This document shows, one piece after another, positions 1 through 64,000 of a DNA stretch of 64,000 bases. The stretch covers positions 13,275,001 through 13,339,000 of the forward strand of contig NC_092673.1 in the NCBI RefSeq assembly GCF_964355755.1. The letters are read 5' to 3'. The translations under genes were made by a program, and so were the position numbers. Numbering within the stretch: the stretch's first letter is position 1; every line of letters starts with the position of its first letter. This stretch comes from Antedon mediterranea (taxonomy: Eukaryota > Echinodermata > Crinoidea > Comatulida > Antedonidae). The notes below the pieces were generated by a model. The model did not search any database. It was not told where the DNA came from and was given only the letters and a program-made list of their open reading frames with translations.

Positions 1-5
1 ATGAT

Positions 6-1945
6 TTGAGTTCTTTAATTAATAATGAAGCTGAAAATATCTGCATTGAAATAGAATTAAAACCAAAAAATTATATTTTCTCAGTAATATACCGACCACC
101 AGAAAAATCCATAAAAACTTTTAATTTTTTAAATTGTATATATTCAGCTAATTTATTTCCCGTAATAGACAGACCCACCCGTCTCACCCGTACATCTGCT
201 ACGTTAATTGACCATATCTACTCTAACAATTTTCATGAAAATATTTTTTCAGGATTACTGTATTGTGACATTACTGACCATTTACCTATATTTTTTATTT
301 CTCATACATCCAAAATTTCTGGTCAGAAATAATTTCGATTACAGATGACCTGGATAAAGCTTATAATTCTTTTCACACTAAATTTATGAACATTTATGAT
401 AAACACATTAGAATATGTAAAAAAAAAAAAAAAATTTCGCAAGCAAAACAAACCATGGATAACAAATGGCATTATATACAATCTGGCAAAGCCACTGATA
501 AAACTAAATATACTGATTATAGAAACAAATTAACTAATCTAATAAGAATAGCACGTAGTATACATTACAAAAAGCAATTTGACACACATAAAAATGATAT
601 TAAGAAAACATGGCAAACTATAAATTCAGCTCTTGGCAGAAATATAAAAAGTAAACTTCCAACATATTTTTTAGTAAACAACATAAAAATTGATGACGAA
701 ATTCAAATTGCTAATAAATTTAATAAATATTTTGTTGATACTGGCCATACACTTTCACAATCAATTAACTCATCTCATTCAAACTTTTCAACATTTTTAA
801 ACCAACCCAACAATCACTCCATGTTCCTTTCACCAATCACTGAAAGAGACATAATTAATGCAACCGAAGAGCTCAAAAATAATAAAAGTCCTGGTGTAGA
901 TGAAATACATTCCAACGTTATCATTATCATTTCGCCAACAATATACATCAATAAACTCAACCAATTCTCAACTCTTGCATGTTACCTGTGGGGTACCACA
1001 AGGGTCAATCCTTGGCCCACTACTCTTTTTAATTTACGTTAATGATCTTCCAAATGTTTCAAAATTATTTAATTTTATCTTATTTGCAGATGACACAAAT
1101 GTTATTATTTCTCACGAAAACAAAAATAATCTTGTATCTATAATTAATAATGAACTTAACAAAGTGTCTCTTTGGTTTAAAGCAAATAAGTTATCATTGA
1201 ATATTTCAAAAACAAATTATATTTATTTTAATATTAATAAAAAAAGTAACAAACAGCTAACAGAGCAATTATATATCAATGGCAACCAAATAAAGAGAAC
1301 AGAAAACTTAAAATTTCTTGGAGTCACTATTGACTCGGAACTAAATTGGAAACCTCACATAACATATTTAACTAAAATAATCTCGAGAAACGTTTGAATT
1401 TTAAGTAAATTGAAGTACATACTTCCTTTAAACATCTTATTTTCCCTGTATAATACTCTTATTTTACCCTATTTATCATACTGCAATGTTGCTTGGGCTA
1501 CAACTGTAGATAAATTTACTGGATGCTGCCCCTGGACAGGTTCTGATAACGCGAAAATTAATTCTCTCTTTAAATTACAAAAAAAGGCTATCAGAATCTG
1601 TTCGGGAGCACCTCCAAAATCTCATACTAAACCACTTTTTTATTCTCCCAATACTTTAAATATATTTGATATAAATAAACTCCAAACAGCTTTATTCATG
1701 TTCCGCCTAAATCATAATAAATTACCAACTCAATTTTTCGAAATTTTATTCATTCTTACAACACCAGATCTTCAACTGCAAAAAATCTAATATACGAAAA
1801 GCATACCATATTACTTAGAAGAACATCTTTTATTTACAATGGACCGTATATATGGAACAACTTACCGCTCAATCTAAAAGCAATAACCATCATAAATACA
1901 TTTAAAACAAAATACAAACAAACACTTATTTCACAATTGCCTTAA
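6..1945 (+). pseudogene. Non-LTR retrotransposon (L2/Rex1/CR1-like) EN-RT ORF, degenerate
   Basis: Broken LINE polyprotein. Residues from 6-332 hold the end of an APE-type endonuclease (VIYRPP, TSATLIDHIYSN, TDHLPIF). A linker at 386-900 ends in the RT entry motif NNKSPGVDE. At about 915 the sequence jumps to CGVPQGSILGP and then FADD (RT motifs B and C, 900-1397), so roughly 110 residues including the motif A aspartate are deleted. Further stops and frameshifts lie at 1395-1410 and 1790. The C-terminal connection domain runs to about 1945 (YIWNNLPLNLK). Dead element, 5' truncated by the window edge. Clade assignment is inferred from motif wording only. Confidence 0.85.
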
Positions 1946-2181
1946 GACTGTTTTTTTTTTTCTTTTTTGTGCCTTTTTGTTTAATTTTATTTGTCAATTT
2001 GACGAAAGAAAGAAGTTTGTTTTTGTTCTCTCACTTAAATTAAATAATTAAATATATTAATTATCTGGAGGACCAAACTTAAAGCCTTGGCTTAATGCGT
2101 CCTCCTCACACAATTGTATTTATTAATTTATGTTACTGTTCTATTGTATTGTATTGTGTGAAACAATAAACTTGAAACTTG
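1946..2181 (+). mobile_element. 3' UTR and tail of the LINE
   Basis: AT-rich 3' untranslated region directly after the LINE ORF. It ends in AATAAAC followed by two ACTTGAA-like units, consistent with a short 3' tandem tail rather than poly(A), as in CR1/L2/Rex1-type elements. The next element starts within about 15 bases. Confidence 0.6.
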
Positions 2182-2193
2182 ATATTCCAAAAA

Positions 2194-2352
2194 CACAATA
2201 GGTGCAGTTGATGGCAAGCATGTAGCGATTGACTGTCCAAAGTACAGTGGGTCTATGTACTATAATTACAAAGGCTTTCACAGCTCTGTGCTTATGGCAA
2301 TCTGTGATGCCAAAGGTAATGATGCTGCAATTTTTTGGCAGTTTTTAAAGAT
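2194..2352 (+). pseudogene. PIF/Harbinger transposase fragment (DDE_Tnp_4)
   Basis: One open stretch reads [14 protein letters not shown], then [24 protein letters not shown]. This is the block around the first catalytic Asp (DGKH) of PIF/Harbinger transposases. About 50 residues survive and no flanking transposase blocks are seen nearby, so it is a scrap. Confidence 0.8.
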
Positions 2353-3308
2353 GCCGAGTTAGGAAAGTTGAAGGTACCTGTTTCATTCCGATGTACACAC
2401 AACGGTGGGGTTTCCCTAAAGAACATTGGTCAGGAAGGCAACTCTTGTTAATTATGCACTCTAATCTATAATAATGGGATTCGCGTAAATCAAACAAAAA
2501 TCGGTTAAAAATAAAAATACAAAACTTAAAAATAGTATGTTACATTGAACATACCTCAATCAAATCGTGCGACAACTCATCGCGTTCTAATGGCCTTCGA
2601 ACATAAATCAATCAAATCAAAGCATAAAACTTAAGTAAACTGTGGCTGATTAGCCTAAATCAATAGTTGACTCAAAATATCAAAACTCAATCACTTAAAA
2701 CTTAAAAGAACCAAATGTGTGTCCCGTTGACACAAACTTATCCACAATATATCGTTATCATCACAACTTTATCGATTTAAGCATTTTTATTCACAGGTAA
2801 TTACGATTTCAATCAATCGACAAATTCGACTTTTGTGTTCAATGTCAAAAAAAATTACAATTAAAAGTACTAAGAAAATCTCCTGTTTTTGTATATCAAT
2901 TAATTAATGCTTGAGATTAACGACTCAAAGGTTAAACAAAATATTTTTTACAAAATGATTGTCGTTCTTTTCAATATCTCAATATATCGATCATCAAAAT
3001 TCAAAATTAATCTTTATCAAAAAAACTTGTTACAAAATCAATACTTAAACATAAATTCAATTCTCTTTTATTATTAAAAAAAATTCTTGCAAAAAATTAA
3101 GTCAGTAACTCGTATTATACAAACGTTTTATGAATCGTTTTGGTGATCCACTTATCGGTATCTGTTTATCATTAATAATCTCTTTAATCAATTTATCTGT
3201 ATCATTATATCTGTCAATATTCCACCAAAATTTGCGATCATTGGATTCGTGTTTTGTTTTATCAGTGTTGCGTTTGGCTAAAGTCGGTTTAGAATACGAA
3301 ACTAAAAC
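2353..3308. other. No gene seen; probably 3' end/LTR side of the gypsy element
   Basis: AT-rich DNA with short ORFs only (for example 3130-3312) and no recognisable domain. It lies immediately downstream, in element orientation, of the minus-strand gypsy integrase, so it should hold the polypurine tract and 3' LTR. I could not place LTR ends because no second LTR is present in the window. Confidence 0.4.
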
Positions 3309-5165
3309 TTAGAAATGTCCTGCTTTAAATCTACCGCGGTTTAATGTCATATTTGAATCAATAGGTGCTGTCATGATTAAATTAGTTTGTTCCTTAATTT
3401 GTTCTTCTTTCATTACTTTAGTTGGATGTGTAAGGATATCGGATTGCAATTGGGCTGGTGTCCTATCATGTTCGTCGACAAATTCAACATTGGTTTCGTC
3501 ATTTACTACATTAATGGTGTTTTGGATTTTCTCATTATTATCATCAGTGGGTTCATTCAACAATTGTTTAAGTTTTGGGAGACGTGTAAAATGTTTGCGT
3601 TCTTTGGGCGTTCTCATAAAAAAAGGTTTCAGTCTGTTATAATTGAATACGTCTCGAAGTATTTCTCCTTTAATCGTTGCTAGGATGTAGTGTGTTCTGT
3701 CTAATACTTCATGAATTACTAATGGTCCGACCCATTCTGCGGCGATTTTCTTTGAATTTGCCGTTAGTGATGATGATGTTGGCTTGTATATATATACGAG
3801 TTGTCCTACTGAGTAAATTGGGCTTTTTTCTAAGCGTTGGGAAATTTTTGAGTTTTGGACGTTTTGTTGTGTTCGCTGTAATTGTAGCATTGTCTGTGAA
3901 ATGTTTTGAAATTTCTTCTTGAGGTGTTCAAAGTATTCTTCATAGGAATGAGACAATCCTGAAATAGGGTTAAATGCTAATAAGGTCAAACTTGGAGGTT
4001 GACGGCCAAAAACTAATTCGTAAGGGGAGTGGTTTCCTTGATGTGGGAATGAGAAAGAATTATAAGCATAACATGTTGTTGATACAAATCTAACCCAATC
4101 TGTTCCGAATTGGTTAAGGTTGACCTTCAACAGGTCCGATATGGTGCGGATATGACGTTCAACTTGTAAACTACCGTGATTATGGACACTGATGATTTTC
4201 CTATCAATGTTAAGGGTGTTAATAATTTTCCTGTAAGGGAGGTTGCTGCATCTGAAATAAGACGAGATGGGGGTACAAAAATACTGATTACCTTTTGAAT
4301 TAGTGCTTCACAAATAGTTTCGGCATCAATGGATTTCAAAGGTACACAAATCAAAAATCTAGTAATTTCATCACATACTACCAAAATATGTTTAAAACCT
4401 GAAGGCGATGTTGGCATACTCTTGAAATCTAGACTGAGTGTATGAAAGGGACGGTAAGTTGCTGGTACTTGATCGTGTAAAGGACGTAATTTATCGGTTT
4501 TGGGGCGAAATTGTTGACATCTAAGACACGCTTGAGTATAATTGTTGACTTTCTCGAACATGTAAAATAATTTCCTAATAGTTAGATAAGTACGCATCGT
4601 ACCTTGGTGACTACTTAACAAATTGTTGTGATACTGAGAAATAATAGACTCGGCTAAGTTTTCAGGAACAGCTAATTGCAATACAAATTCTTGGAAAAAT
4701 AAACGGAATAGTAAACCGTTGCACAATATGTACTGCTCCGACTTATTCTGAACTGCACGAGCTGCTTTCTTATCAGCTGGAAGGATATCATGAGCTAAAT
4801 AGTCGTAAACTGGCTTAAAAAATGGTGAAGTTTCTTGTTCAACACGTAATTGTCTAACATCTACTGGGAGGTTGTAATCTCTAATTATCTTTCTTTGAAT
4901 AACATCCATTAATCTATCTAAGTCTTGTTGTTTTGGGATGTGTGCTGATTTGGGATGTGTGCTGATTTAAATTCAGTTATGTTGGGTACTAGTTGTTTGG
5001 GCGATATATACAATTCAACTGGTACATTTCGATGTGTAGTATCTTTGCTTTGCTTATTTTTGTCTACTAGTCGTTCCTCTGGAGGTTGTCGAATGTTTAC
5101 ATTACGTATTGGGGGTGGTGTTACGATAGGTGGCGTTATGACAGGCGGTGATCGATGTGCATTTG
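3309..5165 (-). pseudogene. Ty3/gypsy pol remnant: integrase with zinc-binding N-domain and GPY/F-like end
   Basis: Read on the minus strand, 4909-4127 gives an integrase zinc-binding domain (His pair near YHNNLLSSHQG, Cys pair CLRCQQ) and core with SLDFKSMP and ISDAATSLTG carrying the first two catalytic Asp. A frameshift near 4190 separates the catalytic Glu (in QVERHIRTI, other frame) from the ORF at 4130-3309. That ORF holds the core end (NHSPYELVFGRQPP) and a GPY/F-like module (EWVGPLVIHE ... YNRLKPFF). Coding sense extends to about 5165 behind a second frameshift. RT, RNase H and gag are absent; the remnant abuts the amine-oxidase retrocopy. Inactive. Confidence 0.85.
4935..4968. repeat. 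17-bp exact tandem duplication in gypsy pol
   Basis: Two adjacent identical 17-mers (GGGATGTGTGCTGATTT) at 4935-4951 and 4952-4968. Because 17 is not a multiple of three, the duplication by itself shifts the integrase reading frame. Removing one unit would make the upstream minus-strand frame continuous with the integrase ORF, so this is a clear disabling lesion. Confidence 0.9.
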
Positions 5166-5166
5166 A

Positions 5167-5309
5167 AGGTCAGGTATATTTATTTTCATTTTCCTGATAT
5201 CGTCTTCTGTCGTGATAAGAGAACGGTATTCATTTGTTGTGTTTAATTGAATGTAGCTGAAAAACAGGTAACCACAGGTAACGGTGAAATATGTCAAACA
5301 GTGGAAAGC
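5167..5309 (+). repeat. 143-bp direct repeat, copy 1 (5' flank plus start of MAO copy)
   Basis: Spans the sequence upstream of the MAO-like ATG and its first codons (through MSNSGK). It recurs with about 3 mismatches at 5866-6008, exactly 699 bases downstream. Confidence 0.9.
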
Positions 5310-6500
5310 ATGACGTTATTGTTACTGGAGCTGGCATAAGTGGCTTAGCTGCTGCCAAATTTCTTCATGAGCAAGGGTTAAATGTTCTGTACATACACCC
5401 TGAAGGAATCCAAAACGAAGTATGTCGATGTAGGTGGGTCCTACATTGGCCTAACACAGAACAGAATCATACGTCTCGGTAAGGAACTTGGGGTTGGTAA
5501 CTACAAGGTAAACGAAGAAGAAAAAAGTATATTGCTGCTGAAGGACAAAGTACGGACCTTTCGAGGGTCTTTGCCAAGTATCCACAACCCATTTTTGGTC
5601 ATGGACTACATCAGTAACTGGAGGTTATTTGATAAACTTGCAAAAGAGATTCCATTGGAGACACCATGGAAGTGTGAACATGCACTGGAATATGATAATC
5701 TGAGTGTAGAGAATTGGATGGATAAAAACTGTTGGTGTAGCTTTACTAAGGAAGTGACGACGATGTTTGTACGATTGGCCTTTGCAACAGAGCCTAGGGA
5801 CCTGTCATTTCTGTGGTATATTAAGTGTGGTGGAGGTCTTCTTCGCTTCATCAGTAGGTTTATGTAGGTCAGGTATATTTATTTTCATTTTCCTGATATC
5901 GTCTTCTGTCGTGATAAGAGAACGGTATTCATTTGTTGTGTTTAATTGAATGTAGCTGTAAAACAGGTAAAAACAGGTAACGGTGAAATATGTCAAACAG
6001 TGGAAAGCGGACAAGAAAGGAAAATGATTGGAGGATCACAACTAATTAGTCAAAAGATTGTCAAAACATTAGGCAATCGTGTTCTTTTATACTGTAAAGC
6101 GTTCAATTCTGAGTTGATTACATTGAACAACTGGATGGAGGAGGAGTTTTCAGGAGGCTGTTACATGGGTGCCACGCCACCAGGGGTTCTAACTTCATAC
6201 GGAAAGGTTTGACACAAGCCTGTTGATAGGGTATATTTTGCTGGAACAGAAACCGCCACTGCATGGTCAGGCTACATAAAGGGTGCTGTTCAAGCAGGTG
6301 AACGTGCAGCTCGTGAGATCTTACATGCTGTTGGTAAGATAAAAGCTGACCAAATATGGGTAGATGAACCGCAGTCAAAGGAGATTCCAGCTTTACCTTT
6401 TGAAACAAGTGTCGTAGAGAACATGATTCCATCTATTCCGGGTTTTCTGAAGTTCTGTACTGCGACAACTTCCGTGGCTATATTTACCGAGACAAGATAA
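5291..6500 (+). pseudogene. Monoamine oxidase (MAO-like) processed pseudogene
   Basis: Intronless but disabled copy of a flavin amine oxidase. It begins MSNSGKHDV with the FAD dinucleotide motif GAGISG. A small frameshift at about 5418 leads into KYVDVGGSYIGLTQNRI and continues to 5864 (WYIKCGGG). A 143-bp insertion follows, then GQERKMIGGSQL. An internal deletion of roughly 170 residues joins LLYCKAFNSELIT to LNNWMEEEFSGGCY; the Cys codon at 6159-6161 corresponds to the residue that binds FAD covalently in MAO-A/B. A stop at 6210 precedes the C-terminal block [18 protein letters not shown], ending near 6500. MAO genes normally have many introns, so contiguity implies a retrocopy. Not functional. 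Confidence 0.9.
5866..6008 (+). repeat. 143-bp direct repeat, copy 2, inserted inside the MAO copy
   Basis: Near-identical to 5167-5309 (differences at the GCTGAAAA/GCTGTAAA and CC/AA positions). It sits between coding blocks that would be adjacent in a MAO protein (..RFIS.. and GGQERK..). The repeat therefore re-supplies the 5' UTR and start codon in the middle of the reading frame. Confidence 0.9.
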
Positions 6501-6658
6501 TTGATGCTTTTAAATAAAGCATAGAGATAATTTCTCTTTGAGTGAAGTAGGAAATAGAAATAGATAGAAATTTATTAGAAATCGAACTTGGTATATTAGG
6601 TATGTGATAATACAGTAATTTTAACATATGCCCGGGTCTTCCACCATGTAATATATTG

Positions 6659-6999
6659 TGTGTTGTGAGGTTTCTGACTTGTAATGAAGACTCTATTCGC
6701 TTGACTGTAGTAACACATATATTGTTTATTCAATAATACTTGATGATACAATAATAATACAGTACAATATACAACTATAAGGAACAGAGGATCAGTGATG
6801 CTGTCGGTGAGATGCGAGTGTAGGTGTTCTTCTGGAGAAGTGGCTGTGAGGTGTGTCTGGGCTCTTCTGAAACTTGGGGGTATATTGGCTCAGTTCATTA
6901 GCATATGTCAATTACGTAATCTTAGAGGTTACTGATTGGTCCTAAGTTGATCCAGGTGTATTTAAGTGGGAGTGATTGATCTTATCTGGGGAGGTTACA
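6659..6999 (-). mobile_element. Probable solo LTR
   Basis: Read on the minus strand the segment starts TGTAACCTCCCC and ends AACCTCACAACA, i.e. TG...CA ends. It carries an AATAAA-like signal (GAATAAACAAT, complement of 6719-6735) about two thirds along. No coding region is attached on either side. A clean 5-bp target duplication was not found, so the outer boundaries may be a few bases off. Confidence 0.5.
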
Positions 7000-7396
7000 A
7001 TGATAAATTGGCCCTGTCGAATCTTTTACTTTTACTTACTTTTACTTTTGGTATTTAATTATGAACTAAATAGATTAAATGTACTTTTGAAACATCTGGA
7101 CAAACTCTCCTCGGGACTTTCTGGGCCAAGTTTGTGAACTTATTTGAATTCTAATACAAAGGTTGATTTCTTAATTATAAAGGTATATCATTATATAAAC
7201 AATCAACATTTCAAAGAAACCAACATTCTTTTGTTCGCGTCGCGAAAATTAACTTTTGCAACAAGATGTACAAAGTTTCTTTGTAAGCAATTAATATTAT
7301 TATGTAACTCATTCAACATGCCTTCCAAGGTGGAGCTGGAGATCTGATGGAGGCTGTCCAAAGCTATAGATACAAAAACATAAAGTCTTACAGAAA
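7000..7396. other. No gene seen; possible 5' part of the LINE
   Basis: AT-rich, with only short ORFs and no recognised motif. It may include 5' UTR of the LINE that becomes recognisable at 7397, but I see nothing decisive. Confidence 0.3.
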
Positions 7397-10300
7397 TTGA
7401 AAGAGAGAAAAAAAATGCATGATGCATTAAAGAAAAGCCAGGGTGGAATTGGCTTCCTCCTTCAACAAAGCATCAAAATTATTAATGATAACCTATTTGA
7501 CTCAAAGTCAGATGATCTAGAAAGACTTTGGATTAAAGTTCAATTAACCAGTAATACCGATTCTATATATTCCTTATGTGTAGTATACTTTCCTTGTGAA
7601 GGTACAAATAGACAATTATCATCTGAGCTCTATTCGCAACTACTATCAGAGATACTTTCAATCCAAAACCAAGACCAAAATTCAAAATTAATTGTACTAG
7701 GAATCCTTCAATGGTAAAATTGGCAATAACATTTTACAAGGAGATGTGTTACTAAACAATAATGGTAAAGGCCTGTTGAATTTAAGCGAGGACAGTAATC
7801 TTATTATATTAAACAGTAGCACAAAATGTAGTGGTAAATTTACCTGGGTAAACGGTAACTCATGCAGCATTTTAGACTACATTCTAGTATCAGAAAGAAA
7901 CTTAGGAAGTGACCACAATGTACTATTGTTAGAACTAATTGGTGATAGTAATTTAGAAATAAACAATAAGAAACAAAAGGTGATTAAAAACAATAAAGTT
8001 ACTTGGAATATAGATAAAAATACTGACTGGGAACCTTTCAGGAAAGAAATTAAAACAAATTTGAAAACTGGGACACCTCAAATTTAAACGCAAATGAAGC
8101 ATGGAGGATATGGAAAAATAATTTAATTACGGTAGCAGAAACCACATTGGGTCATAAGAATAATAATAAAAAACGTAATTGTTGGTATGATGAAGAAATT
8201 GACAGTTGTATCAAAAAAAGGAAAGATGCTTGTAGATCCCATAGAATCTACCAAAAAACGAAAAATAATAATACATTTAAACAAGAGGTATGCGATTCTC
8301 TATGGGATGATTACCAAGAAATAAGAAAACAATGCAAATCACTAACAAAACAAAAAATATTACAAAAGAAAGTACATAGATGTTCCGAAATTATGAATAA
8401 AGGGGGGTCTCAATGCAAAGATTTTTGGTCCGAGCTGAAAGATAAAACACCCGTAGTCACACCTAATTCTATCTTTATTCCAGGTACAAAAAATGTTACT
8501 TTTGATAGAAATTGTATTAAAGACTCATTAAAAACTTACTTTAGTAGTATTAATAAACATAAATTAAGTACTAACAATAATTACCTTTATCATGAACCTC
8601 TATTACGACATACCATTGGTATATGCTATATCAAAATGTAAAAATAATAAGAGTCCTGGTGATGACTCAATAACCAATGAGCTATTGAAAAATGGAGGTT
8701 CAGAAATTGTAGAAGCATTATATAAGTTATTTAAGAAATTATCTACACTTGAAACTATACCCGAGGAATGGAACATTGGTAAGATTATACCAATACATAA
8801 AAAGGGTGATCGCAAAGAGTTAAGTAATTACAGAGGCATAACCTTAAACTCTACTGTATCTAAAATATATAATAAACTTATTTCTCAAGCAGTGTCAAAC
8901 TTCATTGAAGAACATAATTTGTTATCGGAAGTTCAGGGTGGGTTTAGGAAAGATAAAAGGTGTGAAGACCATATTTTTATATTAAAAATTATAATTGCTT
9001 GTCGCCAAGCGGAAGGGAAAAAGACATTTCTTGCATTTATGGACTTCAGCAAAGCGTTTGACACTGTTTGGCGAGATGGGTTGTTTTATGCATGTAAAAA
9101 CATGGGTATTAATGGAAAAATCTCCTTTGGTGAATATGAAACTGACATCTTCAACATTGATGAAGGTGTCAAACAAGGCTGTCCACTCTCTCCTATTCTA
9201 TTTAATATATACATAAATGAACTTAACAAAATTATTAAGGACAGAGATTTAGGCATTAATATATTTGATAAAAATACCTAGGCATGCACATATCAAGACA
9301 TTTAAAAGATACATGCCATATAGATGAAACGATGAAAAAAGGAAGCAGAATTATTGCATATATAAAATCAATCATAAATGAACAAAATGATTTCAATAGA
9401 ATTATGTATGGTAATATACTTTGGAAAGGCATTGGAATACCAAGTATAATGCATGCAGTATTTGGTTTTGTGAAAGCAAAACATCTATCCAAAAAATTGA
9501 AAATATGCAATATCAAATGGCTAAATATCTTTTAAAAGCACCAAGGTATGTTGCAAAGGAAGCCCTTTATGGTGAACTTGGATGGCAATCGATTGAGTCC
9601 ATACTATCGGATAGAGGAATATCCTACTTCAAAAGATTGAAAAACATGGACGAAGGTCGTTTACCAAAAGTTCTGCTAAGAGCGCTCTTTGCACTTGAAA
9701 ACACTTTAAATTGGAATTGGCTACATAATATAAAATCTATTTTAATCAACTGTGATATACAAAAACATTTTAACTTAGAATATGCTAATAATTGGCTTAA
9801 AGGTTTCAAAGAAAAAAACACTATAAGAGATAAGATGAAATGGCTTGAGAATGCTAAGAATAAACCATCACTAAGTAATTATATAAGGTATAAAAATGAA
9901 CCAAAACTAGAAAAATACTTATTAGATAAGTGTAACTACCATGCTTCAAACCTAAAATTTAAAATTCGCTCCAATTCTCTACCACTTGAAGGTAGAAAAG
10001 AAGCATGGTCATCTCAAAATGCAGGTATATGTTTATTGTGCAATTGTAATGAAAAGGAAACTGTATATCATTTCGTATTTGAATGCAAACGACTTGAGTA
10101 CGTTAGACATCCAATACTCATGAACCTTAAAGATGAGCTAAACAACAATAATCTATCCATGTTCTGGGAATTGTTTACTACTAGCTCTCTAAATCTTAAA
10201 TACCACTTATTCTTCGACGATCTTGAAATCCATAATGAATTTAAAATTACACCAAATCAATTGACCCATGATGTATACGAATTAGCAAGTATTATTTTCG

Positions 10301-10575
10301 ACAAACATTGTAAAATTTTTCTGACCATGGCTTGGAACACACGAAATGATATATATAATACAATTCCTTCTCAAATTTAATTTATTCATTTTCTTAGTAT
10401 TTAATCTGTCTCAGTTTTCTTAAATTTTTTGTTGTTGTTATTTTGTTCTTATGTCTAATTTCTTGTTTTGTATTTATATTTAAGTGTGTATGTATTATTT
10501 TTCACTGTAAACTTGTTGCACATCTCATTGAGACTGTGCCTCTGATTTAAAAGAGATACAATAAAAGTTCAGTTC
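7397..10575 (+). pseudogene. Non-LTR retrotransposon with C-terminal zinc knuckle, degenerate
   Basis: EN pieces occur at 7397-8087 (LERLWIKVQL, SSTKCSGKFTWVNG, GSDHNVLL), with frameshifts near 7705 and 8085 and a deletion before GSDHN. A basic linker spans 8147-8641. RT spans 8592-9281: NKSPGDDSI, IIPIHKKGD, NYRGITLNSTVSK, FMDFSKAFDTVW (motif A), GVKQGCPLSP (motif B). The YxDD motif C is deleted at about 9281. The RT C-terminus is in 9284-9535 and 9421-10380, including ALYGELGWQS and a knuckle CLLCNCNEKETVYHFVFEC (C-x2-C-x9-H-x4-C). The 3' UTR ends in (AGTTC)n at about 10567-10580. A related copy lies at 28470-30640. Confidence 0.85.
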
Positions 10576-10580
10576 AGTTC

Positions 10581-11640
10581 ATGAGCGGCAGTCGCCCTGG
10601 CAATAAATAAAACCGCAGAATAATGCCAGCACATATACAACACACCTGAGGACAGTGTTATTTATTTTTATTTGTTTGCACAATAAATATAATAATAATA
10701 GGGCTTTAAAAACCTTGGCGACTGCTTTGTTTGGATGTAATCCATTAAAAAATATTCTACTGCAGTAATTGCATTTTTTTACTTTTTTGGTAATCAATAT
10801 GTATTTATAATGACAGTCTCATAAATTCTAAATTTCTACATTGAAACCGTCGAAGTAATTCTTAACTGCAGTAAATAAATAAACATACTGCAGTTACTGC
10901 AGTAGAATAATTTACTATACAGGAAATACCTCAGAAAATTTGATGTTTAAGATCATATTCATAGTAAAAGTACCGGTACTGTATTAACGAAATTAAGATG
11001 ATTCATTTTGATTGATATACAAACATCAGTTCTACCATTAAGATCATTGCAATTTTAAAAAAAATACTAATTGATTGGAATTACTAATATAAATATAACA
11101 TATTGCTTTATTATGCCAGGCATTTAAAACAGGCTAGTCTGGGTTCCAGACGGAGTTTTGTCTTAATATTAGTAAAAAGATAAACATTTTTGCACATATG
11201 GCATTTCATACATATACTATTTGATTTTGGATACTCCATCTGGGAAAACACGCACAAGTCACATGGTTTGACACCAAGAATTCTTGGTGCATAGATGATC
11301 CGGTTGACTAGTTTCAGCTGCATGCGATTGGCTACTCACTCATACATCGTTTCAATATTCATATTTCAGAATTTCAAAGATTCGCATGCGCTATGTTACG
11401 TTTAGACAATGTGTACTTGGGTACGTACATTGATGAAAGTTTCTGAAGGCTAGAAATGATTATTGCACGTCCATAAATAAGAGTATTATATTTTAATATG
11501 ACTTGTACACTCCCTGATTAGAACATTATTATATTGAAACTACTGTGCATTTGTAGAGTATGTACAACATCATAAAGTGGGCTCAAATGACAGTAGTAAA
11601 TACATACACATTACGTCGTAACTCTTGTCGCTCGTTGTTG
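10581..11640. other. No gene seen
   Basis: AT-rich spacer. An inverted pair CTACTGCAGTAA (about 10757) / TTACTGCAGTAG (about 10897) suggests a small degraded hairpin element. ORFs here are short and without motifs. Confidence 0.3.
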
Positions 11641-11641
11641 T

Positions 11642-12055
11642 TTGTATAGGTCAAGCAAATGGCAGTCCAACGCTTAAAAGACTCAGTATTACAAATTGTG
11701 GAAGACGTCATGACTGACCACTGCGACATAAATAATCCAGAAGGATTGCGTCCCAACGTGCACACGCTTGTGAGAACTGCAAACAGAAAACAGGAATTTT
11801 AAGGTAAGGGTACATTAAATAAACGTCATTTTTATATGCAAGTCATAACGTTTGAATACTCGTGACTATTGTCATTAAGTTAAATTTTTTTTTTTTCATT
11901 TACAGATCAACTATGAATTTTTGCTGGAGGAATTCATCCAGTCGGACGTCTCTATGGATAACGGTAATCGGCACATTTTAATGGCCACACCACAGCTGGC
12001 GTTATTGGCTAGAGCCAAAGTTTGGTACATGGATGCCAGCCACATTTAAGGTATG
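11642..12055 (+). pseudogene. MULE transposase fragment (FLYWCH-MULE type), two exons
   Basis: Translation of about 11642-11812 gives VKQMAVQRLKDSVLQIVED and RPNVHTLVRTANRKQEF; after an intron-like gap, 11905-12050 gives INYEFLLEEF, then HILMATPQLALLARAKVWYMDASH. This resembles the block just before and including the first catalytic Asp (WYxDGTFK) of FLYWCH-associated Mutator-like transposases. The DGTFK stretch is damaged (DASHI, then stop). The catalytic continuation is missing here, though a related piece occurs at 26325. Confidence 0.6.
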
Positions 12056-12222
12056 CATAACGCTGTTTATTTTCAGGTTTACCTCCTGGTTAAGCGATTC
12101 TCCACATCATCTCCTCATCATACAAAAACCTGCTTGCAAAGAAGTTTTGTTTCGATTTAATCAAATATTTTACTTATTTTTGCTCATAGGGTTCTTATTA
12201 AGACAATACATACATCCGCAAG

Positions 12223-12835
12223 GTGATGGCTCTATGCTATCTTCCCGCTGAAGAGATTTACTTTACAGACAGTGAAATTAACACTTGCATAAGGAAATAT
12301 AACCTACTGATATCTGACTACCATAGAAATCAAAAGGAAACAAATGGATATTTCAGCCAAGCTCCAGAAAAAAAGCCAAATAGTAAGGACGCTGAAACAC
12401 AAACCATGCCATGCTCACTAGAGGAACAAATATCTAATCTTGAGTCCAAAATAAATGTGCTTGTATCAAAATTCCAAGAAAGTACTACTTCTACTACATT
12501 TGAGCCTCAAATAAACTCCACAGAAATAATCCAACAATCCACTCCATTGAGAGATGTGCCTGTTATAAACACACAAAATCGCTTTAGTTTTCTTGCAGTA
12601 GAAGAAAGTCTAAATGATGACGCTACAGATGAACCAAAATGTGATTACCTAAAAGTAAATAGCTTGGATATAACCTAGTACGACAAAGAACAGTCTATGC
12701 CTTTACAAACCCCAAAACCACAAGAACCCAAAGAAACTTTGATCATAGGCGACTCAATGCTGAAACAAGAGGGCTGTGGAATACAAATGTAAAAACACTG
12801 CGAGGTTATACAGTAAAAGAATCATCAGCCAGCCC
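12223..12835 (+). pseudogene. Coiled-coil plus SGNH-like (GDSMLK) protein fragment, LINE ORF1-like
   Basis: A 151-residue ORF (12223-12678) has a helical segment EEQISNLESKINVLVSKFQE and then NTQNRFSFLAVEE. Past a stop, the same theme continues with TLIIGDSMLKQEG at about 12735. A coiled coil followed by NRFxxL and an (I/V)GDSM(L/V)K esterase-like motif is seen in ORF1 proteins of some CR1/L2-type LINEs and in related marine-invertebrate proteins. The first residues (MMALCYLPAEEIYF) may belong to the neighbouring MULE remnant. Assignment moderate. Confidence 0.45.
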
Positions 12836-12854
12836 TAAAAGAAATTGATATGAG

Positions 12855-13002
12855 CCTACTATTATTAAGCCCAATGGAACATGGACCCCAGGACAAGTCC
12901 GCCTACTACTGGATATCCGGGGTGAGGCTGCCGTCAATATCATGGTAAATGGTACGAGTAGGGATCGTCGTTCCTACGACAAGGTAGCAGAGAGACTAAA
13001 GG
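12855..13002 (+). pseudogene. Myb/SANT-like domain exon of a PIF/Harbinger element
   Basis: Reads PIIKPNGTWTPGQVRLLLDI, then RGEAAVNIMVNGTSRDRRSYDKVAERLK followed by a donor-like GTCAGT. This is the W...LLxI...Y..IAExL pattern of the Myb/SANT-like second protein of PIF/Harbinger transposons. A convergent minus-strand transposase fragment lies at 13705-13987, the usual partner. Confidence 0.6.
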
Positions 13003-13690
13003 TCAGTTTGAAATGCCATAAAGGCCTATGCCTAGGCCTAACTAATTAATACAATAGACCTAGTAAATACTGTAGGTAATAAATAATTACACTGACCTAC
13101 TTTATTGTTATTCATGCAGCTGATTATACAATATAGTGTATAAACTAACTATGAATATTATGATCAGTGCCAGGCAATGTGGGGAAATTCAGCATTAGCT
13201 AAACCTGTAAATATAGTAAGTGCTGTACATAGAGATCAAGAGTCATCATTTGTAAATAAAAAATGCCATTTGGTAAATGATAAAATACAATATTGTTAAA
13301 GAGGTACAGTATTGTTCCACAAAAACATGGAAAATGAGGATTAAAAAAAAACTTTGAATAGGCCATTTTGCAGTTTCAATAAAGTAAAATCATTTTTGTA
13401 GAAAGAAAATTGGATAAATTCAACAAAAATGTGACTATTTTTTTTTTAAATGACAGATTTTTATGAAAAAAATTTATTTTTCCGATCCGAATTTTTTTTT
13501 CAGGGGGAAAATTTATTTTTTAAATAACTATGTTGTATTTTTATAATATTAATATAAAAAAAAAATTTGCATATACCCTTTGGCAGTGAAACTTGATGGG
13601 CTAATGCCTATTCCAAACATATTAATTTAATTGGGAATCTTTATTATTCCTGTGTATGACATATAGTAGAATGAAATAAAATATCAATCA
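13003..13690. other. No gene seen (possible introns of the PIF/Harbinger relic)
   Basis: AT-rich sequence with TAGGCCTA-type motifs at 13020-13040 and long A/T runs at 13340-13570. It separates the Myb-like exon from the convergent transposase fragment. Confidence 0.35.
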
Positions 13691-13704
13691 CTAAAGAGAT
13701 AGAT

Positions 13705-13987
13705 ACAATACAGTATATTCAGTTGGCGTTGCCAACCACCAAAGAGTGATTCCAACTCGTTCATGAAATGGGATTGATCGCTGGTAATTTGTGTTGCTCT
13801 TCTTTATCTCGGGCCTCAATAACTCACATAAATTATTAAATTTATCCAGACACAAGCGAAAATGCGAACGAAAAATTTGATTATTATAATGATTGACTTC
13901 ATAAGTCCAAAATAAACGTCCGTACTCTCTGTTTCGAGCCCATAGGCCTCGCTTGATCGTTGAAGATCTGACGGCCGCCGCGATCAA
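13705..13987 (-). pseudogene. PIF/Harbinger transposase N-terminal fragment
   Basis: Minus-strand reading: REYGRLFWTYEVNHYNNQIF, then FRLCLDKFNNLCELLRPEI and SIPFHERVGITLWWLATPTEY. This matches the helical N-terminal region of PIF/Harbinger transposases (F..LL..v.P.I ... ERvaitLwwLAT). Frame stops at about 13691. The catalytic part is absent. Confidence 0.75.
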
Positions 13988-15330
13988 GTGGCCAGTGATG
14001 GTTCGTTGCTGCAGCCTAGAAAATCTCTCACAACGATGGACGCGTCCTCTTCTGAAATTTGAATTGCTTTCATTAGAGAAAAACTTAACTGTTGATTGGC
14101 GTTGTTGATTTGTAATAAAAAAAGGTAATTATTTGATAAAATGTGATTAATTAGTAAAATTGATTTTGATCGTCCATCGTCGCGATGTAAACGAACAGAA
14201 TAGAGGGCGGTATTTATATCTTTATTTAAAAAACTCTGGTGTTGCTAGGTTGGTGTGAAAGGGGCATCTCCGGAGTTTCTAGACGTTTTGAATGGTCAAA
14301 ACCCCGGGGTGTCTCCGGAGATCAATTAATACGCCATCTCAGCTTATTAAGAATATAGTTACAGAAGACAAAATAAAGAAGAAAAAAATGTCGACAAAAC
14401 AAAATGTACAAATATTCAAATGTTTTTAGGTCTACGGATCACAAGGATTTAAATGCCCTCATTCAATTAATTGAGAAAATGAACAGGATTGAGACACTCC
14501 ACAAGACCTGTAAAAGACAATGTCATACCTATGCATGCAGCAGATAATTCATAATCATACCATAGAAAAATTGGATCCCTCAATATTCTGTTTTAATTGT
14601 AGTGTAGAGTTTGATTTATGGCTTTATTTTTCAGTATAAAGAATACGGCAAAATACAAAATTAAATACAGAGAGAGTACCATAGTTTCATTAGAGCGTGA
14701 CTGCTGCGCGTTCTGTAGTTTGCACCGAATTAAATTGCACTAAATATAATATTATATGGACCACTTATATCTCGAAAACGCTTCCTATCCTGATCCATTA
14801 CCTTCCATATTCGTAATCTACAGAATCTATAGAAGTTGGATGGCAATTTTTCCCTCGTCGGGTGTTGATACTCCCCTTCCTGCCATTGGACTAAGAGGGC
14901 TGCAGGGAATTGGCATCAGATGTGCATGGAAGGAGGGCATTATGGTATGCTGGTCATTGCTAACCCAAAATCTGATGATGGTGGGCCTGCGGCTGTTTAT
15001 CCTATCCAGTACACTACCACATGTCTTTTATGATGTTTGCATGTATTGTATTGTATCATTAATCATGACGTCCTATGAGTAGGCATATAAGTGTCTTTAA
15101 AATTTTGAGCATATTGCCCAAATGGTGTAACACTAACACCTGAATATTGTAGCATAGTCACATTGCATGATTGTCAAAGCTATTGATTGAGCTTTCAATA
15201 TTTCCAAAAAGTTTGTTTTCCCTTTCTGTTATGTACTTCTTACTGTGATCACGTTGCCACAAAGTCAGTCTTCTACTTTTATATGAATTTCCCTTTCTGT
15301 CCTATTGGATTTTAAATTTTATGCTTTTGA
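13988..15330. other. No recognisable gene; one 108-aa unassigned ORF
   Basis: Holds two direct copies of a CTCCGGAG-containing motif (about 14268 and 14320) that may mark the outer edge of the neighbouring element. The ORF at 14756-15082 has no motif I recognise. An alternative frame reads CMEGGHYGMLVIANPKSDDG, which looks protein-like but is unassigned. Confidence 0.3.
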
Positions 15331-15334
15331 ATTA

Positions 15335-17145
15335 TTCTTAGATTGAACAAAGATACTTTTAAGTATGTTGTCCAGGAACTAAGGCTGTTTATTGACAACA
15401 GTGTGACAATTTGTGCGGAGTGGAAGGTGGCCATGACACAATACAGACTTTCATCGGGTATGTCCTTTAAAAGAACAGGAAACCAATTTAGTTGTGCCAA
15501 ATCAACTGTGGATGCATACTAAACGCCTTCAGTATGCAAGTGCTTTAAAACAATACGGCACGCTGACTTATTATAATAAATTAGAATGTACAGTGATCAT
15601 ATGCAACACTTTTGGTATAAACAAAAAGAATAATTTGCTATTTTTTTTATTGATTACACGGCAGCGACGTTCTAAAAGAAACACAGCACACAGATCTACA
15701 ACCGGTAATATCAGTATAGAATTGGAGAAAAAACAGTGTCAAATATTATTGATGAGATGACTGAAGCCCTAACAATTGTTAAAGGTAAATATTATGATTT
15801 TATAAATATAGGTTGAAAAACATCTTTAAATTAAAAAAAAAGTATTGAACATTGGTTACATCATCAAAGTAGTCCGGATTCCGGTATCAAATGATGTTAA
15901 GGAATTAATTGAGGCATGTATCAGTGGTGTTGAGCATGTAATGTGCAATTTTGCACAAAAAAATTGTGTTTATTTGTATTGACGCGCTGTAAAAGTGTGG
16001 ATGCAAGGGAATTAGCGAAGTGGAATACATAAAATTTCGTAAACGTAATTTAAAAACACAATAAGTCAGAACATTTAAAGTGATGTACAACAGAAATGTG
16101 CTGTACAATATATATGTATTATGGAAATAAATGTGGGATGAACCCACGTAAGACAAAAAAATAATATTCATCACTGATATGTTGAACTGTGAAATTTAAC
16201 ATAGCTTGAAATAGTCTATAATTGACTATTTCACTTTAGCTCCACAGTTAGGTAAAACTTTTTACCTTAATGAAAACAAGCCATCATGGTAGCCAATACA
16301 TGTTAAATTCATGTCACCATGCCATAGTAATAAAGGTAAGTCACTTAATAAATGAATTGTCTAAAAATCATTTCATCGTGACGCCAACTTTTTCAATGTT
16401 TTTCCATAAAAATGGAGGAAATGGAATGTATACTTAAAAATATAAACAATGTAAATTAACAAAAACATTTTATATATTTTTTAATGGTGAATATCATTGA
16501 AATTAAAATTATATACAGTTAATAATCAATTAATGTCTAAAATGTATTTTTCAGTTTTTTTTGCAAAGATGAAATAAAAATAAAAATAAATTGTCAAGTG
16601 GCTCTGAACGGCGAATACCATTGAAACGTTCGGTATGGCTATCTGAGAAGATGAGGTTCATGGCACCATATGTTGCTCAACGACCAACAATGTCAAATTT
16701 GGAAATGGTAAGATTAGTATATTGCCGTGACACTGACCCATTTAAGGTAAAAAAAAATTAGCTAGATTTTGTTTTTGGACTTTAGCCTGTTGACTAATAG
16801 AACTGGTTCTTGTTGCAATTCACCAGCTATAATGCCTAACACATTTTCTTCTACCTCTATACAATTGGTGTTTATAATTTTCCACTAAAACAATTATGCA
16901 GGCAGCATGTAGCACAAAATGATAGTGCTGACCTTATCAGGTTGTAAATGAATGTTAGTTAAGAATACTCTGAATCTGTTGGCAAGTATACCAAAGGCAT
17001 TTTCCCACCCCTTATTTTAATTTACGGCGCCTATCCGATGCTACCAAAATTTATTAAGGCCGTTTTCTGGACGAAATTTAACAAGCTTTCAGACTGTAGG
17101 GTCATTGTAGAACATGCCTTTATGCGTATAATACCAAATAAGGCC
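15335..17145 (+). pseudogene. PIF/Harbinger transposase, shattered plus-strand copy
   Basis: Separated pieces occur in the right order. About 15340-15515: LNKDTFKYVVQELRLFID, RLSSGMSFKRTGNQFSCAKST (N-terminal domain). 15705-15782: YRIGEKTVSNIIDEMTEAL followed by a donor-like GTAAAT. About 17015-17140: GAYPMLPKFIKAVF, then FNKLSDCRVIVEHAFMRI (region of the last acidic residue, RxxVExAF). Between them, 16600-16755 gives an unassigned protein-like stretch (MSNLEMVRLVYCRDTDPFK). The catalytic DGxH block is not found. The grouping into one copy is inference. Confidence 0.6.
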
Positions 17146-17489
17146 AAGGTCACACTCGCTCAAATCAATTTTCGGACGGCGAAAGACTTGCCTTAGTCAA
17201 GCGTTTTACGAAATCAAAAACTACATTGTTATCACAATTAGATTCAAATGTCACATAAAGAGAAAACAATAGGACATCATTTGTAATCATATTATTGCAA
17301 TTAATTCCGGAATGCAACGAATATGTTTAATTAATACAATAAACAAACAATAAACGTATGCATAGGTAGACTAGCCTAGGATTAGCTAGGCTAGACCATA
17401 GGGGCCTAGTTGTCACACTGGTCTAGGCTAATTTTAAATTTGTGACAGAATTAGTTCATATAGGATAAACAGTATTTAAATTAATTTTA

Positions 17490-17885
17490 TAGGTTAAACA
17501 TCCTGGAACCGGTGGTGGATATCATTTGTGACATTTAGGGAGGAATGAAAAGTGCGATGTTTATTGGAGTTTCAACAGGTGTGAAACATCTATAGAGACT
17601 GGTGAGTTATTATTATGATTAATTAAATTGTATTATATTTTTATGAGAATAAGTATTTATAAAGGTTAAAATGTTATTTTCAGGTAATGATCATCAAGAA
17701 GATGAATCAACTGATGACCAAAACGGAAAAGAAGTTTACATAACGTCAAGCTGGCCAAGTCCAAAAATTTAAAGGAACAAAATCGAAGAAATCAAACTGA
17801 ATGAGGAAATAAATAAATTAAAAATTAAATTGAATTTAGAAATTGCCATTTTAATGACACAAGTCCATGTGATCCAACAATAATC
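17490..17885 (+). pseudogene. PIF/Harbinger Myb-like ORF, C-terminal exons
   Basis: 17495-17605 reads KHPGTGGGYHL (one stop) LGRNEKCDVYW and ends at a GTGAGT donor. After an intron with a TTTTCAG acceptor at about 17683, NDHQEDESTDDQNGKEVYIT follows and finally a charged coiled coil KIEEIKLNEEINKLKIKLNLEI to a stop at about 17883. A KTGGGP-like patch plus terminal leucine-rich coiled coil is typical of Harbinger Myb-like proteins. It faces the minus-strand transposase at 18005-18875. Confidence 0.55.
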
Positions 17886-18004
17886 AATAATTTATACACA
17901 ATCAATCATACTTTTGTACAATAGTAATTTAATAATTAAAATTAGAAGATAAATAAATCAAAATCAAATAAATTAAGAATAAAAATATTTATTTATTATT
18001 ATTA

Positions 18005-18875
18005 TGCATATTGGTACTATTATACACCTCATCATTATTTGCTGATCGTCTACATCTTAGTCTTATATCTGGGAGTTTAAGATCTGTAGCTATATTATGT
18101 AACACCATCGTGGCAGCTATAACAGCACATATTCATTGGGAGGGGGGGGGGGGACATTCGGTTTTCCTCATCCTCTTCGTTTCCATATCCCTATTGTCTG
18201 TTCTACTAAACTTCTTGTTACGCATATTCAACATGCCTACGAGAAGTGTGTTGTATAACATCGAAGAGATTCCGTGTAATGAGATTTTAATTGCAAAAAA
18301 AGGCTACTTGGCTGAATCCTAAAATTTTGTGGATTTTGGAAGTGTCCTCAGGGTATTGTTTTGACCTCTCGTTAAATAAAAGTATGTGCTGTGAAAATGT
18401 TGACCAAATCTAGTAGATAATTGTGCCGCCTTTTTTTTATATTTTAACCGATTTATCCTAATTCTAAAACATTTTTTTTTTCTAATTTCAAAAGCAGATT
18501 TAAAAAATCAATAACTGAATATGCAAACTTTTAAACGAAATAATCCTTTATTAAAATCCTTAATAAACTCATACCGTAGTTCATAATCCTAAGTTGTATA
18601 TATACTCACATGCATTATAAATTAATATGAGTACGGTATAACACGGTATTACTATTTTATGTAAAACTGTAAGGATTTTGTGGGGTTGACCTCGGCCCGT
18701 GCAACACGCTAAAAATTAAAGACATGTTCAAATTTAGGGTGTTGTATAAACACAGCCTAAGCATCCCTTCCTGTTGACGTACATAAAATTCATTATCTGT
18801 TGGTGCCTGCATCCGAATGTGCGTGCCATCAACAGCTCCAACAACATTATATCCAAAGGATGTGATCTATCATGG
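18005..18875 (-). pseudogene. PIF/Harbinger transposase, minus-strand copy
   Basis: Minus-strand reading starts near 18865 with GYNVVGAVDGTHIRMQAPTD (first catalytic Asp in DGTH), with a frameshift before VNRKG. Farther on, about 18160-18220 gives VEQTIGIWKRR (last catalytic Glu block), and 18010-18120 gives CAVIAATMVLHNIATDLKLP, the conserved C-terminal helix (LHN). The middle third is unrecognisable. Convergent with the Myb-like exons at 17490-17885, reproducing the two-gene Harbinger layout. Confidence 0.7.
18142..18153. repeat. G12 homopolymer
   Basis: Run of twelve G within the degenerate transposase. Likely a slippage-prone site that disrupts the reading frame. Confidence 0.9.
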
Positions 18876-19269
18876 AAAATTCGTTCAATGCATGGTCTTC
18901 CACGATCAATAATACCAAGGCCTATTATCGACAACGCTATGTTGACAACAACAAGAGAGGTTTAAGACTGTGTTAAGACTTCTCCGAGTAGTCTTTAACT
19001 TTTAAGACCATAAAACTTGAGTATACTATTTAACATAACAATAGAGATCGTGTATACTATACGCTAATAACCGAACATTAAGTTAAACAGTTCGCCAAAG
19101 CTATTATCAAACCAAATTATCTTGACCACGATATTCCATGCAGAAATGGAAATCTCATAACTCTATGTGCCTCACCCTTCACAAATTGTACTGTCGCGTC
19201 GCATGTAAACGACATGTTGCCGCTAATTGAGAATGACATGCGCAATGGAAAATCCACCATAACCATCAT

Positions 19270-20034
19270 TAACATTTTAACACAGTACTAATCTTCTTTA
19301 CTACGGACGAATCTTTAAAAAAAGACGTGCATAGATGTGCTGATCATCACATCTTACGCACCGGGACAATCCGCGTACAACGCCATCAAACATGTCTGGG
19401 GTTTGTGCACGCAAGCTTTGACGTCTGTGTCTTTACCGGACAGACTGGAAAGGCAAGAAAAATCTCCATAGGAACAACCCGACATAACGGAGGACGAGCG
19501 ACTTCAAAAATGATTTGTTGTATACAATAATGTGATGTCGAAACTTAACAACTACTTGGATGGCGTAACGTTCGCAGGTACTCCAATTTCAACAATGTAT
19601 ATCGCTTTTGACCAAGATGAAATGTCTTACAACGACTACGAAGTTATGTCTTGTAACAGCGGGAAGAAGTTTAGAGAAAGTGACTTTGTCGACGAAGTTT
19701 TATGCTAGAGCATATTGACAGACGGAAAGGTTTTATTGCATTTTACAAATGTACCAAGGATGATTGCAACCACTGCACTTCACATCCCGTGACCGCAACA
19801 AAACCACTAAATAAGTTAAGGTGTAAGGGGGGTTTTCCGTCACCAATGCTTGTGAGTGGAGAGCATTTTTACACGCTACATGTCTTGAAATTGGATTCAT
19901 GGGACACAAATGACAGGGCGTTAACAAATGGTGGGATTAGTAAATGCCTGATTTGTCCCTCTTACACATTTTTATCTAACGCTGATGTCACTTCTCATCG
20001 TAGAAAATACCATCAAGGACAGAGTGTGATGTGA
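19270..20034 (+). pseudogene. DDE-transposase-like family with C-terminal C2H2 finger, broken
   Basis: About 19345-19455 reads YAPGQSAYNAIKHVWGLCTQ and ALTSVSLPDRLE, a block resembling the (Y/C)APGxSAxNxIEHxWxxLxxALTxVxLP pattern of a family widespread in marine invertebrates, with frameshifts. Next come NNYLDGVTFAGTPISTMYIA (about 19545-19610) and the 110-residue ORF 19702-20034, with RKGFIAFYKCTKDDCNHC and a terminal finger CLICPSYTFLSNADVTSHRR (C-x2-C-x12-H-x4-H, second His in KYH). The function of the family is not established as far as I know; transposase-like origin is inference. Confidence 0.5.
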
Positions 20035-20184
20035 ATATGTCCTACTATTATATACACAATAAATACAAATATACACCTATTATTAATTCCATTTAAAGTA
20101 GTTGATATTGGAACATGTATATCATAATTTTATTTCATTGTATTTTTAAAATGGGTTTGTATTGCCTGCTGTGTTTATATATAC

Positions 20185-20850
20185 AGTATATATATATCGG
20201 ATATCTGAACGTCCCAGAAAGAGTTAAGTTCAAATGTTTATGCAATGTATATAAAATTTTTAATAATTCTGCTCCAATGTATCTAAATAGTAACTTTGTT
20301 CGTATTGTTGATTACCACTCTAGAAGGACACGTAGTGCCACAAATTTAAATTATAGGATTCCAATAATTAAGGGCTGCGAACAAAAAACTTTTTATTACA
20401 ACTCAATAAAAGCCTGGAACGCTATACCATTATATGTAAAAAGTAATATTTCATTAGAAAATTTTAAATTGGCACTAAAACAGCATCTCCTCAACATTTA
20501 ATTCTTTAATTTTTTTACTTTAGTGCAATAAATCAATTTTTGTATATATCTCTTATTATAAATCTTTCTTAAAACTGTAAATTAGGATTAAATTTTTGAT
20601 AAGTGTTAGATAAACTGTTATTTTTAAACTTTTATATTTTTATACCATTTTTTAGGATTCTTTTGATGTAATTTGTATGTTCTTTATCAGTTCCTTGTTT
20701 TTAGGACCCAAGTGGAAATAAGTTTTTAACTTTTCTTGGCATTCCTTGTAATCAAGGCCTGTGTTTCTGTGCAATTGTTTTTTCTACTTTTTTTTGCATT
20801 GTTTTTTATTGTTTTTTAACCTTGATTACTAAATAAAGAAATTCAAATTC
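20185..20850 (+). mobile_element. 5'-truncated LINE 3' end (CR1/L2-like)
   Basis: The coding tail (to 20501) reads NVPERVKFKCLCNVYKIFNN, RRTRSATNLNYRIP, FYYNSIKAWNAIPLYV, then FKLALKQHLLNI stop. This is the C-terminal connection domain of CR1/L2/Rex1-type RT proteins. A 3' UTR of about 345 bases ends in AAATTCAAATTC, a 3' tandem tail, and abuts a TA microsatellite. Truncated at its 5' end, as usual for LINE insertions. Confidence 0.7.
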
Positions 20851-20851
20851 T

Positions 20852-20891
20852 ATGTATATATATATGTATATATATATATATATATATATAA
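20852..20891. repeat. (TA)n microsatellite
   Basis: TATG/TATA repeat of about 40 bases directly after the LINE tail. Confidence 0.9.
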
Positions 20892-20989
20892 ATCAGGCAC
20901 AGAACATTAATTCTAAACCGCCCGGTGATATACTGAAATTTAATTAATTAATTTGAAACGATAAAGATGAGGAAATCTGTGAGAATGAG

Positions 20990-20994
20990 AAAAA
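20990..20994 (-). terminator. Pol III T5 terminator
   Basis: TTTTT on the minus strand begins two bases after the tRNA-like 3' end, as expected for RNA polymerase III termination. Confidence 0.7.
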
Positions 20995-20996
20995 GT

Positions 20997-21068
20997 CGCC
21001 CCAACCGAGACTCGAACTCGGACCGCCTGCTTGATATGCAGATGTCCTAACCATTAGACCACTGGGGC
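20997..21068 (-). tRNA. tRNA-like gene, anticodon AUC (nominal Asp), possibly a tRNA-derived pseudogene
   Basis: Minus-strand sequence folds into a full cloverleaf of 72 nt: acceptor GCCCCAG/TTGGGGC (7 bp with one G-U), D-arm region GGTCTAATGGTTAGGAC (also a good A box), anticodon stem TCTGC/GCAGG with loop ATATCAA, so anticodon AUC after U33, and T-arm CCGAG/CTCGG with loop TTCGAGT (B box). The D-arm resembles tRNA-Glu more than tRNA-Asp, and eukaryotes normally use GUC for Asp. It may be a mutated tRNA-Glu-type copy or a tRNA-derived repeat. A Pol III terminator follows. Confidence 0.65.
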
Positions 21069-21194
21069 TTTCATGGTATTGTTCGAACTCGATTGGATAG
21101 CGACTCTTTAACATTCTCGGCGTGGTACGGCGGAACAGATAAATCATTGATTCATTCCGAATATAAGCACTGTTTCTATAATTTACAGTATGAT

Positions 21195-21220
21195 TTATAT
21201 ATATATATATATATATATAT
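21195..21220. repeat. (TA)n microsatellite
   Basis: About 13 TA dinucleotides. Confidence 0.9.
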
Positions 21221-21941
21221 GTATTGCTTGTTTGAAATTGCCAACAATATGGGAACTAGTATTTCAATAACTCAATTTCAAATTTGGTATTTATAAATAA
21301 ATAAAATGTTAATAGTAATACTGTACCTGTAAAATAAACATTTTCTATAATGCTCCTGAAATATTTTTATGTATTTAAAAACATAATAATTGTCATATTA
21401 TTATTATATAGTATGTTGAACTGCACGATCCTATAAAAATAATGTTGTTATTTTGAAAAGCATTGTTACCCACAAAACTATGAAAAATCATACTTTAATC
21501 AATGGTTTCTATTACCTAAGATACCTTGGTGTTTTGAAATGTTTTTTTCATACGCAAAAACGAAACAATCACACGCACGAACCTAGCTAAGTCAGTGATC
21601 GCTAGGCCACCTAGGTTAGGCCTAGCTAGCTAAAATATACAGCCGGCCCAGCAAACTGGTAGCGGGACAATTCGGCCCAGCACCATTCAGCCCTGAGACA
21701 ATTCGGCACACTTTAATTTATCGGCTTTGATATGCATTTTATAAGCATAAAATAGTTTCCCTAAACTTTATTTTCAGAGAGACTATGTGGTAGTACTACT
21801 AGAGATAAAGATGCAATAAAATATTTTGAAAACATTGTCGAAAATGATCATAAAGGGGTAATGATAAATGATCAAATAACTTACCATTTGGTTGAGATAT
21901 ACTTGATGTTACATTGCTGAGAAACTTAATTCGTATTTATA
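21221..21941. other. No gene seen
   Basis: AT-rich spacer with a TAGGCCTA/CTAGCTAG motif cluster at about 21590-21640 and a short run rich in CAGCCCTGAGACAATTCGGC-type GC sequence. No ORF with recognisable content. Confidence 0.3.
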
Positions 21942-22165
21942 ATGGATGGGCCAACTGTTTTTAAGAAGGGTAGAGGCGTTAATTTAATATACCAAGGGTT
22001 TCAACATTCCAAAGATAAGACGGCAAGAGACGGAAAACAGTATTGGAAATGTATAAAAAGGACATGTCCTGGAAGGGTCCATACCAAGGGTTGAAGGGGA
22101 CGCACTTTTTGTTAGTATGGCTACTCCACATAGCCATGAAGTGGACGAAGAGACGTAGTAAAGGC
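21942..22165 (+). pseudogene. FLYWCH zinc-finger domain fragment
   Basis: Starts ATG (MDGPTVFKKGRGVNLIYQGF) and continues with GKQYWKCIKRTCPGRVHTKG. After a one-base frameshift comes GDALFVSMATPHSHEVDEE. The pattern F..G...L.Y.GF...W.C....C.GR.....H.H is the FLYWCH zinc finger (Cys pair, His pair). Such fingers precede MULE transposases; no transposase follows directly here. Confidence 0.7.
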
Positions 22166-22379
22166 TGGATTATGTCAACGTGCTGCCGACAAAGAAAATA
22201 AAAAGTATTGTTTATTCCAATATCTGTTTTTTTCTTTACAATAATGCAATGACACATGAGTATTTGGTGTGGAATCCTTCACCATGTTGCCAATGAACAA
22301 GAGTGGACACTATCAAAGTGAAGCCAGAACAGTTAGTTTCAATCATGGCCCCTTAGTATCGGTTTGGGATAAGGGTTGG

Positions 22380-22575
22380 TTGACCATGACTGTATAAATT
22401 CATATTTACATGTAATTTACTTTAAATTAATATTAGTTTATAAAATAATATTAATATGGTAAATAAACAGTATGTATTTAATTTGCAGTCAAAATATAGA
22501 TGAAATAGACATTAAAAATATTTTAAATATAGCAGTCCAGAAAAATCCTGGTTTTACTATAATACTCTAGTAGCT
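22380..22575 (+). repeat. Dispersed repeat EA, copy 1 (5' part only)
   Basis: Shares most of its sequence with 33740-33920, including the intron-like 5' side, the acceptor-like TAATTTGCAG, and the exon start (CAGAAAAATCCTGGTTT). It diverges before the Cys-rich exon seen in the 28.3-kb and 33.9-kb copies. Confidence 0.75.
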
Positions 22576-23590
22576 ACATCATGGAGCTATAAATTAGAAG
22601 GACTAACAACGAATTCTAGATTGTTTATCTAATGCCCCTTTAGCCAATCAGAGAGAAGCGGTAATTAGGAACATCAAAGATAATAGCAGAAAGTCCCCCG
22701 CTTTGATCACGATCATCTTTTACGTATAAAGGACATCCTCTATTGACTATTTTTGTGTGCGTGGAGAAATGAAATGATGACGCCACAGGCTTGGTTAACA
22801 AAACTAGCCATAAGGGACATGCGTAGTAAGCCCCTTTGGGTTGCTATAGAATGCTACGGAAAAAGATTATTAACGAAATATTTTTTTTTTAAACCGCATT
22901 TAAATCAAACTTTTCGTTCGTAAGTTACAGCCATTTAAAGGTAAGAGATATTTGGTTGTTTGTCGATCGTAATTGAGAAAAATTAGGTAAATATCTGTTT
23001 TAAAATGCTTTTTTTTTAATGGTTCCGCATATTTCCTAACAAATGACATGTCGTAACTAGTTAGTGTGGCCCATGTTTTTTTTTATAAAAAAAGCACTGT
23101 ATAATCTTAGAGTTTATTACAAATGCACCAAATAGATTTCTTTTTAGCATGTTTTAACTTGAATCAAAGTTATTACGATATCGCTTGTGACGTATTTTAC
23201 TTTAGTAACAGTTTTCTATACTTTAGAAGGGCCTTCTTCCTTTACTAATTCTTCTAGATTTATGCAAGTTAAGAAGTCTAGGCCTAGCTTTAAGTAATGA
23301 TATATAGAGCCTAGGCTTAGCTACTAGTAATAGTTGTGAGAATTGATCTGGCACAAAAGCCATACTCTACATAAAACTAATAATTTAAAATTATTCCAGT
23401 CTACTACTAGGCCTAGAGTAGGGACCTAACCTAGGTCTAGCTCCATGGCCTTTTTAATATTTAATAATAAATACTAAATTGCTAACTAGATGAGAAACTG
23501 TTGCTAATTAGTAACAATAATATTATAATATATCTAATTTGTTATTTTCTAGAAAGTGCCAAAACGCACTATTGTAAACACTGAAAAAGT
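22576..23590. other. No gene seen
   Basis: AT-rich spacer with TAGGCCTA-type motifs at 23275-23445 and A/T homopolymers. No protein motifs were found in six frames. Confidence 0.3.
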
Positions 23591-23664
23591 TTGTTATCAT
23601 TGAAATTTTCATGTTGCGATATAATTTACTTAAATAAAATACATATTATATTAAATATTTCAGA

Positions 23665-24440
23665 TGGAATCTTGTACAGTAACTTGTGTCGCCTGTGTGG
23701 TAAGAGAGCAGTTGAGGAAGGTAGACGGCCAATTTTGAAGCAGAGCTATGCAGATTCAATTAGGCAAGCTCTTAATGTTGATGTTATGAATGATGGTTCG
23801 TCATATATTTGTAATAATTGTAGAGTCAAGTTGGATTTTTGGAAGAAGCAGGTTCAAAGAAAATAAAAAGCTGTCCTTAACATAGTGCTTGCTGAACACC
23901 AGCCTGCTGTTAACTTGTTGGAGGTGGCCAAGTCTATCTATCGACGTGACCACATGCACGAATCAGCGGTGTGTCGTACTAGAAAGTGATGGAAAGTGCC
24001 AAATTAAAATTTTGGGGAAAACTGTAAAAGTTACATCATCGGTCATGCAGTCCGTGCAACATGAGTATCTGTACCAACAATAATTTTCCTGGTATTGCAG
24101 AGAAGGCAATAGTGATGGGATAGTTATTGCGACTGTGACAGAAACTACTGATCGCCAGCTGTGTTCGGTGTTGTATTTGCACAGCATAGCGTTGCAATTT
24201 GTTTATGGATATATAATCGTACATGGAGCGAACAGGAGTTGCCAACACCTGAACAAGAAGAATGATTTAAGTCTATGATCCATGAGACAAATAAAGATGC
24301 TATTCCAAAAGATTCGGCTTCAAGAATGTTGTGGGATCAACAGGTAAAGGGCTTGTCATTAAACCACAACCGGCAAATCCGATGGCATCCTTCAATGCTA
24401 CGTTGGTGCTGTTGTGTACTAACACCATTTAAGGTAAATA
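23665..24440 (+). pseudogene. P-element/THAP9-like gene relic, N-terminal part with Cys finger
   Basis: An acceptor-like TATTTCAG at about 23663 precedes LYSNLCRLCGKRAVEEGRR ... SYICNNCRVKLDFWKK (two C-x2-C pairs 47 residues apart; 23591-23866). After stops and frameshifts, 24275-24440 reads KDSASRMLWDQQVKGLSLN and IRWHPSMLRWC. The R-W-H-P-x-x-x-R-W-C signature occurs in THAP/P-element-like transposases. The rest of the family signature appears at 25095-25215 beyond a gypsy insertion. Function dead. Confidence 0.5.
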
Positions 24441-24704
24441 TCCGAACAATAAAAGCACAACAAGTAAACACACGTGAGTCGAGGTTTAGTCGTTCTCCAT
24501 CTTCCCCGCATCCGGGGCTTTATTCATTCTCCACAACACTATGTATATAGAGGGCGTTAGACCATTACAATCGGTTACAATTACAGTACAAGTAATGTAC
24601 AGTATATGACATCCCTTCCTTCTTAGGTAAGAAAACATAACAATGTAGTGTATCCTTAACCTATCTTTAAACAACTCTTATCATAACTACTTTCTTTTTA
24701 ACAA

Positions 24705-25095
24705 TTGCCTCTTTCCTTTTCCTTTAAACCAAAAAAAATAACAACTACTTTAACAAAGCCAAATATCATAGTTAGTCGATATAAATTCTATTCTAATCAT
24801 CGACAAAATAAAGAGAGTGTAGCGGATTACGTAGCACGATTGAGACGGCTAGCAGAACCATGTGACTTTGGGGCGACATTAGAAGAGATGTTGAGGGATC
24901 GTCTTGTGTTAGGTATTAATGATAATTCAATACAACGGCGAATGTTAGCAGAACCGGATTTAACATTTAAAAAGGCAGTTGATATTTCAAGCGCAATTTT
25001 GGCAGTGGACAAACAAGTGCATGATATTAATATGGAGGCAGGATACCCTTCGATTGATACATCAGTTAAACAAATTCAAGGTAATCCTGAAGTGA
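24705..25095 (+). pseudogene. Ty3/gypsy gag (retrotrans_gag) fragment
   Basis: The ORF encodes IIVSRYKFYSNHRQNKESVA, then LRRLAEPCDFGATLEEMLRD, RLVLGINDN and LTFKKAVDISSAILA. These are the (R)Y.F..R.Q...ESV..YV..LR.LA..C.FG..LE..LRDR.V.GI blocks of Ty3/gypsy capsid. The zinc knuckle, protease and all of pol are missing. At about 25095 the same ORF runs into P-element-like coding sequence, giving an accidental fusion. Confidence 0.8.
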
Positions 25096-25215
25096 TGGGA
25101 AGACCAAACACCGAATCGCTTGCGTTCATCATTAGACAATTTGATAAATTCTTTGATTGCACGAATGTTTCCAATGCTCATGAAGAGAAGATGAAGAGAA
25201 ATCCTACCCCTCTAG
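25095..25215 (+). pseudogene. P-element/THAP9-like C-terminal block
   Basis: In frame with the gypsy gag ORF: RPNTESLAFIIRQFDKFFDC, then TNVSNAHEEKMKRNPTP. The F(F)D.(L/T)NV.....E...KRNP pattern is found in THAP9/P-element-like transposases. Together with 23665-24440 it suggests one P-like copy split by a gypsy element. Confidence 0.5.
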
Positions 25216-25268
25216 GACAACAACCCCTAACGACAACTACCCCCCACCCCCTACAATTACCTCATTAG

Positions 25269-25918
25269 ACAACTTTTTCCTTGGACAACTACGAACCCAC
25301 TACAACAACTTATTATTGCAATTATACATATTCTTTCATCAGATTCTTCATCTATACACCCCAGAAAGAATTGATTAAAAGTTTACATCGAATAAAAAGA
25401 GTGACAAAAACTTAAACAGAAGTAACAGAATTATAAATATCGTGCCATGTAACTTGATGATAAAGAACGTCCACCAATGCACAGTTTTTAAACTCTTTAA
25501 TTAAATTCCTTCACATGTCACTACTCAATTCTTTATTTACTAATCGGCGGTGTGTACTTTTCGTTTTGTCTACTTTTATTGTTTTTGTTTTTAGAGAAAC
25601 AGCACATGTGTTATATCTTCTGATGTTGTATTTTGCACAGTTATATTATAACACGCTTTAATCGGCTTTTTGACATATTATTGAATTTAGACGATTTTCA
25701 AGAATTAAATTACTTATAATGTAGGTTGTCTAAAGCAAAATAAGGTTAACTTGCAGATACGCTTTAATTTGTTTAAAAAATGAACGGCAACCTCAAAGAA
25801 TTCACATGTCGACTTAGATTTTAAAGAAGTAAAAACAATCAACAAGTGATAACGCAAACGGTTAATTTTTATCACGAAAAAGAGAGGCGAGTCATTTGTA
25901 GAAATAGTAGTAGTCATA
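25269..25918. other. No gene seen
   Basis: AT-rich spacer. Short ORFs (including minus-strand 25714-25917) show no motif. Confidence 0.3.
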
Positions 25919-26795
25919 GTGGTAAAATTAAGGATGGCAAGATTTTATATTAATTTTATTCGTTTAAACAAGCAAGCAAGGAAGATCCTTCTCGAAGGAT
26001 ACATTTATGTTAAGAAAAAATACCTCGCAGATGGATGGCAATGCTTTGAGTGTGGACGTAGAAGAAACAAAAATGAGATTGATTATTTATTGTGGTTTTT
26101 ATTTATTATTATTTATATATATATATATATATTATTTTAGATGAAATAAAATTGGTTTTTGTTTGTACATATAAAATATGCGTAAACATTTGTGTGTATA
26201 TAACATTTAAAGTAGGCCTATGCATGGAGGTTACATAAGAAAAGTTAAATAATTATAATTTAGTTAGACGTTCTATTAAGAGAGATTTTACTGGGTAATA
26301 ATATTAGTTTGTTCTTCGTTCAAGGTCCTATCAGCAGCTAATCACTGGTTCGCAGACGGAACATTTAAGGTCGTCCCAACGACCTTTTTCCAGATCTGGA
26401 CCATACATGGTGTATGAGGGCCATGTATTTCCCCTTATCTACGCACTCCTGCGAAACAAGACACAACGGACGTACACACGTGTGCTGGAAGCCATTGGGA
26501 ACATGGTGACTTCCATCCCACATCAATCCACAACGATTTTGAAATGGCGGCAAAAAATGCTTTTGTGGATGTATTCCCGGATGCAAATATCAACGGATGC
26601 CTCTTTCATCTTTGAGAATTCATGAAAGGGTAAAATAAATTAACATCTTCCTTTCCAAAAATAGTATGGTAAGATAAAACAATTTTACACAATTTATATT
26701 TTTGTTGTTATTTAATTGTTTTATTTGTAGATCCTGATGACTCTGCTTCATGCACTAGTGGAATAGATGATCGTGATGTTTTTTAATCGGATGAT
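25919..26795 (+). pseudogene. FLYWCH-MULE transposase relic
   Basis: The ORF at 25919-26140 ends a FLYWCH-like domain (KILLEGYIYVKKKYLADGWQ CFECGRRRNK). After an AT-rich intron-like gap, 26325-26425 reads NHWFADGTFKVVPTTFFQIW, the first catalytic block (DGTFK) of Mutator-like transposases. A frame change follows: VYEGHVFPLIYALLRNKTQR, TYTRVLEAIGNM, and in a third frame DFEMAAKNAFVDVFPDANIN GCLFHL, the block with the second acidic residue. A short acidic tail (DPDDSASCTSGIDDRD) lies near 26732-26785. Several frameshifts; inactive. Confidence 0.75.
26113..26132. repeat. (TA)n microsatellite
   Basis: About ten TA units in the intron-like gap. Confidence 0.9.
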
Positions 26796-27139
26796 GATCG
26801 CCATTTTGAACAAAAAGCAGATAAAATTAAGTAAAAAGAGAAATAAAATTGAATAAAGTTCATTAATAAAATGTTTGATGTTTGCTGGTGTTTTTTTTTA
26901 AAATTTGTTCAGAACTAATAATAAACTAAGGAAACTTTCCTGAATACCTACTCAGTAATTACATGGAGAAATAAGTTATATACACATATATTTTCATGAA
27001 ATGCCTGGGTTCATGCAATTGTTCATCAAAATACATGCACATGAACCATTCATGCATGTTCCATAAAATTCAAATAGCCCAATAGTTCAAGAACTTTATG
27101 AATAGTTCATTAAAGTGCATAGAATAACAATATTTTTGG

Positions 27140-27335
27140 TTCCCCGTAGCCAATTGAAAGTTGCAAGATAAGTTCTATTAGCTTGAGCAAATCACTATAG
27201 CTTCTCTCGCTTTCTTAAGATGACAAAAGAAAACGTTTCTCCTTTTCATTTTCTTCACACAGGTTGATGAATATGAACACACTTTGGAAATAACCATCAC
27301 TGCTGTCGACGACGAAATGGATTAAAAAACTTAAT
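27140..27335 (+). repeat. Dispersed repeat EB, copy 1
   Basis: Near-copy of 34270-34500. It shares CCAATTGAAAGTTGCAAGAT, the GAGCAAATCACTA(T/C)AGCTTC stretch, an acceptor-like ACACAG, and an exon start reading VDEYEHTLEITITAVDDEMD before a stop. Confidence 0.8.
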
Positions 27336-27339
27336 CAAA

Positions 27340-27885
27340 GAGTACAGATTTAGATAAAACAATATTCACTTCACTAACGCAAGTTTCTTTTTATTCTAAA
27401 AAGAGTTACAACCCTATTGCCAGTGCAGTGCAAAATTAACTAAAAAAATCAATCGATTAGTTCAATTGAACTGCTGTAAATGAAAATTGTCACTTTACTA
27501 TCCTAGGCCAGTTGTCTAAAAAATCCTATCATTCAATTCAATTCACCTTTGGTTAATACAATATTACAATTATTAATTATAATTATGAGTCACTTGCAGA
27601 AAAACTTTCAACTTTCAACTTGTTAATGGTAGTGTTCAAAATTTCACTCGCTTTAACAATATGTATTCTGTGAGAGTCCATCTCTCTCCAACTTCGAACC
27701 GGCAAGTGAAAGTGTGACATTTATAAAATTGTCAAAAACTCGCCAGCTAAATCTTGTAGCCTTGGACCGATTCCCACTTTGTTAATTAAAGCGTCGACTG
27801 ATGTATTTCTTGCAATAATTACATGCGTTGTTAACTCATCTCTTGAAACTGGTTTATTTCTCGACATTTTTTAAATTTCACATAT
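27340..27885. other. No gene seen
   Basis: AT-rich spacer without recognisable coding content. Confidence 0.3.
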
Positions 27886-27889
27886 TACA

Positions 27890-28085
27890 TGCTCTAATGA
27901 AGAAATCGGGCCTTGATCCTGAGAACTTATCTAATTATAGACCGTATCTAATCTGTGTTTTCTTGGCAAAGTTATTGAAAGAGTCGTATCTAAAAGAATA
28001 TTATCACATGCAAATGACATTCCGTAATTGATCCGTTTCAATCAGAATACAAAGCACATCACAGTACTATTACACTAAAAGGATA
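27890..28085 (+). pseudogene. LINE reverse transcriptase scrap (L2/CR1-like)
   Basis: Reads KKSGLDPENLSNYRP and, after a small frame change, CFLGKVIERVVSKRILSHAN. The LDPEN(L)xNYRPxSNLxFLxKxxERVV motif is an early RT block in CR1/L2-type elements. Nothing else of the element is seen. Confidence 0.65.
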
Positions 28086-28254
28086 GTTTAATTTTGAATG
28101 AGCTACTTTTTGGAAAAGTCATAATTGAAAAGAACTTGCGTATGCGCAAGTTGTCATAACAAGTTGTCAACTTTGTCAACATATACACATTTAACTGAAG
28201 TTGTGCAGTCAAGCTTTTATGACGCTGTCACAGCCGCATAGCTGAAAATCTTAA

Positions 28255-28460
28255 TTCGCAGCCTAAATATAGATGCAACAGATGTAATAGACATTATAAA
28301 TCTTTTTGCAGCCCAGAAAAAATCCTGGTTTAATTCTAAGCATTATGGATGGGCAACAGCTTCCTGAAAGAGGACACGACCCAGATGCAGATGGAGCTAG
28401 ACCAGACTGGAGTGTGTACCATGCCTGCCGCGAGATGCCAACACAAAACAGATGATTGGA
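28255..28460 (+). repeat. Dispersed repeat EA, copy 2, with P2X7-type zinc-domain-like exon
   Basis: Shares the TCCTGGTTTAATTCTAAGCAT and downstream exon with 33890-34035. The open part starts MDGQQLPERGHDPDADGARP and continues DWSVYHACREMPTQNR before TGA. W..(C)..CREMPT is the opening of the Cys-rich domain also found at the P2X7 C-terminus and in the intact gene at 57399. One Cys is Tyr here. Confidence 0.6.
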
Positions 28461-28469
28461 GAACTTTAT

Positions 28470-28733
28470 ATTAAAAAGCCCCAGAAATGTTGCAAAGAAA
28501 GCTTTGTATGGCGAATTAGGTTAGCAATCTTTATCTTTCACTAAAAATAACTTTAGACTATATCATACTTTAATAGAATAAAAAATATGGCGAATACTAG
28601 ATGGCCAAGGTTATTATTTAAGGCTATATTATGCAAGTTCAGGATAATTTAAAATGGAAGTGGTTATGTATTATGAAAGACAATCTCCGCAGGTGTAATT
28701 TATTGGATCACTTCAACACTGAACCTGATGCCA
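28470..28733 (+). mobile_element. LINE fragment related to the 7.4-10.6 kb element, left part
   Basis: Reads KSPRNVAKKALYGELG, nearly the same as KAPRYVAKEALYGELG at 9538-9585, then diverged sequence up to the CTTGG target site at 28734. It continues at 30380. Confidence 0.75.
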
Positions 28734-28762
28734 CTTGGGGCCTGTTTCTGCTGCATAAAAAT

Positions 28763-28930
28763 AACCGGTTAAAATCGGTGTGAATAAATTAAAATTGGTG
28801 TGAATAAATTAACTCCATTTTCTTGGCAGCAGAAACAGGACAAATTTGTGGTAACCGGTTAAAAGGCAGCGCAAAATAACCGGTTAAAAACACCAATTTA
28901 AATCGGTGTTAGAACGCCGTTTAACCGGTT
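28763..28930. promoter_or_regulatory. Left cluster of four AACCGGTT motifs
   Basis: Copies at 28763, 28853, 28878 and 28923. Two more lie near the right end at 30262 and 30339. AACCGGTT is the established Grainyhead-like (GRHL/CP2) recognition core. In a transposon the same clustering could instead be transposase binding sites. Confidence 0.6.
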
Positions 28931-29275
28931 ATCGCTGAGCAATTCTTAGCTGCAACACGAAATAACGGTTATTTGATTGACAGTTGTGACCCCGGGTCAG
29001 ATACCGTCGCATACGGTGTGTGTTTTCCTCGTGGGTTTTGACAGTCGAACGAAGAAGTGAACATGTATGTGGATGAATGAAATCACAAGATATGTTATTC
29101 AGTTGTGGAGGGAGAGAAAGTACGGGGTAGAATGGCAGGCAATAGAAAAGAATCACAGATAATAAATAAGAGCATTTTTGCGAAAGTAAAAGAGGAATTT
29201 GGGGTGGAGTTCCGGGGACTACCCAAGCTAAGCAATTTGAGGCGTTAGTAGTACACGCTCGCGAAGGGTATGGAT

Positions 29276-29897
29276 GGTCCTATATTAACACCAAAACGGA
29301 AACAAAAGGGACTCAAAATGTTGCAAATACCTACCAAACGATAGTAGATAATGGTTAATTAATTATGAAAACCCAAATTTTATAGCAAAAATCGTCCGAA
29401 TTTATGTTATAAACGATGAATTTAGCAACAAAAACTTAATCCAAACGAGCGTATTTATGGCACGCCCTTAGTGCCTTTAATAGGAGAACAATGAACAATC
29501 TTAATTTGATCGTTTTATAAAATTTCTTTAGAAAAACATCACATCGACCGAAAACAAAGGTTATGAGAGCCTTTGATAATATATTAAATATGATTTTATT
29601 AAGCATAGAAATGTGTTATTATTTATGTTAGTACATAATATTATGCGAAACAATGTTTAATACTCATTATTCTATTAAAGGCACTATGTGCGTGCGATAT
29701 TCTATGACTTGGATACTCTCGTTTGATTTAAGTTTTTGTGGCTAAACTCGTCGTTTTTAACACAAATTCGGACGATTTTTGCTATAAAAGTTAGGGTTTC
29801 ATGAATCATAATTAATTAACAATTATCTACTCTCGTTTGGTAGGTATTGCAACATTCTAAGTCTCGTTTTTGTTTCCGTTTGCTTTTTTGTAGGACC
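29276..29897. mobile_element. Nested 622-bp foldback element
   Basis: Arms of roughly 210-230 bp run from GGTCCTA at 29276 and from its complement TAGGACC ending at 29897. Shared inner blocks include TACCTACCAAACGA, ATAGCAAAAATCGTCCGAAT and AGTGCCTTTAATAG. The centre holds about 180 bp of AT-rich sequence. No ORF. A clear target duplication was not found. Located inside the 28739-30374 element, so it inserted later or is part of it. Confidence 0.8.
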
Positions 29898-30379
29898 GCG
29901 CTCGCGAAAGACAACAGTCGTTCACGTGGTAAGGGCCGTATCATCATCGCCTTTGTTGATGAATTTTAGGCTAGATAAAAATTATCCTAGGCGATCGGGC
30001 GCTGCACGACCCTCCCCATGTTATTGAAGGCGCCATGAGAATTAATTTTATTAGCGATCAGTAAGTAGGCTTTACAAAAAACAAAACCTGTAGACCTGTA
30101 GACAACATTTTATTATTTTAACATGTTTGAGATGTTCGGCGATATACACACGTGTGTACTGACGACGTCGATGTAAACAAACAGCCAACTTACTACTTCA
30201 GTCTGAGTGTATTGCATTTTGGGTAATGATGACGTTTTGCTCGACGACCACCCATAGATTTAACCGGTTATTTCGGAGCACAAATTGATCAGAAACGCGG
30301 TCTTGTTATTGTTATCTATTTTTAATCTATTTTAAAATAACCGGTTAAATTGCGTTATGCAGCAGAAACAGACCCTTGG

Positions 30380-30640
30380 TTAAAACAATTTGAAACAGAG
30401 AACAAGAGTAATGACTATAAGGAATGGTATGTTAAAGCAAAACCAAGGTCATCCCTAAGTGATTAATAAAATATAAAGGAGAACTAATGTTTGAGAAGTA
30501 CCTATTAGATCAGACTAATTTCTTGGGCATCAACCTTAAATGTAAAGCCCGTACAAACTCCCTTGAACTTGAAGGGAGACAATTGTCATGGTCAGCTTCT
30601 TTTTTAATGCGCTGGACTTTCACAAATAAGACATGAGTTG
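30380..30640 (+). mobile_element. LINE fragment, right part
   Basis: Resumes the LINE of 28470-28733: WLKQFETENKSNDYKEWYVK, then KYLLDQTNF and TNSLELEGRQLSWS, parallel to WLKGFKEKN, KYLLDKCNY and SNSLPLEGRKEAWS at 9795-10015. Ends before the zinc knuckle. Confidence 0.75.
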
Positions 30641-30744
30641 TATAATCATCAATCATCAACATAGTTCTCGTTGTGAGCGGACGTGTTCATATCGAGCTCC
30701 GCTAGGCTACCCATTGTGTGGATACTAGGCATACTGTAGTCTAC

Positions 30745-33175
30745 ATGATGTGTTCGACCGGGCTACGTGTGCCGCTACTTATTTTGAACTTATTTCTTGG
30801 CCTCTATTTTTCAAGTTTTAATATGGGATTTTCATCCAGAAATCAATGGCTAAGGCCAGTCGATGGATACTCTGAGCCGGTAAGCTGCAACATTCCTAGC
30901 ATCGTTGTATGTAAATGTTGGAATTTGTATCAAAGCAGTACGACTACGAGTGTTGTTGCATTCCAACGTAGCAGCAGACCGTCAAGGAAGACCTACAGTG
31001 CACCACGTTTGCTTTATTCTAATTCCACTGTTACATTCTGTATTCTTTTAAGTGGCGATGTTGAATCGAATCCAGGTCCAGGTAATACTCAGACATCTTA
31101 AGTTAAGGTATACTATCAAAACGTACGTAGCCTGAAGAATAAAATGGACGTATACAACTCAGATCTGAATGCACACCTAATTCAGAGCAATTTGGATATT
31201 GTCGCACTTACGGAAACATGGTTAAACTGCAACGTGCTCGATTCTGAACTTTCCGTTTCTAATTACACTTTATTTCGACGCGATAGAGATACTGATAAAC
31301 GCGGTGGTGGTATCCTGATGCTAGTGAATAACAAATTTACCTGTAACCGAGTGGAACGCCTAGAAAGTGATTCAACGGAGTTCATGTGGATAGAGATTCA
31401 GCTAAAGCGGCGTATTAGCCTACTTGTTGGATTATTCTATAGACCACCAAACGCTACACCCGATGTCCTCCGTCGTTTTACTTCGTCTGTGGAAATCGCT
31501 ATGCTCTACTACAAAAACAGTGAATTCCTCATTCTTGGAGATTTCAACCTGCCCGAAATTAATTGGAGTAGCAACCCTTATTCTGCTCCAGCTCAGTCCA
31601 TGGGAGAACACTTACTTGATGTATTGCTTTCTAGCTGTGGCCTATTTCAATGCAATACGTACTGTACAAGAATGGATAAAATGCTTGATCTTGTTATTTG
31701 TAGTAAAAACATTTCCAACAAAGTCTATACTGCTAACGATATTTTTTTATCTGACCACTCATCTTTGAGAATTGATTTCCGTTTAAATTTTGATGTTAAA
31801 TGTAGTAATGATAATTTGAATCGTAAAAGTATAATTTACAATTTTAAAGCACTTGATGTCAATAATCTATGTAATACTCTTAACTGTGTTCCATGGAGTG
31901 TCTTAATTGATTTTGAAGGTGATTTAAATGAAGCTTTGGATATGTTTTATAATTTGTTAAATGCTGCCGTCAATGACACAGTGCCTAAAATTAGAAAGCG
32001 CAGAAAGCTTCCTCCGTGGTTTGACAATGAGTTGAGAAGTGCGCTTCAACTCAAAGAAAAGTATTATAGATATCTGAAAAAAAATAATAATCGGTTAGCC
32101 CAAAGTAATTTCAAATTTGCTCGCGCGTGCAATAAAAAGTACAAAGATTACTTGGACTCTTTGGCTAAGCAAATTGTCACTAACAGTAAAAGATTCTGGA
32201 GCTGGATGAAAACTAAATACAAGTCAAATAATCTTCCTTCTGTCATGAGTCACGATAACATTTCATTCCAGTCTAATTATGATAAAGCTACCACATTTAA
32301 TTCTTATTTTCATTCTTTTTTCAGTGAGCCTTCTCCGGACGTTCCCCGGGACTATCCAGGTCTTCCTGACTATGCGGTGGATAACTTAAGTTCTCTGTCT
32401 GTGAATCAGCATTCTGTGGAAAAGGCACTTAGTAACATTGATATCAATAAAGCTACTGGCATTGATCAGATTAGTAACGTTGTCTTAAAGGGTGCCTCCT
32501 CCTCACTCTCTTATCCGCTTTGCAAATTGTTTCAGCTATCTATTAATTCTGGGGTTTTTCCTTCATCTTGGAAACACGCTAATATTGTCCCAATTCACAA
32601 GAGTGGTCCCAAAAAACTAATCTGTAGTGTAACTATCGTCCTATTTCGTTATTGCCTACTATGAGCGCATTGTGCATGATGGTTTGTCATCACATGTTGC
32701 TAATGCTTTAAGTCCTAGGCAGCATGGTTTTGTCTCTGGGAGATCATGTCAAACCAACCTCGCACTGCTTCTTGCTACATCATACGATGCAATTAACAGC
32801 AAGAAGCAGTGCGATGTGATTTACACTGATTTCTCTAAGGCTTTTGATTCCGTTTCCCATGATTTGCTTATTTTTAAACTTTCAAAATTTGGTTTATCCG
32901 GTTCACTGTTAAGTTGGTTTAAAAGCTATTTAACTAATAGACAACAGCGTGTTGTCATTGGGGGAGAGACATCTGATTGGCTCCCTGTGTTATCGGGCGT
33001 TCCGCAGGGCTCGATCCTGGGCCCGCTTTTGTTTAATTTATTTATCAACGATCTTCCTTTAAAATTTAATCATTCCGAGTCTCTTTTATTTGCTGACGAT
33101 CTGAAATTGTTTAAAGTGATTACCACTCCACAGGATGCTTTTTCACTTCAGGAGGACCTGATTGAAATTATGTGA
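30745..33175 (+). pseudogene. CR1/L2-type LINE with N-terminal 2A-like peptide, EN and RT; 3' truncated
   Basis: The ATG at 30745 is in frame with everything to the first defect. Residues about 1-104 form a hydrophobic and basic leader; then GDVESNPGPG (2A motif, 31054-31083). A lone TAA at 31099-31101 interrupts the frame, which resumes QNVRSLKNKMD. EN (31144 to about 31790): ALTETWLN, RGGGILMLV, GLFYRPPN, LGDFNLP, LDLVICS, SDHSSL. RT: NKATGIDQIS, NIVPIHKSG, then two frameshifts (about 32624 and 32665); DFSKAFDSVSHDLL, GVPQGSILGP, LLFADDLKLF. It stops near 33175, so the RT C-terminus and 3' UTR are missing. Otherwise unusually well preserved. Confidence 0.9.
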
Positions 33176-33735
33176 CCTATTTACCTACCACAAAATATGT
33201 TCAAAAGATCTCACCCTTCTTTATGATACCATAAAGGCCACTAAACAGTTTGCTATTGTAGACAAACTTCAAATTCACATTCCATCTTTTCCTGATGTTA
33301 AAGAATGCATTATTTCAAACTTCAGTCGAATTCAAGAGTTGAATTTAGGAAATGAACATAGCAGACGAAAAAAAATTGATAATGTGTACAAGAATTATAA
33401 TTTAAGATGGTGGGGGAGGGGTTGATTCTCCATCTACGGATTTAAACTTGTGCAGAAATTTAATTTCACCGATTTATTTAGTGGTCATCACTTTTTTGTC
33501 AGTGGCACACACTGTCGTTAGTGATGCAACCAAAATAAAACTATTGAGCAAAATGATGTTGCTTTACATTTTTCTACTTGTATATATTGAAAGGGATCTT
33601 TAAGCAGCATCAGCGAAACATTAAAAAAAACAAAGATGGAACTACAAGGTATAGTTTTCAGTTAAATTGGTTTTTTTTTTATTGAAAGGTGAGTTTCTTT
33701 ATATCAACTATACTAAAAAATAATTGGGAATTTGA
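33176..33735. other. Unassigned sequence; 87-aa ORF of unknown nature
   Basis: The ORF 33162-33425 reads SKDLTLLYDTIKATKQFAIV and further helical, charged sequence. It could be an old exon but matches nothing I recognise. The rest (33426-33735) is AT-rich with no gene. Confidence 0.3.
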
Positions 33736-33739
33736 ATAC

Positions 33740-34080
33740 AGTTGACCATGACTGCAATTCACCTTTACAATTTACTTTAAATTAATATTAGTTTTATAAA
33801 ATAATTTTAATATGGTAAATAAAACAGTGTATTTAATTTGCAGTCTAAATATAAATGAAAAAGACATTAAAAATATTTAAAGTGGCAGCCCAGAAAAATC
33901 CTGGTTTAATTATAAGCATTATGAATGGGCAACAACACCCTGAAAGAGGACACCACCCAGATACAGATGGAGCTAGACCCGACTGGAGTGTGTGCCATGC
34001 CTGCCGCGAGATGCCAACACAAAACAGATGATTATGTTATAGGTACAATCTTGATTGCACATCAATACTTCCAGTAAGTA
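33740..34080 (+). repeat. Dispersed repeat EA, copy 3, with zinc-domain-like exon
   Basis: Most complete of three copies. It has an acceptor-like TAATTTGCAG at about 33832-33841, an exon with MNGQQHPERGHHPDTDGARP and DWSVCHACREMPTQNR, a TGA, then LCYRYNLDCTSILP and a donor-like GTAAGTA at about 34075. Cys spacing resembles the N-terminal half of the P2X7-type Zn-coordinating domain. The TGA is shared with the 28.3-kb copy. Confidence 0.65.
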
Positions 34081-34269
34081 CAGTATGTATAGCAATCAAT
34101 AACTGATGCAAACATCGGACATACCGTTACATTCAGTAACGTTGACGTTTAGATATACAATGACGCACAACAAGTAAAGTCTTTGGACTTGACAACCGTA
34201 AGGGTAAGAACTTAATTATCAAAAAATGTATTCAAAATCGCATATTACTGTTTACAACATAAAAATGTT

Positions 34270-34610
34270 TGTTCCCCATAGCCAATTGAAAGTTGCAAGA
34301 TAAGTTCTATCTATATCTAGCTATTTGAGCAAATCACTACAGCTTCTCTCCTCTTTGCACAATTAATACGCTTACATGATGACAAAAGATAAAGTTTATC
34401 CTTTAAACTTTGCTTCATGTACAGGTTGATGAATATGAACACACTTTGGTAATCACTGCTGTCAATGATGAAATAGATTCAGAAAAACATCAAAATGTAA
34501 ATGACTTAATTCATGACCAAGGCATCTTCGTACAGTACTGTATTCTCACTTATAGCAATAAGAATGCGATGTCATATGTGTTTTACCGACAGTATGCAAT
34601 AAACAATTAG
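34270..34610 (+). repeat. Dispersed repeat EB, copy 2, with exon-like ORF
   Basis: Matches 27140-27335. After an acceptor-like CATGTACAG at about 34425, an open frame VDEYEHTLVITAVNDEIDSE ... HDQGIFVQYC ends at 34610. It lies just downstream of EA copy 3, so EA and EB are probably consecutive exons of one dispersed gene family. Confidence 0.6.
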
Positions 34611-35186
34611 GTATCGCTATCAGTAGTAGGTGCACATGTACTCTATTTCGCTTACTCGAAACTTTTACTGAAAATTATTCATGGCATCAAACCAAATCAA
34701 GAATTTAATGCTAGCGAAAGTTTCTGGTTTTACAGTAAGTGAAGGTGCAAATTCTGGTAGAAACAATAAAGGAGACCCTAGTTATATGGGTCATTCCATC
34801 AGGTTGGGATACAGGGTAATTATACTAATGCAGCTCATTTAAATCATTATTGTATGATTATGAAAATGTTCCTGTTCAACATACAGCACAATCAGATTGA
34901 CCTATTAATAAGCTACAAAATGAGACCAAACACGATCAAATCGGATACAATTTTGTGATATTTTTTTATGAATAAGTATGGTGTTTAAGACGTTTTTAAC
35001 ACAAAATTGTGTTACAATAAAGAAGATGGATATATAAATATGTTTTTATGTACGAATACATCGCCATGTTGATTTATTTTGTTCATTTTATAATGTTAAA
35101 ATATCCCAAATTTATCATACAAAAGCAAATTTTCACGTCTCAAAACTTTAAACTGACAGACTGTGGTTACCAAAAAACCCCTCTTC

Positions 35187-35602
35187 GACGTAACATTGGT
35201 GTCAATTTGGGTCACAGTATGTTACGTCGATAAAGGGGTGTTATAATGGTCATTCTTACAATAGACTCATAATTATATCATGCTTGACACATTTTAATAT
35301 GTGTCTGTTATCAAAATAATACAAACAGAAATATACAATATTTGAAAAAAATTCAAAATCGATCAAAAGAAAAACAGCATATAACGATGGTGTTAACCGA
35401 CATTTCTGTTACGTCGAAGTACTTATCCACAAAATACATAGTTAAATACCCTACTGTGTGAAGTGGAATAGTCCTGTGGTGATACCCAGGGAAGTTCTAA
35501 GAATAATAATAAAAAAGTTTTCTCGCTGCTTTCGCGGAGTTTCTTGATACTGTTGTCAGGAGTTAACGACTCCATGTTACGTCGAAGTGGTTAGGTTACG
35601 TC
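35187..35602. promoter_or_regulatory. Left array of GTTACGTC octamers
   Basis: Octamers at 35187 (reverse), 35221, 35408, 35576 and 35595, several followed by GAA. The right array has 37326 (reverse), 37351, 37544, 37936 and 38301, often inside GGTGTCAATGTTACGTCC. Likely transposase-binding subterminal repeats; the CGTCA/ACGTC core also resembles a bZIP half-site. Confidence 0.6.
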
Positions 35603-36200
35603 GAATTCCTGATAATTGTGGCCAACGTCAACAGTGTGTAAGTATATTTCTCTTTTTATTTGTAATTTTTACGAGGTATGTTATTACTTTACATAGTAAG
35701 ATACGACATTAGAAATGTCACATAATTTGACAGGCACAGAGACGGTCAAGTGGGAGCCCTTGACGTATGTATACGGCGTCAATGTTACATCGAACTACCA
35801 CGTTTCAGTGCTTAGATTTTTAGTGCTAACGTTTAAAATATCATCCTGTAATGTTCAGGAGGTAATATTTAGGTGTTGTTTTTCGGTTTACGTGTATTTT
35901 CATAAGTTCATAATGCGTGTAAGAATGAATACATAGTGAGAAAGCTCAGTATAGCCTAGACCTCTAGGCCCTAGTCTTCCACTGTTATCTTGTGGTAGTT
36001 TACCGTTCGGGCCACCACGGACCAACCTGGCGATCTTGGCATGGACGTTTGGACCCATTTAAGGACGATCTTGCCTACCAAGTTTGATAGATTGGCCAAG
36101 CTTTAAAAAAATCTAAAAACGCATTATCGCATTGTCAATACTTTACAGCAAATACCACCCACACGCACAATAACCCCTCCCCCCGGCCAACGCCCCGAAA

Positions 36201-36270
36201 CCCCCCCCCCCCCCCACCCGCCCCCATTTTTTTTTTTTTTTTTTTTTTAATTTAATTTTTTTTTTTACAG
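36201..36270 (+). promoter_or_regulatory. Extreme polypyrimidine tract and 3' splice site
   Basis: C15 (36201-36215) and T22 (36227-36248), followed by a second T-rich stretch and ACAG ending at 36270. The next exon contains the ATG at 36273. Confidence 0.55.
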
Positions 36271-36272
36271 TA

Positions 36273-37261
36273 ATGCCACCACCGCTGAGGCTACGGATTC
36301 GACTTAAGTCAAGCAAAACAGTAGTACCTGTAGTGCCTTAAGACCCTAAAACATGTGAATTGTCATCAACACCCGGTTTTGGTCAACCTTTATTGAAGTC
36401 TTACAGACAGAAATTAAAGCTGCTGTGGGACCCAAGGAACATAGTAAAACAAAAGAAGCAACAAGTTCAGGTATTCCAATATAATTTAATATTAATTATT
36501 CACCTAGCCATGATCTTACGAAATTAAATCACTGTACAGTACATTTATTGTAAAGGTGGTTTCCACAAAATGCAATTTATTAACTGGTTTACTTATATGT
36601 ATACAGATGAAGATGAACAAGACAGTGTACATGACAATGAGACATACAGTGTACAAGATGATGATGGAACAGACAGCACAGATGAGAACAGAGAAATAAA
36701 CAAGGACTCAGTCTGTATATCTTCTGGTGTAGTAGGTATGTTGCTCATTTGTGCAATTTATGAAATACAGCTGCTTTTCCTCTGGAAAGTCCATGTAGTG
36801 TACAGTACTATTAGTATTAAATGAAACCACAATATGTACTTTGTCAGGTACAATTTATAGCATCATCATCATCTGTTCACTTGGACATCATTTGTAGACT
36901 TTTTGTTTAATACACCCTCTTTGAACAGATTCCATACCGTATACGGGTGTTTATTTAAATTTGTTTTATTTAATCTTCCAGTTGGTGACTATGTTGCTGT
37001 GATATATAATGATGATTGGTGGCCAGGACAGGTACTTGAAGTTGGTGATATGTGCTGCATCAGCTTCCTGGAAAAGAAGGGGGAAAACAAATTTATATGG
37101 CCTGTGGAGTGGAGAAAGATTGGATTGCACAGAGCCGTATATTTGCTAAGATTCCTTCTCCACCTATGCCAGTTACAAGTCGTTTCCTTGGCTTTGATTC
37201 AGCAAATGTCAGTTCCATCACATCTAGAGTGAACAACTACCTGAAAGCAAACAGAAAATAG
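36273..37261 (+). pseudogene. Spliced gene inside the TIR element with Tudor/SH3-like C-terminal domain
   Basis: Exon 1 (from 36273 to about 36470) reads MPPPLRLRIRLKSSKTVVPV, has a stop at about 36339, then KSYRQKLKLLWDPRNIVKQK. Exon 2 (about 36607-36735) is acidic (DEDEQDSVHDNETYS). Exon 3 (about 36982-37261) reads VGDYVAVIYNDDWWPGQVLE, FLEKKGENKFIWP, then after a frameshift DWIAQSRIFAKIPSPPMPVT ... NYLKANRK stop. The GDxVAVxYDxxWxPGxVLxV...FxWP pattern recurs at the C-terminus of transposon-associated proteins of marine animals. DNA- or chromatin-binding role is inference. Confidence 0.5.
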
Positions 37262-38505
37262 TAGTGAGTGTCTTCCAGCTGCTGATTTTTCAATGGCTTT
37301 TGCCATGTTGATGTTAAATAATGCTGACGTAACATAAACATGGTGTCAATGTTACGTCCACAAACATTATTTCAGTTAAATCATAAAATACAACAAAAAA
37401 TATAAAATACAAAAAAATATATAAAATACATAAAATACATTTTTAGCATATAGAACTTGAAAATGTTCATAGGACTAATTTAATAATTACATATTTGTAG
37501 TTTATACTTACTGTTGATTATGTAACATAAACATGGTGTCAATGTTACGTCCACACTTATTCATTTAGATCAACGAGTGTCCAAATATAGGCACTTTGGA
37601 GCTTACCAAAAGCTTCAATAATTGATATACTGTTGTAAATACAGGAACTGCATCTCAATAATAGTTATATTTCAATATGTAACTTGTAGAAACCATCAAA
37701 TGATAAACACTGCATTTTTTTCATGGGATGATCTGAACAAAAGGTAATCTTTGCATAAAATATTTATTAATTCATCTCAAGAAGTTGAATTAGAAATACA
37801 TTTTTTTATTATAGAACTTACAAATGTCCATAGGACTAATTTATTAATTACATATTTGTAGTTTATACTTACAGTTGGGTTCATTTTCTATGTTGATGAT
37901 TATGTAACATTGACACGGTGTCAATGTTACATTATGTTACGTCCGCAATAATTCATTTAAATCAATAAGCGTAAAAAAATAGCCACTTTGGAGCTTACCA
38001 AAAGTTTCAATCAATGATATACTGTTGTAAATGAGGGAAATGTTACTCAATAATAGTTATATTTTCAATGCGTGTGTAACTTTAGGAAACTTCAAAATAA
38101 AACTCTGCACTTTATTGAAAATGACAAGAATGATTATGTTGTATATACCTCCATTTTTCATTATACCCATAGAAATGTTGTTAAAAAGTTAATTATTGGA
38201 AGAAGTTATTGTAAAATGATTCTTTTAAAGTAAATTTGAACTGATGAAATTTGAATTTTTATTAATTAAAGAATATTGGAAATTCAAATTTGGCGTCAAT
38301 GTTACGTCCATATTTTTTCAGAATGTTAAGTCATAATATCAAGTACCGACTAAATACTTGTGATTTGTTGACTAAAATTTTTGTTGAAAATAAAACTTGG
38401 ATAGTTGTACCATGAAAAAAGTGTCAAAGATTGTCTTTATTAGCATCTTGAAATTTTCACTTTCATGTAACACACTGTATCCCAACCTGATGGAGTGACC
38501 CATAT

Positions 38506-38930
38506 GTGACGCAGAACCATGTCTCAGAACCGATGATGTCTGGATTGGATGTGATGTTTGTGGTCGATGCTATCAAAAGAACATTTTATTATTTTCAAAA
38601 TGCATACTACATAAGTGAAGGAGTAAATCCTTCTTTAATTACAAAAGACATGGCAGAAACAATGTAGAGGACCCTGGTCAAATGTGACACAGAATCATGT
38701 CTTGGAATCAGTCTGGATGTGATGTTTGTGGTCGATGGTATCACAAGAACATTTATCTTTTTCAAAATGCATACTACATAAGTGAAGGAGTAAATCCTTC
38801 TTTAATTACAAAAGACATGGCAGAAACAATGTAGGGGACTGTAGTTATATGTGACACAGAATCATGTCTTGGAATCGGTCTGGATTGGATGTGATGTTTG
38901 TGGTCGATAGTATTAAAAGAACATTCAAAT
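38506..38930 (+). repeat. Tandem repeat, about 170-bp period, 2.4 copies, PHD-finger-like content
   Basis: The landmark GTGATGTTTGTGGTCGAT occurs at 38551, 38719 and 38891. Copies one and two share a further stretch (TACTACATAAGTGAAGGAGT through ACATGGCAGAAACAATGTAG). Translation gives CDAEPCLRTDDVWIGCDVCG RCYQKN in copy one and SGCDVCGRWYHKNIYLF in copy two: W(I)xCDxCxxWxH is the core of a PHD finger. Starts just outside the ATAT flank of the TIR element. Confidence 0.7.
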
Positions 38931-40403
38931 TCAATCAACTGAACAGGAGTGCGATATTTACATCGCAAGATATCGGTAAATCTAGTCACCTGCTAGATTT
39001 CTATATTTTATTTGTACAAATGTTTGTCACAGCATTTCGTGGGAGAATTTTTAAGAGTAGTCCAGAATGTCTGTACTTTTTTTATTTTCCGATTATCACT
39101 CAATATAAATCAAGTTACAATACTTTCTGATTGGTCCACAGTTGCATGACCTGACAGGCAAAAACCTAGAGTTATCAGTGTGCTAAAATTGACGTGTTGA
39201 ACACCACACCGGAGTGGATGAATGAAGTGCATCCTCAGAGACATAGGTCTGAGTCACTATTTGCCTAACTGAAGAGTTGCATTATATAGATATAGAAACT
39301 ATTGAAACAGAAGAACAAGAACATCAGCCCATTTAGAAACAAGAACGGTGGAGTAGAGTAAAAAGAACATCAATATACCTTCAAGATATTGGGGTGGCAG
39401 AATTCAATGTAGATAATTCAATGGTGGAAAGCTTGTGGGTTTATAGGCCTTTGACATAACTGACATTTTTCAAAAATCACCATTTTAGCTGTTTGGCCTA
39501 TTGAGGGAATGATACAACTTTTGGTGTATTTAGTATTTCAAATTTATAACTAAGAATATAATTTTAATGTAAGTAAACGTTGCGACAAAGAAATGGTTTT
39601 GTGCCAAATCTATTGTTTACTGCGCAACAACTTATAACCTTGATGGCTACGCTTAGATTGGCATGATTTCATATTTTAGTACTATGGCGATGAACAACAA
39701 TTTATGCGACGATGAAGAAGATTTTTATTATAACTTTTCTTATGAGGAATTTGAATTAAACGATCTACCAGAAATAGATACAGTTTTGTGAAGAGGTTGG
39801 CTTGGCCGTCGAGGGGGGTTAATACTGTGTGATTTAGACCATGGAGGAATGTAATGTTACACCAACTATGAAGTCATGTTTGGAGGCACAATCCAATATT
39901 GTTGCAGAAAAAATAATCATTCCTTGAAGCTAATGGCAACATGTTACTGTGCATTGGCAAAAGCCAAGCAATTGGAGCTTTGTCAGACCTGGTGGAAGAA
40001 GATAAAAAGAAATTTGGGGAAAGTGGTTACTCAAGATGCTGAACAAAGATGCAGAAAGACTGGACATCATTCAACAACTGACTTTCCAGTATTATCAAAG
40101 GCATAAAAAACAGAAGGTGTGGAGATCTTGCGAAATTTGTGATTCAATAGACAATGGAAATAGAGATTAAGTAAATTTAAGTATAAATGTTGATTTATTT
40201 AATTTCACAATTGTTAAAAATTGTAATTAAAAAGAAAAAGATTTCTTAAAGTCATTGTTAACAAATTATCTGTAAAATTATATATATTAAAGCATTATAA
40301 TATTTTATGTAATTTTATTAAATCCTAAATGTTGTTCATAATCATAGGTAAAATTTTAATGCAATTCGCACTAGTAACAAAATAGGTGGTGGACGATACT
40401 GTA
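38931..40403. other. No recognised gene; small acidic ORF and 76-aa ORF
   Basis: 39684-39791 encodes MAMNNNLCDDEEDFYYNFSY and more acidic residues to a stop. 39876-40106 encodes a basic, Cys-containing stretch (LAKAKQLELCQTWWKKIKRN). Neither is recognised. They may be remnants of one spliced gene. Confidence 0.25.
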
Positions 40404-41178
40404 TTACCGTAGTTCCTCGGGTATAATCCCACCCCCGACTTTACGATTACCTTCTCACGCAAGCATATCCCCGGGCAAAGTCCCAGTGTATAATTCAATA
40501 TTAGGCCAGAGGTGGGCCTAGGCCTACTGTAGCTAGCTAGGCCGACGTCAATATTTTTAAAGAAATTCTCACCAAAAAATAGATTAATTTCTCTGAATTT
40601 GGCTGACTTAAAACTCATCAAACATTGTTAAGTTGAATACAACCTTAAGGCTAGCATGTCCCGATCGTCACGCTCTGTACATCGCCGTGTACATTCTTAT
40701 TTGTTGTTTACACTACTGCATGCTTGATTACCGTAAAAAAAACACCGCCCTCTATACCAACCGGCTTGTGCAGTAGTTTGTGTCACATGCAACAACATGC
40801 AATTTACACAGAGAGCTCGAGCGTGGGTGAACCGCCGGGAGACGGAGAACTCGTATGATCGATTTCATGTCGATTTAGGAAGCTATAGGCCTAGATCACA
40901 TTTTAGGGTATTTTTTAAGTAGAAATCTGGTGGAAAATCTATACGGTAGGCATAGCACAGGTAAGACCAATTAGGCCGCCTACAGTAGGTCTAGATGGCC
41001 TGGCCGTCTAATTGCTAGGCCTAGCCTACATCGGAATATAGCTTTAGATCGTAGCTAGAAGAAATATCGTCATTTTCAATTCATGCAGTGGGAAATCCCA
41101 GGGTATAGTCCCACCTACCAAATTCGGGCAAATTTCACGTACAAGGGGGGTGGGATTATACCCGGGGAACTACGGTAA
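40404..41178. mobile_element. 775-bp MITE with 30+ bp TIRs and TA target duplication
   Basis: Ends TTACCGTAGTTCCTCGGG and, complemented, TTACCGTAGTTCCCCGGG; the repeat continues through TATAATCCCACCCCC. Flanked by TA at 40402-40403 and 41179-41180, as for Tc1/mariner-type insertions. No ORF of note inside; several TAGGCCTA-type motifs are present. Confidence 0.8.
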
Positions 41179-41180
41179 TA

Positions 41181-44160
41181 GAAAATTTGCATAAATTAGT
41201 CATATTCAACAAATCATAAACATTAACACATTCACCGCCAGGCATTTTTGCTAAATTCATCCGTTTTTCAAGCTCAACGTGGAGGTGTGTTTTTTTTATC
41301 AGATAGACATTTACATATGTTTGTCTTAAACTTGCTGATTATGTAGAACATCTATTTTTTCTCCTCATCACTAAAACAGCTAAAGGAGATAAGCATTATT
41401 TTTCATTTACTTGCAATGATTTATTTCTGTCTTGACTGTTGATTGTAAAATAAAAAGATATTTATACAGAAAGGAGAATAGCAAAAGAGAGAATGAATGA
41501 ATTCTTAGACGTCAACACCAACATCCACATCAACATCCTCATCAACACTAACATCCACATCAATACCAACATCCACATCCACACCTAAAACTTCACATGA
41601 ACTAACATCATCGTCGTCATCACCAGGCTCACAAGCATCTGCAAGCATTTGCAACCTACGCCTTCACCCACCTTGCAGGAAATTTCTGATGCATTAAACA
41701 AGAAAATGGATGACCAAAAAGGTAAAACTTACTATGCAAATGTACGCCTATCAATATTTCATTTATTGTGTGAAAGCCAAGAGAAAATATAATTTTAAAT
41801 TAAACCACATGGACAAAATTGAGAGTTAAAGCCTTAATCGAGTTGTGCAGAGTAAAACTGAATATGGTTAACATGCCCATAAGTACAACTGGAACAATAA
41901 TATATGCATATATCAGCATGGAAGTCCAAGATAAGTAGTTGCCTGATAACAGAGGAGTTTACCGAAAAGGAGATGCTCACTCAAACAATCTCTAGGAAGG
42001 AGAAGGGATTGTGATCGGTATGATCCTGAGAAAATTAAAAGGATTAAAGATCAGTTACTAATTAACTATACTTAATAGTGCTCAGTCATATATCAATTTC
42101 CATATTTTTTTTACTCATCTTTTTGGGTGGTGTGGTTAAATTCAGGCCATGAAAGGAGGCTAGGAGCAGGGTCATAATTTGGCAATAGTATAAAACATAA
42201 CATAAATTTCAGAGAACATAACTGGCACTTTAGCTTGGAATAACATCGTTATTCCAGCCCTGATGTTGATGTACACAAAGGCGGGATAACCAAGCTTTAA
42301 ACCTATATCATTATTTTTATAATGGAGTTTGCTGTGAATAAAAATACAACCAGTAAGTTGGAATCACAAATCCCAATGCTCAAATACTGCCCTTCAGGCC
42401 TCCAGATATTTGAGTCATCCTACTCTCCTACAAAAATACAATTTCTCCCAATATTTTGGATAAAAAATATCCTGATATATGTATACATTTGTAGTTTCTA
42501 CTACATATGATACAGAAGAGAACAGAAAATATACAAAATTCCTAACAAATTTGTGAACTTGCTGTGCCAATTGCTGAGATTTTTAATTGTTTATTCAAAG
42601 ATGGAAAAGTAACAGCAAAAGGGAAGGATGCAAACATCCAATACCTAAAGAAAAGCCAGCAACTATCTAAACTCCTACCAATATCACTAGCAACAATGTA
42701 GATGGCAAGAAAACATTCTAGATCTTGGCAAGAGCAAACATACCAAGTGCTTCTACACAATTACTCAAAAGGCGCATTGACCAATATATGAAAAGGCTTC
42801 ATCCTAGGATAATACTCAACATGTATTCTTTTCATCAAAGGATTGCAAATTGCCAAGAGATTACACAGATGAAGAACAGTTGAGATACCTTGAATGGAAT
42901 CGCACTACTACATATATCTTAGATATTGTCCCCCTGAAAAAATAATTATTTAAAATTTTTTTTCTTGAATATGCCATTTTAATTTCACATAATAATTATC
43001 CACTTTGACCAAAATTAAATCAAAAAAAATTTTGTAATTTAAAGCATTATTTTTCTTTTTTTTTCTACGTTAGTGCTTAACATCATTAAAACTACAAAAT
43101 AAACTATTCAAAGTCTGATTTATCTTCATTTTTCATGTTTTTGGGGGACAACACATCTTTACCTTTTATATTATAAATATATATATATATATAAATATAT
43201 AAAACTGTTTTTGTTCCTTAAATTCCTGAAATTAAGATAAATGTACTAGCAGGGATCAGAAAACAAAACAAAATCCATAAAGCTAAAAAAACCATAGAAA
43301 GGCAAAGAATCCAACCTTAACTTTCAAAAGATTTACTTGCATACGAATATGACCAAAGAATTAAGTCATATCAGTTTCTTTTGGCTCCAAAAACTGGGTT
43401 AATATTGTTTTTAAAAGAAATTTTCCCTGACATAGGTATTCTTTTTTATCTTTCATTTTTTAATGTTCTTACATCCGAAATGTCTAAATTAGGTAAGACC
43501 AGACCTGGGTAAGGTTTTTATAAAACAAATCAGTGACAATATTGATTTTTTTTATATAGATTAATGTTAAGTTAAGTTATCCAAATTTAAAGTAATCTAT
43601 CTATTAAATACACAGAAAAATATATATGCACACAATGTGAATTTAGTCAAAAAGCATCAATGTTTGGTTCCATTGGAGCAATGGCTACACATCACACTCC
43701 ATAAAGTACAGCATGCCTGCCTTCATGTGTAGCTGCATTTCATAACTGCCCACTCTCTGTTTGCAGGAAGGACTCTGGTTAAATGTTATCGTCTGCTTTC
43801 ATCTATCTCCCATCTTCATTTAGCAGCTTTATCATCACTCCAGGCAAATATTTTACTGTACATGTACTGCACAATAGAGGTATTTAACTGTTTTTGCGAA
43901 TCTTTTGGAGTATTTAAAAAAAAAAATTTGTGTATTAAGTGATAATCCGGCTGTTTGGTGTGCATTTTGTAGATTCCACATTTGGTATTTCTTAAAACAA
44001 TCTGATTTCCTGACAATCCATACATAAATACACACTCTTCATAGTTCTTTGGATAATGCTAATACCATCTGCTTGTATTATGTAACAACAAATTGACACA
44101 GTTTCCTGAATTATGGTAGCTAAGAGCAAAACTATACATCAGTGTTATCAAATCTAATGC
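41181..44160. other. No recognised gene; Ser/Thr low-complexity exon-like segment
   Basis: 41505-41600 is a CAACATCCACAT-type minisatellite that can encode TSTPTSTSTSSSTLTSTSIP. It is followed by LQEISDALNKKMDDQK and a donor-like GTAAAA at about 41721. 42545-42700 has an open plus-strand stretch ICELAVPIAEIFNCLFKDGK, unassigned. Microsatellite (TA)n at 43175-43192. The rest is AT-rich with no gene seen. Confidence 0.3.
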
Positions 44161-44164
44161 AGTA

Positions 44165-44480
44165 GTAACAGAAATTGCGTCCCCATCATTTTCAGTTTAA
44201 TAGTGTTTTACTCAGGCCTATACCTACACGGCCTTCAACAAAATGTTATGGACAACGTGCCTTTTCGTGGTCAGCTGCTCTTCCAAATTATATCAGAAAT
44301 GCTGAATCACTCACCACATTCAAACAACTCCTGAAATCCCACCTTTTTATTTTGCATTTTCTTTACTTTTTGCTCTTCTTTTTTCTGTTGATTGTTCAGC
44401 GCTTAGAGGCGTCCTGCATTTTGCGCTTTAGTAAATTGAACATTATTATTATTATGTGCAATCTCAATTTCCTTGATTAG
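44165..44480 (+). mobile_element. 5'-truncated LINE 3' end with (ATT)n tail
   Basis: The coding tail reads RPIPTRPSTKCYGQRAFSWS, AALPNYIRNAESLTTFKQLL, KSHLF. This is the terminal ...GxRAFSxxAPxLWNxLPxxIRxAxSLxxFKxxLKTHLF block of CR1/L2-like elements with a two-residue gap. AGCGCTTAGAGGCGTCCTGC and (ATT)n at 44444-44455 form the 3' end. Confidence 0.75.
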
Positions 44481-45950
44481 ATTAGAAAAACATGGTCCTT
44501 CTCAATTGTCAAAATATGTTATTGCCACATGAAATGGTTAATTCAGGTATGATACAGTATTTAGAGAAAGAGAAATCTTTATTCAGGTATACCCTTCTAT
44601 ATTCCTGGTGTAGTCATCGTGCATGGCAATATACATTTATAGTTCATATACCAAGAATGCGTATACAATCATGTTTAAGCTGATCCAACAAACTTGAGTT
44701 CAACAGTCAGTTTATTTCTGAAGTCAGATAGTATTCCAGAGACCTTCTTTGAAAGAAGCTGCAAGGATGGACAGAATGTCACAGTATCTAATGTAGCTGT
44801 ATGAAGGAAGACATGGTATGTACATCTGCAGTGTGGAGTGTGCTGTTGACACTTACTAAAATTGATCATACATGTTTATATATAAAAAGACTAATCCACA
44901 ATATTCACATTTTGTGTCTACATTATATATTTACTGTATATTTAAGTAGAAGAAGGAAAAATGTATTTATCTTGCTTGTTTTCAAGTGATAATTAAATTG
45001 AATGAAAATGAGATTTACTAGCAGCTAGCATTAATCATTTATTACTACTACTATTAGTGTAATACCCATTGGTTTTCACATTTTAATTGATGCATTTTAG
45101 TTACTGGTAGACTGTTCGAAAAATTAAAAAAACAATCTTCTATCAACTGTCAACTATGACACAATGTAAAGTACTTTTCAATCACAAATACTATACTATA
45201 GTAAAGCAAATGGCAAAACAGTTTTAACAATGTTGATACCTTGTTGATATTTGGAGGGCTCGCAAAAAAACCAAACAAAATTTAATTGATATTTCTAATA
45301 GTTTTTGAGAACAGATGAAGAATTTGAAGATGCTGTTCATACACAAGGAAGAAGTTGATGAATGGATAAGAACATGTCGCATAGATTTTTTCATACCTCA
45401 TGCTAAATATTCCTAAAGCAAAAAAAAGAAACGCTTAATGCAATAATTACTGAGGTATAGTAAAACTAGTAATTGCATCCATTCACATAAAATATCTATC
45501 CTAAACTTGCTGGGTCAGTTTAAAAGACAAGTATGAGCATAGTCCTCTTACACTGTTAAAAACAATAGAAGTACAGAGCTTTCTAGGTTAATGGTCAAGT
45601 CTTGAAAAAGATGTTATCGGTTTGAAGACCGGCACTATATAAAGATGAATTACTTTCAATTACAAAACAACAAAAAACCACACATGCAGAGAATAATTGC
45701 AGACTGAGGTGTGTGAAGATATGAAATGTGACTGAATGCACTAAAAATTAATCGTGAGTATAACATCGCACCAAGAAGAAGATGCAATGCTACTATATAT
45801 CTCTGTGTCAAGGACTGTTCCTCAACATACCCACCTGATGATAGTTGCTGGCTGTATTATGAACCTATTAGAATAGTGCTATCAAACTTTTACATCCAAG
45901 TTAAACAGAATGACTACAGTAGGATTTCGGAACATTAGAAGTGCGTGAAG
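44481..45950. other. No gene seen
   Basis: AT-rich spacer. A possible upstream exon of the next pseudogene (EQMKNLKMLFIHKEEVDEW at about 45312-45410) is noted without conviction. Confidence 0.3.
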
Positions 45951-45954
45951 ATGA

Positions 45955-47622
45955 AATCCATTCCGTTGCATAATACAGTGTTTTGCGTTTTGCACGCTGT
46001 GGCCAGGTCAGTGGAAAAATTGCTGACATTAGAAGTACAGTTGATACTCAAATGATCAAGTCAAGAAGCACAAACTGGAAAAGATGGTGCTGCTTACATA
46101 AAAGAAAAATTGACCAATCTAGAGAATAATATTAACAAAAGAGGTGTTAGGCAATCGTGCTTTAAAATTAGATTTGAATCAAATGGTAAGCTTGCTCCCG
46201 TCAAGTTGAACAAAACTCATGCAATTGCGATTATCGCTCCATCCCCTTCCGGCGAAGAAGAAGAAACGTTTGCCCACAGAACTCAATTATAAAAAATACT
46301 CTTCCAGATAATGTCCAAGCCAGTCTAGGTCTGAAAGCGCAGTATAGCGAATACAATTTGGTACAAGCAATATGGAAACATTTCAACGCCATGATCACTA
46401 TCCTGCGCAAAGATGACATTCCAACATTAAAGCATAAAGATCTAGATGGCTCTTTGACTTTGGTTACCAACACACCGATATTTCAGAATATAAAGATAAT
46501 GCAGAACGATTCTACCAACTTTTTAAGCTTCGTTATACAACAGCAGGATTAACGCCTTACATGATGAAGCTGGTGGACATCGCCCCAACCTTTATGGAAA
46601 ACTTTCCATTTTCACTAGGAAGAATGCAATCAGAAGGAGGTGAACATGCAAACTACCAACATAATCGCTTCTTCTATACGCACACGACCAGGTGGTGGGA
46701 AGTCTGAGGAGGCGTATGATTCCATTCTATGTACCATGAACAATATGTACAAAAGAATTTCATACCAAATTATGAGTGATAGTAGTAGTGGCAAACTTGC
46801 TGCTGAGGCTTTTCTGACCTATAAGAATAGATGTTTGGTTAAAGGCGGTATCCGAAAGTTTACCAATCCCTTGGATATGAAGTGCCCGGTTGTTGAAAAC
46901 CAAACTACTACTAGTACTACTAATGAGGATGATGCCACAGAGAATAAACTTTTCAAAAATTATAATTTTGTTTTAAGTGGGACTGTCCCAAAACACAAAG
47001 GGAAATCATACAACCATGACAAAATGACCACACTAATAAAATTACATGGTGGACGAGTTAAGAAAAGCCTACCAAAGCATACAAGCACCAAGAAGTACAC
47101 TATTTTAGCAAATGAAAATTTATCAACAAAGCTAAAACTTCCATCACAGATCAGAGGAGGAATTCAGATGGTGTTTGATATAATTGGATATTCATTTATT
47201 TTTGATTCCGTTACAAATGGTGTGGTCCAAAATAAGGAACAGTTTAAGATCACCTTTGAACATTGCAGCGCAACGACCACAAATGTTTCGTTAGAAGACA
47301 AACATTTTAAAAGGAAGCAGCTATCCACATTTCTAAAAAAAAGGAAGAAGTGTTCCCAAATAAAAAAATAAAAAAAACTCAAAAAAGGAAACCCAGGTTT
47401 GCTCTATGTTACGAAAAAAATAAAGGAACATAAAAGTATTTCGTTTCAACAAAGCCAAGACCTTTTTAAAGTGTAATTTGATGAATACAAACATATGGAT
47501 GATAGTGAAAAGAAGCGTGTTGCTACAGAATGGAAGAAAGAGGTGCAACGCAAGAACCACCTTATTGACAAGTACAACGAGAAAAGACCTACTTACCAAG
47601 ATTTCCTTTCATACACAAAGGG
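45955..47622 (+). pseudogene. BRCT-domain protein of a transposon-like dispersed family, frameshifted
   Basis: Ordered pieces in shifting frames: MKSIPLHNTVFCVLHAVARS (about 45950); INKRGVRQSCFKIRFESNGK and LAPVKLNKTHAIAIIAPSPS (46110-46250); LVQAIWKHFNAM (46358); FYQLFKLRYTTAGLTPYMMK and FPFSLGRMQSEGGEHANYQH (about 46510-46665); then the 243-residue ORF 46640-47371. That ORF holds NNMYKRISYQI and a BRCT domain at residues about 95-190 (KLFKNYNFVLSG, LIKLHGGRVKKSLP, YTILAN, GYSFIFDSV). A C-terminal piece DEYKHMDDSEKKRVATEWKK ends at 47622. EGGEHANYxHNxFYxHTTR is recurrent in invertebrate proteins of unknown role. Confidence 0.6.
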
Positions 47623-47652
47623 AAAATAACTGTTCTCAGCCTGAGCAATGCA

Positions 47653-48120
47653 TAGAAACAAATTTTCTTTGTTTGTGTTCGATTGACAATACCCATAAAA
47701 AACACTTATTTGGGTTACAATTACAAGCTTAACAATATTTGTTTTATTTTTGCTGTACTGTCCAATGAGTACGGTACTAAAGTATACCCTGTTTTCTTTG
47801 TAAAGTATCAAACATTTTTACAGTTACTTGACGTAGCACTGTAGTATACATAGTGGTTCTGTGTTTAGTGTTAGTTTTATAATATATTTTAATTTGTGAT
47901 AGTTGTATGCATAAGAAACAAATTTTCTAAATACATTTTTACTTCTCTGTGTTCGAATGACAATACCGATAAAAAAACACTTATTTGGGTTACAATTACA
48001 AGCTTAACAATATTTGTTTGATTTTTGCTGTACTGTCCAATGAGTACGGTACTAAAGTATACCCTGTTTTCTTTGTAAAGTATCGTAAACATTTTTACAG
48101 ACTTGACGTAGCACTGTGGT
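47653..48120. repeat. Tandem duplication, two copies of about 200 bp
   Basis: 47653-47845 and 47916-48118 share GAAACAAATTTTCT, CACTTATTTGGGTTACAATT, CTGTCCAATGAGTACGGTAC and CTTGACGTAGCACTG in order, with small indels. Located just after the BRCT pseudogene stop, hence probably its duplicated 3' UTR. Confidence 0.85.
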
Positions 48121-49060
48121 AGTGGTAGTGTTAGTATTTGTAACTTTTGTAACTTGTAGTAAAGTAATAAAATACACAAACGTTGGTTACTCCATGGTTT
48201 TATGTACTTTTTTATATAAATTGTGTAAATAAATTGGTAAATTTAAACACCACACTGTATTTGTGTCATACTTATTGCATTTGTTATTTTATATTTTAAA
48301 AAAAAACTTATTCACCCAGAAGATCTAATGGATTCCCCTCCCCCACTTCCCCTCAATTTCAAAATCATAAATTAAATTCAGCGCTTCATTTTACAACTCC
48401 TCCACTAAACTCCTGAATCCGCCACTGATTCATATATTGGTGATTGTTTAATCTACAATTAATTCAGTTATTGTATTTACATCATTTTGAAAATAAAAAT
48501 AATAAGATACTGCACAGTATAAACTATTCTTTAATCTCTCCTTTAGATTGACTACAGAAATTGCTGAACCATGTAGGAATTTTCATGAGCTGTCCAGGTG
48601 ACCTTGTTGTAAATTACCCAATAGTACCATTGGGTTGTATTTGATGGGCAGTTAATATAATCAAATTACAGTTGTGTGTTTTATGGGCTGACACTCTTGA
48701 CAGGCTTGTGGACCATTTCTGCTAAGGGAGAGTTTTGCCTCATGTATTCTGCACTGTATGTAGTACATACAGTATATAGTGTATACTGTATATCCTAATA
48801 GACATGACACAAAATAGAGAGCACACTAAAACTTGTTCAATGGCATAATCGTTTTTTACCTGTGTGCAATATTCTAACGTACGATGTGCACGTGGCGTTT
48901 GCGCTGTGGATAACCTAACTCGTTCATATTGACGAGTTCATGCGGCCATATTTGCTTTATTCACCATTTTATTAACTTTATAACCGCGAACCAAAAATAC
49001 CTGCCGAATATACTGATGAAGACCTGGTTTGGGTAAGTAGATCCTATTTTGATCTAAAAA
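48121..49060. other. No gene seen
   Basis: AT-rich spacer. An imperfect palindrome TATACAGTAT.../...ATACTGTATA lies at about 48765-48795. No coding motif. Confidence 0.3.
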
Positions 49061-49089
49061 CCACACTTGTGCATTACCACATCTTTTTG

Positions 49090-49900
49090 TTTAGTGAATG
49101 TCATCTTTTTCCATTTTTGATAGCTATCAGACATACCAAAAACATCAATGTCGACGGAACAAAACCAGGCAGCAATAAAAGCGATGGTAAAAACAACAAA
49201 AGACCGGGTTTTAAAAAACATTCAACAACAAAAATCGGCACAAGTCAGGAAGAGTGTGAAGAAAATTTTTAGTACGCCGATAACAGCCGACATGAAAGTG
49301 ATTAATCGTGATTAATTAAAACTAATGACATAGTGTCCGAAAAGTCAACCATAATAAGTAATAACTAATAAAGCTCTTGAAATTGTTCTAATGAAATAAT
49401 ATTATAATAACAATTGATAAATAACATATTCAATTCCAGGTTAGATATCCACAGCAAATACTACTAGTATACCTAAACTTGTTAGGAGAAATTCAAGAAC
49501 AAGTTGAGACCATCAAGATGAACTGGAAGTAAAGAAATCACATATTAACAAAAATGAGCTCACATATACAGTACATAGATCAACCATTGCATGCTATTAA
49601 TATGATTCATTGTTATTTTATTATTAACACATTTCTACAGATGAGATTCAACAAGGAAATTGTGGGAAGTGAGCAAGAAAGTTGGATGTATCAACATCTG
49701 TTCATTACAAACAAGACAGGCCGGCATGAAAGTGCTCGTCCGCAATCAAAGAAAGCGGAACATAAAAGGGTCTTAATTTTACAGGACCCTTTAAAGTTTT
49801 AGAGGTTAATGGCAAAGTCTTGATCGTTAAAGATGAAAAGAAGGTTAAAGTCGTAAATGTAGACTTTGCCAAATTTTTTAACAAAAGTAAGTTCACCACA
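49090..49900 (+). repeat. Unknown three-exon family, copy 1 (exons A, B, C)
   Basis: Exon A (about 49125-49310) has an open frame SMSTEQNQAAIKAMVKTTKD ... KSVKKIFSTPITADMKV. Exon B (about 49440-49531), after TTCCAG, encodes VRYPQQILLVYLNLLGEIQE, then QVETIKMNW and a GTAAAG-like donor. Exon C (about 49640-49885), after TTTCTACAG, includes FKVLEVNGKVLIVKDEKKVK and VVNVDFAKFF with frameshifts. The FKVLEVNGxxLxV...VNVDF pattern resembles the C-terminal beta-barrel of integrases. Re-duplicated at 54150-55170. Function unknown. Confidence 0.5.
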
Positions 49901-50778
49901 GTAATACGATTACCTTTACTGTAGTTGGATAATTTCTAAATCGAAATTTCTCATTACAAAAGAGAGCCATGAGTTGAACATGCTTTTTATGTTTGTTTTG
50001 ATCTCTTTTATTTAATGTAAGCATGTTTAGGTTCACCCTTTATAAAAAATATTGTTAAATTGTTTTATAATACTATGTTCTGTATGTTTATTTGTTTTCT
50101 GAACAAGAGCAAGAAATGAATTACATTATTAATTATTGGGCTGTATAATATCATTATGCTTTTAAATTGCAGTTCATAGATGTGTACATAGAAATGTTAA
50201 CGCATAGGAATAAGGTTGGTACTGTATTCCATTGTCAAAATATAGTTAAATATAAATTAATAATGACCTTATAATTTTACAGTAAGCCCAACAGGACTGG
50301 TGAATTAGTATTTTCACAAAATTGAATATAAATGTAACAATACCACTATCTTCAACAGTAAAAGATAACTGTAATGTGCTTTCAAATTGTAAGCATATGC
50401 TTTCTATTGTGTCATACAGGAACAGAAAATACACAGAATTAATGCAGTGATTATGACAGAAATTTTGAAAGGAAAGTGTCAAGAAAACTATCTGAGAAGG
50501 GCAAGGATTTCGAACAACCAGCAAGTTTCTGTCCATGTGGCAGCACAACATCTTTTATAAACAACATGAAGTCACGGATACTGATAGTGTCCCTAAAACA
50601 TGATGAATTAAATAAAAGCACACTGAGTAATCAATATTCCTGAATTTTATATTGAATGACATCAGTCACGAAGATTCAAATTGATTCACATGCCTTTATT
50701 TCACATGAGATACAAACTGACTAGATGTCCAGAAATGTTTTCACACTATGGATTGTTATAGATATGTTTATTTCATTA
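49901..50778. other. No gene seen
   Basis: AT-rich spacer up to the TTA target site of the next element. Confidence 0.3.
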
Positions 50779-53700
50779 GGCGCCTTCGGTAAATTATTTC
50801 AAACGACAAGAACGCGTTCAGGCACGTTTGCTATTGTATTACGACAAAGGTCGTAAAGACGCGTTTGGCAGACCATTTGGGGGAACCCCGTTTGGACGCG
50901 TTTATTCACGTTTGGCATGTTGCTCCGCCCCATTGAACGTTTGACTGATCAGCATTATTGTTTGTCATTTTGTACGATTCCTTCATTGAGTATTAAATTT
51001 CCAGATAATGGCATATTGTTCTTTACACGCCCGCCGTTTGTCAAGACGTACTTTACATAAAAATTACTTTTTAAAGCTTGGTACTAGGGCCTAGTCTCTA
51101 GAGGAGGCCTAGGCCTACCATGGAGAAACTCCATGCATGGAGTTATACTCCTTACCGAATTACGGAAAAATATACAAAAACAACAATGCGTACAATATCG
51201 CTACAAACGCGATTCCTTGTTTGTGGGGATTCCCTTGATACGGCCCCACACAGCCCGTAAACAACATTGCAATGTAATAATAATGCGGCCTACGTACTAC
51301 CTTGGGTTAGCGAATTATAAAAAAACAACACCTAGGCTAGGACACCAACAAAATATATGCAAGATAAATATATATTCCATGTTAAGATTTAAGATATGCC
51401 TTTTAAATTATTAAAGAAAATGCCTGACTAGAATTTGGATGGAGGGGAAAAAAACATGTGAATCGCGCGCGGGAACAGTTTTTAGAGCAGCTAAAGAGAG
51501 TATTATTATTACGTTTCATGTCATGTGACACAAAATCCAGGTACACGTAATTAGCCACCGATGTTTAAAAAAAACATGTGAGAGGTTGCGGTAAACAGAG
51601 AGTATCGTGTTTCATGCCATGTGACCAAAAAAAAACTAGGCATGTATTTATTACGGTCTTCTGTCGGCAGTCTTTTTGAGCGACCGACTGAACGTTCTGA
51701 TACTATATTTAGAATGAAAATTGTTGACGATCTTTTTTTGTCGGGATCGTTTCTGGATCGACTGGACGTTCGCTATATTATTTTTATAAGTTGGCCTAGT
51801 CATTTTGTTGGATTGTGTCTCTACGTTCGTTTACATCGTGGAAAATTTATTTAATGGCTGGAAATTATAACGCATAGGAAACTGAGATACAGTCCGTTGT
51901 GGAAATAATTATGGCGCTATGCGCCTAAAATTTCGTGCACCCTGTCCGCACCCTGTGGTTTAATGTGTTTACACACACAGCAGGGATTCCATTAACAATA
52001 AGTCTAAGGCCATGCATCTGTACTGTTACTAACTTTTAATCAATTTTTGTACTTTTTTCAGTCAGTATATGTACATTAAATTCCCTATAATTATTTAGTT
52101 AATTAAAATAGCTTTTGAATGAAAAAAATCGGTGCCGTATTAAGCATTTTACGAAGTAGGGACGTTTTTTTTGTATCAAGCTTTAAAAACACAGGCTGTT
52201 CCACCTTAGTTGCCAATTCCCTCTGCTATTTGTTTACCTTTGGTTTGTTCCATTAGTGAGTGAATCATAAAATGTGCTAGTATTAATCTGAAAGTGCTTT
52301 GATTAGTATTAATGTCCTTGGAAATAAATAAAAGCATAAAAGTGTGTGCGGTATATTAAATTTAAAATAAAAGAAGTAGTAAAACCCATACATTATTATT
52401 TAATAAAAATGTAGAATAGATGTGGCTTCCCATTACATAATGGAATGATCAAACAGAAATCGCCCAAAACATGTGTGTGCTCATCATGGAGGAGAAAATC
52501 CGTGGTGTACATGTGTGATTGCATGGACATGATTTTCAATCAACATAGTTTGTTGTTATATAGAATCTCATTCACCAAAAGGAATTTTAGGCTACGATTG
52601 TTTTAACGCACCATAATAAATTAAAAATGGTGTTTAGTTACAGAGGCTAGGCCCAAGTCTGGGATTCAGTAAAGTATAGTTAATTCGATGGCTTTTAGCT
52701 AGCTAGGAATAACCTAAATCGACCACAATCAATATGCCGGCCGGCCTAGTAAAAAGTAACTAGGCCTAGCCCTAGCTGGGCCTAGAACTAAATATGGTAC
52801 ATTCCTGTGAAAATAAGCTAGCTATTGCATTATTTTAATAACCTACTCAGGCTAGTATATCAACTCCCTGGCTGGTATAGTATAATAAATATATATAGTA
52901 TAGTATAATAAGCTTAATACGGTCGAATGGAAAAACAGTACGTGAATAAGGTGCATATCATCGTTGCAGGGTTAGGGGGTGCAAACAAAACATTCAACAG
53001 CCGGATAAATGAGTGAAAAACAACGTGCTAAAATCGTAACTCTGTAAATACTGCATCAATTTTATCCATTCAAAAACTAAATTAATGTGCCTCTTGCTAA
53101 AAAAAAATGTTTTTAACGATGCAATCGTGTTCTGATAATGTTTATGTAAAATTAATTATGTATAATCAGAATTGCTTATCATAGCGTTTCCCATGGTTCA
53201 AACACCGTACTGTTAAAATAGATTTCTTTCAGATTACCGACGATTTTTTAACTTTTATCTGAAATATAAATTGATATATCTAGTATTTAGTAACGGTAAA
53301 TAGCGCGATATTAATACTGTCATAATAATATGAAGATACGATTTAGTGATGCTTATAACGATTTATTCGTGTAAACGTGATTTGGCGCCAAGTAGCTATG
53401 CAAAGCGACGATTTGCTGTCACTCGCTCGCGATCAACTGGGCCTAGCTAAATTGCGGTTATTTTTACAATTTGTGAACTGCCGATCGGTTATATAATCAT
53501 TGCGCTACAAATACAGCATTGTACATTTTATTTCACTTTAAAATCTACGAAAACCGTTTGTTTATGCTTCACCGTATACCGTGATGTTTGCCGCGAAAGG
53601 GGGTTCCCCGATTAGTTTGCAAGAGTCCGAGATAATAGAAAACGCGACTCTGTGACAAAAACGTGTTCGAACGTCGATGTTTTGTTTGAACTGGCAAGAC

Positions 53701-53896
53701 AAAGGGAAGCCGTTTGCGTGACACAAACGCGCTACAACGCTCCGGCTCCGTTTGGAAAGGCGTGTCGGGAACGTGGTCCTACTCATGAATATTCAATTAG
53801 ATGCACTAATTAGAACGGTTGATTGTCAAACACGTTTCAACGACGGTCAAAATCGAAACGCGTTCTTGTCGTTTGAAATAATTTACCGAAGGCGCC
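50779..53896. mobile_element. 3118-bp non-autonomous DNA element with perfect 40-bp TIRs, TTA target duplication
   Basis: The first 40 bases (50779-50818, starting GGCGCCTTCGGTAAATTATT) equal the complement of the last 40 (53857-53896) without mismatch. TTA flanks both ends (50776-50778, 53897-53899), as in PIF/Harbinger insertions (TWA). Subterminal DNA is rich in ACGCGTTT/CACGTTT motifs and shares a GGGGGAACCCC/GGGGTTCCCC block (about 50882 and 53598). The interior has TAGGCCTA clusters but no transposase ORF, so mobility would need a helper. PIF/Harbinger membership is inferred from the TSD. Confidence 0.88.
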
Positions 53897-54149
53897 TTAG
53901 GTTGACTAGTTTGAGAATCGTCACTGGACACTTGTGGTATATATGTGTAAAATATATAAACTATAACTTTTAGGGACATGTTTTTTCCACATTACTACAT
54001 TATCATATACTTTATTTTAAGAAGTGATATACAAATTGTCTTCATATTTCTTGGATAAATATGTATTGGGAAATTTGTTTAAAATATTAATTGCAAATTA
54101 TTCGCTTAAAAAGCACTACAATATAAAATATAAAGTAAATTGTGATTAA

Positions 54150-55170
54150 TTAAAACTATTATTGGCAAATGACATAGTGTCCGACAAGTCAACCATAATA
54201 AGTAATAACTAATAAAGCTCTTGTTCTAATGAATATTATTATTATAATAACAATTGATAAATAACATATTCAATTCCAGGTTAGATACCCACAGCAAAGA
54301 CTACTAGTATACCTAAACTTGTTAGGAGAAATTCAAGAACAAGTTGAGACCATCAAGATGAACTGGAAGTAAGAAATCACATATTAACAACGAAAATGAG
54401 CTCACATATACAGTACATAAATTAACCATTGCATGCTATTAATATGATTCATTGTGGGAAGTGAGCAAGAAAGTTGGGATGTATCAACATCTGTTCATTC
54501 CAAACAACAAGACAAGCCGGCATGAAAGTGCTCGTCCGCAATCAAAGAAAGCGGAACATAAAAGGCAAAAAAGTGTAATTTTACAGGATCGACCCTTTAA
54601 AGTTTTAGAAGTTAATGGCAATGTCTTGACCGTTAAAGATGAAAAGAGGGTTAAAGTCGTAAATTCAAAAGTAAGTTCACCCCAGTAATATATTAGGGCT
54701 GTCTAAAATATTAGGTATCCCCGTAAAGGATTGCACCCCCTATAATAACAGTTAATTTACTATCTATTATAGGGGATGCAATATATTAGGACTGCCTATA
54801 CCGTGACAGATTGTTTAGTGAATGTCATCTTTTTCCATTATGATAGCTATCAGACATACCAAAAATATCAACGTCGACGGAACAAAACCAGGCAGCAATA
54901 AAAGCGATGGTAAAAACCACAAAAGACCGGGTTTTAAAAAACATTCAACAAAAACAATCAGCACAAGTCAGGAAGAGTATGAAGAAAATTGTTTATATAC
55001 TGTTATATTGTGAGCTCACATACAGTACATAAATTAACCATTCATTGTTATTTTATTATTAGCAAATTTCTACAGATGAGATTCAACAAGGAAATTGTGG
55101 GAAGTGAGCAAGAAATTTGGGATGTATCAACATCTGTTCATTCCAAGCAACAAGACAGTTTGTCATGTGA
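54150..55170 (+). repeat. Unknown three-exon family, rearranged copies 2 and 3
   Basis: Order here is exon B (54275-54370), exon C (54450-54690, partly deleted at its 5' end), exon A (54818-54990), exon C again (55070-55155). Exon C in the 54452-54688 ORF is the best preserved: HESARPQSKKAEHKRQKSVI, LQDRPFKVLEVNGNVLTVKD, EKRVKVVN. Divergence from copy 1 is a few percent. The order implies more than one duplication or deletion. Confidence 0.6.
54731..54784. repeat. Hairpin: TTGCACCCCCTATAATA / TATTATAGGGGATGCAA
   Basis: Two 17-base arms with one mismatch around a 20-base AT-rich loop, between exon C and exon A of the duplicated family. ATATTAGG(G/A)CTG(T/C)C also flanks both sides, so it may be a tiny insertion. 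Confidence 0.7.
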
Positions 55171-55249
55171 TGTATTTGTACTAAAGGTAGATATGAACAA
55201 TTACGGTACAGTACATACATTCGTTATCAAACAAATCAACTTTTTCTAA

Positions 55250-55930
55250 TTATATGCCGTGTATGTAACATAGTTACTGAAGATAATTGATTGAGCGAAC
55301 AACTATTAAATACTTGGGGAAAGTGTACGTATAAGCGAGATGCACAATATTCAATGTGATGAGGAAAGGAAGGCAACAAAAGGATAGTCTAATTCACTGT
55401 GTTCATATAACATGATTTAAATTTTTTTCTTTAATAACTAGGAATAGCTACAGAAATATAATTCAAGTGAAAAAACATATGTACACGTAAAAAAATGTGG
55501 ATGAGTGGGAATTTTTGATATCTGCAAAATGTCACATCATTTAGAAAGTTGATCAGAAATTAATTTTGCGCATTTTCAAATTTTAAATACATGTTGGAAA
55601 GTTGGCCATTGATGTGAATTTGATGTGAATTTGATGTGAATTTGATCTATGATTTAATCTATGATCAATTATTGAAATTCACGAAATTTTAAGTCATGTT
55701 GCACAATTCCGACATTAAAATTAGGAGGTATACAACTTCATATAAATGTCCATATGTTGACAAAGTTACGCAATATTATGTTTACGTTTTATAGATACGT
55801 GACCATCAAGAAGGAATAATAAATAACAAGGAGTTATCCGCCAAGTGCGGATAGCTAAAACAAGTTTTCATAATTACCAACAATCCATACTTCAATTAAA
55901 TCCCTGGCCATTTATTAATAGATATGCAAT
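55250..55930. other. No gene seen; 11-bp tandem repeat at 55610-55642
   Basis: AT-rich spacer containing three copies of TGATGTGAATT (55610-55642). Confidence 0.6.
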
Positions 55931-55938
55931 TTTTTTGC

Positions 55939-56172
55939 AGATTGCGTGTGAAGAATGTAAGCCAGATAAGTGGTTTCACATAGAATGCACAGAAATCTGT
56001 CCATCATTTAGTATGAATCAAAAATATAAATGCAAAAGTTGCACACCTTTAAAAAAACACAACAAAAACCAGATAAATCTGAACCATTTGAACTTGTTTA
56101 TTTATCAAACAGGATACAAAAATGAAAGGGATGTGGCAAGGAGTTTATTACCTCTCTATATAACACTGTCAT
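55939..56172 (+). pseudogene. PHD-finger exon (C-terminal half)
   Basis: After TTTTTTGCAG (acceptor ending about 55940) the frame reads IACEECKPDKWFHIECTEIC, then PSFSMNQKYKCKSCTP. C-x2-C, W(F)H-x2-C and C-x2-C correspond to the second half of a PHD zinc finger. The first Cys pairs would be on an upstream exon that I cannot identify. Similar PHD-like content is at 38506-38930. PHD fingers occur at the C-terminus of several transposon proteins. Confidence 0.55.
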
Positions 56173-56404
56173 AAGACACAAAGAGTGAACCCCTTACTTT
56201 AACAAAGCAACGGGTCAAATGATTGGCACTGTCAAAATTGGCAAATGTATACTTCCATCCCAGTACAATGTGTGTGAGACTTTTTCATCCTGGTTTCAAG
56301 CCAAATCACTTGATAAATGCAAAGGAAACCATGTTAACAAATGTCCAAAGGAAAGGTTTTAATTTAACTTAAATCAAGTTAAATATTTGTATAGTAAAGA
56401 TAGT

Positions 56405-56580
56405 AAAACACACTTTTTAAAGAACTTTTAGGTTGAAAATATAAATTGGTAGCACCAATTTATTTAAGTAATATTTATCCTGTTTTATATATCTTTTAAC
56501 AAAAGTATTGAAACACATTTTTTAAAGAACTTTTAGGTTGAAATTACTATGAATTATTTAACCTGTTTTATATATCTTTC
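56405..56580. repeat. Imperfect tandem duplication, about 105-bp period
   Basis: TTTTTAAAGAACTTTTAGGT occurs at 56413 and 56519, each followed by CCTGTTTTATATATCTTT after a variable segment. Confidence 0.75.
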
Positions 56581-56820
56581 AACAATTATAAAAATTATAA
56601 TAGATGCGCTAATGTAAATTAAGTCTTAGATACGTAAAGAGAGATATATAGCATAGGGGATCTACTCGAGATGTTGTTGGAAATAGTTACGCGGATTTGT
56701 GTGTCCTGATGTAGGCCTCTGCTCGTACCACCCACAGACGCGAGACGAACGGAGTGGGGGCCGTCCGTGTAGCTAAAAGAAGACTGCCGATATAGGGGAT
56801 GATACTAAAAACGATCTTAA

Positions 56821-58651
56821 AGTGGAGATGCTCTCAAAAAATTTCACATTTTTATTTTATTCAGTTCATAATAAACATTACTTTCATCTAAATTAAGGTA
56901 TTTTTTAAATTTGTTGTATGATGCATGGTTATTCTGAAAAACATCAAAAAATGCCATCTGGGGGGATAGTTCAAATTACAAACCTTTTTCCCTATTCATT
57001 TGCATGTAAATTGAAAAAAAACGATGCGTTTTAAAAAAATCGTAAAAAATATATGTAAGTTCCAAAAATATTATACATATATGTTTTCAGATTCTTCGGA
57101 AGCCAAATTTTTCATTCCCGATGTGTTTTTTAGGGGTTGACCAATTTATTTTTGCGTAATTAACGTAATTAAAAAAACTACCCACTTGAGCCAAGTGGGT
57201 AATTTTTACTTTCAATCAATTTGCGCTTGCGCGAGCTGTTGGCTTTCTTTACTCGCCTCTCCTCGCCGCCTCCGCCGATCCTCCTCGCGCTCGACTCGAT
57301 CGATCTCTTCTCGACTCGATAAACTAGGATACGAATAATAAGTCTAAGATTAAGATTGTTTTGCGTGGTTATTGCGTGGATAGACGGATCAAACGGCAAT
57401 GTTTAATCGTAGGCCTAGACCTGAAAGACATGGTTATGCATTTGAACCAGAACCTAGGCCCATACAAACATCTCAAACTGCCGACGGCGAAGATGTAAAT
57501 CAGCCTAGGCCCCAGCAACAGAGAGACGAATGGAGATTAACCTCGCTTGATTGGTGTCATTGTGGAAATTGCCGTTTACTGAAGAATGTAAAGGGGAGCG
57601 TTTGTTGTAGAGTGAGGGTAGAATTAGAAGACAAAATTGGAGAAAATACCTGCTTGATAAATGAGAAATTTAAAAAACTTTGCATGGACAAGGATGTATT
57701 AGAGCTGGTTTATGTCTCAAAAAAGGACATTCTTGGCGAGAGCGTGACACAAGATGAAATTAAGAACAGGTAGGTACGCCGGCCTAGCTAGTAATAATTG
57801 TATGTAGGCCTAGTACGGCCGCTCGATAGGGCTTAAAAATCTAAAATTTCCGAGCAAAATATCAGTCTTTATTTGCAGTGCAAAATTTAACGATTTGCAG
57901 GGGTCATAAAAATACATTTAATGCAATTTAATTCAATGTTAATACTCTCCTTCCACTGTGGCTGTGTACTGCATATTGTGTGTTCCTGTCCAGTTGTATT
58001 TTGACCAACTGCTGACTGTAAATTTATTTATTTTCAGAACTTATCGATTTATCGCATACAGATGCTACATTTGGTGGGTGTATTCGCGACTAAGAAAAAA
58101 CGACAGAAGGCCTATTCCATCATGCTGCGTATGGGCAATTAGAGACAAATATCCGGAGGATAGTGGGATCTATACAGGATTTATAGATGTGGATGGACTT
58201 CCTTTTAATTCCGACGATGGTTGATATAAATGTTTGTATGCATTTAACACTTGCCTCTAGTACTTTATAACCTGTACCTCTATGTGACTTGTTATGGCAC
58301 TTATATACCATACAGTGCTTCATTTTGAAGCTAAGAGTAGACGCAAAAAGTAATAACAAAATGCAAGACAATAATAAAATGTTCGTTCGATCGGATGTGT
58401 GATGAGAGGAAAATGATACACGTGTAGTAGCGCGACTTGACAGCTCGAGCGATATCGAGGAGAGAGAGAGGAGACGTGACGTAACATAACACGGTAACGT
58501 GACCTTTACAAAAAAAAAATACACAGCGATTTTTCGATATTTTTAAACATTTTTTTATTTTTCTGATTTCTCAGAAACTGTTTATTTTGATATGATTTTT
58601 TATGTTTGTACCTACTAATATTAATATACTGGAGTAAATAACACCTCCACT
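56821..58651. mobile_element. Candidate TTAA-flanked element carrying a P2X7-type zinc-domain gene
   Basis: Left boundary TTAA (56817-56820) then AGTGGAGATG; right boundary, complemented, TTAA (58652-58655) then AGTGGAGGTG. So 9 of 10 terminal bases match and both ends abut TTAA, the target of Kolobok and piggyBac elements. The only gene inside is the two-exon CDS at 57399-58224. The TIR is short and could be coincidental, and the interior has no recognised transposase. Treat as a hypothesis. Confidence 0.45.
57399..58224 (+). CDS. Two-exon protein with P2X7-type Zn-coordinating Cys domain, intact
   Basis: Exon 1 is 57399-57769 (donor GTAGGT), exon 2 is 58038-58224 (acceptor TTATTTTCAG). The junction completes an Arg codon and preserves the frame, giving about 185 residues. 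N-terminal 45 residues are Pro/Gln/Arg-rich and disordered. The domain begins DWCHCGNCRLL, VCC, continues CLINEKFKKLCMDKDVLELV, TYRFIAYRCYIWW, and ends PSCCVWAIRDKYPEDSGIYT GF. This order (CxCxxC, CC, AYRCY, PSCCxWxIRxxFP) is that of the cytoplasmic Zn-binding domain fused to vertebrate P2X7. It lacks membrane segments, so it is not a receptor. Role unknown; multi-copy in marine invertebrates, and related relics lie at 22.4, 28.3 and 33.9 kb. Confidence 0.85.
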
Positions 58652-58659
58652 TTAAATTT

Positions 58660-59769
58660 ACTGTAATTTCAGCTTACTCTGACTAGGCGTGAAAAGACAA
58701 AATTCGGATATTATTCATTTTTTTAAATAAATTAAGCACAAAAAATAGGCCTACTAGCCTATATACTGCCTAATAAAAGGCTAGGCAGCCGCTACCCGAC
58801 TGGGGCATGGTCTAGATCTAATAGATATACACACACCTATGCACTAATCTTAATAACCCCGGAATGTTTATATAATTAATATAAGAGTAGCCAGACTTTT
58901 TTAGTATCTAGGCCTAGTTAATTATAACTTATGTAGTAAATAGTAGTAGCCTAGGCCTACTGTATACTACTGTAATACTATTTATTTATTTTTGTGTAAA
59001 CTACAGATTATTAATGTATTTGATATCTATTTCATTTACCTTCAATATCTTATATTATATAACACCTAAATAAATTCCTGTCATTTGATTGGACGATTGT
59101 GGGTCACATGGCGTGCAATAGTACGCTCTATTAAACGATCGTTTAATAGTACTTTTTGAAACATTTTTGTGTATGAAAAAAAAACCTTTCGCGGATAAAA
59201 AAAAATCTAGTACACAAATTACCCTATGATACGGCTCTGTACTGTGAAATACAACAGCGCCACCTGTCGTCTGGTCTCGGTTTTATTTGTAAACACCACC
59301 GCGAGATATGCAACAGCAGCAGATATTTGTGTACGATTTGGACATATATGTACTAATTTCATTCAAAAAGGCATTTAAATTAGCTTTAGATCGTTTTTAG
59401 GATTTTGATTAATTAACGGGGACATCTCTACAAGACGTGGAATTGTTGGAAAACCCATAATTAGCCAAGATAAGTTCCAATTGTCTGTCAAAGTTTTGCC
59501 TTTCAGCCAAGCTGGTACTAGGCTACTAGGTCTAGCCTGGGCCATGCTAGTATTAGGCTAGGCGTTTTAGCCTTGCTAGGCCTAAGACATAATTAACACT
59601 AAAGTAGGTGTGTTTATAAATCCATATAAATATAACATTTAATATAATATTAAAAACCAAATGATACTGTTTTTAATTAATCAATGTGAATGAAATGTAG
59701 GCCTTTGGCTAGGGCTACCTTACCTTATTTGATTCAAATGACAGGAATCTATTTAGATGTTATATAAAA
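58660..59769. other. No gene seen; TAGGCCTA clusters and a 22-bp palindrome
   Basis: AT-rich with TAGGCCTA-type motifs at 58745-58800, 58910-58960 and 59515-59590. No protein motif. Confidence 0.35.
59128..59149. repeat. Perfect 22-bp palindrome
   Basis: Reads identically on both strands: two 11-base halves meeting at the CGATCG centre, CTATTAAACGA then its complement. AGTAC sequences on both sides extend it imperfectly. Confidence 0.9.
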
Positions 59770-59892
59770 CAAATAATGAATGTTTTATATTCGTGTAATG
59801 GTACAAATATATATCAACTCGGCTGTTGCCTCGTTCATCATTTACCTCATGCCATTATTTGTACCATTACACTCATAAACATTCATTATTTG
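59770..59892. mobile_element. 123-bp hairpin MITE
   Basis: CAAATAATGAATGT at the left end and its complement at the right, then after a small internal mismatch GTGTAATGGTACAAAT paired with ATTTGTACCATTACAC. Arms of about 36 bases; the centre contains CTCGGCTGTTGCCTCG. No coding content. Confidence 0.8.
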
Positions 59893-60002
59893 TATACTAT
59901 TAAACAGAGAAACCAATTTGATGAGAAGAGTTATAAATCTGTATCAATCAGACAGAAAGGTATGTTTAGTTACACTTTTCACAATTCCAAACTGACAGGT
60001 AA

Positions 60003-60770
60003 TAGCAGGGTTGCTAACTTCCATTTTTTATGAAGATTGTGCATTTTGTGACAAAAGCACCAAATTTGGCACAAACCTTCTTTAGGGTATATCTAACAAT
60101 TCTAGAAGGGGTGCCCAAAAATCGGAACAATTTAACGACGTCATTTGGACCACGCCCTTTTTTTAGTATTACGTAATTAGGTGAAAACTTAAATCTTCGT
60201 ATATACATACCAAGTTTGGTATCAAATTAAAACTCATGACATGTACATTGCAATACACACATAAAAAACATATGATTTCTCTTCAGACGGAATATATAGG
60301 TCAAATAATGTAATTTTCTGTCATATTGAAAGGGATTTCAATCAAAACACGCCAATATTGGGCTATGTTATGAACATTGTAGTTATAAGAACAACAACAT
60401 TCATTTTTGTAATACAACTACTAATATATATTTATCCTGTATCAGTTACTTTCCTTTAACATAATATTAGGAACCACTGAAAAAAAGTATATAAAACATA
60501 TACTGTATCAAACTTGGCTCAATAATCACTGGACTAAGTAAACAGACAAAAGACCATTTGACTGACAATTATGGCGTTAGCATCCATAGCAATACATGGA
60601 GGTGATTATCAACTTTACTTTTATGAAATTATTTATCTGGAAACTAACACTTATAATGGTACAGAGTTGCTAGATGACGAACAGGTTCCACGGCATGGAT
60701 AACAAAGACCAGTGCAAGAAAGACCTGCTGAACGGTACTTGCAGTTCCCTGAGCAATGCAGGCAACCAAT
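60003..60770. repeat. Left inverted-repeat arm
   Basis: Pairs with about 62620-63357. The minus strand of 60651-60760 encodes a relic of the Cys-rich tail (CYPCRGTCSSSSNSVP), and minus-strand 60208-60014 mirrors plus-strand 63162-63355. Confidence 0.85.
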
Positions 60771-60957
60771 TCCTCGATAATTGTTCAGAACTTCTGGTCT
60801 TGGATGCTCGAGATTGTGCCAATGAAAGTGCAGTAGTGACAGTTCGTACAATTCAGGATGTAGGTACTACCCAGTACCATAAATATTTCAAGGAAGTTAT
60901 TCTCGACAGAAGTGTTGCAATTATTCAACAAGCCATCAAACACCATGGTCAAAATCA

Positions 60958-62741
60958 GTGTCCAAAACAAAGCGACTGTATATTGCAAGTCAATCTCGTG
61001 ATGGAGATTTGGAAGACTTCTTCATGCACGAAAACCAGCCATGGCCACCCTCTTTGGCAGTAAATGGAAAGCTTCGACTACCAACTAAGAAGTCTGAGTT
61101 GCTACAGCATTTGGAGACTGAAGGCCAGCCTGAACCTCCTACATATTTTGATGTAAAGGTGTTTGATGGAGCTGCTATTGTCCATGCTCTTTCCAGCAAC
61201 CATGCATTTACATTTGATGACTACGGTGATAAGGTGAGTACATTTCTTTGCATTCAGGATTGTATCTATTGTTTAACCACCATATAATTGGTCACTTCTA
61301 TATGCGGATAGTTATTCTTGTATCATTTGTATGACAGGTCTTTCTACCGTGGACCAGACAGCAGCTGCAGAATAGTAACAGAATTGATATAGTGTGGGAC
61401 ACTTACAGAACAGATAGTCTTAAGCAGTCTACAGGAGAAAAAAGAGGAAAAGGGGTCAGGAGGAAAGTTGGGGGACAAACAAAGATTCCAGGGAATTTTC
61501 CAGACTTTCTGAAAGATCCAGTAAATAAAGAGGAGTTATTTAACTTTTTAACTACAAAGGTGTCTACCCATGATTAGTCTGACTGCATCAGGTAAGTTTT
61601 ATTATGATACATACTAATTTGTTTTGTTTGTAACCAAACGATTAATTTACTTATACAGTTTCATACCAATAATTAATTAAAAAGGCATATTAAATAGTAA
61701 GTAATTCTTGATATATGTCCTGTAGGCGAGTCTTTTGTATGTTGACATCTACTCAACCTATGTCAATCTGCGACCATGAAGAGGCCGACTCCAAGATGTG
61801 CATTCACATTGATGATGCCTTAAAGAAAGGTAGCAGGGCTATTTTGGTGCGTACAGTTGATACTGATGTCATTGTTATCCTGGTTGGTATTTTCTGCAAT
61901 CTAATAGCCTGTTATCCTGGTACGTGTATCTGGGTCGCATTTGGCATGGGTAAGCACTTCCAATATTTTAATATAAATACCATCTGCCATAACCTAGGAG
62001 AGGATAAGTCAAGAGGGCTGCCAGTATTTCATGCATTTACTGGGTCCGATACTACATCCCAGTTCTTCGGAAAAGCAAAACACTCCGCATGGGAGACGTG
62101 GAACTCATTTCCAGCAGTTACAGAAGCCTTTCTTTTCATGGCACATCACCCTTTCAAATCTCTAGGAGTCAACTCATCTCAATTCCAGTTGCTAGAGGAG
62201 TTTACATGTCATCTATACGACAAGACAAGTACTTTAAGAAGTGTTACTAAGCTAAGACAAGATCTTTTTTCAAGAAAGGCACGGACAATGGACAACATTC
62301 CTCCTACACAGGTAAGGGGAGCTTCCATATAATTGTCAATTGTCGTTTAATAATTTATTATCAGGTTCATGTTTTTCTTTCATTAAAAGGTAACACCAAT
62401 CTTTAAATTGTTTATTGCAGGATGCACTTTTACAGCATTCCAACAGATCCATATACCAAGCAAGCATTTGGACCACCAGTCTACAGCCACAGCAGAATGC
62501 TCCATCACCAGAAGACTTTGGTTTGACTAAAACTGGCAGTACATGGACACCAGTCTGGACCATACTACCTGAAGCATCCAAGGCATGTAGGGAATTGCTA
62601 AAGTGTGGCTGCAAAAAGTTGCCTTTTTGTTCAGGGAACTGCAAGTGCTGTTCAGCAGTGCACTGGTCTTGTTACCCATGCCGTGGAACTTGTTCGTCAT
62701 CTAGCAACTCTGTACCTAAGTGTTTGTTTCCAGATAAATAA
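60958..62741 (+). pseudogene. Four-exon gene: acidic nuclease-like motifs plus CXC-type Cys-rich tail; one in-frame stop
   Basis: Exons: about 60958-61233 (donor GTGAGT), 61338-61591 (GTAAGT), 61726-62311 (GTAAGG), 62421-62741. All junctions keep frame. Exon 1: RLYIASQSRDGDLEDFFMHE, FDGAAIVHAL. Exon 2: VFLPWTRQQLQ, GKGVRRKVGGQTKIPGNFPD; a TAG at 61575-61577 stands where relatives usually have Trp. Exon 3: CDHEEADSKMCIHI, VRTVDTDVIVIL, FHAFTGSDTTSQFFG. Exon 4: WTILPEASKACRELLKCGCK, CSGNCKCCSAVHWSCYPCRG TC. The (E)EAD / DTD / TGSD spacing resembles PIN/FEN-like nucleases (inference). The family is common in cnidarians and echinoderms with no assigned function that I know. Start codon not found; 5' end uncertain. 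Confidence 0.7.
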
Positions 62742-63357
62742 TTTCATAAAAGTAAAGTTGATTATCACCTCCATGTATTGTTATGGATGCTAACGCCATA
62801 ATTGTCAGTCAAATAGTCTTTTGTCGGTTTACTAATAGTCCAGTGGTTATTGAGCCCAAGTTTGATACAGTATATGTTTTATATACTTTTTTTCAGTGGT
62901 TCCTAATATTATTTTAAAGGAAAGTAACTGGTACAGGATAAATATATATTCGTACTATTACAAAAATGAATGTTGTTGTTCTTATAACTACAATGTTCAT
63001 AACATAGCACAATATTGGCACGTTTTGATTGAAATACCCTTCAATATGACAGAAAATTACATTATTTGACCTATATATTCCGTCTGAAGAGAAATCATAT
63101 ATTTTTTATGTGTGTATTGCAATGTACATGTCATGAGTTTTAATTTGATACCAAACTTGGTATGTATATACGAAGATTTAAGTTTTCATCTAATTACGTA
63201 ATACTAAAAAAAGGGCGTGGTCCAAATGACGTCGTTAAATTGTTCCGATTTTTGGGCACCCCTTCTAGGATTGTTAGATATACCCTAAAGAAGGTTTGTG
63301 CCAAATTTGGTGCTTTTGTCACAAAGTGCACAAAAAAAGTGCTAAGTTACCCTGCTA
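62620..63357. repeat. Right inverted-repeat arm
   Basis: Begins within the final exon (around GTTCAGGGAACTGCAAGTGC) and includes the stop codon at 62739-62741, the 3' UTR and the terminal ACCCTGCTA. Confidence 0.85.
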
Positions 63358-63360
63358 TAA

Positions 63361-64000
63361 AACTAGATAATAAATAAAATAGTGACCATCAACAGTTTCT
63401 GGTTTTTTGGTTTTTAAAATAGTAATAACAAATATCTCTTGTAATTACTTACAGTGTACAAATTGGTTTTGTATAATGGAATAATTATAATAGTATTAGT
63501 ATCAGTAAACCTATTGCTTGAGCTTTCCATCTCTTGTAATTGCAGTGTACATATGTGATAATGTGAGATGAATGTTAAATAAGGATTGAATGTTATATAA
63601 ATTTTGTTTGAAAATACAAATCAATCTGTTTACTTTTATTGAATTATCAAAATTGTACTTTTTTTTCAGGTAATGCTGTTCATTATAAGATACATACATG
63701 CATGATCAAAACAGTTCCTTGACCATGGTTTCAGTGAACTATTGGCAAGTTATTTAGTTTATTATGGTGATGTAGTGTTGACTGTACATACTTTATTGTA
63801 AAGTGTATAAATAATTAATGTTTATGAATTGAATGAATATTTCAGAATGATTGACTTATATTTAACAGGGCAGAGAGTCAAATAGAAAATAGTAAATCTT
63901 TAAATGAATGAAATATTCTCTCCACTTTATGAAAAAATACATTCATTATTATTAAACATTTATTCAATATATGTCTAATTATTGTACTTATTATTTGAGC
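63361..64000. other. No gene seen
   Basis: AT-rich spacer to the end of the window; no motif in six frames. Confidence 0.4.

What the first reader, a model, noticed from the sequence alone, without database searches (positions are those of the whole stretch)
60003..63357. Unclassified transposon-like unit: a spliced nuclease-like gene whose own 3' exon forms the terminal inverted repeat
Seen directly: about 0.75-kb inverted arms ending TAGCAGGGT, TAA on both flanks, four frame-consistent exons with canonical splice sites, and a last exon that runs into the right arm. The left arm therefore holds an antisense copy of the gene's Cys-rich tail. Inference: the widespread 'HEEAD...VDTDV...TGSDT...Cys-rich' family is the mobility protein or cargo of a DNA transposon, and the acidic residues may form a PIN/FEN-like active site. 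Transcription through both arms would also give a long dsRNA hairpin, a possible siRNA trigger.
Basis: partly seen in the sequence, partly recalled or inferred. Interest (0 to 1): 0.88.

Follow-up and report, generated by a model that had tools for sequence, protein, structure and literature searches.

The report
Truncated Academ-like transposon with nuclease gene
This is a jumping piece of DNA in a feather star, a cut-down copy of a known kind of transposon whose ends have swallowed the tail of its own DNA-cutting-enzyme gene, and identical copies suggest that it moved very recently.

Summary
Window 60003-63357 is a complete mobile element in a feather star genome (Antedon or very near, inferred). 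Its 0.75-kb inverted arms are 96% identical, its ends are TAGCAGGG, and a TAA duplication flanks it. The arm matches 40 scored places. In the window and 38 fetched copies, 34 elements could be delimited; 32 of them have an exact 3-bp target duplication, against 6.4% for mismatched flanks. Three copies are 100% identical over 3398 bp at different sites.

So the element is classifiable: a non-autonomous, 5'-truncated derivative of an Academ (AcademX-type) DNA transposon. The window gene is broken; exon 3 shows little constraint among copies (pN/pS 0.72). Long arms also flank two full-length relatives; here they extend 124 bp into the last exon. Six copies have an inverted interior. The autonomous partner and any siRNA role were not shown.

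The parts
60000..60002 (.). left target-site duplication TAA
   Evidence: equals 63358-63360; 32 of 34 delimited elements have such a 3-bp duplication
60003..60766 (+). left arm (L end, TAGCAGGGTTGCTAACTT...); contains an antisense copy of the end of the last exon
   Evidence: 96.2% identical to the reverse complement of 62618-63357 over 736 ungapped columns; outermost ~34 bp differ from the R end by indels
60728..61233 (+). exon 1 remnant of the family gene (5'-truncated; frame change between about 60946 and 60973)
   Evidence: tblastn of full-length relatives, (first match at 60728, 60743, 60749 or 60761 by query); 8 other copies share the deletion QQAIKHH^RLYIASQ
61234..61337 (+). intron 1 (GT..AG)
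   Evidence: relatives contiguous across DYGDK|VFLP
61338..61591 (+). exon 2; in-frame TAG at 61575 in this copy
   Evidence: many other copies read ...THDY there
61592..61725 (+). intron 2 (CAG|GTAAGT..TGTAG|)
61726..62311 (+). exon 3: HEEAD, VDTDV and TGSDT acidic motifs of the XPG/FEN-like nuclease
   Evidence: seven-acid set conserved in an 85-sequence alignment
62312..62420 (+). intron 3 (GT..AG)
   Evidence: relatives contiguous across PPTQ|DALLQH
62421..62741 (+). exon 4 with CXC-like Cys-rich tail; the last 124 bp lie inside the right arm
   Evidence: 9 nt shorter there than the antisense copy in the left arm
62618..63357 (-). right arm (R end, TAGCAGGGTAACTTAGC... read inward)
63358..63360 (.). 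right target-site duplication TAA

Best explanation
The unit is a non-autonomous, internally deleted member of an Academ (AcademX-type) cut-and-paste transposon family in a feather star. The autonomous protein (about 1300-1560 aa) has an N-terminal half with a D-D-E triad, a C-terminal XPG/FEN-fold nuclease and a CXC-like Cys-rich tail. The protein should bind TAG...-ending inverted repeats. The D-D-E half should join the ends to a target with a 3-bp stagger, giving the 3-bp duplication. The nuclease should trim or cut the remaining strand or flaps. The window element kept its ends, its long arms and the nuclease-coding 3' part, lost the left interior and the N-terminal half, and is moved in trans. 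Its arms grew inward over the end of the last exon, most simply by copying from the right arm onto the left during gap repair. Shown: ends, duplications, copies, recent movement, truncation, fold of a relative and conserved acids. Inferred: trans-mobilisation, the D-D-E reading, its division of labour with the nuclease, and the gap-repair origin.
Against: No autonomous element with the same arms was found; only 33 of 1107 candidates were scored. C8 shares only 36 subterminal bp (86%) with the window element, and C10 no significant DNA match. Academ membership rests on features from paper passages; the AcademH paper is not held and no Repbase sequence was compared. Sequence searches alone do not reach FEN: no Pfam nuclease hit and no relevant PDB hit. 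The D-D-E half gave no clear structural match, though barely tests that part. Two of 34 delimited elements lack a duplication (L011, L014), and 5 of 39 could not be delimited.
Confidence: 0.85

Rival explanations
1. A self-sufficient nuclease-only transposon: the XPG/FEN-like protein alone moves the unit, and the truncated form is the working one.
For: The D-D-E half was found in none of the delimited copies, yet they moved, some very recently. A truncated relative with TIRs exists in contig L002.
Against: The window subfamily shares a frame-breaking deletion with 8 other copies. Exon 3 among 36 copies shows pN 0.022 vs pS 0.030 and has a stop in 10 of 36. Full-length relatives with the same kind of ends live in the same genome.
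Confidence: 0.06
2. Member of another 3-bp-duplication superfamily such as PIF/Harbinger (TWA targets) that captured a nuclease gene.
For: The window flank TAA and the L002 flank TTA fit TWA.
Against: Only 8 of 32 duplications are TWA (counted by eye). The nuclease part follows the D-D-E half in long relatives from several animal phyla, so it is not a local capture.
Confidence: 0.04
3. An unrelated local inverted duplication around a host gene; the copies are segmental duplications.
For: Two of 34 delimited units lack a target duplication.
Against: 32 of 34 units have unit-specific 3-bp duplications directly outside the same ends, and identical units lie in different flanks.
Confidence: 0.01

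Closest known systems
AcademX lineage of the Academ DNA transposon superfamily (Kapitonov and Jurka 2010 and Kojima 2020, both seen only as references; features from passages of PMC10045372, PMC4455052 and PMC10294476)
   Same: nuclease-encoding lineage; 3-bp target duplications; relatives of 6.1-7.7 kb with a large protein; inverted repeats
   Different: the window unit lacks the transposase half, is 3.4 kb, has 0.75-kb arms that contain the end of its own last exon, and has no intact frame
EXO1 / FEN1 / XPG 5' nuclease superfamily
   Different: about 12% identity; a Cys-rich tail; joined to a D-D-E half in full-length relatives; activity untested
Fold-back / long-TIR non-autonomous elements (e.g. 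Tetris, PMC4079207; long-TIR MULEs, PMC3310237; listing and abstract start only)
   Same: long arms; that such families often hold interior deletions and non-autonomous copies is recalled
   Different: the arms hold coding sequence of the element's own gene; different superfamily

Membership tests
Academ (AcademX) | 3- or 4-bp target-site duplication | tested here: met
   32 of 34 delimited units have 3 bp, 0 of 34 have 4 bp; criterion from PMC10045372 passage
Academ (AcademX) | encodes an XPG-type nuclease | tested here: met
   fold of relative P0010 and conserved acids. The same motifs are present in the window copy, whose frame is broken. That AcademX's nuclease is XPG-type is recalled; the passage says only 'nuclease'
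Academ (AcademX) | D-D-E transposase half in the same protein | tested here: inconclusive
   not found in the window unit or the 38 fetched copies. Long relatives have invariant D96, D271, E304, but no structural match to a known transposase stood out
Academ (AcademX) | autonomous element of about 5.5 kb or more with TIRs | tested here: met
   for relatives in the same genome, not for the window unit: 6750 bp, 6114 bp, 7742 bp; yardstick mean 5565 bp from PMC10294476 passages
Academ (AcademX) | sequence match to Repbase Academ entries | not tested
   Repbase is not held here
XPG/FEN nuclease superfamily | seven acidic metal ligands on the FEN fold | tested here: met
   assignment of the residues to FEN metal sites is from recall, and their distances in the model were not measured
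XPG/FEN nuclease superfamily | structure-specific nuclease activity | not testable with these tools
   needs biochemistry
PIF/Harbinger | TWA target duplication | tested here: not met
   8 of 32 duplications are TWA; the criterion is recalled

The most novel reading that the evidence does not exclude
The long, nearly perfect arms are themselves substrates of the element-encoded FEN/GEN1-like nuclease. As single strands or cruciforms they form hairpins or four-way junctions that the nuclease cuts. Units whose arms grow inward, even over their own gene, would then be better substrates and amplify, and crossovers in the arms would flip the interior, as in six of the 34 delimited copies.
Probability: 0.12. 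Interest if true: 0.7.

Novelty: new variant of a known kind. Interest (0 to 1): 0.45.

Why it matters
A large protein family of animals, whose named members in the search listings are mostly 'uncharacterized' or 'hypothetical', is tied here by ends, duplications and recent copies to DNA transposons, and its C-terminal half is predicted as an XPG/FEN-type nuclease. That gives an annotation rule for many gene models. Why a cut-and-paste transposon would need a flap-type nuclease beside a D-D-E transposase is, to my knowledge, open, and the feather star, with a full-length uninterrupted frame and identical recent copies, is a place to test it. The unit also shows terminal repeats spreading over the element's own coding exon.

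Tried and rejected
Simple 'double right end' model (left end replaced by a copy of the right): weakened, because every one of the 34 delimited units has one distinct L and one distinct R end, and two full-length relatives already have long arms. It survives only as inward growth of native arms. A first reading of the window as a one-off duplication was dropped. PIF/Harbinger was dropped because most duplications are not TWA.

Led nowhere: Pfam on the window protein (no family for the nuclease part, two weak chance-level matches for the exon-1 frame) and on seven long relatives (only weak DUF6589, CXC and DUF2631). PDB by sequence (only HflX and a defensin at E above 0.1). Viral contigs (0 of 23 stretches confirmed). 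Papers naming Academ with XPG (0), Academ with echinoderm (0) and DUF6589 or PF20231 (one unrelated paper). One search opened a wrong paper by a guessed DOI. L001 (a contig filed under Planctomycetota) has a 1466-aa frame open at the contig's end and no terminal repeats of this kind. The structural look at the longer model listed HzTransib only at E 0.27; one search listed no transposase, which excludes nothing. The genome search for every copy of exon 3, to look for gene copies without arms, did not complete. Of five further gene places fetched one, C5:23543700-23545250, is of the window family (91.7%) and the other four are other families; that one has arm sequence on both sides, its left outer end unseen.

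Full report
What is there. Window 60003-63357 is bounded by TAGCAGGG ends and a TAA duplication. Its arms, 60003-60766 and 62618-63357, align over 768 columns with 708 of 736 ungapped columns identical. The outermost ~34 bp of the two ends differ by small indels (L: TAGCAGGGTTGCTAACTT; R: TAGCAGGGTAACTTAGC). The right arm holds the last 124 bp of the last exon and the left arm an antisense copy of it. That antisense copy is less worn than the gene: it reads CKYRSAGLSCTGLCYPC where the gene, 9 nt shorter, reads CKCCSAVHWSCYPC. Most long relatives printed have C-T-x-L-C there.

Where it is. The window lies in a 354-Mb genome of 18 contigs. The closest protein is an uncharacterized protein of Antedon mediterranea, 99% identical over 63% of the query. 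Antedon is a crinoid. No call names the species of the window.

It is a transposon. The first 498 bp of the left arm match 40 scored places out of 136 candidates. I fetched 38 stretches; together with the window they cover all 40 listed places, one of which lies inside L018. 23 of the 38 show a single match from base 1 to 3355 of the window element, at 91.9-99.6% identity. Both ends could be placed in 34 of 39 (not in L019, L042, L043, L045, L048). 32 of the 34 have an exact 3-bp duplication, none a 4-bp one, and L011 and L014 have none. Mismatched left and right flanks agree in 6.4% of pairs. Eight of the 32 duplications are TWA, and 16 of 32 begin with TA (counted by eye). L026, L027 and L028 are identical over 3398 bp in different flanks with duplications TAA, GCA and TAG, so movement is very recent.

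Full-length elements. The same genome holds long frames. C8:4419930-4426679 (6750 bp) has a 1559-aa frame without a stop, ends TAGTGG[A/C]GTCTGTTAGGGAT, duplication CTA, and arms 96% identical over at least 688 bp. C10:9693922-9700035 (6114 bp) has TAGTG ends, duplication ATT and 607-bp arms at 99.5%; its frame holds one TAA. A distant pair at C8:13748208-13755949 and C5:29668161-29675902 (7742 bp each, 99.9-100% alike in the fetched pieces, 1247-aa frames) has TAGGCCATCGGGTG ends and duplications ACA and CCA. In a mussel-symbiont assembly, contig L002 (probably host DNA, inferred) has a truncated relative between TAGTAGGG ends with duplication TTA. Five lineages thus share TAG...CTA ends and 3-bp duplications. 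Duplications other than those were read by eye from the printed flanks.

How the window form arose. Long arms flank C8 and C10, where they stop short of the gene's 3' end, by roughly 110 and 390 bp as I read the printed sequence. In the window form the arms reach into the last exon, and the left arm abuts a 5'-truncated gene. Six copies (L023, L025, L033-L035, L038) keep about 120 more codons and have the interior inverted relative to the L and R ends (L023 only), as a crossover between arms would give; they may descend from one event. The window and eight copies (L011-L017, L031) share a frame-breaking deletion. Exon 3 in 36 of 39 loci shows mean pairwise pN 0.022 and pS 0.030, and 10 of 36 have a stop; this is weak constraint at most. 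The coding part is therefore probably a passenger, and movement should come from a protein made elsewhere (inference).

Classification. According to a passage of PMC10045372, AcademX makes 3-4 bp duplications, and the two Academ lineages encode a helicase or a nuclease. Bivalve Academ consensus sequences average 5565 bp (PMC10294476 passages). Both fit. The AcademH paper was not available, and Repbase was not searched.

Not shown: the autonomous partner with the same arms, nuclease activity, small RNAs, empty sites, gene copies without arms genome-wide.

Noticed in passing
L023, L025, L033, L034, L035, L038: Six copies have the interior inverted relative to the L and R ends and keep about 350 bp more of the gene; a natural flip of an element interior between long arms.
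   Followed up: partly
L018:301-4334: A 4.0-kb copy with an extra partial arm next to its right arm, still flanked by a perfect ACA duplication.
   Followed up: no
C8:13748208-13755949 and C5:29668161-29675902: Distant clade (about 32% protein identity to P0149): two 7.7-kb elements nearly identical in the fetched pieces, with short TIRs and 3-bp duplications ACA and CCA; probably also recently mobile.
   Followed up: partly
L001 and L002: Relatives in contigs filed under a Planctomycetota MAG and a Bathymodiolus symbiont; L002 has animal-transposon-like ends, so both may be host DNA in bacterial assemblies. P0217 (Sedimenticola MAG) may be the same.
   Followed up: partly
P0008, P0060, P0087, P0143, P0152, P0162, P0174, P0183, P0222: Pfam DUF6589 (PF20231) is precomputed for nine relatives; this domain of unknown function may be the Academ transposase core.
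   Followed up: no
window 3309-4966 (-): Overlapping frames that read like a retroelement integrase (read by eye, not searched).
   Followed up: no
window 8054-10380 (+) and 31102-33175 (+): Frames that read like LINE endonuclease and reverse-transcriptase fragments (read by eye, not searched).
   Followed up: no
window 59050-59088 and 59734-59772: A 39-nt, 90% inverted repeat 645 nt apart, just left of the element; perhaps another small element.
   Followed up: no
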